Below, in pieces: positions 1 through 64,000 of a stretch of DNA of 64,000 nt. The notes under the pieces are model-generated. The model searched no databases, was not told the DNA's origin, and saw only the letters and a list, made by a program, of their open reading frames with translations. Source of the stretch: Actinomycetota bacterium (GTDB lineage: Bacteria; Actinomycetota; Acidimicrobiia; Acidimicrobiales; AC-14); contig JBFMCT010000009.1 of assembly GCA_040754375.1 (NCBI GenBank), positions 1 through 64,000 of the forward strand, given 5' to 3'. The position numbers and the translations under genes are program-made. Positions within the stretch are counted from its first letter, which is position 1; each line of letters starts with the position of its first letter.

Positions 1-240
1 CGACGGCCCCGGTGGCCGCCCCGTAGACGACGGCCGTGGCCCCCCGGGGGCCGTGGGCAGCCGTGGGCCGGCCGGCCTGGTCGTAGGACCGGGTGGTGGT
101 CCAGCCCCAGACGTCGGTGTAGGACACCGGGCGCCCGCCCAGGTCCACCTTCGTCGTGAGCGGGCCCAGCCCCGCTTCGGAGGCCGAGGTGGTGAGGGGG
201 TCGCCGCCCCCGCGTAGTCGTAGGTGACGACCTTGACCGA
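1..240 (-). pseudogene. Broken YD-repeat (RHS-like) protein fragment, runs off left edge
   Basis: On the minus strand the DNA encodes YD-repeat motifs typical of RHS/wall-associated proteins, such as TYDYAG and then SYDQAGRPTA after a GRPVSYTDVWGW stretch. The two motif-bearing parts lie in different frames: the frame carrying VKVVTYDYAG must shift near 213-218, inside a run of G/C, to continue as GGDPLTTSASEAG. No start codon or signal peptide is visible on the upstream side (240-318), so this is the 3' part of a decayed gene or an assembly indel. The C-terminal side continues beyond position 1. RHS proteins are large secreted or surface repeat proteins often carrying polymorphic toxin tips; whether this one did cannot be seen. 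Confidence 0.6.
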
Positions 241-318
241 TTCGAGGGGAAATGGCCCGATCGGCCCATTCGCCTTCGGCCTCGGCGCCGGTCGGCTCCG
301 GGCCGGCCCGGCCGGGCT

Positions 319-1821
319 CTAGCGGGAGGCGGTCAGGGCGGCCCAGGACTGGTTGATGGCCGAGGGGTGCAGGTCGGCCAGGTGCATGCCGGGGCGTAGG
401 CCGTAGAGGCGGGGCACGTGGGCCAGCGGGACCACGAGCAGTTCGTCGACGACCTGGGTGTGGGTGGCCGCCACCGCCACCTGCTGCACGCCCTGGCGGC
501 TGTCGGCCGTACGGGCGACGTCGGCGTGGCCGCCGGCCGCCCGTCCCGCCAAGAGGAAGAACGGGTTGGCGTCGTTCTGGTTGGGCATGGCCAGTTCGAG
601 GTCGTAGCCCCGTTGGCGGAACTCTTGGTGGGTGGTGATGTCGGCGCCGTGGCGGGTGGCCACCTCGATGCCCACCTCCCGGAGCTGGCCCTGGATGGCT
701 CTCAGCCCTTCCTCGGGAAGGGCGGGCCCGGCGACCAGGGCGAGGGTCAGGCGCCTGCCGTCCTTGGCCCGCACGCCGTCGGGGCCGGCCCGCCAGCCGG
801 CATCGTCGAGGGTGCGCCGGGCGGCCGCCGGGTCGAAGCCCACAACCGCCAGCTGGGAGGCGGCCGTCCCGAGCACGGCGGGCGGGCTCAGGGACCGGGC
901 CGGTTCGCCGTTGCCCCCGAGCACGGCCGTGATGTAGGCCGACCGGTCCACGGCCAGGGCCACCGCTTGGCGGACCTCGCGGTCAGGCAGCGCACCGGCT
1001 GTCGTGAACGACAGGACCTGGGTGGCCCCGGCGGGGGCCCGGGCGACGGTGGCCCGACCGCTGGCCTCGATGGCGGCGACCGACGCCCACGGCACGTTGG
1101 CGGCCACGTCGACCTCGCCGGCCAGCAGGGCCTCGACCCGCTCGGCCGGGTCGGGCATGAACACGAAGGTCACCTGTTCCAGCCGGGCCTTCTCGCCCCA
1201 GTAGCCGTCGTGGCGTTCGACCACCACCCGCTGGCGGGGCCGGTAATCGACGACCTTGAAGGGCCCGGTGCCCGCCGGAGGAGTCGAGTCGTTGTGGCTG
1301 CCGTTGGGGACGATCGGGCCCTCGGGGTGCACGAGCTGTTCGGGCAGGCGGAGGTTGGGGCTGTTCAGGACGAAGTCGACGGTGTGGTCGTCGAGCTTGT
1401 CGATGCGGTCGAGGACGCCGGTCACGGCCGCCGAGAGGAACTGGCGGCCCGTCCACGACCAGACCACGTCGTCAGCGGTGAACGGGCGACCGTCGTGGAA
1501 GGACACGCCCCGGCGCAGGTGGAACCTCCACGTCTGGTCCCCGACCATCTCCCAGCGCTCGGCCAGCCCGGGCTGGACGGTGAAGTCGGTCCCGAGGCGC
1601 AGCAGGGGTTCGTACACGCCCACGCTGAGGTCTCCGGCGGCGAAGGCCTTGGACGCCGGGCCCTGGCCGGTGAGTGGCCAGATGTCCTCGGTGACCGCCA
1701 CCCGCACGCCGTCGCGCCCGTCCGCGGCCCCCGGCAGGGCGCCGTCGCCAGCGCCCCCGCCCCCGCAGGCGGCCAGCACGACGTACGCCACCAGCGCCCA
1801 CGCCCGGACGAAACGTGGCAA
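319..1821 (-). CDS. ABC transporter substrate-binding lipoprotein, family 5 (SBP_bac_5)
   Basis: The 500-residue product starts with a short positive N-terminus, a hydrophobic stretch and a lipobox ending LAAC at about residue 19, so it should be a lipid-anchored exported protein. The body carries the hallmarks of family 5 (dipeptide/oligopeptide/nickel type) binding proteins: VYEPLLRLGTDFTVQPGLA followed by a W-R-F-HLRRGVSFHDG segment and TADDVVWSW. Length is normal for the family. No permease or ATPase genes lie beside it, so it is either an orphan receptor or served by a transporter encoded elsewhere; the ligand cannot be predicted. It is divergent from the lipoprotein gene at 1997. Confidence 0.9.
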   Translation of the reverse strand: MPRFVRAWALVAYVVLAACGGGGAGDGALPGAADGRDGVRVAVTEDIWPLTGQGPASKAFAAGDLSVGVYEPLLRLGTDFTVQPGLAERWEMVGDQTWRFHLRRGVSFHDGRPFTADDVVWSWTGRQFLSAAVTGVLDRIDKLDDHTVDFVLNSPNLRLPEQLVHPEGPIVPNGSHNDSTPPAGTGPFKVVDYRPRQRVVVERHDGYWGEKARLEQVTFVFMPDPAERVEALLAGEVDVAANVPWASVAAIEASGRATVARAPAGATQVLSFTTAGALPDREVRQAVALAVDRSAYITAVLGGNGEPARSLSPPAVLGTAASQLAVVGFDPAAARRTLDDAGWRAGPDGVRAKDGRRLTLALVAGPALPEEGLRAIQGQLREVGIEVATRHGADITTHQEFRQRGYDLELAMPNQNDANPFFLLAGRAAGGHADVARTADSRQGVQQVAVAATHTQVVDELLVVPLAHVPRLYGLRPGMHLADLHPSAINQSWAALTASR

Positions 1822-1996
1822 CGAGGCTCAGCCGCCTCGGGGCCGGCGCCCCCGGCTGGCCGGCGCTCGCTGGGCCCGAGCCGGGGGCTCATCCACCACA
1901 GACCTCCCGCCCACGCATCGCAAGCGGCCAGGGTAGTTGTCCGGGGATGGGCGGGGGCGGTCCCGGCTGGGCCCGGAGGTGGCCTAGCCTTCGGGG

Positions 1997-2593
1997 ATGG
2001 TGCGGGCCGGGCAACGGTTGAGACGGGCTGGCATGCAGGCAGTGGCCACCGGGGTGGTCGCCCTCGTCTTGGCCGCGTGCGGGGGCGGCAGTGGCGGCGG
2101 CGCCGAGCTGGCCAGCGGCCCCGGCGGGGGGCCAGTCTCGACCGTGGCCCCCGTGAGCACCCTGCCCGCGACGGGCACGGGCAACATCAGCCGGCCCGCC
2201 TGCGAGCACCTGAGCCGCGAGGAGGTGGCCCGCCTGCTGGGCAACGGCGTGACCGCTGGTCAGGAGGCCGGCCGGTCGTGTTTTTGGGGCACGACCGTCG
2301 ACCGGGGCACGAGCGCCACGCTGACGGTGGTCGCTCCCGCGCCCGGGCGGGCGGCCGACGAGTGCACGACCCAGCGCAACAGCCTCCCCTCCGAAGCTAC
2401 CGCCGACTCCGTGAGCGGGGTCGGTAACTCGGCCGTATGGGTCTGGCAGCCGATCTCGGTGCTGCTCCAGGGCAACTTCCTGGCGTGCTGGGACAACGCC
2501 GTCGTGCTCGTGTTCCTCTCCGGCGAGCGAGACCAGGCCAGCCTGCGCAACGCCGCCTCAGGCATGGCTCAGACAGTCCACGCCCGGCTCTGA
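1997..2593 (+). CDS. Secreted lipoprotein, DUF3558-like
   Basis: A 198-residue exported protein with a hydrophobic N-terminus and a lipobox (VLAAC, Cys at about residue 28), then a Gly/Pro/Thr-rich linker. The mature domain begins with CEHLSREEVARLLG and later has C-F-W, resembling the DUF3558 lipoproteins of mycobacteria and relatives, in which paired cysteines frame a small fold. Function is unknown. A second ATG at 2033 would shorten the n-region to a more typical length and may be the true start. It is divergently placed from the family 5 binding protein, with a 175-bp gap that should hold both promoters. Confidence 0.75.
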   Translation: MVRAGQRLRRAGMQAVATGVVALVLAACGGGSGGGAELASGPGGGPVSTVAPVSTLPATGTGNISRPACEHLSREEVARLLGNGVTAGQEAGRSCFWGTTVDRGTSATLTVVAPAPGRAADECTTQRNSLPSEATADSVSGVGNSAVWVWQPISVLLQGNFLACWDNAVVLVFLSGERDQASLRNAASGMAQTVHARL

Positions 2594-2748
2594 CCCGCCG
2601 TCGCGGCTGTCCACGGCGGACCTACCCCACGACGCCGGCCCTCGTGCTGCCGTCCACCGCGGTCTCAGGCCGTACCTAATGGGACCTTCGCCTCTTCTCA
2701 CCGCCCTGCGAGGACTGGATCATTCGAGAGCAGAGGAGGTGGCTCTCG

Positions 2749-3048
2749 ATGCTCGGTTCGCTTTCGGGACGGGTGGTTGTCATCGGGACGGTGGCGGTCG
2801 CCCTTGCGGGCGGTGTCGACGCGGTCAGGGGCGACAACGCCGACCTCCTCGTCGTCTTCCTTCTCGTGGCCGCGCTGCAGCTTGCGTTGCTGGTACGCCT
2901 CCAGTTCGGCCGGCGACCGGTCCCGGTCCGGCCTGATCTGGCGGCCTGGCTGGAAGCTCGTTCCGCGCTGACCGGAGAGCCGCCCGCGGCGATAGCCGAG
3001 CGGAGCATCGCCGAGTACCGGGCCAGCCTGCGCGGGGATAACGGGTGA
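2749..3048 (+). CDS. Small membrane protein coupled to the giant fusion gene
   Basis: Product of 99 residues: two closely spaced hydrophobic segments (about 5-25 and 32-48) and a cytoplasmic tail with PDLAAWLEARSALTGEPPAA and AERSIAEYRASL, which looks like a short helical or ribbon-helix-helix-type segment. An AGGAGG ribosome-binding site sits just upstream of the ATG. The stop codon overlaps the GTG start of the next gene (GTGA at 3045-3048), so the two are translationally coupled and probably act together. I do not recognise a named family. It may help membrane insertion or assembly of the 1844-residue partner; that is inference. Confidence 0.7.
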   Translation: MLGSLSGRVVVIGTVAVALAGGVDAVRGDNADLLVVFLLVAALQLALLVRLQFGRRPVPVRPDLAAWLEARSALTGEPPAAIAERSIAEYRASLRGDNG

Positions 3049-6000
3049 CGACTTCGCCGTCCGATGCCCCACTCGTAGTCCTCCCTGGCGACCAGGTCGA
3101 CCCGGCCGTCCTTGGCGGTAAGGCGGGGTCGCTGTGGCGACTGGTCGCCCTGGGGTTCCCGGTCCCGCGCCTGGCGGTCGTCACCGCCGACGCCTACCGG
3201 CGTGCCGTGTCGGGGCCCCTGAAGCAGTGGCTGGTGCACCTCCCACCGACCGACACCGACGAAGAGGGCCAGCGGGCCCAGGTCGACGCCGCCTTCGCCG
3301 CCCTCGTACTGCCCGACGACCTGACCGAAGGGGTGGTCCGGGCGGCTGAGACCATCGCCGGGTCCGGCGGGGCCCTGGCGGTTCGTTCGTCGGCCAGCGC
3401 CGAGGACCTTCGTGGTGCCTCGTTCGCGGGTCAATACCGTTCGTTCCTCGACGTAGTGGGACCAGCGGCAGTCCTGCAGGCCCTGCGCCTGACGTGGGCC
3501 TCTCTCTGGCACCCGGCGGCTCGGCGCTACCGGCTCGAGCAGGGGTTGGGCGACGAGGAGGCGGCTATGGCCGTGATCCTCATGGAACTGGTGCGACCCC
3601 TGCGGGCCGGGGTGGCCTTCACAGTCGACCCCGCGGGCGACGAAAGCGACGTGCGGGTCGAGGCGGTCGCGGGCTTCGCTGACAAGTTGGTGGGCGGAGA
3701 GGTCACGCCGGAGGCCTTCGTCGTCCCCCGTGCCGACCCTGACCGAGGGGGCTCACCCTTGGTGGCGGCCGTGGCGCGCCTGGCCCTCGACGCCGAGACG
3801 GCCTTCGGCTGCCCCCAGGATGTCGAGTGGGCTTGGGACGGCACCGCCGTCTATGTGGTCCAGTCCCGGCCCATCACCGTCGCCGGCCCGCCTGACGACG
3901 ACGGGTTCGACCGCTGGAGCCCAGCGGCCGACTACACGACCACTGGGATCGCCGAGGCGCTCCCGGGGCTGCTGGCGCCGCTCGTTTGGGACACGGCCGG
4001 CCGGGCCATCGACGAGGCCTTTCTCTGCTTGCTCGCCGACCTCTCGGCCCTCCCCTCGTCCGGTGGCGACCTTCACGCCCTGGCCCGTGTCCGGGCGCAG
4101 GCCGCCCTCGACTTGGGGCTTCTTCGCCGGGCAGCCGCGGTCATCCCAGGAGCCAGCGCCGGTGCCGTGGAGCGGAGCCTCTTTGGAGGCGACGGGGAGC
4201 CCGAGACCGGGGCCGAGGCGGGGACAGGGAGTGACGCTCGTCGGGCCCGGTTGTTGCGACGCCTGGCCCACGACTGGCGGGTGGCTCGCCTTCGTCACCA
4301 GGCGCGGGGCGCCGGAGAAGTGTTCCGGCTGGCAACCATCGAGATCGTCGGCCACGGCCGGCACCTCGGTTCGCTCTCCGACTCTGCCCTGCTGGGCTAC
4401 CGAGCCCGCCTCGCTGACATCTTGGCCCGGGGGACGAGAGCCGAGGTGGCCGTGGCCGCATGCGCGGTAGCAGCTTACGATCGCTTGGAGGCCTTCCTGG
4501 CTCCGTACGTGGGGAGCGAGGAAGCGTCGGGTCTGGCCGCTCGGCTGACGCAGGGGACCGACGCGCCGGTGGTGCTGCGCCGGTGGATGGAGCTGGCTGC
4601 TGAGGCTCAGCGCACGCTTACGGGCCGCCGAGCCATGGCGGCGCACCGATGGAGTGAGGCCTGGACCATCCTGGCCGCAGATGGCGAGTCGGCCAAGCGG
4701 TTCCGGTCGCGGTTCGAAGAGACGATCCGGGCCGCTGGGTCGCGGTCGGTCATGGGCGGTCCCTCCTGGGTCGAGGAGCCGGACTTGGCCTGGCGCGCGG
4801 TGCGGGCGGCCACGGCCCGGCACCCCGGGGCTCCCGACGGGGCTTTGGACGCCCGCGCCGCCGAGGACCTCCTGTCGGCCACGCCCCGCTGGCAGAGGTT
4901 GAACGTCCTTACCGGAGTCCTCGTCGACACCCAGGGCCTGCTCCTGCGCCGCCACGTCGACGATGCGCGCGACCTGCTCCGGGAGCGGGAGGCACTCAAG
5001 TCCGCGCTCTTGAGCATGGGCGGAGAGATCCGTCGTGTCCACCTGGAGATCGGCCGGCGCCTGGCGGAGAGGGGTGGCATCGCCGAGGCAGCCGAGATCG
5101 ATTACCTCGGGACGGCCGAACTGTCCGCGGCCATGTCCGGGCACGGGCCCTCGCGGGCTGAGTTGCTCCGTCGGCACCGGCGCTTTGGCCATGCGGCCGC
5201 GTTGCCGCTGCCCGCCCGGTTCGTGGGCCGGCCCCCGGTCGCCCCCGCCCCGGCCCCCGCCGGTGATCACTTCCAGGGTTGGGCGGCAAGTGCGGGGAGC
5301 TACGAGGGCCCGGCGCGGGTCGTGACTAGTGCCGACGGCCAGCTCGAGCCCGGCGAGATCCTGGTCGCCCATACGACCGACCCGTCGTGGGGCCCCCTGT
5401 TCCTCACGGCCGGAGCACTCGTGGTGGAACAGGGAGGACCGCTGTCCCACGCCGCGGTGGTCGCCCGGGAACTGGGCCTGCCGGCGGTGGTCAACGTCAC
5501 CGGCATCGTCGAGCGAATCAGCGGGGGGCACCCCACGGTGAGCGTCGACGGCAGCAGCGGCGAGGTCGTAGTGATCGACGATGCTCCCTCCGGTGGCCAA
5601 CAGGATGGGGTGGACCAGGGAACGGGCCCCGCGGCAGGGCCGAGCGTAGCCGGGCCGAGCGTGGCCGGGCCGAGCGTGGCCGGGCCGGCCCCAGCCGGGC
5701 CACCGCCTGTGGAGGGGGCCCCGGCCGACGGCCACAGCCGGGGCGCGCTGGCGGCCCGAGCGAGGACGGAGGCGGAGCAGGAGGCCCTGCACGTGTTTGT
5801 CCCCGCCGTGATGGGGGCCGGGCTCTTGTACTCGCTGCTCGTGCTGGCCCGGGAATGGACGGGCCGCGTCCTCGGCCGGCACCGACGCCAGGCCCTGGTC
5901 CGGGCCCAGGCCCGCCTCGTGGCCGACGAGGTGCTGGGCGGCGAAGAGGCAGCCATCGCACCGGACGGCTCCCGGGCCACCCGGACGCTGCTCGCCGTCG

Positions 6001-8579
6001 TGGGTGCCGTCTTCCTCGGGTTCGCCGTTTACGTACTCCCCGGAGCAACGTTCAACTACCTGCGCCCAGGGGGCTACATCTCCGAGATCGCCTGGATCCT
6101 CGCCGTCGCCCTGTTGCTGGTGGTCGTCGTAGGGACGGCCGGTTTCGTGTTCGGGCTCTCCGCCTTGGGCCGGCGTCCGCTCGCTCCGGCCGCCCGCCGG
6201 GTGGTGCAGGTGAGCGCGGTGGTGCGCAACGGAGCGGACCACCATCCCGCCCACCACGCGTGGGGTGCCCGCTGGCACGGGACCGCGTCGGTCCTCCTGC
6301 TGGCCGTCGCCGCGGCCAGCGTCGTTCTCACGCTCGCCGTCGCCATGGGAAACCCCGTCGTGCACCGCGCTGACGTGACCCTCGCCGATCGGGTCCGTGA
6401 TACCGGTCCTGTCCATCTGCTCACTCGAGCCGACGACCTGGGGCGCACCGGCGTAGCGGTGGTGACCAGCTTGATCACGGTTGTCGTGCTCGGGCGCCGC
6501 GCCCCCCGGCTGGCGGCCGCCTACCCAGCCGCGGTCCTGGCCGGCATCGTGGTCAACGTCCTGCTCAAGGGGGTGGTGGACAGGCCCCGGCCGATCAGCC
6601 CGGTCGTGGGCACGGCGCTGTCGTCGTACCCAAGCGGCCATACCATCCAGGCGGTCCTCCTGGCCGTCTTCGTCACCCTGGCGGTCCACGAGGTCAGCCG
6701 CCATAGGTGGCTGACGGCGGTGACCGGCTTGACGCTTGGGGCCGGGGCGGCCGGTACGAGCTGGGCACGGGTGAGCTTCGCCGCCCACTGGCCCTCCGAT
6801 GTGATTGGTGGTGCCTTGATCGCCACCCTCGTCGCGCTGATTGCGATGCTGATCATCCACCCGCGGCCGGCGCACCACAGCGGTTACCGACCGCTGCTGC
6901 TGCTCCCCGAGGTGGTCGCGGGGCGCGCCCGCGTACTGGCCCGGGGGTTGGCCGTGGTGGCCGTGGTGGCCGTAGCTGCCCTTTCGGTCAGCGTGGGACT
7001 GCCGCGCGCCCCCGAGGGGGCACTTTCCGACGGTGGCATCGACGACCTGGTCCAGATCATCCTGCTCCTGTTGTCGGCCGTGGCGGCTGCCGTGGCCTGG
7101 AGGTGGGAGGCCGTGGGAGCGGTCATGCTGGCTGCTACCGGCACCGCCATGGCGCTGTTCGCCTCCTTGCAGTACCAGCCGGCGGCGGCCCTTCTGGTGG
7201 CCTTGGCCTTCGTCACCCCTGCCCTGCTCTTCTGGGTCGCCTGGCAGCACGGGCAACCTCTTCGCTCATTGGTTGCCGCAGCCGCAGCTGCTGCGGTTCT
7301 CACCGGAGGGACCTGGGCCGGCGCGTCAGCCATCTACGACCACTACTTCGGCCCGGCCCACCCCCAGTCGCCCCTGGTCGCCATCCGCTCGGACACGCTT
7401 TCGTGGGTGTGGGCGGGTGGGCTGAGCGCCGATGGCGTCACTGTTACGGCCAAGCTCAGCAGGCCCGGTCCCGCCGAAGTCTGGATATCGGCATCGCCCG
7501 ACGGGGAAGCCGCCCGACTCGTCCCCACTAGGGGGTCGGACCCGAGCGATCCTCGGGTGGTCACAGCCGTCGTCGGCGGCTTGGCCCCAGCCACGTCGTA
7601 CTACTACGGGGTGGCCGTCAACGGAGTGCTCGACCGTTCATTCTTGGGCCGCGTGAGGACTCCCGGAGAGGGTCCCTTCTCGTTCACGGTGGCTTTCGGC
7701 GCCTGCGCCCGCACCGGGTCGAACGGCCTCGTTTTCGACGCGATCGCTGGGGTCGACCCGCTGCTCTACCTCATCACAGGCGACTTCCACTACGGGAACG
7801 TGGCAGAACCCGACGGTGAGCGGCTTCGGGCCGTGCTCGACCGTACCCTGAGTGCGCCGGCCCAGCAGGCCCTGTACCTGAAGGCACCCATCGCCTACGT
7901 ATGGGATGACCACGACTACGGCGGGAACGACGCAGATGCGTCCTCCCCGGCCCGCCCGATGGCCCAGGCGGCCTACCGCTCCTATGTTCCCCACGGCGTG
8001 CTGGCTAGTGGTGACGGTATCCAGCAATCCTTCGTGATAGGCCGTGCCCGCTTCATCCTCACAGACACGCGTTCATACCGCAGACCCGCTCTAGACGGTA
8101 GCGGGACGATACTCGGCGAAGACCAGCTGGCGTGGTTCGAAGAAGAGCTTCTCGCCGCCCGTGACGCCGGCCAGCTCGCCATCTGGGTGAGCCCGACACC
8201 GTGGATCGCCGAGGCGAACCCGGCCGCGGACTCGTGGGCGGGCTTCGATCAGGAACGTCGGCGGGTGGCCGACTTCATCGACCGAAATGGCATCAGGCTG
8301 CTGATGCTGAGCGGCGACGCCCACATGGTGGCGATCGACGACGGCACCAACAGCGGCTACGCCTCCAGTGGGGCCTCCGGCTTCCCGGTCGCCCATGGAG
8401 GAGCACTCGACCGCCCCGGCAGCCTGAAGGGCGGGCCCTACAGCCATGGTGCCTTCCCGGGGGCGGGGCAGTTCGGCGTGCTGGAAATCGACGACGACGG
8501 GGGCGACCGGGTGCGCGTGCGCATCACGGGCCGCAACTGGAAGGACGAGATCCTGGTCAGCTTCGAGGCGTGGCTCTGA
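3045..8579 (+). CDS. Tripartite fusion: rifampin-phosphotransferase-like + PAP2 phosphatase + PhoD-type phosphatase
   Basis: An 1844-residue protein with three enzyme modules. (1) Residues about 10-280 form a PEP-synthase-type ATP-binding domain (GGKAGSL with Lys26, AVRSSASAED with Arg114, VQSRPI near 271). A helical middle follows, then a swivelling phosphohistidine domain (about 755-845) with GGPLSHAAVV, His802. This order and size match rifampin phosphotransferase, not full PEP synthase, which has an extra barrel. (2) After a Gly/Pro/Ala linker come 13-14 hydrophobic segments (915-1430). Among them is a PAP2 site: K1175 in KGVVDRPRP, YPSGH with His1199, and R1242...H1248...D1252. (3) Residues about 1445-1844 are a PhoD-like metallophosphatase with an Ig-like lead, GDFHYGN (1579), DDHDYGGND (1621) and GDAHM (1757). 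Motifs look intact in all three. Substrates are unknown. The frame is continuous, with no internal stop. Confidence 0.88.
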   Translation: MTTSPSDAPLVVLPGDQVDPAVLGGKAGSLWRLVALGFPVPRLAVVTADAYRRAVSGPLKQWLVHLPPTDTDEEGQRAQVDAAFAALVLPDDLTEGVVRAAETIAGSGGALAVRSSASAEDLRGASFAGQYRSFLDVVGPAAVLQALRLTWASLWHPAARRYRLEQGLGDEEAAMAVILMELVRPLRAGVAFTVDPAGDESDVRVEAVAGFADKLVGGEVTPEAFVVPRADPDRGGSPLVAAVARLALDAETAFGCPQDVEWAWDGTAVYVVQSRPITVAGPPDDDGFDRWSPAADYTTTGIAEALPGLLAPLVWDTAGRAIDEAFLCLLADLSALPSSGGDLHALARVRAQAALDLGLLRRAAAVIPGASAGAVERSLFGGDGEPETGAEAGTGSDARRARLLRRLAHDWRVARLRHQARGAGEVFRLATIEIVGHGRHLGSLSDSALLGYRARLADILARGTRAEVAVAACAVAAYDRLEAFLAPYVGSEEASGLAARLTQGTDAPVVLRRWMELAAEAQRTLTGRRAMAAHRWSEAWTILAADGESAKRFRSRFEETIRAAGSRSVMGGPSWVEEPDLAWRAVRAATARHPGAPDGALDARAAEDLLSATPRWQRLNVLTGVLVDTQGLLLRRHVDDARDLLREREALKSALLSMGGEIRRVHLEIGRRLAERGGIAEAAEIDYLGTAELSAAMSGHGPSRAELLRRHRRFGHAAALPLPARFVGRPPVAPAPAPAGDHFQGWAASAGSYEGPARVVTSADGQLEPGEILVAHTTDPSWGPLFLTAGALVVEQGGPLSHAAVVARELGLPAVVNVTGIVERISGGHPTVSVDGSSGEVVVIDDAPSGGQQDGVDQGTGPAAGPSVAGPSVAGPSVAGPAPAGPPPVEGAPADGHSRGALAARARTEAEQEALHVFVPAVMGAGLLYSLLVLAREWTGRVLGRHRRQALVRAQARLVADEVLGGEEAAIAPDGSRATRTLLAVVGAVFLGFAVYVLPGATFNYLRPGGYISEIAWILAVALLLVVVVGTAGFVFGLSALGRRPLAPAARRVVQVSAVVRNGADHHPAHHAWGARWHGTASVLLLAVAAASVVLTLAVAMGNPVVHRADVTLADRVRDTGPVHLLTRADDLGRTGVAVVTSLITVVVLGRRAPRLAAAYPAAVLAGIVVNVLLKGVVDRPRPISPVVGTALSSYPSGHTIQAVLLAVFVTLAVHEVSRHRWLTAVTGLTLGAGAAGTSWARVSFAAHWPSDVIGGALIATLVALIAMLIIHPRPAHHSGYRPLLLLPEVVAGRARVLARGLAVVAVVAVAALSVSVGLPRAPEGALSDGGIDDLVQIILLLLSAVAAAVAWRWEAVGAVMLAATGTAMALFASLQYQPAAALLVALAFVTPALLFWVAWQHGQPLRSLVAAAAAAAVLTGGTWAGASAIYDHYFGPAHPQSPLVAIRSDTLSWVWAGGLSADGVTVTAKLSRPGPAEVWISASPDGEAARLVPTRGSDPSDPRVVTAVVGGLAPATSYYYGVAVNGVLDRSFLGRVRTPGEGPFSFTVAFGACARTGSNGLVFDAIAGVDPLLYLITGDFHYGNVAEPDGERLRAVLDRTLSAPAQQALYLKAPIAYVWDDHDYGGNDADASSPARPMAQAAYRSYVPHGVLASGDGIQQSFVIGRARFILTDTRSYRRPALDGSGTILGEDQLAWFEEELLAARDAGQLAIWVSPTPWIAEANPAADSWAGFDQERRRVADFIDRNGIRLLMLSGDAHMVAIDDGTNSGYASSGASGFPVAHGGALDRPGSLKGGPYSHGAFPGAGQFGVLEIDDDGGDRVRVRITGRNWKDEILVSFEAWL
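5637..5696 (+). repeat. 15-bp in-frame tandem repeat in the fusion-protein linker
   Basis: Three near-identical copies of a 15-bp unit (GGGCCGAGCGTGGCC) and a fourth diverged copy encode GPSVA repeats. They sit exactly between the phosphohistidine domain and the first membrane segment of the fusion protein. Copy number changes would stay in frame and only alter linker length. Confidence 0.8.
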
Positions 8580-8614
8580 CCCTGCTACTGACCCGCTGAG
8601 CGGCCGGTTGCCGC

Positions 8615-10042
8615 CTACCCGGAAGGGCCGGGGCGGGCGGACCGAGCCGCTTTCTCGGCCTCGTAGGCCAGCCGTACCAGGTTGACGAGGCCCTGCTCGA
8701 CGGTCTCGGCCAGCCGGTCGGTGGCCGCCCTCACGTCGGGGTCGTCACGCCGGGAGGGGTCGATGCGGGTCGGGTTGAGGAGGCAGCCGTTGGCCCAAGC
8801 GGCGATGTCGGGTTCGGCGGACTGGGCGCGCGACGCCATGGTCCCCCGAACGATCATCCGCGCCCAGCTCCCCGGGCTGTCGGGAAGGGCGTTGGGCGGG
8901 CACAGGCGGTTGCGCTCACGGTCGTCGTCACGGGTGGCTTCGACGTAGCCGATCAGCGCCGCCCCGAAGCACGGGAAGCCGGCCCGGACCGTCTGGAGCT
9001 TGATGTCGTCGGCGCCCCAGATGGGGACCAGCGGCGGGTAGCTCAGCCCGGAGGCCGCGCAGTGAACGACGAGCGAGCCGGGACTGAGCGCGAACGATCC
9101 CCGGTCGAGCACGACCTCGTCACGGTTCACGCGCCGCACCCGCCCGAGACGCACGACATCCTCGACCGTGCGCAGCAGGTCGAGCTCCCATTGGCCGAGG
9201 GTCGGGGTCTTGGCCATGGTGGGCAGCACGCCGGGGTCGACCCGGAGCATCACACCCGCAGCTTCGAGGCGCAGGAACAGGTCGTCGAGCGACGTGGACG
9301 CCGCGGCCGCCTCCATCGTCTCGCCCACCAGCCCGAGGCCCACGACCGGGTCGGGTTGCACCACGGCCCGGTTGAGCATCCACGGGTCCCGTGGGCGCAC
9401 CCACACGATCCGGTCGGGGCCCACGCCGTTGACTAGCAGCCACACGATCGCGTCGGTGGCCGTCTTGCCCGAACCGACGATCACGAAGCGAGTGGGACTG
9501 GCCGTCAGCGTGGCCAACCGGTTGACCGGGACCACGTCGACCCCGTCGGCCACCTCGAACGGCGCGGGCGTCGTAGCCGGGACCCGCGGGGACAGGTAGG
9601 TGGCGTCCACGACCCGGCGGCGCACCTTGACGTCCACGCTCTCCCCCGAGACCAGCGAGGTCACCCGGTGGGCCGAGCCCTCCCGGCGGTAATCGCTGGC
9701 CCCGAGGAAGGTGACCCGTCCCGTGCCCACGAAGCGGCGGTGCAGGACCTCGTCGAAGTACGCCAGGACCTCGGACCTGCGGGCCCGCTCGCCGAGCCCC
9801 TTCTCCGGCCCGGTCAGCTGGAGGGCGCCGCTGCCCAGGGCGGTCGATGCGACCCCGTAGAACACCGACGCCTGGTGCAGCTGGACGAACGGGTAGGCGT
9901 CGAGCCAGTGGCCGCCGGCCCCGTGACGGCGGTCGACGAGCGTGACGTGGGCGTCGGCGTGGTCGATCAGGGCGTCGGTGAAGGCCATGCCCATAGCCCC
10001 CGCCCCCACGACCAGGTAGTCGGTCTCCAGCGGGTGCGTCAC
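8615..10042 (-). CDS. FAD/NAD(P)-binding flavoprotein (monooxygenase-like)
   Basis: About 475 residues beginning with a Rossmann dinucleotide site, DYLVVGAGAMGMAF, a second nucleotide-binding stretch RFVIVGSGKTATDA near the middle, and HCAASGLSYPP towards the end. This two-site layout is that of flavin-containing monooxygenases and related FAD oxidoreductases; the substrate is unknown. I chose the GTG at 10042 because it overlaps the stop of the upstream small gene as GTGA, implying coupling. An in-frame GTG at 10066 would add eight residues. The 3' end faces the giant fusion gene with a 35-bp convergent gap. Confidence 0.8.
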   Translation of the reverse strand: MTHPLETDYLVVGAGAMGMAFTDALIDHADAHVTLVDRRHGAGGHWLDAYPFVQLHQASVFYGVASTALGSGALQLTGPEKGLGERARRSEVLAYFDEVLHRRFVGTGRVTFLGASDYRREGSAHRVTSLVSGESVDVKVRRRVVDATYLSPRVPATTPAPFEVADGVDVVPVNRLATLTASPTRFVIVGSGKTATDAIVWLLVNGVGPDRIVWVRPRDPWMLNRAVVQPDPVVGLGLVGETMEAAAASTSLDDLFLRLEAAGVMLRVDPGVLPTMAKTPTLGQWELDLLRTVEDVVRLGRVRRVNRDEVVLDRGSFALSPGSLVVHCAASGLSYPPLVPIWGADDIKLQTVRAGFPCFGAALIGYVEATRDDDRERNRLCPPNALPDSPGSWARMIVRGTMASRAQSAEPDIAAWANGCLLNPTRIDPSRRDDPDVRAATDRLAETVEQGLVNLVRLAYEAEKAARSARPGPSG

Positions 10043-10254
10043 CCGCGGTCCCGGGGTTTGAGCCACCCCCGGGCGCGCGTTGCGGCGGCGAACGCGTCAG
10101 CCTCGGCGTCGGACAGCTCCTCAATCACGAGCGAGTCGACCGACTCCAAAACCGGGATCGCCGCGAGCTGCTCCTCGGTGAGGTCGTCCGGCAGCGAGGC
10201 GACCCCAAGGGGCGCGTCACCGGCGTCATGTGCAGCGTCGCTCACGGTCCCCAT
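10039..10254 (-). CDS. Small acidic hypothetical protein
   Basis: A 71-residue protein, rich in Asp, Glu and Ala, ending in WLKPRDRG. It contains PDDLTEEQLAAIPVLESV and a second helical stretch ELSDAEADAFAAATRARG. It starts at ATG 10254 (GTG at 10245 is also possible) and overlaps the following flavoprotein gene by four bases, so both are probably one transcript. No family recognised. A longer reading frame extends upstream but would run into the tRNA-Ser gene, so I rejected the upstream starts. Confidence 0.6.
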   Translation of the reverse strand: MGTVSDAAHDAGDAPLGVASLPDDLTEEQLAAIPVLESVDSLVIEELSDAEADAFAAATRARGWLKPRDRG

Positions 10255-10436
10255 CGTACGGCCCACGCCGCCTGGAAGGCCCCGCGACCACGGTGCGTGG
10301 CGGTCTCGGACGCCCGGAGCGGGCCGATCCGCACCCCATCCGCACCCCAAAATCGGGTTCAGGGGCGGTCGGTTTCGGGCCGGTATGGGCACCGGCCCGC
10401 ACCCTGTCTGACCTGCGGTGTCGGGCTCAAGATCAG

Positions 10437-10522
10437 CGGAGGGAGTGGGATTCGAACCCACGGTGGGCAGTACCCACAACGGTTTTCGAGACCGTCCGAT
10501 TCGGCCGCTCTCGCATCCCTCC
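10437..10522 (-). tRNA. tRNA-Ser (CGA)
   Basis: The minus strand folds as a class II tRNA of 86 nt. The acceptor arm is GGAGGGA/TCCCTCC with discriminator G. There is a T-arm with GGTTCGAATCC, a long variable arm, and an anticodon stem enclosing the loop CTCGAAA (anticodon CGA, reading UCG). The 3' CCA is not encoded. A similar tRNA-Ser lies 520 bp to the right with tadA between them. Confidence 0.95.
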
Positions 10523-10537
10523 GAACCAGGGCCCAGG

Positions 10538-11002
10538 CTACTGCCTGCGGCGGGCGGCGAAGAAGGTCGTCAGGAGGCTACTGGACTCGTTCGCCAGCAC
10601 TCCGCCGACCAGCGGGACCTCATGGTTGAGGCGGGGGTCCGAGCACAGGTTGTAGAGCGAGCCACAGGCTCCGGCCTTGGGGTCGTAGGCCCCGAAGACC
10701 AGGCGGCCGAGGCGGGCGGCCACGAGGGCACCGGCGCACATGGGGCACGGTTCGAGGGTGACGACCAGGGTCACGGCCGTGAGCCGCCACCCGCCGGCGA
10801 CCGCGGCGGCGTCGCGCAGGGCCAGCAGCTCGGCGTGGGCCGTGGGGTCACCGAGCAGTTCCCGCTCGTTGTGGCGGCTGGCGACGACCTCGCCGGCCAC
10901 CAGGGCCACGGCCCCGACGGGCACGTCGCCGTGGCCGGGGGCGAGGGCCGCCTCGGCCAGGGCCAGCTTCATGGCGACCTCGTCACCGACCTCGTCGCCC
11001 AT
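10538..11002 (-). CDS. tadA: tRNA-specific adenosine deaminase TadA
   Basis: A 154-residue cytidine/deoxycytidylate-deaminase-fold protein with the zinc-binding signature HAE (in TAHAELLAL) and EPCPMCAGAL, followed by FGAYDPKAGACGSL, which is characteristic of TadA. TadA converts A34 of tRNA-Arg(ACG) to inosine so that one tRNA reads three Arg codons. Length is typical. It sits between two tRNA-Ser genes on the same strand. The last residues are basic (FFAARRRQ), as in other TadA proteins. Confidence 0.95.
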   Translation of the reverse strand: MGDEVGDEVAMKLALAEAALAPGHGDVPVGAVALVAGEVVASRHNERELLGDPTAHAELLALRDAAAVAGGWRLTAVTLVVTLEPCPMCAGALVAARLGRLVFGAYDPKAGACGSLYNLCSDPRLNHEVPLVGGVLANESSSLLTTFFAARRRQ

Positions 11003-11041
11003 GCCCGCACGCTACCGGCCCCCGGCCACGGGCCACTCTGG

Positions 11042-11126
11042 CGGAGGGAGTGGGATTTGAACCCACGAGGGGTTGCCCCCTACACGCTCTCCAGGCGTGC
11101 CGGTTCGGCCGCTCCCGCATCCCTCC
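11042..11126 (-). tRNA. tRNA-Ser (GGA)
   Basis: Minus-strand class II tRNA of 85 nt with the same acceptor arm as the neighbouring tRNA-Ser (GGAGGGA/TCCCTCC, discriminator G). It has a GC-rich variable arm and an anticodon stem CACGC/GCGTG enclosing CTGGAGA, giving anticodon GGA. The CCA end is not encoded. Confidence 0.95.
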
Positions 11127-11171
11127 TGAACCCCGCCAGGCTATCGTGCTGGCAGGACGCCGCCCGCCGTT

Positions 11172-11286
11172 GGGTGCAGCGGCCGGGTCCTGCGCAACGG
11201 GCTCCCGTGAACCGAGTCAGGGCCGGAAGGCAGCAGCTCTCAGCGGACCGGTCCGTGTGCCGCAGTCCAGCCTGGCCGCTGCACCG
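11172..11286 (+). ncRNA. ffs: Small signal recognition particle RNA (4.5S type)
   Basis: The stretch contains the universally conserved SRP domain IV core, GTCAGGGCCGGAAGGCAGCA, around 11216-11236. The ends can pair: GGTGCAGCGGCC at 11173-11184 is the exact complement of GGCCGCTGCACC at 11274-11285, closing a long hairpin of about 114 nt. The RNA lies 41-55 bp upstream of dnaX, the same order (SRP RNA-dnaX-ybaB-recR) as in Bacillus and many actinobacteria. It binds Ffh to target membrane proteins. Confidence 0.9.
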
Positions 11287-11327
11287 AGCGGCGGCGGTGT
11301 CCCACTGTCCCGGTAGTGTCGGCGGGC

Positions 11328-13427
11328 GTGGCGTACCAGTCCCTCTACCGCCGCTACCGTCCCCAGCGCTTCTCCGAGGTCAAGGGCCAGGACCACATCA
11401 CCCGCACGCTGCGCAACGCCGTGCGCGAGGGCCGGGTTTCCCACGCCTACCTGTTCAGCGGGCCGCGGGGGACGGGCAAGACCTCCACGGCCCGCATCCT
11501 GGCCAAGGCCCTCAACTGCCCCAACGTGGCCGACGGCGAACCGTGTGACGTCTGCGACTCGTGCGTGGCCATCACCGAGGGCCGGTCCCTCGACGTAAAC
11601 GAGATGGACGCGGCGTCCAACCGGGGCATCGACGCCATGCGCGACCTCATCGCCCGGGTCTCGCTCGCCTCCCCGGGGCGGTGGAAGGTCTACATCGTCG
11701 ACGAGGTCCACATGCTGACCACCGAGGCGGCCAACGCCCTGCTCAAGACGCTGGAGAGCCCGCCCGCCCACGTCATCTTCGTGCTGGCCACGACCGAGCC
11801 CCAGAAGGTGCTGCCGACCGTCCAGAGCCGCACCCAGCCCTTCGAGTTCCGCCTGCTGGCCGCCCAGGTGCTGGCCGACCACCTGCGCTGGGTCGCAGGC
11901 GACGCCGGCCTCGACGTGGCTCCCGAGGCCATCGACCTGGTGGCCCGGCGGGGTTCGGGGTCAGCCCGCGACGCCCTCTCGGCCCTCGACCAGGTGGCCG
12001 CTGCCGGAGGGATCGAGCACGAAGGGCCGGGGGCCGACGATCTCGTCGAGGCCCTGTGCGAACGTGACGTGTCGGCCGCCCTGGTGGCCGTGGCCGAACG
12101 GCTGGCCTCGGGCCACGACCCTCGCCAGCTCGCCCGGGAGGTTCTCGAGCAGCTTCGCCAGGCGTTCCTGGCCACCATCGACCGCAACCTGGTCGGCCTG
12201 CCCGACGAGGACCTCGAACGGGTCGAGGGCCAGGGCCGCCGGCTGGGGCGACCGGCCGCCGTTCGGGCCATGGAGACCCTGGGCCAGTCACTGGTCGACA
12301 TGCGCGAGGCCCCTGACCCCCGGGTCCTGCTGGAGGTGGCCCTAGTCCGCCTGTGCCGGCCCGAGCTCGACACCTCACCCGAGGCCCTGCTGGAACGGAT
12401 CGACCGCCTCGAACGGGCCATGTCGGGTACCCACCGCCCGGGCTCCCTGCACCCCCCGCCGGCGGGTGCGGACGCCGGTGGCCAGGGCCCCCCCGGGCCG
12501 GCAGGCGGCCCCGGTCCCGGTCCCGGCCGTGCCGGGGGCGCCGGCGACGGCCCGCCCGCGGGGACCGGCCCCGCCCAGGCGGTCAAGCCATCCGGGCCGG
12601 CCGAGGCCCGGGCGGCCGCCCGCCGGGCGGTCGAGGCACCCTCCCAGCACGAAGTGACGGCCCGGCCTCCGCGCCCCGCTGCGGGGGCCGCGACACAGGC
12701 GGCTCCGGCCCCCGGCGGTCCACCAGCAGGCCCCGACCCATCCCCGCCGAACCCCGAGCCGCCCGCGAGCTCGGCCGACAGCGACGAACACCAAGCGACG
12801 CCCGGCCCTGGCGCTGGTGTGGGTGCTGCTGGCGGGCGCAAGGCACTGGGCGGGGTGAGGGGGAGGGCGCAGTCGCCTCGCCAGACCGGCTCCGCCGCCG
12901 GGCCCGGGAGTGGCGGGGAGGACCCGGCAGGGGGCGGCGCCTCGACCGCAGGTCCGGCGGGGGGCGGGGCCTCGACCGCAGGCCCGGCGGCCGCCGGGTT
13001 CCCCAACCGCGACGACCTCACCCTGGCCTGGGGTGACCAGGTGCTGGGAGGGCTCAACCAGCGGGCCCGGGCGCGCTTTCGAGCTGGGCGGTTCACGGGT
13101 GTCGAGGGCGAGGTCGCAGTGTTCGCCTTGCCCGACCCGTTCCACCTCGACCGGTGCCGGGAGTGCCAGGCCGAGGTGGAGGAGGCCCTGTCCGCCCACT
13201 TCGGGCGGCGCGTCCGGCTCCGGCTGGTGGTCGACGGCGAGGCGAGACCGGCCCCGCTCGCGAGCCCGGGGGAGCCGCTGGTCGAGCCGTCGGGGCCCGA
13301 GCCCGAGGAGGAGGTGCCCGTGGCCTGGGAGGATCTGACCGATGCTCCGCCCGGGGCGGTACCCTCGCCTCTCGAGCACATCCTGAACGTCTTCGAGGGC
13401 GCCGAGGTGGTGGAGGAGGAGCGATGA
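11328..13427 (+). CDS. dnaX: DNA polymerase III subunits gamma and tau
   Basis: About 699 residues. The N-terminal AAA+ clamp-loader ATPase has YQSLYRRYRPQRFSEVKGQD, the P-loop GPRGTGKTSTAR, a four-cysteine zinc module (C-P-N...C-D-V-C-D-S-C) and the Walker B VDEVHML. A long Ala/Gly/Pro-rich linker (about 370-560) with a PAGGGASTAG repeat then leads to a small C-terminal domain (WGDQVLGGLNQRARARF onward) that should bind polymerase alpha. I prefer the GTG at 11328, which gives the usual MAYQSLYRRYRP start; GTG 11316 is also in frame. The stop overlaps ybaB by four bases. Confidence 0.95.
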   Translation: MAYQSLYRRYRPQRFSEVKGQDHITRTLRNAVREGRVSHAYLFSGPRGTGKTSTARILAKALNCPNVADGEPCDVCDSCVAITEGRSLDVNEMDAASNRGIDAMRDLIARVSLASPGRWKVYIVDEVHMLTTEAANALLKTLESPPAHVIFVLATTEPQKVLPTVQSRTQPFEFRLLAAQVLADHLRWVAGDAGLDVAPEAIDLVARRGSGSARDALSALDQVAAAGGIEHEGPGADDLVEALCERDVSAALVAVAERLASGHDPRQLAREVLEQLRQAFLATIDRNLVGLPDEDLERVEGQGRRLGRPAAVRAMETLGQSLVDMREAPDPRVLLEVALVRLCRPELDTSPEALLERIDRLERAMSGTHRPGSLHPPPAGADAGGQGPPGPAGGPGPGPGRAGGAGDGPPAGTGPAQAVKPSGPAEARAAARRAVEAPSQHEVTARPPRPAAGAATQAAPAPGGPPAGPDPSPPNPEPPASSADSDEHQATPGPGAGVGAAGGRKALGGVRGRAQSPRQTGSAAGPGSGGEDPAGGGASTAGPAGGGASTAGPAAAGFPNRDDLTLAWGDQVLGGLNQRARARFRAGRFTGVEGEVAVFALPDPFHLDRCRECQAEVEEALSAHFGRRVRLRLVVDGEARPAPLASPGEPLVEPSGPEPEEEVPVAWEDLTDAPPGAVPSPLEHILNVFEGAEVVEEER

Positions 13428-13765
13428 CCGACGGCACACCGGCAATGCCCGACCTCGGGGCACTGCTGAAGCAGGCCCAGGCCATGAAGGAGCAGTTCGA
13501 CCAGGCCAAGGCGAGCGCCGCCGAGGCCGAGGTCGAGGGCCAGTCGGGCGGGGGCATGGTCAAGGTGCGGGTCACCGGCAACCTCGAGTTCCTCGACGTC
13601 ACCATCGACCCGTCGGTGGTCGACCCGGGCGACGTGGAGATGCTCCAGGACCTTGTCCTGGCGGCCGTGCGCGACGCCGTGGCCCGGGCCACCGAGCTTT
13701 CCGAGAAGGCCATGGGCACCATCGACCTCGGCCCGCTGGCGGGCGGCTCCGGGCTTCTCGGCTGA
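13424..13765 (+). CDS. ybaB: YbaB/EbfC family nucleoid-associated protein
   Basis: A 113-residue product with [19 protein letters not shown] and [19 protein letters not shown], the helix-plus-sheet pattern of the YbaB dimeric DNA-binding protein. Its ATG overlaps the dnaX stop (ATGA), and recR follows after 16 bp, so the three genes form the standard replication/recombination operon. The protein binds DNA non-specifically and its exact role beside RecR is unsettled in any species. Confidence 0.93.
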
Positions 13766-13781
13766 ACGCGGCGCGCCCGAG

Positions 13782-14381
13782 GTGTACGCCGGGCCCGTCC
13801 AGGTCCTCATCGACGAGCTGGGACGCCTCCCGGGTGTCGGGCCCAAGTCGGCCCAGCGCATCGCGTTCCACATCCTGAAGGTCCCCGTGGAGGACGCCAC
13901 CCGGCTGTCCAACGCCATCGCCGAGGCCAAGGCCAAGGTGGGCTTCTGCCGCCGCTGCTGGAACGTGTGCGAGGGCGACGAGTGCGGTATCTGCGCCGAC
14001 GACCGCCGCGACACCACCATCGTGTGCGTGGTCGAGGAGCCTCGTGACGTCGTTGCTGTCGAGAAGACCCAGGAGTTCCGCGGGCGCTACCACGTTCTCC
14101 AAGGCGCCATCAGCCCCATCGAGGGGATCGGGCCCGAGCAGCTCAAGGTGCGCGAGCTGCTGGCTCGCATCGAGCCCGAGGGGATCACCGAGGTCATCCT
14201 GTGCACCAACCCCACCATCGAGGGCGAGGCCACGGCCATGTACCTGGCCAGGCTGCTCAAGCCCCTAGGCGTGCGGGCCACCCGCATCGCCAGCGGCCTC
14301 CCCGTGGGCGGTGACCTGGAGTACGCCGACGAACTGACCCTGGGCCGGGCCCTCGAAGGACGCCGCGACCTCGAGGGCTGA
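13782..14381 (+). CDS. recR: Recombination mediator RecR
   Basis: 199 residues from the GTG at 13782, the usual RecR length. The order of features is typical: a helix-hairpin-helix region ([20 protein letters not shown]), a four-cysteine zinc finger ([17 protein letters not shown]), and a Toprim domain ([17 protein letters not shown], then [20 protein letters not shown]). RecR works with RecF/RecO to load RecA on gaps. The frame is open further upstream, but those starts lie inside ybaB. Confidence 0.95.
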
Positions 14382-14405
14382 CCGAGCGCTTGGTAGTTGT
14401 CACAC

Positions 14406-14423
14406 CCACGGCATATGCTGTGG
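14406..14423. promoter_or_regulatory. Palindrome upstream of the RadC-like gene, possible operator
   Basis: CCACGGCATATGCTGTGG is an 18-bp near-perfect palindrome (one mismatched pair) in the 86-bp gap after recR. It lies 45 bp before the GTG of the next gene, which has a good AGGAGG ribosome-binding site. The size and symmetry suit a dimeric repressor site, but no cognate regulator is identifiable. Confidence 0.35.
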
Positions 14424-14467
14424 CATCTCTTCCCCCTGGATGATCTCTCATACCCAGGAGGATTGCC

Positions 14468-14911
14468 GTGCGGCACCGCTGCACCACCCACGGGCCGGGC
14501 TCGTCCGAGCCTGTCCTGCAAGGCCCGGCCGGCGCCGTGGCCGCCATCCGCCTCTCGTCCCCGCCGGCCGCCGGCCCGGCCGTGGTCATGCTCATGTGCG
14601 ACAGTTCGCACCGCCTGTTGCTGTCAGTGGTGGCCGACGGTGCGACGGCCGCGGCTGTGCCCAGCCTCGTGACCCTCGCCCTCGAAGTGGCCGCCCCGGC
14701 CGGCGTATCGGGCATCGTGCTGGGCGTCGTGCGCGAGCGCCTCGGCAGCTACCTCCCCAGGCCCGAGGTCGCGGCTCTGCGGGGCGTGGGGGCCCGGTGT
14801 GCGGCCGGGGGCGTCGACCTGCTCGACCTGCTGATGGTCGGGCCGCGAGGCTGGCGGTCGGTCCACCACCTTGCCGGCGGTGGGGAGGGCGACGATCATG
14901 GCCACCAGTGA
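14468..14911 (+). CDS. Hypothetical protein, possibly a degenerate RadC/JAB-like domain
   Basis: 147 residues starting at GTG 14468 behind AGGAGG. After a variable N-terminus the segment VMLMCDSSHRLLLSVVADGA, a helix, an LGSYLPRPEV stretch and LLDLLMVGPRGWRSV follow the spacing of the RadC JAB domain (substrate strand, metal-binding region, then the DHIIVG-like strand). The canonical H-x-H and Asp metal ligands are not obvious, so any nuclease or peptidase activity is doubtful. The assignment is tentative. It overlaps the start of the epimerase gene by 14 bp. Confidence 0.45.
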   Translation: MRHRCTTHGPGSSEPVLQGPAGAVAAIRLSSPPAAGPAVVMLMCDSSHRLLLSVVADGATAAAVPSLVTLALEVAAPAGVSGIVLGVVRERLGSYLPRPEVAALRGVGARCAAGGVDLLDLLMVGPRGWRSVHHLAGGGEGDDHGHQ

Positions 14912-15335
14912 CCAGGCCGGGCCGGGCGTGCTGACCGAGATCGACCACGTGGCCGTGGCCGTGCGCGACCTCGACGCCGCCATCGGGTGGTACCGCCAGG
15001 TGCTGGGAGCCGAGCTCGACCACCGGGAGGTCGTCGAGAGCGACGGCGTCGAGGAGGCCATGCTGGCTGTGGCCCAGTCGTGGGTGCAGCTCATCACCCC
15101 CACCCACCCGGGCTCGACCGTGGCCCGCTTCCTCGACCGCCGGGGCGAGGGTCTCCACCACGTGGCCTACCGGGTCGACGACTGCGCGGCCGCCCTGGCC
15201 GCGGCGGTGGCCGCCGGGGCCCGGCCCGTCGACGCCGTCCCGCGTCCCGGCGGTCGTGGCACCACGGTGGCCTTTCTCCATCCATCGTCTGCCTTCGGCA
15301 CCCTGATCGAGCTGGTCCAGCCGCCCCCGACCTGA
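14898..15335 (+). CDS. mce: Methylmalonyl-CoA epimerase (VOC family)
   Basis: A 145-residue glyoxalase/VOC-fold protein: ITEIDHVAVAVRDLDAAIGW-like opening (from residue about 13), EAMLAVAQSWVQLI, GEGLHHVAYRVDDC and a final LIELVQP. The metal ligands His (first strand), Gln/His (middle) and Glu (last strand) sit where expected for methylmalonyl-CoA epimerase, which interconverts the (S) and (R) forms. An acyl-CoA carboxylase beta gene lies 1 kb downstream, consistent with propionate metabolism. ATG 14898 is preferred because a GGGGAGG site precedes it. Confidence 0.85.
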   Translation: MATSDQAGPGVLTEIDHVAVAVRDLDAAIGWYRQVLGAELDHREVVESDGVEEAMLAVAQSWVQLITPTHPGSTVARFLDRRGEGLHHVAYRVDDCAAALAAAVAAGARPVDAVPRPGGRGTTVAFLHPSSAFGTLIELVQPPPT

Positions 15336-15469
15336 CCGACCGGTTGGGTCGGGAAGTCGGGTCAGCCAACGGCCGGGGAGCCGCCTTCGTCCGGGGCCCT
15401 CTGTGACAGGCTGGTCGTATCGATCTCGCTGTCGGCGACCCGAAACCGCCTCTGAGCAGGAGCAATGCC

Positions 15470-16342
15470 ATGGACGTCCACTTGGTCGACGGCACCTACG
15501 AGCTGTTCCGGCACCACTACGGGGGGGCGGCCGCGGGGCGGGAGGAGGGCGACCGCTTCGCCGGGACGAGGGGGGTGATGGGCAGCGTGCTGCAGCTCGT
15601 CGAGGAGGGCGCCACCCACGTGGGGGTGGCGACCGACCACGTGATCGAGTCGTTCCGCAACGACATGTGGCCGGGCTACAAGTCGAGCATGGGCATGCCA
15701 CCCGAGCTTCTCGACCAGTTCGGGCTGCTGGAGGAGGGCCTGGCCGCCCTGGGGTTCAAGGTGTGGCCCATGGTCGAGCTGGAGGCCGACGACGCCCTGG
15801 CCGCGGCCGCAGCCGCGGCGGCCGCCGACCCCCGGGTCGACCAGGTGCAGATCATGACCCCCGACAAGGACCTGGCCCAGTGCGTGCAGGGCCGGCGGGT
15901 CGTACAGGTCGACCGCCGCCAGGGAGTGACCACCGACGAGGACGGTGTGCGGGCCCGCTACGGCATCGGGCCCGAGTCGGTGCCCGACTGGCTGGCCCTG
16001 GTGGGCGACTCGGCCGACGGGTTCCCGGGCCTGGCCGGCTGGGGCAAGAAGGCGGCCAGCGCCGTGCTGGCCCGCTACCCCCATATCGAGGACATCCCCG
16101 AGTTGGCCCTGCGCTGGGAGGGAGTCGACGTGCGCGGCCGTGAACGCCTGGCCGCCACCCTGGCCGAACAGCGCGAGCTGGCCCTGCTGTTCCGTGACCT
16201 GGCCACCCTGCGGGCCGACGCCCCCGTGCTGGCCGACGTGGACGAGCTGCGCTGGACGGGCCCCACCCCCGCCTTGGCCGCCATCGCCGCGCAGGTGAAC
16301 GGCCCGCGCCTGGTCGAACGAGCGGCCCGGGCCAGCCGGTAG
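15470..16342 (+). CDS. 5'-3' exonuclease (FEN/polymerase I N-domain family)
   Basis: 290 residues. It has a metal-binding LVDGTYELFRHHY start, a central LEADDALAAAAAAAAADPRV and IMTPDKDLAQCV acidic cluster, and an H3TH region (VPDWLALVGDSADGFPGLAGW, then GWGKKAASAVLARY). These are the features of stand-alone 5' nucleases related to the N-terminal domain of DNA polymerase I. It should remove RNA primers or flaps. Starts with ATG after GAGCAGGAGC. The following carboxylase gene begins 10 bp later. Confidence 0.85.
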   Translation: MDVHLVDGTYELFRHHYGGAAAGREEGDRFAGTRGVMGSVLQLVEEGATHVGVATDHVIESFRNDMWPGYKSSMGMPPELLDQFGLLEEGLAALGFKVWPMVELEADDALAAAAAAAAADPRVDQVQIMTPDKDLAQCVQGRRVVQVDRRQGVTTDEDGVRARYGIGPESVPDWLALVGDSADGFPGLAGWGKKAASAVLARYPHIEDIPELALRWEGVDVRGRERLAATLAEQRELALLFRDLATLRADAPVLADVDELRWTGPTPALAAIAAQVNGPRLVERAARASR

Positions 16343-16352
16343 CCTGACGCCG

Positions 16353-17894
16353 ATGGACGGCCGCCTCGACGACCTCCGGCGGCGCAAGCAGGAGGCTCTA
16401 AACGCCGGCTCGGCCTCGGCGGTGGAGCGCCAGCACGCCCGGGGGAAGATGACCGCCCGCGAGCGGATCGCCTACCTGCTCGACGAGGGTTCGTTCGTCG
16501 AGACCGACATGCTGGCCCGCCACCGGGCCGAGGGGGTGGGCCTCGACAGCCGGCCCTACACCGACGGCGTGGTGTGCGGCTGGGGAACGGTCGAGGGCCG
16601 CCAGGTCTTCCTGTTCTCCCAGGACTTCACGGTCTTCGGGGGGTCGCTCGGCGAGGTGTTCGCCGAGAAGGTCCAGAAGGTCATGGACATGGCCGCCAAG
16701 GTTGGTGCCCCGTGCATCGGGCTCAACGACGGGGCCGGGGCCCGCATCCAAGAGGGCGTGGTCTCCCTGGTGGGCTACGGCGGCATCTTCCACCGCAACG
16801 CGGCGGCCTCGGGCGTGATCCCCCAGATCAGCGTGGTCATGGGCCCGTGCGCGGGCGGCGCCGTCTACAGCCCGGCCCTGACCGACTTCGTGTTCATGGT
16901 CGAGGACACGTCCTACATGTTCATCACCGGCCCCGACGTGGTGAAGGCGGTCACCGGCGAGGACGTGACCCTTCAGGAGCTGGGCGGGGCCGTGACCCAC
17001 TCCTCCCGCTCGGGCGTGGCCCACTTCACCGCTCCCGACGACCGGGCCTGCCTCGACCACGTGCGCCGGGTGCTGTCGTTCCTGCCGTCCAACAGCGGCG
17101 AGCCGCCCCCGTGGTCCCGGCCCACCGACCACCCCGGACGCCTGGCCCCCGAGCTGGTCGAGATCGTCCCCGTGGCCGCCAACCAGCCCTACGACGTGCT
17201 CGACGTGGTCCGGGCGGTGGTGGACGACGGCGACCTGGTGGAGTACGCCCCTGGCTGGGCCCGCAACCTGGTGTGCGGGTTCGCCCGCCTCGACGGCCAC
17301 CCCGTGGGCGTGGTCGCCAACCAGCCCCGGGTGCTGGCCGGCGTGCTCGACATCGACTCGTCGGAGAAGGGGGCTCGCTTCGTGCGGACGTGCGACGCCT
17401 TCAACATCCCGCTGGTCACCTTCGTCGACGTCCCCGGTTTCCTGCCCGGCACCGACCAGGAGTACGGCGGCATCATCCGCCACGGCGCCAAGCTGCTCTA
17501 CGCCTTCTGCGAGGCCACCGTCCCCCGCGTGCAGGTCGTGACCCGCAAGGCCTACGGCGGGGCCTACGTGGTCATGAACTCCAAGTCCATCGGGGCCGAC
17601 CTGGCCTACGCCTGGCCCTCGGCCCAACTGGCGGTCATGGGCCCCCACGGGGCGGTGGAGATCCTGCACCGGCGCGAGCTCGACGCCGCCGCCGACCCCG
17701 AGGCGCTGCGGGCCGAGCTCGTCGACAAGTACACCGAGCAGTACGCCAACCCCTACGTGGCCGCCGAGCGGGGCTACGTGGACGACGTGATCGAGCCCGC
17801 CCAGACCCGGGCCATGGTGGTCAAGGGCCTGGCCATGCTCCGCTCCAAGCGCGAGGACCGGCCCCGCCGCAAGCACGGCAACGTGCCCCTGTGA
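16353..17894 (+). CDS. pccB: Acyl-CoA (propionyl-CoA) carboxylase beta subunit
   Basis: 513 residues of a biotin-dependent carboxyltransferase: ARGKMTARERIAYLLDEGSF at the start, the two crotonase-like halves with oxyanion loops (GLNDGAGARIQEGV, GPCAGGAVYSPAL) and the second-half DVPGFLPGTDQEYGGII and RKAYGGAYVVM. This level of conservation fits propionyl-CoA carboxylase beta (AccD5/PccB group). The stop overlaps a small epsilon-subunit gene (GTGA). The biotin-carrying alpha subunit is not in the window. Confidence 0.95.
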   Translation: MDGRLDDLRRRKQEALNAGSASAVERQHARGKMTARERIAYLLDEGSFVETDMLARHRAEGVGLDSRPYTDGVVCGWGTVEGRQVFLFSQDFTVFGGSLGEVFAEKVQKVMDMAAKVGAPCIGLNDGAGARIQEGVVSLVGYGGIFHRNAAASGVIPQISVVMGPCAGGAVYSPALTDFVFMVEDTSYMFITGPDVVKAVTGEDVTLQELGGAVTHSSRSGVAHFTAPDDRACLDHVRRVLSFLPSNSGEPPPWSRPTDHPGRLAPELVEIVPVAANQPYDVLDVVRAVVDDGDLVEYAPGWARNLVCGFARLDGHPVGVVANQPRVLAGVLDIDSSEKGARFVRTCDAFNIPLVTFVDVPGFLPGTDQEYGGIIRHGAKLLYAFCEATVPRVQVVTRKAYGGAYVVMNSKSIGADLAYAWPSAQLAVMGPHGAVEILHRRELDAAADPEALRAELVDKYTEQYANPYVAAERGYVDDVIEPAQTRAMVVKGLAMLRSKREDRPRRKHGNVPL

Positions 17895-18109
17895 GCCGGG
17901 GGCCACAGATCACGGTCGTCGGGGGAGGGCCGGCCTCACCCGAGCAGGTGGCGGCCATGGCCGCCGCCCTGGCCGTGGTGCTCGACGGCGCAGGCGCTGG
18001 CGCTCGCCCGCCGGCACCTAGCCCGTGGCGCTGGGCCGGGCGGACCTGGTCCCGGCCGGGCGCCGATTGGCGGGACCGGGCCGGCGCAGCCCATCCTTCA
18101 CGCCCGTGA
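17891..18109 (+). CDS. Acyl-CoA carboxylase epsilon subunit
   Basis: 72-residue product starting at a GTG that overlaps the beta-subunit stop. It opens with ITVVGGGPASPEQVAAMAAA, the short conserved core of actinobacterial acyl-CoA carboxylase epsilon subunits, and closes with a Trp- and Arg-rich tail (PWRWAGRTWS...DWRD). Epsilon stabilises the alpha-beta complex in actinobacteria. Its presence is one of the clearer actinobacterial signatures here. Confidence 0.85.
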   Translation: MSRGPQITVVGGGPASPEQVAAMAAALAVVLDGAGAGARPPAPSPWRWAGRTWSRPGADWRDRAGAAHPSRP

Positions 18110-18116
18110 CGGTCAT

Positions 18117-18782
18117 ATGAGCGGATGGCTGGCCCTCGTGGGCGGGGGCGAGTGGCGGGACGGGTGTTCGTTCGACCGCGGCCTGATCAAGGCCAGCGGT
18201 GGCGCCGAGATCGTCGTGCTGCCCACGGCCGCGGCCTACGAGCACCCCGACCGGGCGGTACGCACGGCCGAGGACTACTTCGCCGGCCTGGGTGCCAAGG
18301 CCACCGGGCTGATGGTGCTCAACCGGCGCGACGCCGAGGACGAGGCCAACGCCGCGGCCGTGCGGGCCGCCCGCTTCCTCTACCTGGCCGGCGGTTCGCC
18401 CATGCACCTGCGTTCGGTGCTCAAGGACTCGGCCGTGTGGCACGCGCTGGTGGCGGCCTGGGGCGACGGCGCCGTGCTGGCCGGTTCGTCGGCAGGCGCC
18501 ATGGTGCTGTGCGACCCCATGGTGGACCCGCGGGGCGGGGCGTTCACCCTGGGCCTGGGGCTCGTGGCCCAGCTCGCGCTGATCCCCCACCACGACACGT
18601 GGTCACCCGACAAGGCCCGCCGGACCATCAAGCTGGCGCCTGCCGGGCTGCCGGTGGTGGCCGTCGACGAGCAGACTGCCCTGCTGCGTTCGCCCGACGG
18701 CCAGTGGAGTGTCGAGGGGGCCGGCCAGGTGGTCGTGTTCCTCGACGGCCATGAGACCGGCCTGGGAGCCCTATCTCACTGA
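18117..18782 (+). CDS. S51-type peptidase / glutamine-amidotransferase-like protein
   Basis: 221 residues with a flavodoxin-like start (LALVGGGEW), LYLAGGSPMHL, and the nucleophile elbow LAGSSAGAMVLCD, where Ser is the expected nucleophile of peptidase E/cyanophycinase relatives. A later LALIPHHDTW and VVAVDEQTALL supply plausible His and Glu positions. The family hydrolyses Asp-containing dipeptides or cyanophycin; the substrate here is unknown. It lies 7 bp after the epsilon subunit and may share its transcript. Confidence 0.8.
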   Translation: MSGWLALVGGGEWRDGCSFDRGLIKASGGAEIVVLPTAAAYEHPDRAVRTAEDYFAGLGAKATGLMVLNRRDAEDEANAAAVRAARFLYLAGGSPMHLRSVLKDSAVWHALVAAWGDGAVLAGSSAGAMVLCDPMVDPRGGAFTLGLGLVAQLALIPHHDTWSPDKARRTIKLAPAGLPVVAVDEQTALLRSPDGQWSVEGAGQVVVFLDGHETGLGALSH

Positions 18783-18801
18783 CGGCTGGGCGGGGGCAGC
18801 C

Positions 18802-18939
18802 CTACAGCGCCCCGCACTGGCCGGTCTTGGTGGCCGCCGTGTTGGGCTGGCCCGAGTTGGTGGGGGCGGGGTCGTTGCCCGAGCAGGCCAGGGTGGCGAA
18901 CACCACGTTGGCCTTGCGGTCCGGCGACTGACGGGCGCG
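18802..18939 (-). other. Short open frame directly continuing past the cyclophilin stop
   Basis: Reading on past the TAG of the adjacent cyclophilin (18940-18942) in the same frame gives 45 more codons before the next stop. They include a lipoprotein-like VVFATLACSGNDPAP and a Thr/Asn/Pro-rich stretch ending GQCGAL. It has no good start or ribosome-binding site. It may be a decayed lipoprotein N-terminus, a remnant of a third cyclophilin leader, or chance. The rest of the gap 18783-18939 shows nothing else. Confidence 0.3.
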
Positions 18940-19500
18940 CTACTCGTCCGTCTCGGTGATCGTGACGGAGTTGATCGTGACCCGCTCCTTGGGGGTGCCG
19001 GCGCCGGGGGAGCCGACGGCGTCGATGGCGGCCACCACGTCGAGCCCGCTGACCACCTTGCCGAACAGGGAGTACTGCGGCGGTAGGCGCACGCCCGCCG
19101 GGCCGCTGATGACGAAGAACTGGCTGCCGTTGGTGTTGGGGCCGGCGTTGGCCATGGCCAGCGAACCCACCTCGTAGCGGCCCGGTTTGGGTAGCTCGTC
19201 CGCGAACCGGTAGCCGGGGCCACCCCGCCCGTTGCCCTCGGGGTCGCCCCCCTGGAGCACGAACCCGGGGATGATGCGGTGGAAGACGATCCCGTCGAAG
19301 TAGTGGTAGCGGGCCAGGACCACGAAGTTGTTGACGGTCAGGGGGGCGGCCGCCGGGTCGAGGGCGATGGTCATCGTGCCCTTGGAGGTCTCCATGGTGG
19401 CCGTGTAGCGCTTGGCCGGGTCGATGCACATGGGCGGTGGGGACTTGAACTTCTGCTGCTTGGGGCTGGAGCCGTCGGCTGCGGGGCAATCGGTGGCCAC
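18940..19500 (-). CDS. Peptidyl-prolyl cis-trans isomerase (cyclophilin), soluble paralogue
   Basis: 186 residues: a short N-terminus with PPPMCIDPAKRYTATMETS, then a cyclophilin domain with FHRIIPGFVLQGGDPEGNG, GSLAMANAGPNTNGSQFFV and YSLFGKVVSGLDVV. The catalytic Arg (FHRI), Gln and Phe positions are intact. It begins at a GTG only 4 bp after the stop of the membrane-anchored paralogue and uses the AAGGAG inside that gene's end as ribosome-binding site. There is no signal peptide or anchor, so it should be cytoplasmic. This is a tandem duplication with divergent localisation. Confidence 0.88.
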   Translation of the reverse strand: MATDCPAADGSSPKQQKFKSPPPMCIDPAKRYTATMETSKGTMTIALDPAAAPLTVNNFVVLARYHYFDGIVFHRIIPGFVLQGGDPEGNGRGGPGYRFADELPKPGRYEVGSLAMANAGPNTNGSQFFVISGPAGVRLPPQYSLFGKVVSGLDVVAAIDAVGSPGAGTPKERVTINSVTITETDE

Positions 19501-19504
19501 TGGT

Positions 19505-20317
19505 TCAGGACTCCTTGATGGTTACGGACGTGATGGTCACGACCTGGGTGGGCTGGCCGCCGGGCGTGCCCGCTTCTTCGATGGCCCGCACCGTCTCCAT
19601 GCCTTCGGAGACCTTGCCGAACAGCGAGTACTGGGGGGGAAGGGTGACGCCTGCCGGGCCGGTCACGATGAAGAACTGGCTGCCGTTGGTACCTGGTGCC
19701 GACGAGTTGGCCATGGCCACCGAGCCGACCTCGTAGGCCCCAGCCGCGGGCAGCTCGTCCTCGAACTGGTAACCCGGGCCACCCCGGCCGGTGGCCGTCT
19801 GGTCACCGCCCTGGACGACGAAACCGGGGATGATGCGGTGGAAGGGAATGCCGTCGAAGTACTTGTAGCGGGCCAGCACCACGAAGCTGTTGACCGTGAC
19901 GGGGGCGGCCCGGGCGTCGAGCTCGATCGTCAGGCGGCCCTTCGAGGTGGTGACCTCGGCGGAATAGCGCTTGGCCGGGTCGATGCACATGGGCGGGGCC
20001 TGGGAGAAGACCGTGGTGCGCAGGGCCGTGCCGTCGGTCGGCGGGCAGGGCGTGCTGCCCTCGACCGTGGCCCCGGGCGGGACGGGGGACAGGCTGACCG
20101 GGGTGCCTGTCGGGATGGTGCCCGTCGACTCGACGTCGGTGCCCGGGCCGTCGGTCACGACGAAGGCGCTGATGCCCAGCACCAGCAGCACGGCGGTGAA
20201 CACCACGATGCCCAGCTTGCGGCGCTCCGCCTTGCGTTTGCGGGCCCGCAGGGCCGCTTCCCGAGCCTCCCGGGCCCGGGCCGCGTCGCGCTGGCGCGGG
20301 CTCTTCTTGTTGGCCAT
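19505..20317 (-). CDS. Membrane-anchored cyclophilin
   Basis: 270 residues. A strongly basic N-terminal tail (MANKKSPRQRDAARAREA and onward) precedes one membrane helix at about 38-58 (LGIVVFTAVLLVLGISAFVV). A Thr/Pro linker then leads to a cyclophilin domain (FHRIIPGFVVQGGDQTATG, GSVAMANSSAPGTNGSQFF, YSLFGKVSEGME). The anchor should place the isomerase domain outside the cell membrane. Both paralogues share the PPMCIDPAKRY lead-in, showing recent common origin. Start ATG 20317; reading further upstream would run into the aspartate kinase gene on the other strand. Confidence 0.88.
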   Translation of the reverse strand: MANKKSPRQRDAARAREAREAALRARKRKAERRKLGIVVFTAVLLVLGISAFVVTDGPGTDVESTGTIPTGTPVSLSPVPPGATVEGSTPCPPTDGTALRTTVFSQAPPMCIDPAKRYSAEVTTSKGRLTIELDARAAPVTVNSFVVLARYKYFDGIPFHRIIPGFVVQGGDQTATGRGGPGYQFEDELPAAGAYEVGSVAMANSSAPGTNGSQFFIVTGPAGVTLPPQYSLFGKVSEGMETVRAIEEAGTPGGQPTQVVTITSVTIKES

Positions 20318-20410
20318 GAGAGGCCAACGGTAGCAATCCAGGGGGCGGGCCCCGGGGCCGCTGGTACGTTGGGTGTGCACCCGCCCCGCCCTCTGAGCTG
20401 ACAGAAGCCC

Positions 20411-22668
<2,258 letters not shown>

Positions 22669-22735
22669 CGATTACGATCGCTCGCCCGCCATTGTCGACT
22701 GGGAGGAATGCCGAGTTGCGCGTCCGGAGAACGGC

Positions 22736-23116
22736 GTGACCAAGGTCCAGAAGCTCTCGCCGTTCGGCGCTCTGGCCATCATGTTCCTGGCCGTCGCCTG
22801 GTCGTTCCTGCCCTTCGACTTCGCCGAAGGGGTCAGGTGCGGCCCGCCGCTGCTAGGGGGCAAGCCCGAGAGCGAGCAGCCCGTGGGGCTCATCCTGCCC
22901 GAGCAGGACTGCTTGGCCAAAGCCAAGAGCCGGCTCCTGGTCTCCTCGATGATCTCCCTGGCGGCCATCGGGACGGCCACCGCGGTCGTGGCCCTCAAGC
23001 CCATCACCGGCCAGTGCAGCCGGGGCGACCACGAAGACTGCCCGGCCTGGTGGGCCAACCTGCTGTCCGAGAACGACAGCGGGTTCGGCTGCCAGTGCGA
23101 GTGCCACAGCAACTGA
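22736..23116 (+). CDS. Small two-helix membrane protein with a cysteine-rich tail
   Basis: 126 residues starting at GTG. Hydrophobic segments lie at about 9-27 and 69-87; between them is a loop with two cysteines (VRCGPPLL, PEQDCLAK). The C-terminal tail has C-S-R-G-D-H-E-D-C-P-A-W-W and ends GFGCQCECHSN, a spacing of Cys and His that could bind metal. Not a family I can name. It follows asd after 67 bp and meets the NADH dehydrogenase gene tail to tail. Confidence 0.65.
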   Translation: MTKVQKLSPFGALAIMFLAVAWSFLPFDFAEGVRCGPPLLGGKPESEQPVGLILPEQDCLAKAKSRLLVSSMISLAAIGTATAVVALKPITGQCSRGDHEDCPAWWANLLSENDSGFGCQCECHSN

Positions 23117-23138
23117 ACCGGATGTAGGTCCGACCCGC

Positions 23139-24425
23139 CTAGTCGGCGAGGGGCGACGGCTGGCCGAGCTGGCCGAGCTGGGCCACGTCGCGGGGGAACA
23201 GCATCCCCATGGTCCAGTCGCTGACCACCCGGGCCTTGCGGCCGAGGCCCGGCATCATCAGCAAGTGGTAGCTGCGGCCCATGAGCCACGCCGGCCATCC
23301 CGTGAACGTGAACTGGCGGACCTGGGCGGTGCCCCGGCCCCGGCCCAGGGTGACAGCCAGGCCCCGGTTGCGGTACGTGAACGGCCTGGCTTTGCCCACG
23401 CCGTAGTCGGCGGCCAGGTTGTGCCCGCACAGCAGGCCCTGGCGCAGTGCATGCTGGGCGGTGGCCGGGCACGTCCCGCCCTCGGGAGCCGGCACCGCCG
23501 CGCAGTCGCCCAGGGCGTAGACGTCGCTGCGCCCGCGAGCGCGCAAGTGGTCGTCCACGATCACCCGCCCTCGCTCGTCGAGCTCCAGGCCCAAGCTGGC
23601 GGGCAGGGGCGAAGGGCGCTGGCCGGCCGTCCACACGATGGTCTCGGACACGTAGGGCTGGACCAGGGGGTCCGAGAGCACGACCCGCTTGTCCTCGCAG
23701 CTCGTCATGCGGGTCGGCAGGTAGACCTCGATCCCCCGGCGGCGCAGGTCGCGCTCGGTGTACTTGGCCAGGCGGCGGTCGAGGCCGGGCAGGAGGCTGT
23801 CCTGGGCCTCGACCAGGACCCACCGCAGGTCGGACGGTTCGAGGCGGGGGTAGCGGCGTAGGGCGTCGCGCACCAGCGATTCCAGCTCGGCCAGGGCCTC
23901 TACCCCGGCGTAGCCCCCGCCGATGAACGTGAAGGTCAGCAGCCGGCGCCGGCGCTCGGCGTCGGGCTCGCTGTCGGCCACCTCGAGCTGGTGGAGCACC
24001 CGGTTGCGCAGCCAGATGGCGTCGGCCAGGGTCTTGAAGCCCACGGCGTGCTCGAGCAGCCCGGGGACGGGGGCCACCGTGGGGACCGACCCGGGGGACA
24101 GCACGAGCGTGCGCCAGGACACCTGGCGCTCGTGCCCGCCGCTGTCGACGACCTGGGCGTGGCGGGCCTCCAGGTCGATGGACTCGACGTGGCCGGCGAT
24201 CACGGCCGTCTCGTGGACCAGCTCCCGCAGGGGGATCACGGAGTGGCGGGGCTCGATGGTGCCCGAGGCGGCCTCGGGCAGGATGGGCGAGAATAGCAGG
24301 AAGTTGTCGGGGGCGACGAGGGTGGCCCGCACTCCCTGGCCGCCGGTGAGGGCTTCGAGGGACCGGGCGGCGAAGGCGCCGCCGAAGCCCCCGCCCACGA
24401 TGAGGATGTCGGTGGTATCTGGCAC
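23139..24425 (-). CDS. ndh: Type II NADH dehydrogenase (NDH-2)
   Basis: 428 residues from GTG 24425. FAD site DILIVGGGFGGAFAARSLEA at the N-terminus, NADH site TFTFIGGGYAGVEALAELES in the middle, and the family-typical VYALGDCAAVPAPEGG and TAQHALRQG. The C-terminal part (WLMGRSYHLLMMPGL) is amphipathic, as expected for a peripheral membrane quinone reductase. It transfers electrons from NADH to quinone without pumping protons. The frame is open 28 codons further up, but GTG 24425 gives the standard short lead before the first glycine motif. Confidence 0.9.
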   Translation of the reverse strand: MPDTTDILIVGGGFGGAFAARSLEALTGGQGVRATLVAPDNFLLFSPILPEAASGTIEPRHSVIPLRELVHETAVIAGHVESIDLEARHAQVVDSGGHERQVSWRTLVLSPGSVPTVAPVPGLLEHAVGFKTLADAIWLRNRVLHQLEVADSEPDAERRRRLLTFTFIGGGYAGVEALAELESLVRDALRRYPRLEPSDLRWVLVEAQDSLLPGLDRRLAKYTERDLRRRGIEVYLPTRMTSCEDKRVVLSDPLVQPYVSETIVWTAGQRPSPLPASLGLELDERGRVIVDDHLRARGRSDVYALGDCAAVPAPEGGTCPATAQHALRQGLLCGHNLAADYGVGKARPFTYRNRGLAVTLGRGRGTAQVRQFTFTGWPAWLMGRSYHLLMMPGLGRKARVVSDWTMGMLFPRDVAQLGQLGQPSPLAD

Positions 24426-24517
24426 GAGCCGAGAGTAGGCGCCCCGCGGAGCCTCACCGGACGCCTTTATCGAACCTGTACACCGCGCCGGGCGCCGCGC
24501 CGGCCACACTTGGGCGA

Positions 24518-25297
24518 GTGAGCGGGGACTGGGCCGAGGTCGGCGATGGCGTGTTCGCCCGGCGCTACCAACCCTGGGACGTGACCGTCGGGGTGGTCGT
24601 GGGCACCGCGGGCGTGATGGTGGTCGACACCCGGTCGACGGCCGCCGAGGGCGAGCAGCTCCGCACCGATGTCCGCCGCCTGGACCCCCGGGCGCCTCGC
24701 TGGGTGGTGAACACCCACGACCACTTCGACCACGTCGCCGGCAACCTGGCTTTCACCGGCCCAGGAGCCGAGGCCGGGCTGTGGGGCCACCCTTCGCTGG
24801 CGGCCACCGTCAGCCCGCCGCCCTCTCACCCGGTGGAGCGGGCCGTGAACGTCGACTTGGGCGACCGCACCGTCGTGCTGCGCCACCTGGGGCCGGCCCA
24901 CACCGCGGGCGACGTCGTGGTGACCGTGGCCGGGGCAGGGGTCACCTTCGCCGGCGACCTGGTCGAGGAGTCGGGGCCGCCCAGCTACGGCGACGACAGC
25001 TTCCCCCTGGAGTGGCCCCTGGCCGCCGCCCGGCTGGTGGGCCTGCTGCGCGAGGGCGACCGGGTGGTGCCGGGGCACGGGCGGGTGGTCGACCGGGGCT
25101 TCGTCGTAGCCCAGCAGCGGGCCCTGGCGGAGGCGGCCCGGGCCGTGCGTGACCTGTGGGTGGGCGAAGTACCCGTCGACGGCGCGGTGGAGGAGGCCCG
25201 AGCACGATGGCCCTTCCCTCCGACGTTCGTGGCCGCGGCCGTACGCCGCGCCTACGCCCTACTCGACCTCAGCGCCCAGCGCGGTAGCGGCCGATGA
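24518..25297 (+). CDS. MBL-fold metallo-hydrolase
   Basis: 259 residues with the metallo-beta-lactamase-fold signature [12 protein letters not shown] (about residue 66), a second-sphere His in [12 protein letters not shown], Asp in [11 protein letters not shown] and [10 protein letters not shown]. All metal ligands are present. The fold covers lactonases, glyoxalase II and RNases, and the substrate here is unknown. Divergent from ndh (92-bp gap) and overlapping the 3' end of pgi by 29 bp tail to tail. Confidence 0.85.
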
Positions 25298-26900
25298 GGG
25301 CGTTGGTCGAGCTGTCGTGGGCCAGCAGGGGCTCGGGGCCGTCGCCGGAGGCCACCAGTTCGGGGTGGATGCGGCCGGCCAGGACCTTGCCCAGCTCCAC
25401 CCCCCACTGGTCGAACGAGTTGACCTGCCAGATCACCCCCTGGGTGAACACCTTGTGCTCGTAGAGGGCGACGAGCTGGCCCACGACGGCGGGCGTGAGC
25501 CGGGGCGCCAGCAGGGTGTTGGTGGGCCGGTTGCCGGCGAACGTGCGGTGGGGCACCTGCTCGGCGGGCACTCCCTCGGCCTCCACCTCCCCGCGAGTGC
25601 GACCGAAGGCCAGGGCCTCGGTCTGGGCGAAGAAGTTGGCCATGAGCAGGTCGTGGTGGCCCGGGGGCGAGGTGCCGGGCTCGACGAAGCCCACGAAATC
25701 GCAGGGCACGACGGTCGTGCCCTGGTGGAGGAGCTGGAAGTAGGCGTGCTGGCCGTTGGTGCCCGGCGTCCCCCACAGCACCGGCCCCGTGTCCCACGCC
25801 GTGGGCTGGCCATCGAGGGTCACCGACTTGCCGTTGCTCTCCATGTCGAGCTGCTGGAGGTAGGCGGGAAGCAGGCCGAGGGCCTCGCTGTAGGGCAGCA
25901 CGGCATGGGAGGTAAGGCCCATGAAGTTGCGGTACCAGACGCCGAGCAGGCCCATGAGGACGGGCAGGTTGGCCTCGAACGGAGCCGTGCGGAAGTGCTC
26001 GTCGATCTCGTGGGCGCCCGCCAGCATGGCCGCGAAGTTGTCGGGGCCGATGGCCACCATCAGCGGGAGCCCGATGGCCGAGCACATCGAGTAGCGGCCC
26101 CCCACCCAGTCCCAGAAGACGAACATGTTGGCCGGGTCGATGCCGAAGGCCGAGACCTCCACTGCGTTGGTCGACACGGCCACGAAGTGGCGGGCCACGG
26201 CCGCCTCGTCGCCGCCGGCGGCCGCCAGCAGCCACTGGCGGGCCGTGCGGGCGTTGGTCAGTGTCTCGGAGGTGGTGAAGGTCTTGGAGGCGACCACGAA
26301 CAGGGTCTGGAGGGGGTCGAGGTCGCGCGTCGCTTCCGCGAAGTCGGCCCCGTCCACGTTGGACACGAACCGCACGGTCAGGCCCCGGTCGGCGAAGTCC
26401 CGCAGGGCCGAGGCGGCCATGGCCGGGCCCAGGTGGGAGCCGCCGATGCCGATGTTGACCACGTTGACCACGGGCCGGCCGGTGTGGCCCAGCCACTGGC
26501 GGGCCCGGAGCTGGCGGGCGAAGGCGGCCATCTGGTCGAGCACCCGGTGCACGTCGGCCACGACGTTCTCCCCGTCCACCATGACGGTCGCGCCCTGGGG
26601 GGCGCGCAGGGCCACGTGGAGGACGGGCCGGCCCTCGGTGACGTTCACCCGCTCCCCGGCGAACACGGCGTCGATGCGCGCCCGCAGGCCGGCCCGCCGG
26701 GCCAGTTCGACCAGCAGGCCCATGGTCTCGGCCGTCACCCGGTTCTTCGACCAGTCGAGGTAGAGGTCGCCGGCTTCGGCCACGAAGGTCTCGCCCCGGG
26801 CCGGGTCGGCCGCGAACAGGTCGCGCAGGTGGGCCCCGGCCAGGGCCCGGGAGTGGTCAGCCAGCGCGGCCCACTCCGGCGTGGAGCTGATGGCCGTCAC
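25269..26900 (-). CDS. pgi: Glucose-6-phosphate isomerase
   Basis: 543 residues, the usual length. Conserved blocks are [40 protein letters not shown], the active-site region [30 protein letters not shown] with its catalytic His, and [22 protein letters not shown] 26900 overlaps the gnd stop (GTGA), so gnd and pgi form one operon linking glycolysis and the pentose phosphate route. The 3' end overlaps the convergent hydrolase gene slightly. Confidence 0.95.
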
Positions 26901-27940
26901 GACGGCGGGCTGCCGGGCGGAGGCTCCTCGATCTCCAGCTCCTCGTGCCCGCCGAACTGCTTGCGCAGGGCCGACAGCACCTTGGCCGCGTAGAGGCCCT
27001 CCCCCCGCGAGCTGAACCGCTCGAACAGGGCGGCCGTCAGGACGTGGGCGGGCACGCCCTCGTCGATGGCGGCCATTACCGTCCAGCGGCCCTCGCCGGA
27101 GTCGGACACCCGGCCGCCGAACCCATCCAGGTGCGGGTCGTCGACCAGGGCGGCGGCCAGCAGGTCGAGCAGCCACGAGCCGACCACGCTGCCCCGGCGC
27201 CACAGCTCGGTGACGGCCGCCGTGTCGATGTCGTACTGGTAGTAGGCCGGGTTCGAGAGCGGGGCCGTCTCGGCGTCGCCCGCCCGGGGCCGCGTGCCGA
27301 TGTCGGCCTTGTCCAAGATGGCCAGGCCCTCGGCGAAGGCGGCCATCATCCCGTACTCGATCCCGTTGTGGACCATCTTCACGAAGTGGCCGGCACCTGA
27401 CGAGCCCACGTGGAGGTAGCCGTGCTCGGCGGTGGTGGGATCCCCGGAGCGGCCCGGGGTGCGGGGAGCGGACTCCGCCCCCGGGGCCAGGGCGCGGAAC
27501 ACCGGGCCCAGGCGAGCGACCGTCTCGTCCTCGCCCCCGATCATCAAGCAGTAGCCCCGCCGCAGCCCGAACACCCCCCCGCTGGTGCCCACGTCGACGA
27601 AGTGGATGCCCAACTCGGCCAGGGCCTCGGCCCGGTGGATGTCGTCTCGGTAGTACGTGTTGCCGCCGTCGATGATCGTGTCGTCCTCGTCGAGGAGGGT
27701 GGCCAGCTCGTCGACGGTGGAGCTCACGAAGGCAGCCGGGACCATTATCCACACCGCCCGGGGCCGTTCGAGCTTGGCCACCAGTTCGCCTAGCGAGGCC
27801 GCGGGCACGGCCCCCTCGGCCGCCACCCGCTCCACGGCCGCCGGGTCGACGTCGTAGGCGACGCAGTCGTGGCCGGCGTGCATGAGGCGCCGGGCCAGGT
27901 TGGCGCCCATCCGGCCCAGGCCGATCATCCCGATCTGCAT
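26897..27940 (-). CDS. gnd: 6-phosphogluconate dehydrogenase, short (GntZ-like) type
   Basis: 347 residues: NAD(P) site [49 protein letters not shown], and the substrate/catalytic stretch [18 protein letters not shown] with Lys and Asn. The C-terminal part is shorter than in E. coli Gnd, which identifies the decarboxylating GntZ group common in actinobacteria; these often prefer NAD. A small insertion rich in Pro/Arg (about residues 152-166) lies before [14 protein letters not shown] 27940 chosen. Confidence 0.92.
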
Positions 27941-27997
27941 GTCGTCGGCAGCCTCCGTGGGTCGTCGTTGCTCGGGCCCAACCCTAGGTGGCGGCCC

Positions 27998-28031
27998 CCG
28001 TGCCCCAGACCACCCGCAGCCGCCAACCCCG
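27998..28031. repeat. 34-bp direct repeat, left copy (GNAT 3'-end remnant)
   Basis: These 34 bp match 30193-30226 with two mismatches, in the same orientation. On the minus strand they encode GWRLRVVWGTGAAT and a stop, nearly the C-terminus of the acetyltransferase at 30173 (GWRLRVVWGTEAEPPG). The rest of the 210-bp gap 27941-28150 shows no gene. The copies flank the BNR lipoprotein and OmdA-like genes. Confidence 0.7.
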
Positions 28032-28150
28032 CACGGCCCATCCGGGATGCTGAATACTGGGCCCGACATCCGGCGTCACGATCACGGGTCGTCTCCTCCC
28101 AAGGACGCTCGAACGGCAACACGTCGGCTGGCGAAAGGTGGGCGCGGACC

Positions 28151-29560
28151 ATGGCTTCGTGCACAGGGAGACGAGCGCATGCTCACTATCGCGGGGCCGG
28201 CATCTTCGCCGCTCTGACCATCACCACGCTTCTCAGTGGCTGCGGAGAGGTCCGGAGCCAGGGTCAATCCGCGGGCCCCCACGGTTCAGCGGACAGCCAG
28301 CTAAGGGCGTCCCGACCATCCCTGATCATCCATGTCCCTGAGCCGGCGGGTGCCTGGGTCGTGACCGGCTCGCAGGTGCTACGAGCCCGAGCGGGCACGG
28401 GCCCCGCCGATGTGACGCCACCCGGCCTCCGGGGGGTCGTCGATGGTTTGGGCGTCTTCAGAGCCTTCTCGGCCCTCGATGACATGAGCGCGTGGGCCGT
28501 ACGCGTCCAGACCTTGCCGGCGGGAACGCACGAAAGTTCCACCGCGCCGCCCACATCGGGACTTCCGGCTCCCGCTCCGGCACCAACAGCCCCTGGAGGC
28601 TCCTACTCGGCCTCCGGGGGCCGGGAGGGCGGAAGTCGGTCTTTACCCACGGCGCTTCCCCCTCCTCCCCCCAACACCGGTCCGGCGGTGGTTGACACAC
28701 CGATGCCACCGACTTCGTCCGAGGTCTTGACGCATCGTACGACCGACGGTGGTGAGACCTGGTCGACCAATCGGCAGACGGTCAGCCTTGGCCGGGGCGA
28801 ATACGTCGGTGGATCTCTGGCCGTCCATCGAGCGGGAACGGCTTGGCTGATGGCGCGGGCTCAAACCAGCAGTGCCGGCAGCAGCGCTGTCCTGCTGAGG
28901 ACCAGCGACGCCGGCGCGACCTGGTCGACTTTCGCGCTCCCGGTTGCGGGGGCTATCCGCTTCTCGACTCCCTCGCATGGCTGGCTCGCCGGAGGCGCCG
29001 TCGCCAACCAGCTGTACGAGACTCACGACGGCGGCGAGACATGGGAGGCCAAGGAACTTCCCCCCGGGGCCCAGCGATCACCGGGCACGACACTGACCGG
29101 CCCGCACTTCTTCACGCCGGCATCCGGCGTGCTGCCTGTGCAACAGCAGCTTGACACCGGCGGATCGGTACTTCAGTTCTTCACCACGACCGATGCCGGG
29201 AGATCTTGGGCAGCCAAGGGAGAACCTCTCCACGTCCATCGTGGCGGCTCCATCTTTGACGGGGAGTTCTCACTGGCCTCCTTCGTCGACGAGTCGACGT
29301 GGTATGTCCTTGCGGACTCGCTGCTCGTGACGCGCGACGGGGGGGAGACCTTCTTGCCAGTCCGCTCGGACCGGGACCTGAGCAGCGTCAGCCAGATGGC
29401 TTTCCCGAGCGTCGATGACGGGTGGGTCAAGCTCACGCTGAACCCATGCTCTGGTGCTCGTGCGGACACCGATCCCCACCGTTCGGACTGTGCCAACGAG
29501 GCTCGCGTGCTTCGCACCTCCGACGGAGGCGCGAGCTGGGTGGAGCAACCCTTGAAGTGA
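28151..29560 (+). CDS. BNR/YCF48-like repeat lipoprotein
   Basis: 469 residues from ATG 28151: hydrophobic N-terminus and lipobox LLSGC, a Pro/Ser/Thr-rich region (about 130-190), then several Asp-box repeats of the type T-x-D-G-G-x-T-W (TTDGGETWSTN, TSDAGATWSTF, THDGGETWEAK, TTDAGRSWAAK, TRDGGETF, TSDGGASWVEQ). Asp-boxes mark beta-propellers of the sialidase/YCF48 type, here without visible catalytic residues. Likely surface-anchored and binding rather than enzymatic. It reads as less GC-biased than its neighbours and is flanked by direct repeats, which hints at acquisition. Confidence 0.75.
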   Translation: MASCTGRRAHAHYRGAGIFAALTITTLLSGCGEVRSQGQSAGPHGSADSQLRASRPSLIIHVPEPAGAWVVTGSQVLRARAGTGPADVTPPGLRGVVDGLGVFRAFSALDDMSAWAVRVQTLPAGTHESSTAPPTSGLPAPAPAPTAPGGSYSASGGREGGSRSLPTALPPPPPNTGPAVVDTPMPPTSSEVLTHRTTDGGETWSTNRQTVSLGRGEYVGGSLAVHRAGTAWLMARAQTSSAGSSAVLLRTSDAGATWSTFALPVAGAIRFSTPSHGWLAGGAVANQLYETHDGGETWEAKELPPGAQRSPGTTLTGPHFFTPASGVLPVQQQLDTGGSVLQFFTTTDAGRSWAAKGEPLHVHRGGSIFDGEFSLASFVDESTWYVLADSLLVTRDGGETFLPVRSDRDLSSVSQMAFPSVDDGWVKLTLNPCSGARADTDPHRSDCANEARVLRTSDGGASWVEQPLK

Positions 29561-29647
29561 CCGCGGAGGCAAGGCAACTGTCGCGGTCCTGCTCGCCGTG
29601 GCTGGGTGGGGGGAGCATCTGTGCCGAAGGGCCGGGCGCGGCGGCTG

Positions 29648-29914
29648 CTACCGGCCGGTGCGCTCTCGGTGGGCGCACCCGGGCCAGCAGCAGGGCCGGC
29701 GCTGGCCTTCCTCCAACTCCTCCCGGGCCCTGCGCACGCGGCGCTCCCGGGTGGCCTGCTGCTTGGCGTCCTCGACCCAGCAGATGAACTCGTTGCGAGC
29801 CAGAGGCGTGATGTCCTTCCACGCTCCGAGGGCGACAGGGCTGGCGATCAGGGCGTCGCGCAGGTCGTCGGGCAGCTCGTGCACAACCCCACCAGGGAGT
29901 TGAGAGGTACGCAC
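29648..29914 (-). CDS. YdeI/OmdA-like (bacteriocin-protection family) small protein
   Basis: 88 residues. The stretch VHELPDDLRDALIASPVALG, AWKDITPLARNEFICWVEDA and the closing TRERRVRRAREELEEGQRRP follow the pattern of the OmdA/YdeI domain: a short proline-led helix pair, then an Arg/Lys-rich helix. These proteins are linked to stress or bacteriocin protection, but the mechanism is unknown. Starts at GTG 29914. The cysteine-containing tail CCWPGCAHRERTG is unusual. Confidence 0.7.
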   Translation of the reverse strand: MRTSQLPGGVVHELPDDLRDALIASPVALGAWKDITPLARNEFICWVEDAKQQATRERRVRRAREELEEGQRRPCCWPGCAHRERTGR

Positions 29915-30172
29915 ATGGCCACGGTAGCGGGCCGCCGGGACCGGCGCCGGCTCGACCGCGCGTCAGTTCCAGGCGAACCAGCGGCCGTCGAAGCGCTCGC
30001 CCGACGGTGCTTGCCACTTGGCGGGCGTGACCCCGATCGAGCGGGCGGCGGCCGGGGGTGGGGCGGCCGGTGGCCGGGGCGGGTGCGGTGCGAGGTCGCG
30101 GCCCCACTTGTCGGTGTATCACCCGGTCCCGGGGCCGGCGGGGTGTCTGGGCCGTGACCCGAACCCGACCGC
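29915..30172 (-). other. Gap with a 51-codon minus-strand open frame lacking a start
   Basis: In this 258-bp gap the minus strand has an open frame between TGA 30119-30121 and TGA 29963-29965. It begins YTDKWGRDLAP and ends PAKWQAPSGERFDGRWFAWN. The composition looks protein-like, but no ATG, GTG or TTG with a ribosome-binding site precedes it. It may be the tail of a decayed gene. Nothing else is visible. Confidence 0.3.
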
Positions 30173-30898
30173 CTACCCCGGGGGCTCGGCCTCCGTGCCC
30201 CATACCACCCGCAGGCGCCAACCCCGGTCGGGGAAGCCAGCGGCGTCGGCCACCCGGGCCGACGGGGTGTTGTCGGCGGCGTGGACGTAGAGGGGCACAC
30301 CGCCGTCGGCGAGCACCGAACGGGCGGCCTGGGCCACCAGGCGGCGGGCCAGGCCCTGGCCCCGGGCGGCTTCGTCGGTGCCGACCGCCAGTTCCCGGCC
30401 CCAGTGGGTGTGGACCTTGGCCCCTACCCCGGCCAGGTAGCGACCGTCGGGGTCGAAGGCCACCAGCACCGGCCCGGCGAAGGCCCCGAGCCACTCCGGC
30501 AGTGCCCGATGGTCGGTGCCGACCCACCGGCCGACGTCGCCCAGGGGGGCCGGGCTGGATGACCACCGCAGCACGACCCAAGGGCTGACCCTTCCGAAGG
30601 CCGAGCCCACGGCCGCCAGGTCTTCGTCGAGGGCACCCGGGCGGCCCGACGTAACCACCGGCGCGATGGCGCCCGCGAGGTCGGGCCGCACCGACACCAT
30701 CGTGCCCCGGGGGGAGCGCACGGCCACCACCGGTACGGCCCCCCCGTCCCACGCGGGCTCGGCCCGCCCCGGCCAGCTGACGACGTCGACCGGGCGCCGG
30801 GGTGGCCACAGTCCGAGGTACATCGCCAGGTGAAAGCCCAGAGCAGCCGGCACTCGGTCCTCCGAAGCGCCACCCCGAGCCCGGGCCTCGACCGTCAC
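30173..30898 (-). CDS. GNAT-family N-acetyltransferase
   Basis: About 241 residues. The C-terminal half holds a GNAT core: VLVAFDPDGRYLAGVGAKV, ELAVGTDEAARGQGLARRL with the acetyl-CoA loop (ARGQGLARR), then VPLYVHAADNTPSARVADAA and a final GWRLRVVWG strand. The N-terminal half is a separate, less conserved region that may be a degenerate second GNAT fold. GTG 30898 is preferred; a TTG at 30961 would add 21 residues. A remnant of a similar 3' end lies 2.2 kb to the left. Confidence 0.75.
   Translation of the reverse strand: MTVEARARGGASEDRVPAALGFHLAMYLGLWPPRRPVDVVSWPGRAEPAWDGGAVPVVAVRSPRGTMVSVRPDLAGAIAPVVTSGRPGALDEDLAAVGSAFGRVSPWVVLRWSSSPAPLGDVGRWVGTDHRALPEWLGAFAGPVLVAFDPDGRYLAGVGAKVHTHWGRELAVGTDEAARGQGLARRLVAQAARSVLADGGVPLYVHAADNTPSARVADAAGFPDRGWRLRVVWGTEAEPPG
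30193..30226. repeat. 34-bp direct repeat, right copy (within GNAT 3' end)
   Basis: Partner of the repeat at 27998-28031 (32 of 34 bases identical, same orientation). It encodes the last strand of the intact acetyltransferase. Confidence 0.7.
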
Positions 30899-31023
30899 GG
30901 AGGGAAGCTCAGCGGGCTCGTAGCCCGCGGTCGGGCGTGTGCACCTCGTCCACGGGGCCAAGGTAGTGCCGGACGGACGGTCCCACCGCCCGCCACGCCC
31001 AGGGGCCCCGGTACCATCCGGCC

Positions 31024-31646
31024 ATGGGCGTGAACATCCGCAAGCACCGCCTGCCTTACCTGGGCGAGCGCTACGACCTCGATGTCGGTCGAGGCACGAC
31101 GCTGGCGGTGGTGGTCCAGCGGGACGGGAGCCGGGCCATCTCGGTCCTGTCGGGTGGTTCCGACGAACCTGTGGTCAGCGTCCCGCTGACGCACGAACAG
31201 AGTGTCGCGGTGGCTGCCCTGTTGACGGGGGCCCGGTTCTCGATCGTGTCCAACGAGACCGACGTGGAGGGCGAGGTGGAGGGTGACGTGGACGTCCAGA
31301 CCGTGGAGGTGGGGCCGTCGTCGCCGGCCGCCGGCCGGCTGGTGCGCGACATCCCCCTCCCGGCCGGGTGCGACGCCGCCGTCCCAGTGCCTCCACGGTC
31401 AAGGTTTGCCTCGTTTCTCGCCCTACCTTCGGTTGGTCCTGGCCAACTCACCCGCGGTCGACACCTCTTGGGGTCAAGCGAGAAACGAGGCAAACCTTTC
31501 CTGATGAGGCACTGGCCGTCATCCGGGACAGCACGCCCGAACTGGTCGAGGACGATGACCGTGAACCGGCCCGGGTGGGCGACCGCCTCGTGGTGGCTGC
31601 CCGGCGGGACCGCATCGGTGAGGTGGTCAGGTTCCTGGCGGGCTGA
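31024..31646 (+). pseudogene. KhtT/TrkA-C-like antiporter regulatory subunit, interrupted by a miniature element
   Basis: The 5' part (codons 1-120, to 31383) encodes MGVNIRKHRLPYLGERYDLD, a KhtT-type N-domain, and then the start of a TrkA_C domain (SSPAAGRLVRDIPLPAG). The 3' part (31521-31646) encodes IRDSTPELVEDDDREPARV and a typical GDRLVVAARRDRIGEVV end. Between them sits a 132-bp inverted-repeat element plus one 5-bp target duplication (137 bp, not a multiple of three). Removing exactly 31384-31520 restores a perfect 161-residue reading frame with stop. So the gene was intact and is now frameshifted; the read-through product has an unrelated tail. Such subunits gate CPA-type K+/H+ antiporters, and one is encoded convergently next door. 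Confidence 0.88.
31384..31515. mobile_element. 132-bp miniature inverted-repeat element (MITE-like) with 5-bp target duplication
   Basis: Arms of 38 nt at each end: an outer 10-bp match (CCAGTGCCTC at 31384-31393 versus its complement at 31506-31515), 7 unmatched bases, and an inner perfect 21-bp match (31401-31421 versus 31478-31498, starting AAGGTTTGCC). The element is flanked on both sides by CCGTC (31379-31383 and 31516-31520). It is too small to encode a transposase, so it must be mobilised in trans. Arms of 38 nt and a 5-bp duplication recall Tn3-derived miniature elements, but the ends lack the usual GGGG, so the family is open. Confidence 0.88.
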
Positions 31647-33129
31647 GGTCCGAGCCGTCCGGGGGGCCGGTCCCGCCTTCGACGGCGGCCCGGGTGGGCG
31701 GCAGGGCCTCAGCGTCGGCCAGCACCAGCACGGAGTCCCCGGGCTCGAGCACGGTCGCCCCCTGGGGTACCAGGTAGACCCCCGCCCGGGTCACCAGCAC
31801 GATCAGGGCCCCGGGCGGCAGGCGCAGGTCGACGAGCTGGCGGCCGGCGGCGGCCGCACCCTGGGCCACCGTGAGCTGGTGGAGGTTGGCCCCCTGGCCG
31901 TCGTCGGCGCCCACGAACTCCAAGGCGGGCGGCCGGTGCGGGGCCAGCGGGGCGTCCACGCCCAGCCACCGGGCCACGACCGGGATCGTGGTGCCCTGCA
32001 CGAGCACGGAGGTGAGCACGATGAAGAACACGACGTTGAAGATGAGCTCGGCCTCGGCGATGCCCTCGACCAGGGGGAAGGTCGCCAGGATGACCGGCAC
32101 CGCGCCTCGGAGGCCGACCCAGGAGACCATGGCCACCTGGCGTACGGGTAGGCGGGCCAGCAGCAGGACGGCGAAGGCGGCCACCGGGCGGGCCACCAGC
32201 ACCAGCACGGCTGAGATCAGCAGGGCCCGGGGGGCCACGGGGAGAAGCTCGGACGGGAACACCAGCAGGCCCAGGACCAGGAACATCGTGATCTGCATCA
32301 GCCACGCCAGCCCGTCGGAGAAGCGGACGAGGCTGCGCTGGTGCAAGAACGTGGCGTTGCCCATCACGATGCCGGCCACGTAGACCGCCAGGAACCCGCT
32401 CCCGCCCAGCACGGCGGCCGTGCCGTAGGTCAGCAGCACGACCGCTATGAGCAGCACGGGGTAGAGGCCCTCGTAGCCCAGCCGCAGGCGGTTCACGGCC
32501 GCCACCGAGGCCCGGGCCAGCAGGTAGCCCACGGCCCCGCCCACGGCCATCTGCATCACGAACACGGGGACGAGGTCGAAGACGCCGGTGCCAGGCTGGG
32601 TGACGACCTCGATGAAGGCCAGGGTCAGGAAGACAGCCATGGGGTCGTTGCTGCCCGACTCGAGCTCGAGGAGGGGCCGCAGCCGGTCCTTCAGCCCGAC
32701 GCTCTGGGACCTCAGGATCGAAAAGACGGCGGCCGCGTCCGTGGAGGAGATGATCGCCCCCAGGAGGAGCCCTACGGCCCAGGGGATGTCGAGCACGACG
32801 CTGGCCAGGGTTCCGGCCACGCAGGCGGTGGCCAGCACGCCGACGGTGGCCAGCGCGATCCCCGGCCCGAGTACGGGACGCACGTCGGCCCACCGGGTGT
32901 CGAGCCCGCCCGAGAAGAGGATGAAGGCGAGGGCGACCACGCCCACCATCTGGGCCAGTTCGTAGTCCTCGAAGTCGATGCCGCCCAGCCCGTCGGAGCC
33001 GGCCAGCATGCCGATGCCCATGAACAGCAAGAGAGCGGGCACCCCGAGACGGCCCGCGACCTTGCTGGCCAACACCCCCAGGACGAGCATCGAGGAGGCG
33101 ACGAGAAGGGCGAGGGCGAAGTCGTCCAC
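31627..33129 (-). CDS. Cation:proton antiporter, NhaP2/CPA1-like with C-terminal RCK_C domain
   Basis: 500 residues: about twelve membrane helices with the CPA signatures LGAIISSTDAAAVFSILRSQ (the conserved Asp), ELESGSNDPMAVFLTLAFIE and SWVGLRGAVPVILATF. From about residue 410 there is a cytosolic TrkA_C/RCK_C domain (AAGRQLVDLRLPPGALIVLV and PGDSVLVLADAEAL). This matches potassium/proton antiporters of the NhaP2 type. It ends 19 bp inside the broken KhtT-like gene from the opposite strand, so loss of that subunit may have changed its control. Confidence 0.9.
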   Translation of the reverse strand: MDDFALALLVASSMLVLGVLASKVAGRLGVPALLLFMGIGMLAGSDGLGGIDFEDYELAQMVGVVALAFILFSGGLDTRWADVRPVLGPGIALATVGVLATACVAGTLASVVLDIPWAVGLLLGAIISSTDAAAVFSILRSQSVGLKDRLRPLLELESGSNDPMAVFLTLAFIEVVTQPGTGVFDLVPVFVMQMAVGGAVGYLLARASVAAVNRLRLGYEGLYPVLLIAVVLLTYGTAAVLGGSGFLAVYVAGIVMGNATFLHQRSLVRFSDGLAWLMQITMFLVLGLLVFPSELLPVAPRALLISAVLVLVARPVAAFAVLLLARLPVRQVAMVSWVGLRGAVPVILATFPLVEGIAEAELIFNVVFFIVLTSVLVQGTTIPVVARWLGVDAPLAPHRPPALEFVGADDGQGANLHQLTVAQGAAAAGRQLVDLRLPPGALIVLVTRAGVYLVPQGATVLEPGDSVLVLADAEALPPTRAAVEGGTGPPDGSDLSPPGT

Positions 33130-33264
33130 GCCTCATCATGGCCTCCTTGGGGGCCAGTTCTGCCACAGAGGGTACGCGGGTTGGGTACTTTCGGCGGGCG
33201 TGAGGCGCAGGAGGACCGAGGGCCCGTGTGAGACGGGCCAGGCCCGGACGAGGTCTTAGCGGCA

Positions 33265-34698
33265 GTGGACTTCGTCATGGACTCGATCTCCTCGCTGGGG
33301 GGACCGGTCGCCTATCTGGTGGTGGGCGTGCTGGCCGCCCTGGAGACGGCCGCCTTCGTCGGCCTCGTGGTTCCCGGTGAGCTGGCCATGGTGATCGGGG
33401 GCTACCTGGCCTTCGACGGGCGGGCTGGGCTGTGGCCCATGGTCGTGGTGGCGACCGTGGGGGCGGTCGTGGGCAACTCCGTCGGCTATGAGATCGGTCG
33501 CCGCATCGGCCCGTCGATCATGCGTAGTCGCTTCGGGCGCCGGGTGGGCGAGGAGCGCTGGCAGCGGGCGCAGGCCTACCTCGTCACCCGTGGTGGGCGG
33601 GCGGTGTTCTTCGGGAGGTTCGTGGGGGTGCTGCGGGCGCTCGTCCCCGCTCTGGCCGGCGCGTCGCGCATGCGCTACCGCAAGTTCCTCCTGTGGAGCG
33701 TCCTGGGCGCCATGCTGTGGGCCCCGACGTTCGTCCTGCTCGGTTACGTGGCTGGCCGCTCCTACCGGCGGGTCGAGCACATCGCCGGCCAGGCAGGCTG
33801 GGTCGTGCTGGGCCTCGCTCTGACGGTCGGTCTGGTCCTGGCCATCGGCCACTGGGTCTCCAACCATCCTGAGCGGGTCAGGGCCTTCGCCGACCGCCAA
33901 CTCGCCCGGCCCCTACCGGCCCGTCTCAGCCGGCGCTTGCGGGCTCCGCTGGTCTTCGCCGCCGGGCGGCTGCGGCCCGGGCAGGTCCTGGGGCTGGCAC
34001 TGACCTTGCAACTGGCCGCCGTGGGCCTGGCCGCGTGGGCCTTCGGCTCGCTCGTGCAGGACGTCTTGAGGGGCCGCGGTGTGGCCACCATCGACGGACC
34101 GGTCACCCGGGCCATCGCCGAGCGGCGCGTGGACTGGCTGACCTCGGCCATGTCGGCTTTCAGCGACCTGGGGGCGGTGGCCGTCCTGGTGGTGGCCACG
34201 GCCGCTGTGGGGCTGGTGGCTTGGCGCCTGACCCGGAGCTGGGTGCCCCTGATCGTGATGACCACCGCCCTGGTCGGGGCCGTGGCCCTGACCGACGTGG
34301 TCCGCCCCCTGGTGGGCCGCGAGCGGCCGCCCGTGCTGGCCCTGGTGGCATCGGGGGGCTTCGCCTTCCCCTCCGACCACGCGACCCAGGCAGTGGCTGT
34401 CTACGGCGCCCTGGCTTACCTGGCGGCCGGTTGGATCCGGTCGTGGTCGGCGAAGGTGGCCGTCTGGACCGTGAGCGGCGTCCTCGTCCTGCTCATCGGG
34501 TTCTCCCGGGTGTACATGGGTGCCCACTGGGCCACCGACGTGCTTGGCGGCTACGCCCTCGGCGCACTGTGGCTGGCCTCCGTGCTGGTCACCATCAGTG
34601 CCGTACAGGGCATCTGGCGGCGTGGCACCTCGGCTCTGCCGGGCACCCAGCCGGGTGCGGCGCGGGAAGGTACCCCGGCCGACCGCGACGTCGCCTGA
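33265..34698 (+). CDS. DedA (VTT) - PAP2 phosphatase fusion
   Basis: 477 residues. The N-terminal half (1-200) is a DedA/SNARE-associated domain: ETAAFVGLVVPGELAMVIGG, VGNSVGYEIGRRIGP, and GGRAVFFGRFVGVLRALVPA with the conserved Arg residues. The C-terminal half (about 225-450) is a PAP2 domain with REREPP-like VGRERPPV, FPSDHATQ and SRVYMGAHWATDVLGG. PSDH in place of PSGH is seen in undecaprenyl-pyrophosphate phosphatases. DedA proteins recycle undecaprenyl phosphate across the membrane, so fusing flippase-type and phosphatase domains makes sense for lipid carrier recycling (inference). GTG 33265 or ATG 33277 may be the start. Confidence 0.88.
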   Translation: MDFVMDSISSLGGPVAYLVVGVLAALETAAFVGLVVPGELAMVIGGYLAFDGRAGLWPMVVVATVGAVVGNSVGYEIGRRIGPSIMRSRFGRRVGEERWQRAQAYLVTRGGRAVFFGRFVGVLRALVPALAGASRMRYRKFLLWSVLGAMLWAPTFVLLGYVAGRSYRRVEHIAGQAGWVVLGLALTVGLVLAIGHWVSNHPERVRAFADRQLARPLPARLSRRLRAPLVFAAGRLRPGQVLGLALTLQLAAVGLAAWAFGSLVQDVLRGRGVATIDGPVTRAIAERRVDWLTSAMSAFSDLGAVAVLVVATAAVGLVAWRLTRSWVPLIVMTTALVGAVALTDVVRPLVGRERPPVLALVASGGFAFPSDHATQAVAVYGALAYLAAGWIRSWSAKVAVWTVSGVLVLLIGFSRVYMGAHWATDVLGGYALGALWLASVLVTISAVQGIWRRGTSALPGTQPGAAREGTPADRDVA

Positions 34699-34780
34699 AC
34701 CACGCCACTGGGCACGCAGCCCTGCCCTCGGACGTTGGCCGGCGGACGCCAGGCCGGCCGGCGGCCTAGCGTCAGTGGTG

Positions 34781-35638
34781 ATGGGCGGGATCTTCATCAG
34801 CTACCGCCGGGACGACACCGCCGGGCACGCCGGGCGGCTGTGTGACCGCCTCCGGGCCCACTTCGGGCGTGAGCAGGTCTTCATGGACCTCGACACCATC
34901 CCGCCTGGGCGCGACTTCGTGGACGCCATCGAGCAGGCGGTGGCCGCCTGTGACGCACTGGTGGTGCTGATCGGGCGCGACTGGCTGGCGGCCTCCCACC
35001 CCGACGGGGGCCGGCGCCTCGACGACCCCGAGGACTTCGTGCGCCTGGAGGTGGCGGCTGCCCTGCGCCGGGGGACGCTGGTCATCCCTGTGCTCGTCGA
35101 GGGGGCGCGGATGCCCTCGTCGCGCGACCTGCCCGAGGACATCGCCCGCCTGGCTCGCCACAACGCCCTCGAGGTCAGCGACGGCCGCTGGGACTACGAC
35201 ACCGACCGTCTGGTGGCCGCCCTGAGCCCGGCGGTCGGCGCCGCCGCACCGTCCGGAGGGCCGCCCCCGCCCGCTCCCGGCCCCACCGAGCCGGCGCCCG
35301 CGGCCTCGCGTGCGGGCCCGCCAGGGCTGGCCGAGGCCCTGCCCGGGACGTGGAGCGTCCAGCTCCAGCACCCGGCTGTCGGGACCGGCCAGGGCTCGCT
35401 CGTCATCGACGCCGGTGGGGTGTTCCAGGGCCAGATGGCCAGTCCCATGGGGGTGTGGGCCGTCAGCGGCCAGTGGCAGCTCGTGGGGCCGGCCCACCTC
35501 CAGATGGCCGGCACCCAGCACAACGGCATGGCCGTGCTGCCCTACCAGGTGTTCATCCAGTTCGGCACCGTCGAGCGGGACCGGCTCATGGGGACGACGT
35601 CGGCGGGCGAGACGGCCTTGTTCGTCCGTACCACCTGA
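34781..35638 (+). CDS. TIR-domain protein with a C-terminal beta-rich domain
   Basis: 285 residues. Residues 1-135 form a TIR domain: GGIFISYRRDDTAGHAGRL, QVFMDLDTIPPGRDFVDAIE and ACDALVVLIGRDWLA. After a Pro/Ala linker (about 148-180) comes a C-terminal domain starting LPGTWSVQLQHPAV with G-V-F-Q-G-Q and WAVSGQWQLVGP strands, resembling a small beta-barrel or lipocalin-like binding fold. Bacterial TIR domains are often NAD-cleaving defence effectors or scaffolds. It converges on a second TIR gene 19 bp away. ATG 34781 chosen; GTG 34778 is possible. Confidence 0.8.
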   Translation: MGGIFISYRRDDTAGHAGRLCDRLRAHFGREQVFMDLDTIPPGRDFVDAIEQAVAACDALVVLIGRDWLAASHPDGGRRLDDPEDFVRLEVAAALRRGTLVIPVLVEGARMPSSRDLPEDIARLARHNALEVSDGRWDYDTDRLVAALSPAVGAAAPSGGPPPPAPGPTEPAPAASRAGPPGLAEALPGTWSVQLQHPAVGTGQGSLVIDAGGVFQGQMASPMGVWAVSGQWQLVGPAHLQMAGTQHNGMAVLPYQVFIQFGTVERDRLMGTTSAGETALFVRTT

Positions 35639-35657
35639 ACCGGCCTGGCCGGGGATC

Positions 35658-37397
35658 TCAAGGCCGGCGCGCCCGGCTCTCCGTGACGGCCTGCTTCACC
35701 TTCTTCGAGATGCGCACGAGGGCCTCGTTCTGTTCGGCCCGGGTCAGCCCGTCGAGTGGTCGCCCCGGGTCCCACGTGGCCTGGTAGGCGGCGATCGGCG
35801 TCTCGTCGTAGGAGCTGGCACTGACGGGGACCCACAGGACCGTCCGCCCGCGGGTACGGGCCGCGTCCAGCAGCGGCGGGAGCTCGTTGTCGGCGATGAA
35901 GTCCGAGTCCAGGAAGTTCGGGCTCACGAGCAGGACTGCCACTCGAGCCGCGTTCAACGCCCCTTCGATCTCCTCTCGCCAGCGGGCCCCGGCGGCGATG
36001 GCGGTGTCATCCCACACGGTCATGCCGCCCGCCGTCATGTAGGGCTTGAGGTGAGTCCTCAACAGTTCGAGCCACGGCCGGTCGCGGTGGCTGTAGCTCA
36101 CGAAGACGTCGGCAGTGGGCGCCCCGCTCGGACCGGGCGCGGCCCGCCGGGTAGGGGCCGGCGGCCCGAGGGAGTAACGCTCGAACAGCCATCCGACCTC
36201 CTGGCCCGGGCTGCGCAGCTCGATCGTCTCGGGACCCTCGAAATCTTCGATCACGGCCCGGGCCAGGCGAAAGGTGCGCCGGTCCACCAGCAGCCGTTGC
36301 CCGTCGCGGGCGTGCTCCATCAGACAGGCGGCGAGGGCGACTGCTGTCCCGACGGCGGTGAAGTCCCGGACGCGGTCGGTCCCCAGCGTGCCCAGCAGCA
36401 CGGTGTCGGTGGTTACGCCCACTCCGACATCGACGAAGTCGAGCAGGGTGTTGCTCGTCTCGTCCCAGCGCCCGCGCAGCCCGTCGAATCCTTCCACGAT
36501 GGCCATGGCCGACCTGACTGCTCGTTCGCTGTGGCCCTCACCCCGGAACAGGGCCATGAGCCCGTCGCCCAGGAACTTGTTGACGAGCCCGCCGTGGGCG
36601 AGGACCGACCGGGCCAGGAGGCTCAGGAACTCGTTGAGGCGGTCGAAGGTCTGTTCGGGCCGGTCGACCACCTGGGAGAGGCGGGTGAAGCCCCGCATGT
36701 CGGCGAACAGCACCGACAGCTCCTCGTTCAGGGGCGGGCGCCGCAGTTCCTCCAGCAGCTCGGCGGGGCCGAGCCCGGCCCTCCTGGACCCGTAGAGGCC
36801 CATGTGGGCCAGCAGGTCGTCGTAGAGCTGCACGTTGCGCAGGGCCACCGCGGCGTGGGCCGTGAAGTGCTCCAGCAACGCGAGGTCCCGCCCGTCGTAA
36901 CCGCCCCCGGCCTTGTTGAGCAACTGCACTACGCCCAGGCGCTGGCCCCCGACCGCCAGCGGAGCGCAGACCATCGATGCCGTGCTCTGGCCCGTGTCGG
37001 AGTCGACACCCTTGAAGTGACCGTCCACCCCCTCGACCGCCCCCACCACGAGTGGCCGGCCCGACGTGAACACTTCGCCGGCCATGCTCCCGACGAGCGG
37101 GACGCACTGGTCGCTGTCAGGGCCCCACCGTTCGAGGAGGGCCGAGGCGTTGGCCCCGGCCACGGCGACGAACGACAGGCCCCCCTTCTCCGGGCTGTAG
37201 AGCAGCACGCTGGCATCGGGCGAGCCCGTCAGTGCGCCCGCCCTCTCGAGGACCAGATCGAGGAGCCGGTCCAGCCTGACCTCCCCGGCCAGGGCCTGCG
37301 CCGTTTCAACGAGGGCCCGCAGGTCGGCCGGGCCCAGTTCCTGACCGGGAGGAGGGGTGTCTTCGGGGGGGCGACCAGTGGCGTCGAGCGTGGCCAT
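35658..37397 (-). CDS. GAF - class III nucleotide cyclase - TIR fusion
   Basis: 579 residues. A GAF sensor domain (about 25-195: TGSPDASVLLYSPEKGGLSF, GQRLGVVQLLNKAGGG) leads into a class III cyclase homology domain (about 220-410). It keeps both metal-binding aspartates (Asp233 in FADMRGFT, Asp278 in GDGLMALF) and the Lys in NKFLGDG. However, the usual V-N-x-A-A-R transition-state motif reads VALAAC, so Asn is Ala354 and Arg is Cys358. A C-terminal TIR domain follows from residue 430 (ADVFVSYSHRDRPWLELLRT, ending about 575). The cyclase may be weak or act as a nucleotide receptor that gates the TIR domain. Convergent with another TIR gene. Confidence 0.85.
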   Translation of the reverse strand: MATLDATGRPPEDTPPPGQELGPADLRALVETAQALAGEVRLDRLLDLVLERAGALTGSPDASVLLYSPEKGGLSFVAVAGANASALLERWGPDSDQCVPLVGSMAGEVFTSGRPLVVGAVEGVDGHFKGVDSDTGQSTASMVCAPLAVGGQRLGVVQLLNKAGGGYDGRDLALLEHFTAHAAVALRNVQLYDDLLAHMGLYGSRRAGLGPAELLEELRRPPLNEELSVLFADMRGFTRLSQVVDRPEQTFDRLNEFLSLLARSVLAHGGLVNKFLGDGLMALFRGEGHSERAVRSAMAIVEGFDGLRGRWDETSNTLLDFVDVGVGVTTDTVLLGTLGTDRVRDFTAVGTAVALAACLMEHARDGQRLLVDRRTFRLARAVIEDFEGPETIELRSPGQEVGWLFERYSLGPPAPTRRAAPGPSGAPTADVFVSYSHRDRPWLELLRTHLKPYMTAGGMTVWDDTAIAAGARWREEIEGALNAARVAVLLVSPNFLDSDFIADNELPPLLDAARTRGRTVLWVPVSASSYDETPIAAYQATWDPGRPLDGLTRAEQNEALVRISKKVKQAVTESRARRP

Positions 37398-37529
37398 AAC
37401 GGTAGTCCGATCCCGTCTCCGGTCCGGGGGTCATCAGGTGACGGGGCCCGCGCCGTACGGTAAGGTCGCTGGCCAGGGGCAGGTCGGCCGCCTCGGCGCG
37501 AAGCGTCGATCGCGAAAGGCACCCGCCAC

Positions 37530-38549
37530 CTAGGACATGGGGAAGGGCCTGGACAGGAAGTCCCAGATGGCGCCGGTCGTGTCGAAGACCGGGGGCCGGA
37601 ACCAGTCGTGGCCGCCGTTGTGGACCCGGTGGCGGACCACGAGTGTCCCCGCCGTGCAGTCCTCACCCCGGAGCTGGTGGACCGGCGCTGACGGCGGGGT
37701 GGCCTGGGTCGATCGGCACCCCGCCCGGGCCGCCCAGAAGGCGAAGAACTCGTCCACCGACGCCACCGACCCGCGTTTCCTGCCTGCCCAGTCGGCCACC
37801 CGGCCTCCCCCGTAGGGCACGATCGGGTCGGCCGTGCCGGCTACCGCCATGGCCGCCACCGGCAGGGCCGGCTGGCACGCCTTCTCGAAACCTTGGCCGG
37901 CGGTCCCGCCCACGACGGCGATGGCCGCCACCCGGTCGGCGAGCTCGCAGCCCGTCCGGCCGGCCATGATCGCCCCCGCCGAGAACCCCACCACGGCCAC
38001 CCGTCGGGGCCCGGCCCCCGTCCGAGCGGTGACCTCGTCGATCAACAGCCGCAGGAACCGGACGTCGTCGGCGGCCAAGCCGGGGGCGATGGGGTCGGCC
38101 CCGGGTCGGCCGTCGTTCCATGCGCCGTGGTGGGCGTCGGGGTACACCAGCACGGTCCGGCGGCCGGCGGCCGACGCTTCGAAGCCGAAGTTCCTCATGT
38201 CGGCACCCCGGCCCCCGACCCCGTGGAGGGCGAAGACGATGGCGTTGGGGGCCTCGTCCTCCAGGCCCGGGGGGACGAACGTGGCCCACCGGCGCATCTG
38301 CCCGTCCACGTTGACCCTGTGCTGGTGGTAGCCCGCCCGCAGCGGCGGTCGCTGGGTGCCTTGCTCTGTAACGGCCGCCTCGGGCCCGGCCTCCACCTCG
38401 ACCCGCCCACCGGGCTCGGGCGCGGCCGCTTCGATCGCGCCCACGCCCGCGACCCCGACCATCAGCGCGCCGGCCAGCAGCACGACCGCGACGCGTCTTC
38501 CAATCCCCCCACCCACGGGCGCAGACTGAACCACAGTTCGGGCTGTCAT
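37530..38549 (-). CDS. Secreted esterase, PHB-depolymerase/LpqC-like alpha/beta hydrolase
   Basis: 339 residues from ATG 38549. A signal peptide or anchor (about 15-45, RRVAVVLLAGALMVGVAGVG) precedes an alpha/beta hydrolase with oxyanion HGVGGRGADM, VYPDAHHGAWNDGRPG, nucleophile VVGFSAGAIMAG, Asp in AVAGTADPIVPYGGG and His in HNGGHDWFRP. This pattern is that of extracellular polyhydroxybutyrate depolymerase / feruloyl esterase-like proteins (LpqC). It hydrolyses an ester outside the cell; the substrate is open. The divergent gene 38621 starts 71 bp away. Confidence 0.85.
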   Translation of the reverse strand: MTARTVVQSAPVGGGIGRRVAVVLLAGALMVGVAGVGAIEAAAPEPGGRVEVEAGPEAAVTEQGTQRPPLRAGYHQHRVNVDGQMRRWATFVPPGLEDEAPNAIVFALHGVGGRGADMRNFGFEASAAGRRTVLVYPDAHHGAWNDGRPGADPIAPGLAADDVRFLRLLIDEVTARTGAGPRRVAVVGFSAGAIMAGRTGCELADRVAAIAVVGGTAGQGFEKACQPALPVAAMAVAGTADPIVPYGGGRVADWAGRKRGSVASVDEFFAFWAARAGCRSTQATPPSAPVHQLRGEDCTAGTLVVRHRVHNGGHDWFRPPVFDTTGAIWDFLSRPFPMS

Positions 38550-38620
38550 GCGGCCCGCCGCTGAATTGTTACGGTTCGCGCGCGAAACCGTCGGGACATG
38601 CGGGTAACCTTCGTAACTCG

Positions 38621-40954
38621 TTGCGGACCCAGGAGGCAGACGCGGCGCCTTCAACCGAACCCGCGGTAGGGCGGCTCCAGACCGCCTCCCCAGGCCCTGG
38701 AAAGGGGCGTTCGGGGTACCGGCGCGCCCAGCCAGAGGCCGGGGGGAGAGCCGGGCGCGAAGGGTTCCTCGACGCCCTGAGGGCCATCGCCATCCTCCGG
38801 GTGGTGGCCTGGCACGCCTTCGGGGCGGCGGCCATCACCTACTTCGTGGCGGCCATGCCTGCCATGTTCTTCGTGACCGGGAGCCTCCTGGCCAAGTCTT
38901 TGGGCCGACGGGGGGCGGGCGCCGTACTGTTCGACCGGTTCCGGCGCCTCCTCGTGCCGCTGTGGCTGTTCGCGGCGGTGGCGTGGTTGCTGATGGCCAT
39001 GGCCGCCCTGTGGATGGGGACCGACCTTCCCTGGCGCCGGGCGCTGTGGTGGCTACTGCCCTTCACCGACCCGCAGGGGACCGAGTGGGAGGGCGGCTGG
39101 CTCTCGTCCCACCTCTGGTACCTGCGGACGCTGGTCTGGCTCCTGCTGGCTTCTCCGCTCCTGCTGCGCCTGGTGCGGGCGCTGCCCGCGGCCACCATGG
39201 TGGCGGCCACGGCGGCAGTGTTCGGCTTCGACCTGGTCGCCCGGTCGAGCCGCTGGCCTCTGGCCCATGATCTGACCTGGGCCCTGGGCGACCTGGCGCT
39301 CTACGGCTTGTTCATGATGGCCGGCTTCCTGCACCGCGACGGAGCGTTCAGCCGGGCCCGGGCCCGGGGGTGGGTAGCGCTGGCTGTCGTGGCCGGTCTG
39401 GCGGCCATCGCTTGGCGGCTGACCCAGCCCGTCCCCCTGGGTGTGGTCAACAACTCCCATCCCCTGCACCTGTTCGTGGGCGCGGGTTGGCTGGCCCTGG
39501 CCATGGCCGCCCAGCGCCCGCTGGCCCGGCTGGCCGAGAGCCGGCTGACAGGCCCGGCCGTGCGGGCCATCGGCCGCCGGGCGCTCACCATCTACCTGTG
39601 GCACACGGCCGCCATCATCGTGGCCGTCAACGTCCTCGAGGCCCGGAGCGTCGACGGGCCCTTGGCTTACCCCGCCGGTGTCGTGCTGCTCACCGCCCTA
39701 GGCACGATGGTCGCGGTGGCGCTGTTCGGGTGGGTCGAGGACGCGGCCGCCGGCCGCCGGTCCCGGGCAGCTTCGCCCGCCGCCCCGGGCCGCGCCCAGC
39801 GTTCTTCGGGCCTCGGCCCGCAGGTGGCGGTGGTGGCGCTGGTGTTGTCGGCTGCTGGTCTCGTCACCGTGGCCGGGGGGACAGGCGAGCCCGGTCTGGC
39901 TGGTGAGCAACGCTCGGCCCGCCGGCCCCCCATCCCCTCGAAGCCCCCACCCGCCCCGGTCTTCGGTCCCGGGGGCGCGCCGGTGGCCCCCAAGTTCGAG
40001 TCCCGTTTCGTGGCCGAGCTCGACGGGTTGCTCCGCCGGTGGGCCCGCGAGACGGGCGGCGGGGCCTCTTTGCTGGGAGTGGCCATCGGCCCCGAGGTGC
40101 GCTGGACAGGCGCCACCGGTACCCGTCCAACCGAGGGGCGTCTGGCCCGGCCGACCGACACGATCGACCTGTCGTCGCTCACCAAGCTGTTCACCGCCAC
40201 CCTGGTCCACCGGCTGGCCGACGCGGGCCTGATCGATATCGCCGCTCCGGTCCCGCCCCTCAGCGCGCTGGCTGACTTCCCGCACTGGGAGGGCATCACC
40301 GTCGAGCACCTCCTCAACCACAGCAGCGGGTTGGTCAACTATCGCGATACGGCCATCTACGAGGCTGACCCTGACTCGGTGAACAACGCCGTGACGGCCG
40401 TGGAGGCGGCCTTGGCCGAGCAGCGCTACGCCCCTCCCGGTGCCCAGCACGAGTACTCCAGCACCAACTACCTGGTGCTCGGGCTGCTGCTGGAGGACAT
40501 CACTGGGGTGCCGGTGAGCGAGCTGTTCCGGGAGGGGTTCTTCACCCCCCTGCAGATGACCAGGACGATCCATCTGGCCCCTGGCCCCGGCGAGCCCCGG
40601 GGCGCGACTTCGGGGATCGACACCACCCTGAAGGACCTGCTGGCGGCCGGGGTGGCCATCTTGCGGGACCACGCGGGCATGAGCGAGGCGTCCTACCGGT
40701 ACATGATCGGGGTCGACCCCGACAGCGGGTACGGCCCGGGGACCTTCGGGTTCTGCCCCTGCCGGGTCGACCCCGACGGGACTCCCCGCTTCTTCGGCGT
40801 CGGGTACTTCGGGGGGACCGCCACCTTGGTCTACTCGCCAGACCTCGACATGACGTTCGCCCTGGAGATGGTCGACCGGCCCCCGTCAGCCGATAGCTAC
40901 GACCCCGTCACCCGCCTCTTCGAGATGGTCATCGAGCTGGCCCGGCGGACCTAG
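38621..40954 (+). CDS. Acyltransferase 3 - serine hydrolase (beta-lactamase fold) fusion
   Basis: 777 residues. The N-terminal ~370 residues form an acyltransferase-3 (OafA-like) membrane domain with about ten helices: FLDALRAIAILRVVAWHAFG, AMPAMFFVTGSLLAKSL, GRRALTIYLWHTAAI. A Pro-rich linker leads to an exported class C beta-lactamase/D-Ala carboxypeptidase-like domain (about 455-777) with S519-x-x-K522 in SSLTK, Y612 in EYSSTNY and HLLNHSSGL. The usual YxN Asn is Ser, and the HxG loop reads YFGG, so activity may differ. Such fusions could transfer and remove acyl groups on envelope glycans. TTG 38621 is the only usable start I see. Confidence 0.8.
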   Translation: MRTQEADAAPSTEPAVGRLQTASPGPGKGRSGYRRAQPEAGGRAGREGFLDALRAIAILRVVAWHAFGAAAITYFVAAMPAMFFVTGSLLAKSLGRRGAGAVLFDRFRRLLVPLWLFAAVAWLLMAMAALWMGTDLPWRRALWWLLPFTDPQGTEWEGGWLSSHLWYLRTLVWLLLASPLLLRLVRALPAATMVAATAAVFGFDLVARSSRWPLAHDLTWALGDLALYGLFMMAGFLHRDGAFSRARARGWVALAVVAGLAAIAWRLTQPVPLGVVNNSHPLHLFVGAGWLALAMAAQRPLARLAESRLTGPAVRAIGRRALTIYLWHTAAIIVAVNVLEARSVDGPLAYPAGVVLLTALGTMVAVALFGWVEDAAAGRRSRAASPAAPGRAQRSSGLGPQVAVVALVLSAAGLVTVAGGTGEPGLAGEQRSARRPPIPSKPPPAPVFGPGGAPVAPKFESRFVAELDGLLRRWARETGGGASLLGVAIGPEVRWTGATGTRPTEGRLARPTDTIDLSSLTKLFTATLVHRLADAGLIDIAAPVPPLSALADFPHWEGITVEHLLNHSSGLVNYRDTAIYEADPDSVNNAVTAVEAALAEQRYAPPGAQHEYSSTNYLVLGLLLEDITGVPVSELFREGFFTPLQMTRTIHLAPGPGEPRGATSGIDTTLKDLLAAGVAILRDHAGMSEASYRYMIGVDPDSGYGPGTFGFCPCRVDPDGTPRFFGVGYFGGTATLVYSPDLDMTFALEMVDRPPSADSYDPVTRLFEMVIELARRT

Positions 40955-41880
40955 TCCCCTCGTCGGCCCGGGGGTTGGTGCACGGTCAGTTGGAACACGT
41001 CGGGCCGGCCGTAGTGGCCCACGGGGTCGAACTGGCGGCGAGCGGCCACCAGGTCGGCCATGTCGAGCCGGGCCGTGAGGGTCCCGGGACGCCCGATCAG
41101 GGGGCCGGCCAGCACGGTGCCGTCCGGGCCGACGACCATGGTGTTGCCCCGCGACAGCCAGTCCTCGTCGTGGCCGGGGTAGACCTCCTCCGCTCCCGGC
41201 AACGAGCGGGGCACGTCGCGCCCATGCAGGCAGGTGTTGGTCCCGACCACGAACACCCGGCCCTCTCGGGCGATGTGGCGGAGGGTGCAGGGCCACGACT
41301 CGCTGTTGTCCCACGTGGGCGCCAGCAGGATCTCGATGCCCTGGTCGTACAGGGCGGCCCGGGCCAAGGGCATGAGGTTCTCCCAGCAGGTCAGGCCGCC
41401 GACCCGGGCGAACCCCATGTCGACCACCACCAGGGTGGAAGCGTCCCCCCGGCCCCAGACCGACCGTTCGCCGCCCGTGGGCAGCAGCTTTCGGTGGACG
41501 GCTGCCACCTCGCCGTCGGGCGCGATGTAGACCAGAGAGTTGTAGAGGGTCCCCGACCGGGTGCGTTCGTTGACGCCCACCGTCACCCACACCCCCACCC
41601 TCCGGGCCGCTTTACCCACGGTGGCGGTGACCGGTCCGGGTATGTCCACGGCCTGGTCCCAGAGCCGTTCGTACCACGGCCCGTCCGACCACGGCGGCAG
41701 CCGCCAGACCCAGTCGGGGTAGCCGGGGACGATGGCCTCGGGGAAGGCGACGAGCCGGGCGCCCGCGTCAGCCGCCTCCCCGATGGTCTCCACCAGCCTC
41801 GCGACGGTGGCCTCGCGGTCCAAGAAGGCGGGGGTCGCCTGCACGGCCGCGACGACCACCTCGCCCGTGACGCCCGTCAC
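40951..41880 (-). CDS. Nitrilase / carbon-nitrogen hydrolase
   Basis: 309 residues with the full catalytic triad: Glu48 in FPEAIVPGYPDW, Lys131 in HRKLLPTGGE and Cys165 in GLTCWENLMP. The N-terminus is VVVAAVQATPAFLDREAT. The motif surroundings (PGYPDWVW, CWENLMPLAR) match true nitrilases and cyanide hydratases rather than amidases. It converts organic nitriles to acids. GTG 41880 overlaps the stop of the upstream methyltransferase (GTGA), so the two are coupled. Its 3' end overlaps the convergent fusion gene by four bases. Confidence 0.9.
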   Translation of the reverse strand: MTGVTGEVVVAAVQATPAFLDREATVARLVETIGEAADAGARLVAFPEAIVPGYPDWVWRLPPWSDGPWYERLWDQAVDIPGPVTATVGKAARRVGVWVTVGVNERTRSGTLYNSLVYIAPDGEVAAVHRKLLPTGGERSVWGRGDASTLVVVDMGFARVGGLTCWENLMPLARAALYDQGIEILLAPTWDNSESWPCTLRHIAREGRVFVVGTNTCLHGRDVPRSLPGAEEVYPGHDEDWLSRGNTMVVGPDGTVLAGPLIGRPGTLTARLDMADLVAARRQFDPVGHYGRPDVFQLTVHQPPGRRGD

Positions 41881-42728
41881 TTCGTCGCCGAGGCCACGAG
41901 CAGCTGGCAGGGGCCGACGAACCCGCCGTCGGTCTCGAACTCGGCCAGCCGAACCTCGACCTCCGCCCACGCCTGTGCCCTCGCAGGTTCGTCCAGTCCC
42001 GCCAGCATCTGGTGGAGGGCCCCGAACGACTCCCGTTCGAAGCGTGCGCACTCGGCCGCCGAGGCCATACGCACGGGTGCATCGACGGCTTGCACGTCCA
42101 CCTCGGTGAAGCCGGCCTCCTCCAGCAGGGAACCGAGCACACCGGGCGCCCCCAGGCTGAACGGGCCGGGCTGGCCCGGGGCGGGGGCCCCCAGCCCCGC
42201 CCTCTGGCGGATCACAGCCACGGGTACCGAGAAGAAGCCGTTCCTGTCGGGGGTGGAGTAGACGATGGCCGAGAATCGCCCTCCCGCCCGCAGCGCCCGC
42301 CGGATCCCCGCCAAGGCGGCCCGCTGGTCGGGGAAGTAGATCAGCCCGACGCGCGAGATGGCTGCGTCGAACGTTCCGGGGGCCAGGGCGCCGAGGTCCT
42401 CGCCGTCGGCCTCGAGGACCTCGACGTTGCTTACTCCGGCCTCGGCCGCGGCCGCCTTCGCGTAGGCGAGGATCGTCGGGGAGATGTCGGTGGCCAGGAC
42501 CCGCCCGCCCGGCCCCACCCGGCGGGCCGCGACCAGGGACTGCCCGCCTGCGCCGGCGGCGACGTCGAGCACCTGCGACCCGGCCCTCACCCCCGCTCCG
42601 TCGAGCATCAGGTCGGTCGCCGGGCCCAGCCATGCCTCCAGCGTGGGCCCCCAGCGGTGCCAGGCCTCGGCCGCGTCCTCCCACTGCCGGCGGGTGGCGG
42701 TCTTGTACAGGACAGGGTCGAAGCTCAC
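41877..42728 (-). CDS. SAM-dependent class I methyltransferase
   Basis: 283 residues. SAM-binding motif I VLDVAAGAGGQSLVAARRVG, motif II VEVLEADGEDL, and motif IV TFDAAISRVGLIYF of the UbiE/COQ5-like class. The C-terminal part (GVLGSLLEEAGFTEVDVQAV) is the usual substrate-recognition region. GTG 42728 has GAGGAGG just upstream. Substrate unknown; coupled to the nitrilase gene, so a shared pathway is plausible. Confidence 0.85.
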   Translation of the reverse strand: MSFDPVLYKTATRRQWEDAAEAWHRWGPTLEAWLGPATDLMLDGAGVRAGSQVLDVAAGAGGQSLVAARRVGPGGRVLATDISPTILAYAKAAAAEAGVSNVEVLEADGEDLGALAPGTFDAAISRVGLIYFPDQRAALAGIRRALRAGGRFSAIVYSTPDRNGFFSVPVAVIRQRAGLGAPAPGQPGPFSLGAPGVLGSLLEEAGFTEVDVQAVDAPVRMASAAECARFERESFGALHQMLAGLDEPARAQAWAEVEVRLAEFETDGGFVGPCQLLVASATK

Positions 42729-42854
42729 GATGGCCTCCTCGTGGTTGTAGGTCCACCCGGGAGGGCGCCAGGTGGGCGGTCAGGCCGGAAGATCGGCTCT
42801 GGCACATCGCCAGAAACCGCGCCGCGGGCCGCGGGGAGGGAGAATCGGGGTGTG

Positions 42855-45800
42855 ATGTCCGGTCCCCCCGAGCCGCACCTGTTCGGTCGGGACCGTCCCC
42901 TCGGGCTCCTGCGGGGCCAGCTCGGGCGACTGGTCGCAGGTGGCTCGGCGACGATCTTCGTGGCTGGGGAGGCGGGCGTCGGCAAGACCACGCTGGTGCG
43001 AGCGGCCGTCGCCGAGGCGGCCGACGCCGGGGCGCGGGTGGCCTGGGGAACGTGTGTCGACGTCGACGGCGCCCCCGGTTACTGGCCGTGGTCCCAGGCC
43101 CTGGGCGGTCTTGTGAGGCTGGTCGGCGACGAGGCCTCGCTGCGGGCCGCGGGGGAGGACGTGGCCGTGTTGGCCCACGTCGTGCGGTCGTTCGGGCCCC
43201 ATCCCCGGACCGAGCCGACGGGCCGTGACCGGTTGGTGCTCATGGACGCGGTGGGCCGCTTCGTCGGGGCGCTGGCCACCGAGGCTCCCGTCGTCGTCGT
43301 GCTCGACGACCTCCAGTGGGCCGACGAATCGTCCCTCGATCTGCTCGACTTCCTGGTCCGGTCCCCGTCGGCCGGCCCGGTCGGGGTCATCGGCGCGTAC
43401 CGCCAGGGCGAGCTGGCCGGGCCGGTAAGGGCGCGGGTCAGCCAACTGGTGGGACGGGCCGAGCACATATCGGTGCAGGGCCTCGACGCGGCCGCCTCGG
43501 CCCGGTTGGTGGAGGCGGTCACGGGACGGCCCGTCAGCCGCGCGGCCGCCGCCGCCATCCACCGGCGCACGGGTGGTCACCCGTTCTTCGTGCGCGAGGT
43601 GGCCCGGCTGATGCCGACCCTCGACCTGGACCGTACGGCCGAGGACGGCACCGCCGCGGACGGCACCGCCGCGGACGGTACCGCCGCGGACGGTACGGGG
43701 CCGGTGCCGGCGGCCGTGCGGGACGCCATCGAGCGCCGCTTGGCCATGCTGGACGAGGGGGCACGAGAGGTGCTCGCCGCCCTCGCCGTGCTCGCCGGAC
43801 CGATGGTGGTCGACGTGGTGGCGGCCGCCCTGGGCATGTCGCAGGCCGCCGTCGAGGCCGCCGCCGCGGCCGCCGTCGAGGCCGGCGTACTGACCGGGGG
43901 CGCAGGTCGGGAGGCGTTCGTCCACGACCTGTGGCGCGAGACGGTGGCGGCGGGCCTCGCTCCCGAGAAGCGGGCCGCCCTCCACCTGGCCCTTGCACCG
44001 GCCCTGGAGAGGCGCCGCCAGCGTGGGGCGGAGGTGGCTGCCGCTGACCTGGCCCGCCACTTCACGGCCGCGGTCGGCCTCGACGGGCCTGACCGGGCGG
44101 TGCACTGGACGCTGGTGGCGTCCGCCACTGACATGGCGGCCTTGGCCTTCGCGGAGGCGGCCGGCCACGTGCAGCGGTTGCGCCACGCCTTGGCCGCGGC
44201 GGCGCTCGACATCGACCACGAGCGTCTCGTGGACCTCCTGGTGGTCGAGGCCGACGCCTTGGCCCGGGCCGGCTCCACCGAGGCGGCCCGTGAGCTCCTG
44301 GGCCGGGCATCGGCCATGGCCACCTCGTCGGCCGGTCCCGACCGGGTGGCGGCCGTGGCCCTGGCTACCGCCCGCCTCGGAGCACGCTTCGCCTCGCGAC
44401 GCGACGAGGTCATTCGCCCGCTGGAGCGGGCACTAGCCGCCGTCGAGGGGGCCCACGACGTCTGGGAGGCGCGGGTGGCGGCCGCCCTCGCTCGTGAACT
44501 GGCCCACTCCGTTCCCGAGGACCGCCCTCGGGCCGGGCCGCTCAGCGAGCGCGCGCTGGTCCTCGGCCGCCGGAGCGGGGACGACGCCACCCGCCGGGCC
44601 TGCCTGCTGGCCCGCCACGACGTGCTGTGGGCGCCCGGGACAGGCCCGGAGCGGGAGGCCATCGCCCGGGAGTTGGCCGCGCTGGCGCTCTCCGCGGGCG
44701 ACCACGACGGGCACGCCGAAGCCCTCCTGCTGCTGGCCAACGCTCTGCTCGAGCAGGGTTCGTCCGCCTTCGAGGCCCCGCTGGTCGAGTGCCTGACCAT
44801 GCTGGCGGCACGAGGCCAGCCCCGCCAGCGCTACACGGTGGTGACCAGGCAGGCCTGCTTGGCCCTGTGCCGTGGTCCCCTCGAAGACGCCGACGACCTC
44901 ATCGAGGAGGCGGCCGCCCTCGGTGCTCGCATCCGCGAGCCCGATACGGCCAACGTGCGCATGTCTCAGCGCCTCGAGCTGGTACGCGCCCGAGGCCGGC
45001 CCGCGGAACTGTTGGCTTTCGCGGCCGAGGCGGTCGGCCACTGGACGGGCGCGCCGGTTCACGCCCACGGCGTGGCCGCTGGGTTCTCAGCCCGTGCCGG
45101 CGACCTCGGCGCCGCCCGCCACCACCTGGCGGCCGTCGCCGATCTGGGTACGTGGCGGGCCGACCGCTCCTACCTACGGTCCGTGTTCGTGCGGGAGCTG
45201 GCCTGGGCCGCCATCGCGGTGGACGACCGTTCCCTGGCCGCCGACCTGCTCGAAGACCTGGTGCCGCTCGGGCCCTCGTGCGGGGTGAACGGTGCGGTCG
45301 TGGCTTTCGCCGGCAGCCACGCCCATACGGCCGGCCTGCTGGCGGCCGCCCTCGGCCGGTCCGGCCAGGCTCGGGACCTCCTGGACCAGGCGGCGCGCAC
45401 CTACGACCGCCTCGGCGCCCGCATCTGGGCGGCCGAGTTGGCCCGCCACCCCTTGGTTGGCGGCCCGGTCACCGCCGGCTCGGGGACCGCCCGCGGTGCG
45501 GCCGGGATGGACGGGCGCGCCGTCATGTCCCGGCGGGGCGGGGTTTGGCACGTGTCCTTCGAGGGGCGCGACGCCACCCTCGCCCACAGCAAGGGGCTAG
45601 CCGACATTGCCCGGCTCCTCTCGGGCCATGGCCAGGAGGTCCATGTCCTCGACCTCGTCGGCTCGGCTGACCGTTCGGGGCCGGCCGGGGACGTCGTCGA
45701 CCGGCGGGGCATCGATGCCTATCGCCGGCGCCTGGCCGACATCAGCGCCGAGATCGACGAGGCCGAGCGTAACAACGACCCTGGCCGCCGGGAGTGGGCC

Positions 45801-46052
45801 GAGGCCGAACGCCACGCCGTCCTCGACGAACTCGAGGTGGCCACCGGTCTCGGCGGCCGTCCCCGCCCGTTCTCCAACCATCCCGCCGAGCGGGCCCGCA
45901 AGGCGGTGGCCGGACGGGTCCGCGACGCGATCGCCAAGCTGCACCTCGTCCACCCCGAGCTGGCCGCTCACCTCGACAGCCACATCGTCACCGGCACCTA
46001 CTGCCGCTACCGGCCCGGCGACGTGCACTGGGACGTGGACGCGGGGCCCTAG
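42855..46052 (+). CDS. Large STAND-type ATPase / regulator
   Basis: 1065 residues. An AAA/STAND NTPase module opens the protein: LFGRDRPLGLLRGQLGRLV, Walker A VAGEAGVGKTTLVRAAV, Walker B VVVVLDDLQWADESSLDLLD and GHPFFVREVARL. A long helical repeat region (about 350-870) of Ala/Arg/Leu-rich TPR-like units follows, then a C-terminal domain: WHVSFEGRDATLAHSKGLAD, ISAEIDEAERNNDPGRREW and HPELAAHLDSHIVTGTYC. The last block recurs at the ends of actinobacterial ATPase regulators in place of a LuxR helix-turn-helix. Likely a signal-gated regulator; the ligand is unknown. ATG 42855 (GTG 42852 possible). Confidence 0.8.
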   Translation: MSGPPEPHLFGRDRPLGLLRGQLGRLVAGGSATIFVAGEAGVGKTTLVRAAVAEAADAGARVAWGTCVDVDGAPGYWPWSQALGGLVRLVGDEASLRAAGEDVAVLAHVVRSFGPHPRTEPTGRDRLVLMDAVGRFVGALATEAPVVVVLDDLQWADESSLDLLDFLVRSPSAGPVGVIGAYRQGELAGPVRARVSQLVGRAEHISVQGLDAAASARLVEAVTGRPVSRAAAAAIHRRTGGHPFFVREVARLMPTLDLDRTAEDGTAADGTAADGTAADGTGPVPAAVRDAIERRLAMLDEGAREVLAALAVLAGPMVVDVVAAALGMSQAAVEAAAAAAVEAGVLTGGAGREAFVHDLWRETVAAGLAPEKRAALHLALAPALERRRQRGAEVAAADLARHFTAAVGLDGPDRAVHWTLVASATDMAALAFAEAAGHVQRLRHALAAAALDIDHERLVDLLVVEADALARAGSTEAARELLGRASAMATSSAGPDRVAAVALATARLGARFASRRDEVIRPLERALAAVEGAHDVWEARVAAALARELAHSVPEDRPRAGPLSERALVLGRRSGDDATRRACLLARHDVLWAPGTGPEREAIARELAALALSAGDHDGHAEALLLLANALLEQGSSAFEAPLVECLTMLAARGQPRQRYTVVTRQACLALCRGPLEDADDLIEEAAALGARIREPDTANVRMSQRLELVRARGRPAELLAFAAEAVGHWTGAPVHAHGVAAGFSARAGDLGAARHHLAAVADLGTWRADRSYLRSVFVRELAWAAIAVDDRSLAADLLEDLVPLGPSCGVNGAVVAFAGSHAHTAGLLAAALGRSGQARDLLDQAARTYDRLGARIWAAELARHPLVGGPVTAGSGTARGAAGMDGRAVMSRRGGVWHVSFEGRDATLAHSKGLADIARLLSGHGQEVHVLDLVGSADRSGPAGDVVDRRGIDAYRRRLADISAEIDEAERNNDPGRREWAEAERHAVLDELEVATGLGGRPRPFSNHPAERARKAVAGRVRDAIAKLHLVHPELAAHLDSHIVTGTYCRYRPGDVHWDVDAGP
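43641..43700 (+). repeat. 15-bp in-frame tandem repeat in the STAND ATPase gene
   Basis: Four copies of a 15-bp unit (GCGGACGGCACCGCC, small variations) encode repeated ADGTA. They sit in a loop after the NTPase core. Length changes would stay in frame. Confidence 0.8.
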
Positions 46053-46084
46053 GCCCGTGGTCCCCGACCCGGAGAAGTGGCGTT

Positions 46085-46181
<97 letters not shown>

Positions 46182-46352
46182 AGAAGACCGGTGTCAGAGC
46201 AGAGGCGCGCGTCAGCGTCCAACTTCGGCCGGCCATCGCCCTCAAGGTGGTCGAGGGCGCCGGTTTCCGGGTCACCCAGCGCAACGCCCGGCTGCGGGCA
46301 CCGGCGTCGTGATGAGCCTGGTGGCCCCGGCCGATCGGGGCTGCTTGTGGTC

Positions 46353-46380
46353 TGTACATCGGTGTACAGAGGCGTACACT
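46353..46380. promoter_or_regulatory. Phased TACA operator of the toxin-antitoxin pair
   Basis: TGTACA occurs at 46353 and 46363, and GTACAC at 46374, so TACA cores recur every 10 bp (46355, 46365, 46375), one helical turn apart. TGTACA is itself palindromic. The array ends six bases before the antitoxin ATG and is well placed for autorepression by Phd-type antitoxin dimers. Confidence 0.55.
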
Positions 46381-46385
46381 GAGCC

Positions 46386-46679
46386 ATGGCAAAGGTGATG
46401 ACCGTAAGCGAGGCCCGGGCGGCCCTTCCGGAGATCCTCGACCGCGTCGAGGCCGGGGAGGAAGTGACGATCACGCGCCACGGCAAGGCGGCTGCCGTGG
46501 TCGTCAGGCCAGAGGCGCTGCGTACCCGGCGGGCTGACGCTGCGTTCGCTGTGGCGGAACGACTGAACGAGAGGCTCGTCGAGGGTCGCGCTCGCCCGCT
46601 CGATGCCACGCCCGGGATCAGCGAGGAGCGGGCCGAGGAGCTCATTGCCGAGGTTCGAGCGTCGCGTTCTCGCCGGTAG
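46386..46679 (+). CDS. Phd/YefM-type antitoxin
   Basis: 97 residues: VMTVSEARAALPEILDRVEA and GEEVTITRHGKAAAVVV form the Phd/YefM N-terminal DNA-binding fold, and a charged C-terminal tail (EERAEELIAEVRASRSRR) should wrap the toxin. It is followed after 12 bp by a PIN-domain toxin, the standard type II order, and preceded by a phased repeat operator. Confidence 0.88.
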   Translation: MAKVMTVSEARAALPEILDRVEAGEEVTITRHGKAAAVVVRPEALRTRRADAAFAVAERLNERLVEGRARPLDATPGISEERAEELIAEVRASRSRR

Positions 46680-46691
46680 GCCCATCGCCCG

Positions 46692-47114
46692 GTGGACGCC
46701 TTCGATGCCGACGTCCTGATCTACGCGGCCGTCGACGGGCATCCCCTTGGTCGCCGCGTAAGGGCTCTGTTCCCCAGCGCCCCTATGGAGCCATCGGACG
46801 CCTTCGCAGGGATCGGCTCGGTTCTCCTTCTTCCGGAGCTCCTGGCGAAGCCAACACGCCTCGCCGCCGTCGACGGACTGTCGAAGCTGGAGGCCCTGCT
46901 CGGCCGCCTCGACCTGTTGCCGCTCGACCGGGCCACGGCGGGCCTGGCGTCGGCCCTTGGGACCTCGTACCGGCTCGGCGCGGCCGACGCGGTGCACCTC
47001 GCGACCGCCGTGGCGGGTGGCGCCGACCGCTTCATTACCAACAACCACTCGGACTTTCCGACCTCGATTGCCGAGGTCGCGGTCGTGTACCCAGGCTCGC
47101 TTCCCGAAGCGTGA
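46692..47114 (+). CDS. PIN-domain toxin (VapC-like ribonuclease)
   Basis: 140 residues with the four acidic PIN positions: Asp in FDADVLIYAAVDGH, Glu in LLLPELLAKP, Asp in LGAADAVHLATAVAGG and Asp in FITNNHSDF. VapC toxins cut tRNA or rRNA. It starts at GTG and is paired with the Phd-type antitoxin just upstream. Confidence 0.88.
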   Translation: MDAFDADVLIYAAVDGHPLGRRVRALFPSAPMEPSDAFAGIGSVLLLPELLAKPTRLAAVDGLSKLEALLGRLDLLPLDRATAGLASALGTSYRLGAADAVHLATAVAGGADRFITNNHSDFPTSIAEVAVVYPGSLPEA

Positions 47115-47329
47115 AGTCCGGGGGTGTCGCCCGGCAACTGAGGGCGATCGACAATCCAGTTATGAACGCGACGGGCAACGCCGAGCGTACAGGCAGCAGC
47201 GAGAGCGGAGAGGATGCCCAGACAGGCGGCTATCGCGCGCCTGTGAACGCGACGGTTTGCCCGGTCGGAGGCCGCCGCGGCGTCAGGCGTTCATGAGTGC
47301 TATTCGGCCCGGACCAGCCCGTTTACCTG

Positions 47330-47404
47330 TCGGGGAGGGGGGATTTGAACCCCCGGCCTCAGCGTCCCGAACGCTGCGCGCTAACCAAGCTGCGCCACTC
47401 CCCG
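47330..47404 (-). tRNA. tRNA-Pro (CGG)
   Basis: Minus strand, 75 nt: acceptor CGGGGAG/CTCCCCG with discriminator A, a D-arm GCGCAGCTTGG-type start, anticodon stem CAGCG/CGCTG around TTCGGGA (anticodon CGG) and T-arm GGGTTCAAATCCC. CCA not encoded. The gap 47115-47329 before it holds only a repeated GAACGCGACGG and no gene. Confidence 0.95.
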
Positions 47405-47416
47405 GCGATGGTGATG

Positions 47417-47839
47417 CTACCGGGCCGGGAGGGCCACGGTTACGGGCCGATAGGCCTCGTCCTCGTAGGTGCCGCCGGCCAGGAGGGCCTCTACGGCCCG
47501 GGCCAGACGGAACGGGTCGAGGGGCTTCACCACGAAGCCCTCGGCCTCGGAGCGGCGGGCCAGGAAAACGTCGGCCCGGCGGTCGAGCAGCATGAGCACC
47601 GGGACGTGGGGGAGCCGGTCGGCCCCCTCCTCCAGGCGCAGGTCCAAGGTGGTGGCCATGCCGCCCATCTTGCCGATCTGCAGGTCGCAGATCAGAAGGT
47701 CAGGGGCCTGGCGGTCGACTTCGGCCCGCACGTGGGCGCCCCGGGTGACCTCCCGCACCTCCGTGCCCGGACCGTCGAGGACGGCTCGCAGCTCGGCCCG
47801 TACCGAGGCGGAGTCGCTCGCTATCAGCACGTCGGGCAC
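47417..47839 (-). CDS. Stand-alone response-regulator receiver domain
   Basis: 140 residues from GTG 47839: PDVLIASDSASVRAELRAVL, phosphorylation site Asp52 in LLICDLQIGKMGG, and the conserved Lys in GFVVKPLDPF. One of the two usual N-terminal acidic residues is Ser (ASD). No output domain follows. A STAS-domain gene is divergent 73 bp away, so the two may form a small signalling pair. Confidence 0.8.
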   Translation of the reverse strand: MPDVLIASDSASVRAELRAVLDGPGTEVREVTRGAHVRAEVDRQAPDLLICDLQIGKMGGMATTLDLRLEEGADRLPHVPVLMLLDRRADVFLARRSEAEGFVVKPLDPFRLARAVEALLAGGTYEDEAYRPVTVALPAR

Positions 47840-47912
47840 GCCCCCGAGCGTAGCGGGCGAGCGGGTTGGGTAGCATCCGAGTTCGTCCGGGTCCCTGAGC
47901 GGGGAGAAGTAG

Positions 47913-48266
47913 TTGCTCCACATCCAGCTCGAGGAGCGTGACGGGTACACGATCTGCCGCCCGGTTGGTGAGCTCGACGCCTACACGGTCGGGCAGTTCC
48001 GGGAGTCCCTGGCGGAGCTGGCGACCCGTCCCAAGCTCCTCATCGACATGTCCGAGGTGCCGTTCGTCGACTCGGCTGGCCTCGGCGCGCTGATCGGGGG
48101 CATCCGCCGCTCTCGGGAGGTGGGCGGCGACGTGGCCGTATGCTGCAACCGGCCGACCCTGGTGCGCCTCCTGCACACGACCGGGTTCGATCGCATCGTG
48201 ACCGTGGCCGACACCATCGAGGAGGCGGCCCGCTCCCTCGACGGCGGCGGCGAACCCGCGCTCTAG
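47913..48266 (+). CDS. STAS-domain anti-sigma factor antagonist
   Basis: 117 residues: YTICRPVGELDAYTVGQFRE and IDMSEVPFVDSAGLGALIGG are the SpoIIAA/RsbV signature, with Ser54 as the expected phosphorylation site. Such proteins release a sigma factor when dephosphorylated. Start is TTG 47913 behind GGGGAG. No partner kinase lies in the window. It overlaps the convergent ArsA-type gene by four bases. Confidence 0.9.
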   Translation: MLHIQLEERDGYTICRPVGELDAYTVGQFRESLAELATRPKLLIDMSEVPFVDSAGLGALIGGIRRSREVGGDVAVCCNRPTLVRLLHTTGFDRIVTVADTIEEAARSLDGGGEPAL

Positions 48267-49378
48267 CCCCCTCCTCCGACGAAGCGGCCGACGGCGGCCA
48301 AGCCGTCGATGTCGTGTACGTCGGTGCCCAGCAGCGGCACCCGCACGACCGGTCCGGGTTCGACCCGCCGCACCAGTCCTGCGATCTCGGCCTCCTCGGC
48401 GTCGGCCAAGGTGTGCAGGTCGGCCAGGTTGGCCCACAGCGCCCCCAGGGGCGTACCCGCCAGCGAGCGGGCCCGTTCGCGGTCGGCCTCGGGCGTCCAC
48501 GTCTCTCCGAACCGGGGCTGCATGCGGTTGATCACCAGCCCTTGGACGGGGATATCGGCCTCGGCCAGCTTGTCGGCGAAGTACTCGGCCTCCGAGGCTG
48601 CGTCCCGCCGGGGAGAGGCCACCACCACGAAGGCGGTCGTGGGGTCGGTCATCAGGTCGAGCACGCCCTGGGCACGGTCGCGGAACCCGTCCTCCATCCC
48701 CTCGAAGGCCTGGAAGAAGGCGATGGCGTCGCTCACCACCTGGCCGCCGACGGTCTTGGAGACGGTGCGCAGGAAGGTCTGGGCGGCGGCGTTGACCGCT
48801 TTGATCCCCACCCGGGTCGGCAGCATGAGGAGCCGGAAGATCCGGTTGTCGAGGAACCGGGTCAGCCGCCGGGGGGCGTCGACGAAGTCGAGGGCGTTGC
48901 GCGTCGGGGGGGTGTCGACCACGATCAGGTCGTAGCCGCCCTCGGCGTAGAGCTCGTAGAGGGTCTCCATGGCCATGTACTCCTGGGTGCCCGACAGCGC
49001 CCCGGCGATGTTGCGGTAGAAGCGGTTGGCCAGGATGGCCTCGGCCTGGCCGGGATGGGGGGCGTACTTGCGCACAAGGGCGTCGAAGGTGCTCTTGGGG
49101 TCGAGCATGAGCGCCCACAGCTCCCCGGGCCACGGGCCCTCGACCCGGTGCGGGGTGTCGGGCAAGGAGTCCATGCCCAGGGCGTCGGACAGCCGCCGGG
49201 CGGGGTCGACGGTCACCACGATGGAGCGCCGGCCGTCGGCTGCCCCCTGGACGGCCAGGGCGGCCGAGATCGTCGTCTTGCCCACGCCGCCCGGCCCGCA
49301 GCACACGACCACCGCCGACTGGGCCACCAGCTCAGCCAGCGTCCCCGCCCCCGCCGGGACCTCGTCGGTGGGGGTCAC
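48263..49378 (-). CDS. ArsA/GET3-family ATPase, second of the pair
   Basis: 371 residues: P-loop CCGPGGVGKTTISAALAVQG, DPARRLSDALG (switch region), VVDTPPTRNALDFVDAP and VINRMQPRFGETW. These are the features of ArsA-related ATPases that move membrane proteins or metals. Actinobacteria typically carry two in tandem without ars genes; their function there is unclear. GTG start overlaps the stop of the upstream paralogue. Confidence 0.88.
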   Translation of the reverse strand: MTPTDEVPAGAGTLAELVAQSAVVVCCGPGGVGKTTISAALAVQGAADGRRSIVVTVDPARRLSDALGMDSLPDTPHRVEGPWPGELWALMLDPKSTFDALVRKYAPHPGQAEAILANRFYRNIAGALSGTQEYMAMETLYELYAEGGYDLIVVDTPPTRNALDFVDAPRRLTRFLDNRIFRLLMLPTRVGIKAVNAAAQTFLRTVSKTVGGQVVSDAIAFFQAFEGMEDGFRDRAQGVLDLMTDPTTAFVVVASPRRDAASEAEYFADKLAEADIPVQGLVINRMQPRFGETWTPEADRERARSLAGTPLGALWANLADLHTLADAEEAEIAGLVRRVEPGPVVRVPLLGTDVHDIDGLAAVGRFVGGGG

Positions 49379-50328
49379 AGCCCCGACACCGACGCTTCCA
49401 GGGCCCGGGCCAGCACGGCCAGGTCGGTGGGGCCGACTTCGGAGGTGAACAGGGCGGGGAGCCGCAGCTGGGGGAGGGGGAGGGCCGAGGCCAGGCGGTC
49501 CACTTGCTCGGCCTGCAGGGCCTGGCGGGCCGAGCGGAAGCGGGCCGCCTGCCGTAGGGCCTCGGCCTCCCCGGGCCGCAGCCCCACGCCAGCCTCGGCG
49601 GCCGCCTGCTCGGGGTCGACGTCGAGGCCCTCCAGCACCGGGTAGAGCCCGTTGACGACCACCGGGCCGAGGTCGATGCCGACCTTGTCCTCCAGCGTGA
49701 ACGCCGTCTCGACCACCTCGTTCACCGGCGTCTCCTCGGGCAGGGTCACCAGCAGCACCCGGCAGCGGGCCGGGTCGGTGAGCATGGTGAGCACGTCCTC
49801 GGCCTGCTGGCGGATGGGCCCGACCGAGACCGTGTCGAGCAGCGACCGGGCGCTCAACAGGAAGGTGACGGCGTGGCCCGCGGCCGGGGCGTCGAGCACG
49901 ATCAGGTCGGCGGCTTTGCGCAGCTCCAGCTGCTTGACCTTGCCCAGCAGCAGGATGTCCTTGATGCCGGGGGCGGCCGTGGCCACGACGTCGATGGTCC
50001 CTGACCTGGTCAGACGCTTGGAGATGCGGGTCAGGCCGTGCTCGTCGAGGTACTCCAGCAGGGCCTCGTCGGGGGTCAGGGTGCGGGCCCGGACCCCGGG
50101 CGCCAGCACTTGGTCGCCGTAGGCCAGGGGGTCGGCCCCGAAGGCCGCGGCCAGCCCGTGCTTGCCCTCGATCTCGACCACGAGGGTCGACAATCCGAGC
50201 CCGGACGCCATGGTGGCGAGGGCCGCGGAGACTGTCGTTTTGCCGACGCCGCCCTTCCCGGCCACGATGACTACCCGGGTTTGGGCGCAGAACTCACGAG
50301 GATCCAACCATCCCCCTGCACACTTCAC
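49375..50328 (-). CDS. ArsA/GET3-family ATPase, first of the pair
   Basis: 317 residues with VVIVAGKGGVGKTTVSAALA, VEIEGKHGLAAAFGA and VLDAPAAGHAVTFLLSARSL. It lacks arsenite-binding cysteines in the usual place. Paired with the downstream paralogue by a four-base overlap; the two likely form a heterodimer or act in series. GTG 50328 chosen; it is divergent from the NfeD-like gene with only 11 bp between starts. Confidence 0.88.
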   Translation of the reverse strand: MKCAGGWLDPREFCAQTRVVIVAGKGGVGKTTVSAALATMASGLGLSTLVVEIEGKHGLAAAFGADPLAYGDQVLAPGVRARTLTPDEALLEYLDEHGLTRISKRLTRSGTIDVVATAAPGIKDILLLGKVKQLELRKAADLIVLDAPAAGHAVTFLLSARSLLDTVSVGPIRQQAEDVLTMLTDPARCRVLLVTLPEETPVNEVVETAFTLEDKVGIDLGPVVVNGLYPVLEGLDVDPEQAAAEAGVGLRPGEAEALRQAARFRSARQALQAEQVDRLASALPLPQLRLPALFTSEVGPTDLAVLARALEASVSGL

Positions 50329-50339
50329 GCAAGAGCGTA

Positions 50340-51626
50340 GTGATCATCGCTCTCCTTCTCGGCATGGTCCTGGCCATGCCGGGCGCCGCCGCGCAGTCGA
50401 CGACGACGCCGGCCGGGGCCCCCGCCACCGACCTACCGGCCGGTCCGCCCCCCCCGCCGGTGGACGTGATCCAGGTGTCGGGCCGCATCGACGGCATCGT
50501 CGCCGACTTCATCGAGCGGTCGGTGGAGTCCTCGGCCCGCGACGGCAGCCAGGCCCTGGTCATCCAGCTCGACACCCCCGGGAGCGTGCTGTCGGACGGT
50601 CGGATGGACCGGCTGCTGGAGCGGTTGCGGGCCAGCGCCGTCCCGGTCATGGTGTGGGTCGGCCCCAGCGGGTCACGGGCCTACGGCCAGCCGGTGAGGC
50701 TGCTGCGGGTGGCGGCCGTCTCGGGGATGGCCAACGGGGCCGACATCGGGCGCCTGCGGGGGGACTGCCCCGAGTGCCCGCCCGGGGACCCGCTGCTCGA
50801 CCGCAGCCGCCTGTCGGCTTCGGGGGCCTCGAGCCGCCAGGCGGTCGACGTGGTCACTCCCACCCTCGGGGACTTCATCGTCGAGCTCCACGGCCGGGAG
50901 ATCGCCGGGCGGACGCTGGAGACGGCCCGGGTGGTCGAGCGGGGCGACCAGCCCCGGCGCGAGCCCATCGCCCAGGTCCGCTTCGCCAAGCTCGACCTGG
51001 TGGAGCGGGTGCTGCACGCCACGTCGAACCCCTCGGTGGCCCTGCTCCTGCTCGTCCTGGGCCTGCTGCTGATCCTCTTCGAGTTCTACTCCGTGGGGGT
51101 TGGCCTGGCCGGGCTGACGGGCGCGGCCTGCGTGGTCATGAGCGCCTACGGCCTAGGGGCCCTGGGGGCCACACCTCTCGGCCTGGCCCTGGTGGCCATC
51201 GGCGTGTTCGGTTTCGCCGTCGACGTGCAGGCGGGCGCGCCCCGGGTGTGGACGGCCATCGGTACCGTCAGCCTCCTGGCTGGTTCCTGGTGGATCTTCC
51301 CCGCGGACCGGCGGGTGCCCGTGCTGGCCCTGATCGCCATCGTCGCGGGCACCGTTTTGTTCGCCGTGCGGGGGATGGCCTCGATGGTCCGCTCCCGCTT
51401 CTCGACGCCCACCATCGGGCGGGAATCGATGATCGGCGAGGCGGCGGTGGCCACGACGGCCATCAACCCCGAAGGCATGGTCGGGCTCCGGGGGGCCTTG
51501 TGGCGGGCCAGGGTAAGCCGGGTTACCCCCATCGAGCCCGGGGACCGGGTCAAGGTGGTCGCCATTGACGGTCTCGTGCTCGAGGTTGCCCCCGACGAGC
51601 GCCCCCCGGAGCCGACCGCTACGTAG
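50340..51626 (+). CDS. NfeD-like membrane protein, protease site degraded
   Basis: 428 residues: signal peptide, a ClpP-like extracytoplasmic domain (VDVIQVSGRIDGIVADFIER, ALVIQLDTPGSVLSDG), several membrane helices (about 225-355) and a C-terminal NfeD OB-fold (IGEAAVATTAINPEGMVGLR ... GDRVKVVAIDGLVLEV). NfeD proteases carry Ser in an AASAG loop after the V-x-P-x-G segment; here that place reads GPSGSRAYGQP, so the nucleophile is missing. It may have become a scaffold for membrane quality control. GTG start. Confidence 0.8.
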   Translation: MIIALLLGMVLAMPGAAAQSTTTPAGAPATDLPAGPPPPPVDVIQVSGRIDGIVADFIERSVESSARDGSQALVIQLDTPGSVLSDGRMDRLLERLRASAVPVMVWVGPSGSRAYGQPVRLLRVAAVSGMANGADIGRLRGDCPECPPGDPLLDRSRLSASGASSRQAVDVVTPTLGDFIVELHGREIAGRTLETARVVERGDQPRREPIAQVRFAKLDLVERVLHATSNPSVALLLLVLGLLLILFEFYSVGVGLAGLTGAACVVMSAYGLGALGATPLGLALVAIGVFGFAVDVQAGAPRVWTAIGTVSLLAGSWWIFPADRRVPVLALIAIVAGTVLFAVRGMASMVRSRFSTPTIGRESMIGEAAVATTAINPEGMVGLRGALWRARVSRVTPIEPGDRVKVVAIDGLVLEVAPDERPPEPTAT

Positions 51627-51691
51627 GGCGTTGAAGCATCCGCGAGCGGTGACGCCCGCACCTACCTGCGGCGATGCCCAAAAAGAACCCC

Positions 51692-51720
51692 TTGTAGAGG
51701 GCCGTTCACGGCGGTAACTT
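51692..51720 (+). promoter_or_regulatory. Candidate promoter of the WhiB gene
   Basis: TTGTAG (51692-51697) and TAACTT (51715-51720) are separated by exactly 17 bp, a fair match to actinobacterial -35/-10 elements, 26 bp upstream of the WhiB start. Confidence 0.4.
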
Positions 51721-51745
51721 TCCTTGACCGGACCGAGGGGGCCAG

Positions 51746-52012
51746 TTGAGAAGCCAGAGGGCCGAAGAGCTATGGCAAGAGCGCGCCGCTTGTAAAGGGC
51801 CGCAGGCCGAAGTCTTCTTCCCACCGCCGCATCTTGAGCGAAAGGACGAGCGGGAGCTGCGGGAGCGGCGCGCCAAGGCGATCTGCGCCACGTGCCCGGT
51901 CCGCCGTCCCTGCCTCGACTACGCGCTCCGTATCCGCGAGCCGCACGGCATCTGGGGCGGTCTCAACGAGCTCGAGCGCAAGCAGCTCATCCCCGCTCGC
52001 CCGGCGGGCTGA
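51746..52012 (+). CDS. WhiB-family iron-sulfur transcription factor
   Basis: 88 residues with the four cluster cysteines C16, C47, C50 and C56 (C-x-x-C-x5-C) and the GIWGGL turn followed by a basic segment. WhiB proteins are confined to actinobacteria and their phages; they bind a 4Fe-4S cluster and the primary sigma factor. TTG 51746 is the likely start. Together with the convergent selB gene this is a short, self-contained unit. Confidence 0.92.
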   Translation: MRSQRAEELWQERAACKGPQAEVFFPPPHLERKDERELRERRAKAICATCPVRRPCLDYALRIREPHGIWGGLNELERKQLIPARPAG

Positions 52013-52027
52013 GCTTCCCACCTCCGC

Positions 52028-53800
52028 TCACCTGTCCCCGGCGACCCGTGGCAGGCGGGGGCCGCCGATGCGGAAGTCGCCCCGACGGCGGGTCACGCCG
52101 TCCGAGTCGAGCCGGTTGAGCAGCGGTAGTGCGTACTTGCGGGACGTGCCTAGCGCCTCGCGGACCTGGGCGACCGTGACCCCCTCGGGATCGGCCGCCA
52201 GCAACCCGGCCACCACCCGGGCGGCGGCGTCGAGGGCGGCCGGCGCGAAGTAGCACCCGTCCTGCGCCACGACCAGCCCGCGGCGGACGAGCTCGTGCAG
52301 CTCGGCCTTGCTCACCCCGGCCGGGTCGGGGGGGGTGAACAGGTCGGCGGCCAGGGCGGCGACGTAAGGGTGGGACGCCAGTGGGTCCACCGCGCCGGCC
52401 AGCCGGGCCCGGCCGGCCTCGACGACCACGCCCTCGATCAGTCCCAGGGCGGCCCGCTCGTTCTCGGTCAGTGTGGCCTGGTCGAGGCCCAGGGGCCCGG
52501 CCGCCTCGACCGCGGCGCGGACCCGTTGCCTGGTGGCGGCCATGGCCTTGTCGGCGACCACCCAGCGCCCGACCGTGGCCGGCCGGCGTTCGCCGGTGAC
52601 GCGCTCCAGCTCGTCGGCGTCGACCCAGCCCCGCTCCTCGATGACCCGGTCGACCGACAGCGACGGCCGGGCCTTGGCCGCCGAGCGGACGGGGGCCACG
52701 TCGAGCACCACCCCACCTCCCACCGTCTCGTCCCGCCCGCTCTCGCGCAGCACGTAGCGGTCGCCGGGGAGCAGCGGGACGCGAACGGGCAGGTGTAGGC
52801 GGACGTAGCCCTCCTCGCCGGGCAGGATGGCGTCGTCCACCAGGACCCGCAGCCGCACGGGGTGCTCGCCCGAGCCGATGTAGGCCTGGTAGGCACCCCG
52901 CTGGCTGACCTCGTGGTCGAGGCTGGCCAGCACGGCCAGCGAGGCGTCGACGGTGCGGGTGGGCTGCCACTGGTCGGGCCGAACGACGGCGTGGCCCCGA
53001 GCCAGGTCGTCGTGGGAGAGCCCCGTCAGGTTGACGGCCACCCGGCTCCCGGGCAGCACCGAGGTGCGGGCCCGCTGGAGGCTCTGGAGGCCCCGTACCC
53101 GGGCCGGGCGGCCCAGGGGCACTACGACCACCTCGTCGTCGACGGCCAGCGACCCTCCCGTGAGCGTGCCCGTCACCACCGTCCCCGAGCCTTTGGCCGC
53201 GAAGACCCGGTCGACCCACAGCCGGGGCCGGCCCCGGTCGGCTGCGAACGGGGTGGACGCCACCAGCCGGTCGAGGGCTTGGCGCAGCTCGTCGAGGCCC
53301 CGGCCCGTGGGAGCGTCGACCTCGACGACCTCGGCCTTGTCGAGGAACGTGCCCTCGACGGCCTCGGCGATCTCCAGGCGGGCCAGCTCGCGGTCGTCGT
53401 CGTCGACGAGGCCCACCTTGGTCAGCGCTACCAGCCCGTGGCGGACGCCCAGCACTTCCAAGATGCGCAGGTGCTCCTCGGACTGGGGCTTCCACCCCTC
53501 GGTGGCGGCCACCACGAACATGCAGGCGTCCACCGCCCCAGCCCCGGCCAGCATGTTCTTGAGGAACCGGACGTGGCCGGGCACGTCGACGAACGCGATC
53601 TGGGCCCCCGAGGGCAGCGAGGTCCAGGCGAACCCCAGGTCGATGGTCAGGCCCCGAGCCTTCTCCTCGGCGAAACGGTCCGGGTCCATCCCCGTGAGCG
53701 CCATGACCAGCGTCGACTTGCCGTGGTCGACGTGGCCGGCCGTGGCCACCACGTGCATGGCCTCGCCGCCGGCGGTGCCCGCGGGCGCAGTGGCCGTCAT
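52028..53800 (-). CDS. selB: Selenocysteine-specific elongation factor SelB
   Basis: 590 residues: GTPase domain with ATAGHVDHGKSTLVMAL, switch region DLGFAWTSLPSG, DVPGHVRFLKNML and ALTKVGL (NKxD-like), two beta-barrel domains, and a C-terminal winged-helix set (GVSKAELHELVRRGLVVAQ, GTSRKYALPLLNRLDSDGVT) that binds the SECIS RNA. This domain order is unique to SelB. ATG 53800 overlaps the selA stop (ATGA). A second ATG at residue 15 gives the more usual MHVVATAGHVDHG start. Confidence 0.94.
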   Translation of the reverse strand: MTATAPAGTAGGEAMHVVATAGHVDHGKSTLVMALTGMDPDRFAEEKARGLTIDLGFAWTSLPSGAQIAFVDVPGHVRFLKNMLAGAGAVDACMFVVAATEGWKPQSEEHLRILEVLGVRHGLVALTKVGLVDDDDRELARLEIAEAVEGTFLDKAEVVEVDAPTGRGLDELRQALDRLVASTPFAADRGRPRLWVDRVFAAKGSGTVVTGTLTGGSLAVDDEVVVVPLGRPARVRGLQSLQRARTSVLPGSRVAVNLTGLSHDDLARGHAVVRPDQWQPTRTVDASLAVLASLDHEVSQRGAYQAYIGSGEHPVRLRVLVDDAILPGEEGYVRLHLPVRVPLLPGDRYVLRESGRDETVGGGVVLDVAPVRSAAKARPSLSVDRVIEERGWVDADELERVTGERRPATVGRWVVADKAMAATRQRVRAAVEAAGPLGLDQATLTENERAALGLIEGVVVEAGRARLAGAVDPLASHPYVAALAADLFTPPDPAGVSKAELHELVRRGLVVAQDGCYFAPAALDAAARVVAGLLAADPEGVTVAQVREALGTSRKYALPLLNRLDSDGVTRRRGDFRIGGPRLPRVAGDR

Positions 53801-55062
53801 GCCAGCGCGGCCAGGGCCTTGGCCAGCAGGGCGTCGTCGGCCGGGTCGACCGTACGCAGGTCGCACACGGTGGACCCTCCCTGGGCGCGGGCCACCACGG
53901 GCGGGTCGAGCCCGCGCAGGGCCTCGGTGTGGTCGCCCTCCACCGCCACCCCGGCCGAGGGGATCTCCTGGCCGGGTACCGATCCGCCCCCGGCCACGGC
54001 CACCGTGGGTACGACCCGGCCCACGCCCAGGGCCGCAGCCCTCTCCTTCAGGGCGTCAACGCCGAGGGCGGCCATACGCCAGAACGGTATGGCGTCGCCG
54101 TCTTTGCGCAGGTAGGCCAGGGCCGTCTCCTGGAGGGCGGCCAGCACGAGCCCCCCAGGGCGCAGGGCCCGGCTGAGGGGGTGGGCCGCGCACGCGGCCA
54201 CCAAGTCGCGACGGCCGGCCACGATCCCTGCCTGGGGACCACCGAGCAGCTTGTCGCCCGAGAACGTGACCAGGGCCGCGCCCTCGGCCAGCGTCTGGCG
54301 GGCGGCGGGCTCCCCGGCCAGCCAGGCCGGCGGTCCCCCTGTGAGCCAGGGTGTGCCCGCGTCGAGAAGTCCCGAGCCGATGTCGGCCACCACCGGCGGA
54401 CCGAGGCCGGCCAGCGCGCCCACCCCGACCGTCTCGGTGAACCCGACGATCCGGTAGTTCGACTGGTGGACCTTGAGGACCAGCGCGGTGGCGTCGGTGA
54501 CGGCCGCCTCGTAGTCGCGCCGGCGGGTGCGGTTGGTGGTCCCCACTTCCACGAGGTGGGCACCGGACTGGGCCATCACCTCGGGAACCCGGAACCCCCC
54601 GCCGATCTCCACCAGCTCCCCCCGCGAGACGATGACCTCGCGATCGCGGGCCAGCGCGGCCAGCACCAGCATGACGGCCGCGGCCCCGTTGTTGACCACC
54701 AGCGCGGCTTCGGCGCCCGCGGCCCGGGCCAGCAGGGTGGCGGCGTGGCCGCTGCGCGACCCCCGGACGCCGGCGGCCAGGTCGTACTCCAGGTTGCTGT
54801 AGCGGACAGGGCCAGGCCCGGCGGCCCCGCCCGCTGATGCCCGTGGTGCCCGTCCCAGGTTGGTGTGCAGAAGGACCCCGGTGGCGTTGACGACCGGCCG
54901 CAGCATGGCGGCCGCCACCTGCTCGGCGACGGTCCGGGCCGAGGACGGGTCCCCGGCGGCGATGGCTCGACGGGCGGCGTCGACCAGCAGCGGGTGGGGG
55001 AGGTCGATGTCGGACAGGCTGCGGGCCAGGGTGTCGACCGACGGTGGCCGTTGGGAAGGCAT
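53797..55062 (-). CDS. selA: L-seryl-tRNA(Sec) selenium transferase SelA
   Basis: 421 residues with the PLP-binding Lys271 in FSGDKLLGGPQAG, NATGVLLHTNLGRAP at the start of the core and IVSRGELVEIGGGFRVPEV. SelA converts seryl-tRNA(Sec) to selenocysteinyl-tRNA using selenophosphate. Coupled to selB. No selD or tRNA-Sec is visible in this window, so those must lie elsewhere if the pathway works. ATG 55062 chosen. Confidence 0.94.
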   Translation of the reverse strand: MPSQRPPSVDTLARSLSDIDLPHPLLVDAARRAIAAGDPSSARTVAEQVAAAMLRPVVNATGVLLHTNLGRAPRASAGGAAGPGPVRYSNLEYDLAAGVRGSRSGHAATLLARAAGAEAALVVNNGAAAVMLVLAALARDREVIVSRGELVEIGGGFRVPEVMAQSGAHLVEVGTTNRTRRRDYEAAVTDATALVLKVHQSNYRIVGFTETVGVGALAGLGPPVVADIGSGLLDAGTPWLTGGPPAWLAGEPAARQTLAEGAALVTFSGDKLLGGPQAGIVAGRRDLVAACAAHPLSRALRPGGLVLAALQETALAYLRKDGDAIPFWRMAALGVDALKERAAALGVGRVVPTVAVAGGGSVPGQEIPSAGVAVEGDHTEALRGLDPPVVARAQGGSTVCDLRTVDPADDALLAKALAALA

Positions 55063-55185
55063 CGGTCCGAGGATAGGAGGGCCGAGGCCCGGGTGGGGCG
55101 CCCGGGTGGGGCGCCCCGCCCCTTCGACCCTCCCGGCCACCGCCCGCGGTGGCCGGCCCGCCGCTTTCTGGAATGCTGGGGGCGC

Positions 55186-57411
55186 ATGGGTTTGAAGTGG
55201 AAGCGGTTGCCGCAGGCCATCGTGGTCTTCCTGAGCGTGGCCATCGGCCTCCCGGTGGTGGTCATCGGCGTGGCTCTGGGCTCCTACCTGTTCCTGCCTC
55301 TCCCCACGCCCAAGCTGCCCAAGCCCGACCTGGGCATCGAGGCGTCGCGCATCACCCACATCTACGACGCCGCCGGCAACGAGATCGGCGTGCTGCGCAA
55401 GTTCGACACCAAGATCCCCGTCGAGCCCAGCGACATCCCCGAAGTGCTCAAGCAGGCGGTCGTGGCCGTGGAGGACCAGCGCTTCTACTCCCACAGCGGG
55501 CTCGACGTCCGTTCGGCGGCGCGGGCGCTGTGGGCCGACATCCAGGGCCGGGCCATCGTGCAGGGCGGCTCCACCATCACCCAGCAGTACGTCAAGCAGG
55601 TCTACACGGGTGGCGAGCGCACGTTCGCCCGGAAGCTGAAAGAGGCGGTCATCGCCAGCCGTATCGACCGCCAGATGGACAAGGACGAGATCCTGTTCAA
55701 CTACCTGTCCACGATCTACCTCGGGGGCGGGGCCTACGGCGTGGGGGCGGCCGCCGAGTCGTTCTTCAAGAAGCCCGTGAACGAGCTGACCCTGTCGGAG
55801 TCGGCCCTGCTGGCCGGCATCATCCGGGCACCCAGCGAGCTCGAACCGCGGGCCAACCCCACGGCGGCCGAGGCCAACCGGGTGCGGTCCCTGCGCCTGA
55901 TGCTCGAACAGGACCGCATCACCCAGGCCCAGCACGACGAGGCGGTGGCCCAGAGGGTCCACCTCGTGGGCACCGACCCCGAGCCCGGCGGGCCAGTCAC
56001 CGCCATCCACCCCCTGGAGCTGGCCGCGGCCACCGAGCCCTACTTCGTCGACGCCGTGCGCCGCTACCTGAGCCGCCGCTACGGCGACGACGAGATCTAC
56101 CAGGGCGGGCTGCGGGTGGAGACCACGCTCGACCCGAGGATGCAGCGGGCCGCCGAGGAGTCGGTGGCCGAGGCCCTGTCGGGCACAGAGGCCCCCCTGG
56201 AGATGTCTCTGGTGTCAGTCGAGCCCGGTACCGGCTTCATCCGGGCCCTGGTTGGAGGGCGCGACTTCTCGGTGTCCCAGGTCAACCTGGCCCTGGGCTC
56301 GTGCCCCGAGCAGGCGGTGGCGACCGGCGGCCCCATCTGCCTGTCGGGCGGGGGGAGCGGGCGCCAGCCCGGCTCGTCTTTCAAGCCCATCACGCTGGCC
56401 AAGGCGTTCGAGGCGGGGATCGGGCCCAGTCGCGTCTACTCCGGCCCGTCGACCTACCGCATCCCAGGCTGCACCGGAGACCAGTGCACGGTGAGCAACG
56501 TCGAGAGCGGGGCCTACGGCGCCATCTCCCTACGGGCGGCGACCGCCTACTCGGTGAACACGGTCTACGCCCAGCTCGTACGGGACGTGGGCGTGGCCGA
56601 GACGGCCGAGATGGCCCACCGTCTCGGCATGACCATGGTCAGCCCCGACGGCGTGCGGGCCGACGGCGAGGAGTACGGCGTGGCCCTCACCCTGGGGGCG
56701 GCTGAGACCTCGCCCCTCGACATGGCGGCCGTGTACGCGGTGTTCGCCAACCGGGGCGTGCAGCACCCGGCTACCCCTGTCGTGCGGGTCACCGACGCCT
56801 CCGGACGGGTCCTGGAGGACAACAGCGCCCGGCCCGGCAATCGCGTGCTGGCCGAGGCCGTGGCCGACAACGTGAACGACGTGCTCAAGGGGGTCGTGCA
56901 GTTCGGGACCGGGACCGGGGCCGCCATCGGCCGCCCCGACGGTACGGCCGGCAAGACGGGTACCAGCGAGGACTTCGGGGACGCCTGGTTCGTGGGTTAC
57001 ACCCCCCAGCTGTCGACGGCCGTGTGGATGGGCTATTCCGACAGCCGGTCCAGGCCGCTGCGCAACATCAAGGGCGTCAACCCGGTCTACGGCGGGACGA
57101 TCCCGGCTCGCACGTGGCGGGCGTTCATGAGCGAGGCGCTCGAGGGCGTGCCGCCCGCCAACTTCGCCCGCCCCGTGGCCCTGGCCGGCGACATCGCCGC
57201 CGGGCCCCGCCGGGCGCCCGAGGAGACCCAGGTCACCCTGCCCGTCCAGATCGTGCTCGGCCCACCGCCCACGACCGCCCCACCCCCGCCGACCACCACC
57301 CGCCCGCCGCTCACGCTCCCGCCCAGCCTGTTCCCCACCACGACGGTGGCTCCGACCACGACCGTCCCGGGGCCGACTACGACCACGACCCGGGGCGGCC
57401 TGTTCGGCTGA
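55186..57411 (+). CDS. Class A penicillin-binding protein (transglycosylase-transpeptidase)
   Basis: 741 residues: one N-terminal membrane helix, a glycosyltransferase domain with catalytic Glu96 in VAVEDQRFYSHSGLD, GSTITQQYVKQ and KEAVIASRIDRQMDKDEIL. A transpeptidase domain follows with Ser397-x-x-Lys400 in PGSSFKP, the SVN motif and AGKTGTSEDF. A Pro/Thr-rich tail (PPTTTRPP and similar) ends the protein outside. It polymerises and crosslinks peptidoglycan. ATG 55186 chosen; upstream frame is the antisense of selA. Confidence 0.94.
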   Translation: MGLKWKRLPQAIVVFLSVAIGLPVVVIGVALGSYLFLPLPTPKLPKPDLGIEASRITHIYDAAGNEIGVLRKFDTKIPVEPSDIPEVLKQAVVAVEDQRFYSHSGLDVRSAARALWADIQGRAIVQGGSTITQQYVKQVYTGGERTFARKLKEAVIASRIDRQMDKDEILFNYLSTIYLGGGAYGVGAAAESFFKKPVNELTLSESALLAGIIRAPSELEPRANPTAAEANRVRSLRLMLEQDRITQAQHDEAVAQRVHLVGTDPEPGGPVTAIHPLELAAATEPYFVDAVRRYLSRRYGDDEIYQGGLRVETTLDPRMQRAAEESVAEALSGTEAPLEMSLVSVEPGTGFIRALVGGRDFSVSQVNLALGSCPEQAVATGGPICLSGGGSGRQPGSSFKPITLAKAFEAGIGPSRVYSGPSTYRIPGCTGDQCTVSNVESGAYGAISLRAATAYSVNTVYAQLVRDVGVAETAEMAHRLGMTMVSPDGVRADGEEYGVALTLGAAETSPLDMAAVYAVFANRGVQHPATPVVRVTDASGRVLEDNSARPGNRVLAEAVADNVNDVLKGVVQFGTGTGAAIGRPDGTAGKTGTSEDFGDAWFVGYTPQLSTAVWMGYSDSRSRPLRNIKGVNPVYGGTIPARTWRAFMSEALEGVPPANFARPVALAGDIAAGPRRAPEETQVTLPVQIVLGPPPTTAPPPPTTTRPPLTLPPSLFPTTTVAPTTTVPGPTTTTTRGGLFG

Positions 57412-57432
57412 CGGGCGCGTCGCGGCCCAAGG

Positions 57433-58263
57433 TCAGGGAACGGTCGTGGTGGGCGTGGCGGTCGCCTCGCCCGGCCCGGCGTTGCCGCTGCCGCAGCGCA
57501 GCACCCGCTCGCAGGCGGCGTTGATGGGGACGGCGAAGAACACGCTGTCGGTCCCCCGCCCGCCCGGGTTGTAGGCCCGCGACGCCATGCCGATGACCTC
57601 GCCCTCGGCGTTGACCAGGGGGGCGCCTTGGCGGGCGTCGTCGACGAAGATGTTGTGCTGGGACCAGGCATCCGAGGACCCCAGGGCTATGCCGACGGCC
57701 AGGCGCTGGCCGGCGGCACCCACGTAGACCTTCTCGTTGACCTCGGGCGGCGCCTCGGCCCAGGGAAGGCTCTCGATGGCCCCGGGGACCACCAGCAGGG
57801 CCAGGTCGAGCGCCTCGTGCCAGGTCCACAGTGTGGCCTGGCGGTCGCCGTCCAAGGTGATGCCCGGCCCCGGCGCCCGGGTATTGGCCTTGACGACCGC
57901 GAACGAGGTGAGCAGGAGCGTCTGGCCACCGAACGAGCCGACGACGAAGGCTGACCCCTGCACCCGCTGGCCGGACTCGTCGGCCGTCACCACCGGCCTC
58001 ACGCTGGCGGCCACCTTCGCAGCCAGCTCGGCCTCGGTCAGGCCCGTGGGCCCGGCGGTCGTCGTGGTGATGGGCCGGGTGGTGGGCGGCGCCGTGCCGT
58101 CTGGGTCACCGCTCTGGTCCCCGGTCTCCTCGACAAGGGGCCGGCCGGCGTCCACGCTGGCCCACACCAAGGTGGCCACGAAGGCCGCGGTAACGGCCAG
58201 CACGGTCGAGATGACGATCATGCTCACGGCGCCTCCGTGGTAGTAGCGGCGCCCCCGGGCCAT
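57433..58263 (-). CDS. Membrane-anchored trypsin-fold protein lacking catalytic residues
   Basis: 276 residues. N-terminal membrane helix (VSMIVISTVLAVTAAFVATL), Thr/Pro linker, then an HtrA/trypsin-like fold: GSAFVVGSFGGQTLLLTSFA, EALDLALLVVP and APLVNAEGEVIGMASRAYN. In active HtrA proteins the first block ends in a catalytic His and the last starts GNSGG; here the His place is Phe-Ala and the Ser place is ARQGAP. Only the Asp remains. It should fold but not cleave, suggesting a binding or regulatory role beside the penicillin-binding protein. Confidence 0.75.
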   Translation of the reverse strand: MARGRRYYHGGAVSMIVISTVLAVTAAFVATLVWASVDAGRPLVEETGDQSGDPDGTAPPTTRPITTTTAGPTGLTEAELAAKVAASVRPVVTADESGQRVQGSAFVVGSFGGQTLLLTSFAVVKANTRAPGPGITLDGDRQATLWTWHEALDLALLVVPGAIESLPWAEAPPEVNEKVYVGAAGQRLAVGIALGSSDAWSQHNIFVDDARQGAPLVNAEGEVIGMASRAYNPGGRGTDSVFFAVPINAACERVLRCGSGNAGPGEATATPTTTVP

Positions 58264-58324
58264 GGGGAGCCAGAGTACCGGCGTGGGGAAGGGTGGCGGC
58301 AGTCGGCGTGTTACACCAGTGGAG

Positions 58325-58696
58325 ATGTTCCCCCTCCTGATGGTCCTGTTCATCGTCGTACCGGTCGTCGAACTGGCGGTGGTTATCCAGGTCGGCCAGT
58401 CGATCGGCGTCTTCAACACCATCGGGCTCCTGCTGCTCGTCAGCTTCGTGGGTGCCTGGCTGGTGAGGCGCGAAGGGACCGGTGTGTGGCGGCGCTTCAA
58501 CGAACAGGTCCGCGGCGGTCAGGTCCCCGGCAAGGAGATGGCCGACGGGGTGATGATCCTGTTCGCCGGGGCCCTACTGCTGACCCCAGGGTTCTTCACC
58601 GACACGGTGGGCCTGTTGCTGCTCTTCCCGCCGGTGCGGGCGGTGATCCGGGCGGCCCTGCTCAGCCGGGTGACGTTGCGGGTCGGCCGGTTGTGA
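58325..58696 (+). CDS. fxsA: FxsA-family membrane protein
   Basis: 123 residues with FIVVPVVELAVVIQVGQSIG, a second helix GLLLLVSFVGAWLVRREG, then MADGVMILFAGALLLTPGFF-TD, the defining FxsA motif with a short cytoplasmic segment between. FxsA suppresses F exclusion of phage T7 in E. coli when overexpressed; its normal role is unknown. ATG 58325 chosen, GTG 58319 possible. Confidence 0.88.
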   Translation: MFPLLMVLFIVVPVVELAVVIQVGQSIGVFNTIGLLLLVSFVGAWLVRREGTGVWRRFNEQVRGGQVPGKEMADGVMILFAGALLLTPGFFTDTVGLLLLFPPVRAVIRAALLSRVTLRVGRL

Positions 58697-58705
58697 GGCG
58701 CCTGC

Positions 58706-59371
58706 TCACTGCGCCTCGCTGAGCACGCCCTCGCGGATGGCGTGCATCACCGCGTCGAGGCGCGAACGCTGGTGCAGCTTGGCCAAGATGTTGGCCACAT
58801 GGCGCTTGACCGTGTGGCTGGACAGGCAGAGGGCATCGGCGATCTCGTGGTTGGCGTACCCCAGGCTCACCAGGCGGAGCACCTCCAGCTCGCGGTCGGT
58901 GAGCGAGGCCGACGTATTGGCCGGACGGCCGCCGTGGCGGAACTCGCTGATGAGCTTGCCGGCGATGACCGGGGACAGGAGCAGCCCGAGGCCCCGGGCC
59001 ACCACCCGCACGGCTCCCGGCAGGTCGTCGAGCAGCCTGTCTTTGACGAGGTAGCCGCTCGCTCCCGCCTTGAGGGCCTCGAAGACGTCGTTGTCGTCGT
59101 CGCTGGCCGTGAGCATCACCACCTTGGTGTTGGGCACCTCGTGGTGGATGCGACGGGCCGCCTCGAGGCCGTCGACCACAGGCATGCGGATGTCGAGCAA
59201 GACGAGGTCGGGGACCCTCTCTTGGACGACCTCGAGGGCCTGGCGGCCGTCTTCGGCCTCGCCCACGACCTCGATGTCGGCTTCCTCGGCCAGCAGCGCG
59301 GCCACGACCCGCCGCACCCGGCTCTCGTCGTCGGCGATAGCCACTGTGATCTTGTGGTCTTCTGGCTGCAA
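58706..59371 (-). CDS. NarL/LuxR-type response regulator
   Basis: 222 residues from TTG 59371: receiver ITVAIADDESRVRRVVAALL, phospho-site Asp60 in LVLLDIRMPVVDGLEA, Lys in GYLVKDRLL, then a LuxR helix-turn-helix at the end (SLTDRELEVLRLVSLGYANH and LSSHTVKRHVANILAKLHQR). No histidine kinase lies beside it. A longer frame reaches GTG 59434, but that lies inside a terminator hairpin, so I prefer the shorter start. Confidence 0.85.
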   Translation of the reverse strand: MQPEDHKITVAIADDESRVRRVVAALLAEEADIEVVGEAEDGRQALEVVQERVPDLVLLDIRMPVVDGLEAARRIHHEVPNTKVVMLTASDDDNDVFEALKAGASGYLVKDRLLDDLPGAVRVVARGLGLLLSPVIAGKLISEFRHGGRPANTSASLTDRELEVLRLVSLGYANHEIADALCLSSHTVKRHVANILAKLHQRSRLDAVMHAIREGVLSEAQ

Positions 59372-59423
59372 ACCGGCCGCCTCGCCACTGGGGGTGGAGC
59401 CCCAGTGTACCGGCCCTGAAATG

Positions 59424-59459
59424 CAACAGGGCACCCCGCCGGAGCGGGGTGCCCTGTTG
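59424..59459. terminator. Strong hairpin terminator
   Basis: A perfect 16-bp inverted repeat (CAACAGGGCACCCCGC and its complement) encloses the four-base loop CGGA. It lies 38 bp beyond the stop of the small secreted-protein gene at 59497 on the minus strand and ahead of the response regulator, and should separate the two transcripts. Confidence 0.75.
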
Positions 59460-59496
59460 GGATGCGGTCCCCCCCGGGGCCGCCAACCTCAGGCCC

Positions 59497-59943
59497 CTAC
59501 GGGCAGAGGTTGCTCTGGAGCTGGCTCAGGATCGACAGGCTCATCTCGGCCGCCTCGTGGGTGTGCTTGGCCCCGAAGCGGGCGACCTTGGCGTTCCCCC
59601 AGGCCACGACCTTGTTGGCCAGGATGACGGCCTTGTTGTCGACGATGGCCTGGGCGGCCCCGACGTCGCCGGCCAGGTCGATGGTCTTGAGCAGGTCCGA
59701 GACCGCCACCACCCACTCGGTGATGGCCGTGTTCATCTCCGACTCGGCCGTGTTCTGGGCGTTGTTGGCGTTGTTGAGGGCGGTGCCCGTTACCCCGACG
59801 TTGGCGTTGGCCGTGCCCAGCAGGGCGGGCAGTGCCGTACACACCGCGGGGACCACAGCCACCGCGTGAGCCGGGGCCCCGATCCCGACGGACATGGCCG
59901 CCGCAGAGAGAGCCGTGAGGCCGACTGCAATTGTCTTGCGCAT
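59497..59943 (-). CDS. Small secreted protein of unknown function
   Basis: 148 residues. A clear signal peptide (KTIAVGLTALSAAAMSVGIG, cleavage after AHA) yields a mature helical protein of about 120 residues, rich in Ala and Asn, with only two cysteines (VVPAVCTALPALL and the C-terminal NLCP), which could form a disulfide. An AAGGAG site sits just upstream. No family recognised. It is followed by a strong terminator and preceded on the same strand by another small membrane protein gene. Confidence 0.75.
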   Translation of the reverse strand: MRKTIAVGLTALSAAAMSVGIGAPAHAVAVVPAVCTALPALLGTANANVGVTGTALNNANNAQNTAESEMNTAITEWVVAVSDLLKTIDLAGDVGAAQAIVDNKAVILANKVVAWGNAKVARFGAKHTHEAAEMSLSILSQLQSNLCP

Positions 59944-59981
59944 CCGTATTCTCCTTTGCTTTGTATTGCTTTGGTTTGTTG

Positions 59982-60362
59982 CTAGGAGGGTGGGGCGGCC
60001 GAAGGGACGCCTAAGTCGGACAGGTGGGCCCTCAGGAGAGCCTCTATCTCTTCCTGAGTTGGGACCCTCAGTTGGCCATTGTCAGTCGTGGACTGCCCGA
60101 TCTGGGTGGTCAACGAGGCCAGGATCGCGGCCAGCTCTGGTGGTAGGGGCTCCGCCTCGGTGGTCGGCGGTCCGCCTTCGGTGGCCGTCGCCGGGGGGCG
60201 GCCGCCATCCGAACCTCCCAGGCTGCTCAGCGCTACTGAGCCGCCTATCGCCAGGAGGACCACCAGCGTGGCTATGCCCACCATCAACTTCTTCGATCGC
60301 ATGACTGGAATCGGCTCCATTTCCGCAGCAGGTGCTCGCTGTGCAAGCTCCTCATCCCTCAA
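59982..60362 (-). CDS. Small single-pass membrane protein
   Basis: 126 residues from TTG 60362, or 106 from an internal ATG. Cytoplasmic basic segment (VMRSKKLMVG), one membrane helix (VGIATLVVLLAIGGSVALSS), then an exported acidic, Pro/Thr-rich part ending in an amphipathic region (TQEEIEALLRAHLSDLGV). Not recognised. It precedes the small secreted-protein gene by 38 bp on the same strand, so the two may share a transcript. Confidence 0.6.
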   Translation of the reverse strand: MRDEELAQRAPAAEMEPIPVMRSKKLMVGIATLVVLLAIGGSVALSSLGGSDGGRPPATATEGGPPTTEAEPLPPELAAILASLTTQIGQSTTDNGQLRVPTQEEIEALLRAHLSDLGVPSAAPPS

Positions 60363-60449
60363 CCGTCGTCATCTGACAGGAACGGTAAGTCCACTCAACC
60401 GAGAATGCACGGGCCATTCTGTGAATTGGCTCCCAGGAACGAGGGACGT

Positions 60450-60492
60450 GGCCCGATGGAGCCATACCCGCGTGGCTCCGTCGGGCCTTTCT
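60450..60492 (+). terminator. Intrinsic terminator or attenuator in a gene-free gap
   Basis: GGCCCGATGGAGCCA (60450-60464) pairs with TGGCTCCGTCGGGCC (60473-60487) through one G-U pair, loop TACCCGCG, followed by TTTCTTGCTCT. The tail gives it rightward polarity. No plus-strand gene lies upstream in the 236-bp gap 60363-60598, so it ends a small RNA or an attenuated leader of the receiver gene at 60599. Nothing else is evident in the gap. Confidence 0.6.
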
Positions 60493-60598
60493 TGCTCTAG
60501 GAGGCGATTACTCGCCTTCCGCCCTTCCTGGAAGCCGGTCACCGGTTTACGATCGGACCGGATGAACGCTCCAGCGCGGTACTGAGATCGGTGACGTC

Positions 60599-61069
60599 GT
60601 GGAAGGCGCCATCGGGGTCCTGCTGGCAGACGACGACGCCACCTTTCGCACCGCGGTCCGCAGCGCGCTGGCCGGCGAGGGCGACATCGCCGTTGTCGGC
60701 GAAGCGGGCGACGGCCGGGAGGCCATCGAGGCGGCCCGGGCGCTCTCCCCCGACGTGGTGTTGCTCGACCTACGGCTCCCGGTGATGGACGGGATCGAGG
60801 CGGCGGCCGAGATGCACCGCGCCAGCCCGGCCAGCCGGGTCGTGATGCTGACCGTGAGCGACGACGGCGACGACGTGCGCGACGCCCTGGAGGCCGGGGC
60901 CAGCGGCTACCTGCTGAAGTCCTCCGCCCTTGCTGACCTGGCCCCGGCCCTGCGGGCCGTCACCGGCGGGCTCGGCCTGCTGGTCGCGCCCGAGGTGGCA
61001 TCCGCCCTGGTCACGGGCGACCAGCCCCGGCCCCCCGGGGACCAGGCCCGGCCCGCCGGAGTGGGCTGA
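60599..61069 (+). CDS. Receiver-only response regulator
   Basis: 156 residues: IGVLLADDDATFRTAVRSAL, phospho-site Asp57 in VVLLDLRLPVMDGIEA, Lys in GYLLKSSAL. It is NarL-like in sequence but stops after GLGLLVAPEVASALV with a Pro/Arg tail, just where a LuxR helix-turn-helix would start. It may be a truncated NarL-type regulator or a phosphate sink. Start GTG 60599. Confidence 0.8.
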   Translation: MEGAIGVLLADDDATFRTAVRSALAGEGDIAVVGEAGDGREAIEAARALSPDVVLLDLRLPVMDGIEAAAEMHRASPASRVVMLTVSDDGDDVRDALEAGASGYLLKSSALADLAPALRAVTGGLGLLVAPEVASALVTGDQPRPPGDQARPAGVG

Positions 61070-61087
61070 ACCGACCGGTCGGTCGGC

Positions 61088-62275
61088 TCAGGGGCGGGCG
61101 GGCCCGAGGGCGGCTTCGACTGCCGAGAGCAGGCGGGCTGTGCACCCGGCCATGTCGACGGGAGGCAGCAGCTCGTCCGCGATGGCCCTGGCGATGGCCG
61201 CAAAGGCCGTGCCCGCCGGGCTGGTGGGGGCGGCCACCGACAGCGGTGTGCCGGCGTCGTTGGCCGCACTGACGGCTGGTTCGAGCGGCACTTGGCCGAC
61301 GAGGGGCACGCCGAGGTCGGCGGCCAGGGTGGCCCCCCCGCCCGTCCCGAACAGGGCGTAGCTCTGGCCGTGGTCGCACGTGAAGGCGCTCATGTTCTCG
61401 ACCACCCCGAGCACGGTCAGGTAGGAGCGGCGGGCCATGTCGGCCACCCGGACGGCCACCTTCTGGGCGGCCACCGCCGGAGTCGTGACGATGAGCATCT
61501 GGGCCTGGGGGAGCAGGCGGCCCAGGGCCATCTGGATGTCCCCCGTGCCCGGGGGCATGTCGAGCAGCAGGTAGTCGAGCGGCCCCCAGGCCACCTTCTG
61601 GAGGAACTCCTCGAGGGCCTTGGCCAGCATGAGGCCCCGCCACATGATGGCCATGTCCTCGTCGTCGACGAGCAGGCCCATGCTCACCACCTCGAGGCGC
61701 CCCTCGCCCACGTCCACCCGGTGCGGGCGTATGAGCCGGCGGTCGTCGTCGGCCCCCAGCCGGCCCTTGGCCCCGAGCATCCGGGGGACGCTGAAGCCCC
61801 AGATGTCGGCGTCGAGGACCCCGACGGTGAAGCCCTGGGCAGCCAGCGCCGAGGCCAAATTGACGGTGACGCTCGACTTGCCCACGCCCCCCTTGCCGCT
61901 GGCCACGGCCACCACCCGGGCAGTGAGGGGCACTTCGGTGGGCGGGGCGTTGTCCGACGCCTTCTTGCGGGCCCGCTGCATCACCTCGGTGCGCTGGGCC
62001 TGGGTCATCTCCCCGAACGAGACCTTCACCGTGCCCACCCCGGGCAGGAGCCGGAGCTTGGACTCCACGTCCTGGCGGATCTGGGCCCGCAGCGGGCAAC
62101 CGGCGATCGTGAGGGCGACGGTGACCCGGACGTGGGCGCCCCCGCCGTCGGTCGGCGTGATGTCGGTTTCTTGGACCATGCCGAGCGTGACGATGTCGGC
62201 CCCCAGCTCGGGGTCGATCACGCCCTGCAGGGTCCCGAGCACGTCGGCCTCAGTCGGCAGGGCGGTTGCGGTCAC
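61088..62275 (-). CDS. mrp: Mrp/NBP35-type Fe-S carrier ATPase
   Basis: 395 residues: an N-terminal MIP18/DUF59 domain (LQGVIDPELGADIVTLGMVQ), then the deviant P-loop VASGKGGVGKSSVTVNLASA, DADIWGFSVPRMLG, LLLDMPPGTGDIQMAL and VVENMSAFTCDHG. The CxxC used for cluster binding at the dimer interface here reads CDHG, so the second Cys is absent. Mrp proteins deliver Fe-S clusters. Divergent from a SufR-like regulator across a short palindromic operator. Confidence 0.9.
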   Translation of the reverse strand: MTATALPTEADVLGTLQGVIDPELGADIVTLGMVQETDITPTDGGGAHVRVTVALTIAGCPLRAQIRQDVESKLRLLPGVGTVKVSFGEMTQAQRTEVMQRARKKASDNAPPTEVPLTARVVAVASGKGGVGKSSVTVNLASALAAQGFTVGVLDADIWGFSVPRMLGAKGRLGADDDRRLIRPHRVDVGEGRLEVVSMGLLVDDEDMAIMWRGLMLAKALEEFLQKVAWGPLDYLLLDMPPGTGDIQMALGRLLPQAQMLIVTTPAVAAQKVAVRVADMARRSYLTVLGVVENMSAFTCDHGQSYALFGTGGGATLAADLGVPLVGQVPLEPAVSAANDAGTPLSVAAPTSPAGTAFAAIARAIADELLPPVDMAGCTARLLSAVEAALGPARP

Positions 62276-62284
62276 GCATGGATT

Positions 62285-62304
62285 TTACCGGGGTCGACCG
62301 GTAA
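62285..62304. promoter_or_regulatory. Operator palindrome between mrp and the SufR-like gene
   Basis: TTACCGG and CCGGTAA form 7-bp arms around the spacer GGTCGA in the 30-bp gap between the two divergent starts. The placement overlaps both likely promoters, fitting coordinated control by the adjacent regulator. Confidence 0.55.
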
Positions 62305-62305
62305 T

Positions 62306-63064
62306 ATGCGAGACGTGGCAGATGTGACCGGCTCCGATGCCCCTGCCGCCTTCGGCTCCGAGGGCACCGACGGTTCCGGGAGTGTCCGGCTGGCCGTTCT
62401 CAAGGCCCTGGGCGACAACACCCGCTATGCCATCTACCTGGAGCTGGCCCGGGCCCAGGCCCCCCGGTCCACGTCTGACATCGCCGACACCCTTGGCCTG
62501 CACCCCAACACCGTTCGGCCCCACCTGGAACGGATGCGCGAGGTCGGCCTGCTCGACGTCGAGGTCGACAACCGGGGCAGCGTCGGCCGGCCCCAGCACC
62601 GTTACTTCCTGGCCGCCGACGCCCCATCGCTGGGGTTCGAGCCGCCTGCCTACCCACTGCTGGCCAAGCTTCTGGCCGGGGTGGCGGTGCAGGCCGGCCT
62701 GGGTGCCGTCGACGCCGCGGCCGCGGCCAGTAACCAGGGCCACGCCCTGGCCGCCGACCGTTCGGCGGCGACGGCCGGCGAGATGTCCCGCCCCGGGGCC
62801 CGCCCCGGATGCATCGAGGCCCTGACCACCGCCCTGGCCGACCTGGGGTTCGACCCGGCGGTAGCCACCGGTGACGGCCTGACCACCATCGCTTTCACTC
62901 ACTGCCCCTACCGGGAGCTGGCCGAGGCCCATCCCGAGCTGGTCTGCAACCTCCACCGGGGACTGATCGAGGGGTTCGTGGAAGAACTGGGCGGCGCCAG
63001 CGTTGAGAGGTTTGGGACGCTTGCCGACCGGGACCCGTGCCAAGTGGAGCTGTCCGTCCGGTAA
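62306..63064 (+). CDS. SufR-like Fe-S-responsive transcriptional regulator
   Basis: 252 residues from ATG 62306, or 249 from GTG 62315. A winged-helix domain comes first (VLKALGDNTRYAIYLELARA, TSDIADTLGLHPNTVRPHLE, VGLLDVEVDNRGSVGRPQHR). The C-terminal domain has cysteines spaced as in SufR (FTHCPYRELAEAHPELVC). SufR represses Fe-S assembly genes when it holds a cluster. Its neighbours, Mrp and ErpA, are exactly such genes. Confidence 0.8.
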   Translation: MRDVADVTGSDAPAAFGSEGTDGSGSVRLAVLKALGDNTRYAIYLELARAQAPRSTSDIADTLGLHPNTVRPHLERMREVGLLDVEVDNRGSVGRPQHRYFLAADAPSLGFEPPAYPLLAKLLAGVAVQAGLGAVDAAAAASNQGHALAADRSAATAGEMSRPGARPGCIEALTTALADLGFDPAVATGDGLTTIAFTHCPYRELAEAHPELVCNLHRGLIEGFVEELGGASVERFGTLADRDPCQVELSVR

Positions 63065-63101
63065 GCTGAGAGACGAGAATGTTCGAGGAGGACTTCCAAT
63101 C

Positions 63102-63464
63102 ATGAGCCTGAGCGAGCCGATCACCGTCACGCAGCAGCAGCCGATCCTCAACCTGAGCGATTCGGCCGCGGCCAAGGTCCGAGACCTCATCAAGGCCGAG
63201 GGCAACGACGAGCTGGCGCTGCGCGTGGCCGTCCGGCCCGGGGGTTGCTCGGGCTTCAGCTACGAGATGTTCTTCGACAGCGAGTTCGCCCCCGACGACC
63301 GCCTCACCGACTCCGGTGGCGTGCGCGTGGTGGTCGACGCCTCGAGCGCCCCTTACCTCAAGGGCGCCTCGCTCGACTACAAGGACGGCCTGCAGGGCGC
63401 CGGGTTCGCCATCAACAACCCCAACGCCACCCGCACCTGCGGCTGTGGCTCCTCGTTCTCCTAG
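63102..63464 (+). CDS. erpA: A-type Fe-S carrier (ErpA/IscA family)
   Basis: 120 residues: LSDSAAAKVRDLIKAEGNDE, RVAVRPGGCSGFSYEMFFD and the C-terminal TRTCGCGSSFS supply the three conserved cysteines (GGCSGF and CGC). These proteins pass Fe-S clusters to targets. A GAGGAGG site precedes ATG 63102. The next gene is in the same frame beyond its TAG stop. Confidence 0.92.
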   Translation: MSLSEPITVTQQQPILNLSDSAAAKVRDLIKAEGNDELALRVAVRPGGCSGFSYEMFFDSEFAPDDRLTDSGGVRVVVDASSAPYLKGASLDYKDGLQGAGFAINNPNATRTCGCGSSFS

Positions 63465-63473
63465 GCCCCGGCC

Positions 63474-63824
63474 CTGAGCAAGCCGGTCGGCCCCTACTCG
63501 CCGGTCGTCCGCGCCGGCGAGTGGCTGGTCACGTCCGGCCAGATCGGCATCTCGTCAGGCGCCCTCGTGGCCGGAGGCTTGCCCGCTGAGGTGGGCCAGG
63601 CGCTGGCCAACCTGCGCGCTGTGCTCGAGGGGGCCGGCAGCTCCATCGGCGACGTCGTCAAGACCACGGTCTTTCTGACCGACATGTCCGACTTCGCGAC
63701 GATGAACGAGCTCTACGCGGAGTTCTTCGGCGACCACCGCCCGGCCCGCTCGACGGTGGCCGTGGCCGGCCTGCCCCTGGGCGCCCGGTTCGAGATCGAA
63801 GCCTGGGCCTGGTCAGCTGGCTGA
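63474..63824 (+). CDS. RidA-family protein, apparent CTG start
   Basis: 116 residues: SKPVGPYSPVVRAGEWLVTS, GQIGISSGALVAGG and the conserved end RPARSTVAVAGLPLGARFEI with the catalytic Arg position. RidA deaminates reactive enamine/imine intermediates. No ATG, GTG or TTG precedes the essential GPYS; the only upstream candidate is CTG 63474, 3 codons after the erpA stop and in the same frame. A GTG at 63567 would remove a third of the fold. So it either starts at CTG, or is made by readthrough of the erpA TAG, or reflects a base error. Confidence 0.75.
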   Translation: MSKPVGPYSPVVRAGEWLVTSGQIGISSGALVAGGLPAEVGQALANLRAVLEGAGSSIGDVVKTTVFLTDMSDFATMNELYAEFFGDHRPARSTVAVAGLPLGARFEIEAWAWSAG

Positions 63825-63831
63825 CGCCCGC

Positions 63832-64000
63832 CTACCGAGCCCGCTGGCCGAGTTGACGGAATTGATCGGCCAGGTCAGCGGCCGCGTGGAACGAGAACGC
63901 CCGGCCTGTCTTGCGGCGGGTCAGTAGCCCGGCGGACTCCAGCCCGAGAAGGTCGGTGCGGGCCGACTGGCGGGCCACGTTGTGGCTCCGGGCGTGGGAC
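63832..64000 (-). CDS. C-terminal end of a winged-helix protein (Fic-family-like), partial
   Basis: The last 55 codons of a gene entering from the right edge. SARTDLLGLESAGLLTRRKT followed by GRAFSFHAAADLADQ resembles the winged-helix domain closing many Fic-family and related proteins (T-A-x-R-D-L-x-x-L-x-x-x-G-L-L). The catalytic part lies outside the window, so the family is only suggested. Confidence 0.5.
   Translation of the reverse strand, partial: SHARSHNVARQSARTDLLGLESAGLLTRRKTGRAFSFHAAADLADQFRQLGQRAR

What the first reader, a model, noticed from the sequence alone, without database searches (positions are those of the whole stretch)
3045..8579. One polypeptide joins a rifampin-phosphotransferase-like enzyme, a PAP2 phosphatase and a PhoD phosphatase
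Seen directly: a single uninterrupted 1844-codon frame with intact-looking motifs of all three modules (His802 phosphohistidine loop; PAP2 K1175/H1199/R1242/H1248/D1252; PhoD DDHDY and GDAH). From family knowledge: the first module is cytosolic and transfers ATP-derived phosphate; PAP2 and PhoD act at or outside the membrane on phosphoesters. Inference: a phosphoryl-relay or lipid/teichoic-acid phosphate-handling machine spanning the membrane. I know of no described protein with this architecture.
Basis: partly seen in the sequence, partly recalled or inferred. Interest (0 to 1): 0.85.

Follow-up and report, generated by a model that had tools for sequence, protein, structure and literature searches.

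The report
Fused kinase–phosphatase from a dormancy operon
One very long bacterial protein that joins an ATP-using phosphate-adding enzyme to membrane-bound phosphate-removing enzymes turns out to be a rare fusion of genes that in relatives sit side by side, apparently switched on with the low-oxygen "dormancy" genes; its substrate is unknown, so it is a good experimental target.

Summary
The 1844-codon ORF (3045-8579, +) is real. Pfam finds PPDK_N, PEP-utilizers, PAP2, DUF7670 and PhoD in one frame; PAP2 and PhoD motifs are intact here.

In nearly all relatives the same content is a compact three-gene cassette: A, a small 2-TM protein (2749-3048 here); B, a dikinase with full rifampin-phosphotransferase (RPH) architecture; C, a membrane PAP2-DUF7670-PhoD protein. 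B and C normally overlap by ATGA/GTGA. Complete fusion is seen only here. One MAG fuses B to PAP2 but not PhoD; a Nocardia case is doubtful.

B's catalytic residues and C's PhoD ligands are near-invariant. PAP2 is degenerate or missing in about half of relatives. So the core is dikinase plus PhoD, not a three-module relay.

Cassettes carry DosR/DevR/OsdR-type boxes upstream and often lie among dormancy-regulon genes (USP, P-type ATPase, PfkB, Hsp20). The window's genome has clear DevR and DevS relatives, though the window's own box is imperfect.

Best reading: a fused form of an undescribed hypoxia/dormancy-regulon cassette that phosphorylates a substrate from ATP inside the cell and hydrolyses phosphoesters outside. 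Substrate and direction are unknown. A frameshift artefact at the linker is not excluded, and predicted topology sits badly with one continuous chain.

The parts
2681..2694 (+). Imperfect DosR/DevR/OsdR-like box GGGACCTTCGCCTC, 68 bases before gene A
   Evidence: 12/14 to GGGACYWWNGDCCC and to the classic GGGACTTTNGNCCC. Not significant alone in the window: 38 sites with up to 2 mismatches vs 42 expected. Strong only as a family-wide pattern.
2734..2739 (+). AGGAGG ribosome-binding-like site of gene A
   Evidence: read from sequence
2749..3048 (+). Gene A: 99-aa protein, two hydrophobic segments plus a conserved tail that looks like a ribbon-helix-helix motif (resemblance only); overlaps the next ORF by GTGA
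   Evidence: homologues next to B in 24 cassette loci; invariant R61, D63, L64, R85; no significant Pfam match for the window copy
3045..8579 (+). Fused B-C ORF, 1844 aa
3102..3914 (+). B: ATP-grasp domain (aa 20-290), K26, R114, E261, Q273, R275
   Evidence: PPDK_N; residue columns
3915..4964 (+). B: acceptor-binding region (aa 291-640), the less conserved part
   Evidence: mean pairwise identity 40% vs 49% and 53% for the flanking domains
4965..5594 (+). B: R648-E649-x2-K652 and swivel phosphohistidine domain with H802 (codon 5448-5450)
   Evidence: invariant in 22 sequences; PEP-utilizers
5595..5759 (+). Gly/Ala/Pro-rich linker with three GPSVA repeats; junction that is two genes in relatives
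5779..5795 (+). AGGAGG, 8 bases, then in-frame GTG (5793): possible internal start for a separate C protein
   Evidence: read from sequence; start list
5760..6194 (+). C: N-terminal membrane region (hydrophobic segments about 917-935, 982-1000, 1018-1036)
   Evidence: hydropathy; model
6291..6860 (+). C: PAP2 domain with canonical KX6RP, PSGH, RX5HX3D here
   Evidence: fold match to 5jki
6939..7325 (+). C: DUF7670, five predicted helices
7392..8576 (+). C: PhoD phosphoesterase domain, predicted extracytoplasmic; C1554, D1580, Y1583, D1622, H1623, D1758, H1760
   Evidence: best fold match 2yeq PhoD

Best explanation
The ORF is a fused form of the last two genes of a conserved three-gene actinobacterial cassette (A: small membrane protein; B: RPH-type dikinase; C: membrane PAP2-DUF7670-PhoD) that belongs to the DevR/DosR (OsdR)-type hypoxia/dormancy regulon. 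Likely working: at low oxygen DevR~P turns the operon on (inferred from boxes and neighbours). B takes the beta-phosphate of ATP on H802 and passes it to an unidentified, probably amphipathic acceptor at the inner membrane face (inferred from RPH homology and invariant residues). The PhoD domain, held outside by the membrane part of C, hydrolyses a phosphoester there, with PAP2 as an optional second phosphatase (inferred). The two activities would work in opposite directions on the same or linked substrate. I favour recycling or remodelling of an amphipathic/lipid phosphoester in non-growing cells: cleave outside, let the alcohol cross, re-phosphorylate inside. A and the B-C fusion would keep B at the membrane. 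Shown: ORF, homology, cassette, residue conservation, motif enrichment, gene neighbours. Inferred: regulation, topology, substrate, direction.
For: Cassette A-B-C in diverse Actinomycetota. Gene order varies but B and PhoD stay linked, including PhoD-B-A in one Acidimicrobiia family. Fusion of B to TMn-PAP2 in one frame in a second MAG, L036. B, C and A distances correlate (r 0.60-0.64; Mantel for B-C 0 of 2000). B model (pLDDT 84.8): best PDB matches are RPH-Lm over the whole chain; K26, H802 and R648/E649/K652 invariant, as RPH needs (PMC4844700). C model matches PhoD 2yeq and PAP2 5jki. Box: 12 of 22 loci at >=12/14 to classic GGGACTTTNGNCCC vs 2.5% of control segments; near-perfect in PhoD-first cassettes; close to the listed OsdR target CGGGACCTTCGGCCCT, and a dikinase (SCO0208) is in that regulon (PMC5069765). 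Dormancy-type neighbours in 17 of 25 cassette loci vs 0 of 24 controls. The window's genome has DevR (vs 3c3w, 3e-74) and DevS (vs 2y8h, 1e-53) relatives between two USP genes.
Against: The window's own box is imperfect and not significant alone, no exact box was found near its DevR/DevS locus, and no dormancy gene lies in the window. Neighbour queries came from the cassette loci and controls are mostly other phyla, so that contrast is inflated. Nothing identifies the substrate or shows that B and PhoD share one. C contains no known transporter domain. No complete B-C fusion was found elsewhere.
Confidence: 0.45

Rival explanations
1. The fusion is an assembly/sequencing frameshift or recent mutation; the cell makes separate B and C, with C starting at an internal GTG (5610-5793).
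For: 17 relatives use a 4-base ATGA/GTGA overlap and two more a longer overlap. Frame +1, the ancestral frame of B relative to C, has a stop at 5647 inside the linker; in-frame GTGs exist, one (5793) with AGGAGG 8 bases upstream. Coding signal in the repeat stretch is ambiguous. Predicted topology puts the N-terminus of C outside if segment 917-935 crosses the membrane, incompatible with a cytosolic B on the same chain. L027 shows B-C in frame together with a broken C, i.e. such errors occur.
Against: Frame 0 scores best over the linker as a whole and strongly so for 5709-5790. Genome is 97.5% complete, which argues against frequent indel errors. A clean B-TMn-PAP2 fusion exists in L036.
Confidence: 0.45
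2. The reader's three-module phosphoryl relay across the membrane.
For: All motifs intact in this copy; canonical PAP2 motif here, L002 and L003.
Against: At least five relatives lack two or more PAP2 catalytic residues and several more lack one of the two catalytic His; PAP2 is absent in L022, L029, L053 and the PhoD-first cassettes. Neither PAP2 nor PhoD is known to accept phosphate from a phosphohistidine domain (family knowledge).
Confidence: 0.05
3. Outward direction: B inactivates a phenolic or antibiotic-like compound by phosphorylation inside and PhoD reactivates it outside after export.
For: RPH and other relatives phosphorylate hydroxylated small molecules (PMC4844700, PMC12167813, PMC11768653).
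Against: No conserved biosynthetic or exporter gene in the cassette; neighbours are dormancy genes instead.
Confidence: 0.15
4. Phospholipid-to-storage-lipid switch: PhoD cleaves phospholipid, PAP2 makes diacylglycerol; B acts on a separate metabolite.
For: PAP2 enzymes feed triacylglycerol synthesis in Streptomyces (PMC3599759). In Blastococcus, where C's PAP2 is degenerate, further PAP2-bearing genes follow, one with an LPG_synthase_TM region.
Against: PAP2 is the least conserved enzymatic part; no lipid enzyme is in the cassette itself.
Confidence: 0.2

Closest known systems
Rifampin phosphotransferase (RPH-Lm, 5hv1/5fbs)
   Same: Domain order ATP-grasp, helical acceptor domain, C-terminal swivel His; K26 and H802; R-E-x2-K phosphate site
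   Different: About 20% identity; far below the NCBIfam RPH cut-off (247 vs 999 bits); acceptor domain divergent; linked to a membrane phosphatase
PhoD alkaline phosphatase/phosphodiesterase (2yeq)
   Same: Fold and metal-ligand motifs
   Different: 17% identity; attached to DUF7670 and a multi-helix membrane domain instead of being a free secreted enzyme
PAP2 membrane phosphatase (B. subtilis PAP2-type phosphatidylglycerolphosphate phosphatase, 5jki)
   Same: Six-helix fold; intact catalytic motif in the window
   Different: Embedded in a larger chain; catalytic residues lost in many orthologues
DosR/DevR and OsdR dormancy regulons
   Same: Operator-like boxes and neighbours (USP, P-ATPase, PfkB, Hsp20); OsdR regulon includes a dikinase (SCO0208)
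   Different: In the papers consulted I saw no description of this PhoD/PAP2 cassette as a member

Membership tests
Rifampin phosphotransferase (RPH) | ATP-grasp / acceptor domain / C-terminal swivel His order | tested here: met
Rifampin phosphotransferase (RPH) | Catalytic Lys, His and acceptor-phosphate Arg/Glu/Lys | tested here: met
   K26, H802, R648/E649/K652 invariant
Rifampin phosphotransferase (RPH) | Overall similarity at RPH level (>42% for clade A; NCBIfam cut-off) | tested here: not met
   about 20% structural-alignment identity; 247 vs cut-off 999 bits: an RPH-superfamily dikinase, not an RPH
PEP synthase / PPDK | Pyruvate/PEP-binding C-terminal barrel with central His domain | tested here: not met
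   His domain is C-terminal to the acceptor domain; matches to PEPS/PPDK are partial
PhoD | Pfam PhoD above cut-off and conserved metal ligands | tested here: met
PhoD | Extracytoplasmic location | tested here: inconclusive
   positive-inside reading and five DUF7670 helices favour outside
PAP2 | KX6RP, PSGH, RX5HX3D | tested here: met
   met in the window, not in many orthologues
DosR/DevR regulon | Operator-like box upstream | tested here: inconclusive
   enriched in the family; imperfect in the window
DosR/DevR regulon | DevR and DevS in the same genome | tested here: met
DosR/DevR regulon | DevR-dependent induction by hypoxia | not testable with these tools
   needs expression data or EMSA

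The most novel reading that the evidence does not exclude
A membrane-spanning bifunctional machine induced in dormancy that takes up an alcohol released outside by PhoD and traps it by dikinase-driven phosphorylation inside: a phosphohistidine-based group translocation unrelated to the sugar PTS, here made as one polypeptide.
Probability: 0.1. Interest if true: 0.9.

Novelty: new variant of a known kind. Interest (0 to 1): 0.55.

Why it matters
Most RPH-superfamily dikinases have no known substrate. A conserved, compact cassette that ties one to an extracytoplasmic phosphoesterase and to the dormancy regulon gives a direct way to look for one. If induction is confirmed, it adds a phosphate- or lipid-handling step to actinobacterial hypoxia survival that the papers consulted do not describe.

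Tried and rejected
Anti-phage defence: no PADLOC match. Phosphate-starvation (PHO box) control: best scores no better than shuffles. Looking for the same fusion in relatives: no same-genus genome is held; the family lacks the cassette; samples of 395 class and 396 phylum genomes gave no second complete fusion. Literature on this architecture and on DUF7670: none found. The full-length genome search failed, so halves were searched; two other calls had frame mistakes (8, 12). N-terminal topology could not be settled: model confidence there is low. The extra N-terminal parts of L122 and L125 gave no informative Pfam domain beyond PhoD/DUF7670.

Full report
OBSERVATION. The ORF at 3045-8579 is open for 1844 codons. 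One chain carries PPDK_N, PEP-utilizers, PAP2, DUF7670 and PhoD.

CASSETTE. Relatives from one scan of genome contigs almost never have one ORF. They have two: B (about 780-900 aa, dikinase) and C (about 950 aa, membrane PAP2-DUF7670-PhoD). In 17 loci the stop of B overlaps the start of C by four bases (ATGA/GTGA) and in two more by 16-22 bases. A third gene, A, about 100 aa with two hydrophobic segments and a conserved tail, adjoins B in 24 loci. In the window A is 2749-3048 and overlaps the big ORF by GTGA. Hosts include Nocardia, Blastococcus, Actinokineospora, Virgisporangium, Planobispora, Knoellia and Acidimicrobiia MAGs. Distribution is sporadic: 14 of 395 class genomes, only some with the PAP2 part, 4 of 396 in a phylum sample, none of nine other family members.

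VARIANTS. PhoD-B-A order without PAP2 in L029, L053, L141, L142. C without PAP2 in L022 and L124. PAP2 as a separate upstream gene in L046. B fused to TMn-PAP2, with PhoD as the next gene, in L036. The constant pair is B and PhoD.

IS THE FUSION REAL? For: frame 0 carries the best coding signal over the linker overall, strongly at 5709-5790; the genome scores 97.5% complete; L036 shows that B can be joined to C in frame. Against: no complete fusion elsewhere; ambiguous signal in the GPSVA repeats; a stop in the ancestral frame at 5647 and several in-frame GTGs, one with AGGAGG at 8 bases. Topology is a further problem. Positive-inside reading gives PAP2 sites and PhoD outside, and then the N-terminus of C outside if 917-935 spans the membrane. 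B without a signal peptide cannot be outside, so either that segment does not cross or the two parts are made separately. The model is not confident there (pLDDT about 40-50). I leave this near even.

WHICH PARTS MATTER. Near-invariant: K26, R114, E261, R275, H802, R648/E649/K652 in B; C1554, D1580, Y1583, D1622, H1623, D1758, H1760 in PhoD. Not conserved: PAP2. The C3 His is replaced in L010, L017, L019, L043 and L050, and the C2 His in L005, L008, L017, L043 and L050 (alignment-dependent for single cases). Mean pairwise identities: PAP2 36%, DUF7670 41%, PhoD 53%, ATP-grasp 49%, acceptor domain 40%, His domain 53%. This argues against a relay needing all three modules.

STRUCTURE. B folds with pLDDT 84.8 and matches RPH-Lm over its whole length; global TM-scores are only 0.34-0.48, as expected if domains are swivelled. 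C folds with pLDDT 80.5 and matches PhoD 2yeq and PAP2 5jki. RPH chemistry is ATP + acceptor to phospho-acceptor + AMP + Pi, with Lys22, His825 and Glu666/Arg667 important (PMC4844700). That paper expects distant clades to keep phosphotransfer but not rifampin specificity.

REGULATION. Upstream of A many loci carry a palindrome like GGGACCTTCGGCCC. With the classic DosR pattern GGGACTTTNGNCCC, 12 of 22 loci score at least 12/14 within 160 bases, against 2.5% of control segments; with a pattern adapted after seeing the data, 16 of 22 against 3.7%. PhoD-first cassettes have near-perfect boxes (GGGACCTATGTCCC in L029, GGGACCTAAGTCCC in L141). OsdR of Streptomyces has the listed target CGGGACCTTCGGCCCT, with binding shown for that intergenic region, and its regulon includes a dikinase, SCO0208 (PMC5069765). 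Neighbours within 8 kb are USP, P-type ATPase, PfkB, Hsp20, zinc ADH, CMD or flavodoxin in 17 of 25 cassette loci and 0 of 24 controls, while a neutral ABC query is 4 vs 4; L008 also has a GAF-GAF-HisKA_3 kinase. Caveat: the queries came from these loci and most controls are other phyla. In the window's genome, contig C6 has DevS-like and DevR-like genes between its only two USP genes. The window's own box is imperfect and not significant by itself, and no dormancy gene lies in the window.

MECHANISM. Cytosolic ATP-driven phosphorylation and extracytoplasmic phosphoester hydrolysis are coupled by gene linkage, co-evolution and fusion. The direction is open. I favour recycling of an amphipathic or lipid phosphoester in non-growing cells; the lipid hint is that in Blastococcus, where C's PAP2 is degenerate, additional PAP2-bearing genes, one with an LPG_synthase_TM region, lie just downstream. 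Substrate and direction are inference.

VERDICT. Observation right. The joined protein is a rare or possibly artefactual fusion. The stronger finding is the conserved dikinase/PhoD cassette and its probable membership of the dormancy regulon.

Noticed in passing
L148 (own genome contig C6, 30000-42000): 5616-7580 +, about 5748-6434 -, USP ORFs near 5317-5736 and 7637-8269: DevS-like and DevR-like genes (heme-GAF match to 2y8h, DevR match to 3c3w) between the genome's only two USP genes, next to an MscS channel.
   Followed up: yes
L050 13149-15761 (also L017, L043): PAP2-RIO-LPG_synthase_TM protein directly downstream of the cassette in Blastococcus, where the cassette's own PAP2 is degenerate.
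   Followed up: partly
L027: Nocardia otitidiscaviarum assembly reads B and C in one frame but breaks C further on; probably sequencing errors.
   Followed up: partly
L020, L030, L031, L033, L047, L070: Stand-alone DUF7670-PhoD membrane proteins without dikinase nearby; a wider family.
   Followed up: no
window 5638-5697: Three 15-base repeats coding GPSVA in the linker; one copy has GTA instead of GTG, synonymous in frame 0 but a stop in frame +1.
   Followed up: partly
L128, L131 (own genome C8, C20): Exact GGGACCTTCGGCCC sites elsewhere in the genome, genes not identified; the total (8 vs 4 for the reversed control) is a weak excess.
   Followed up: no
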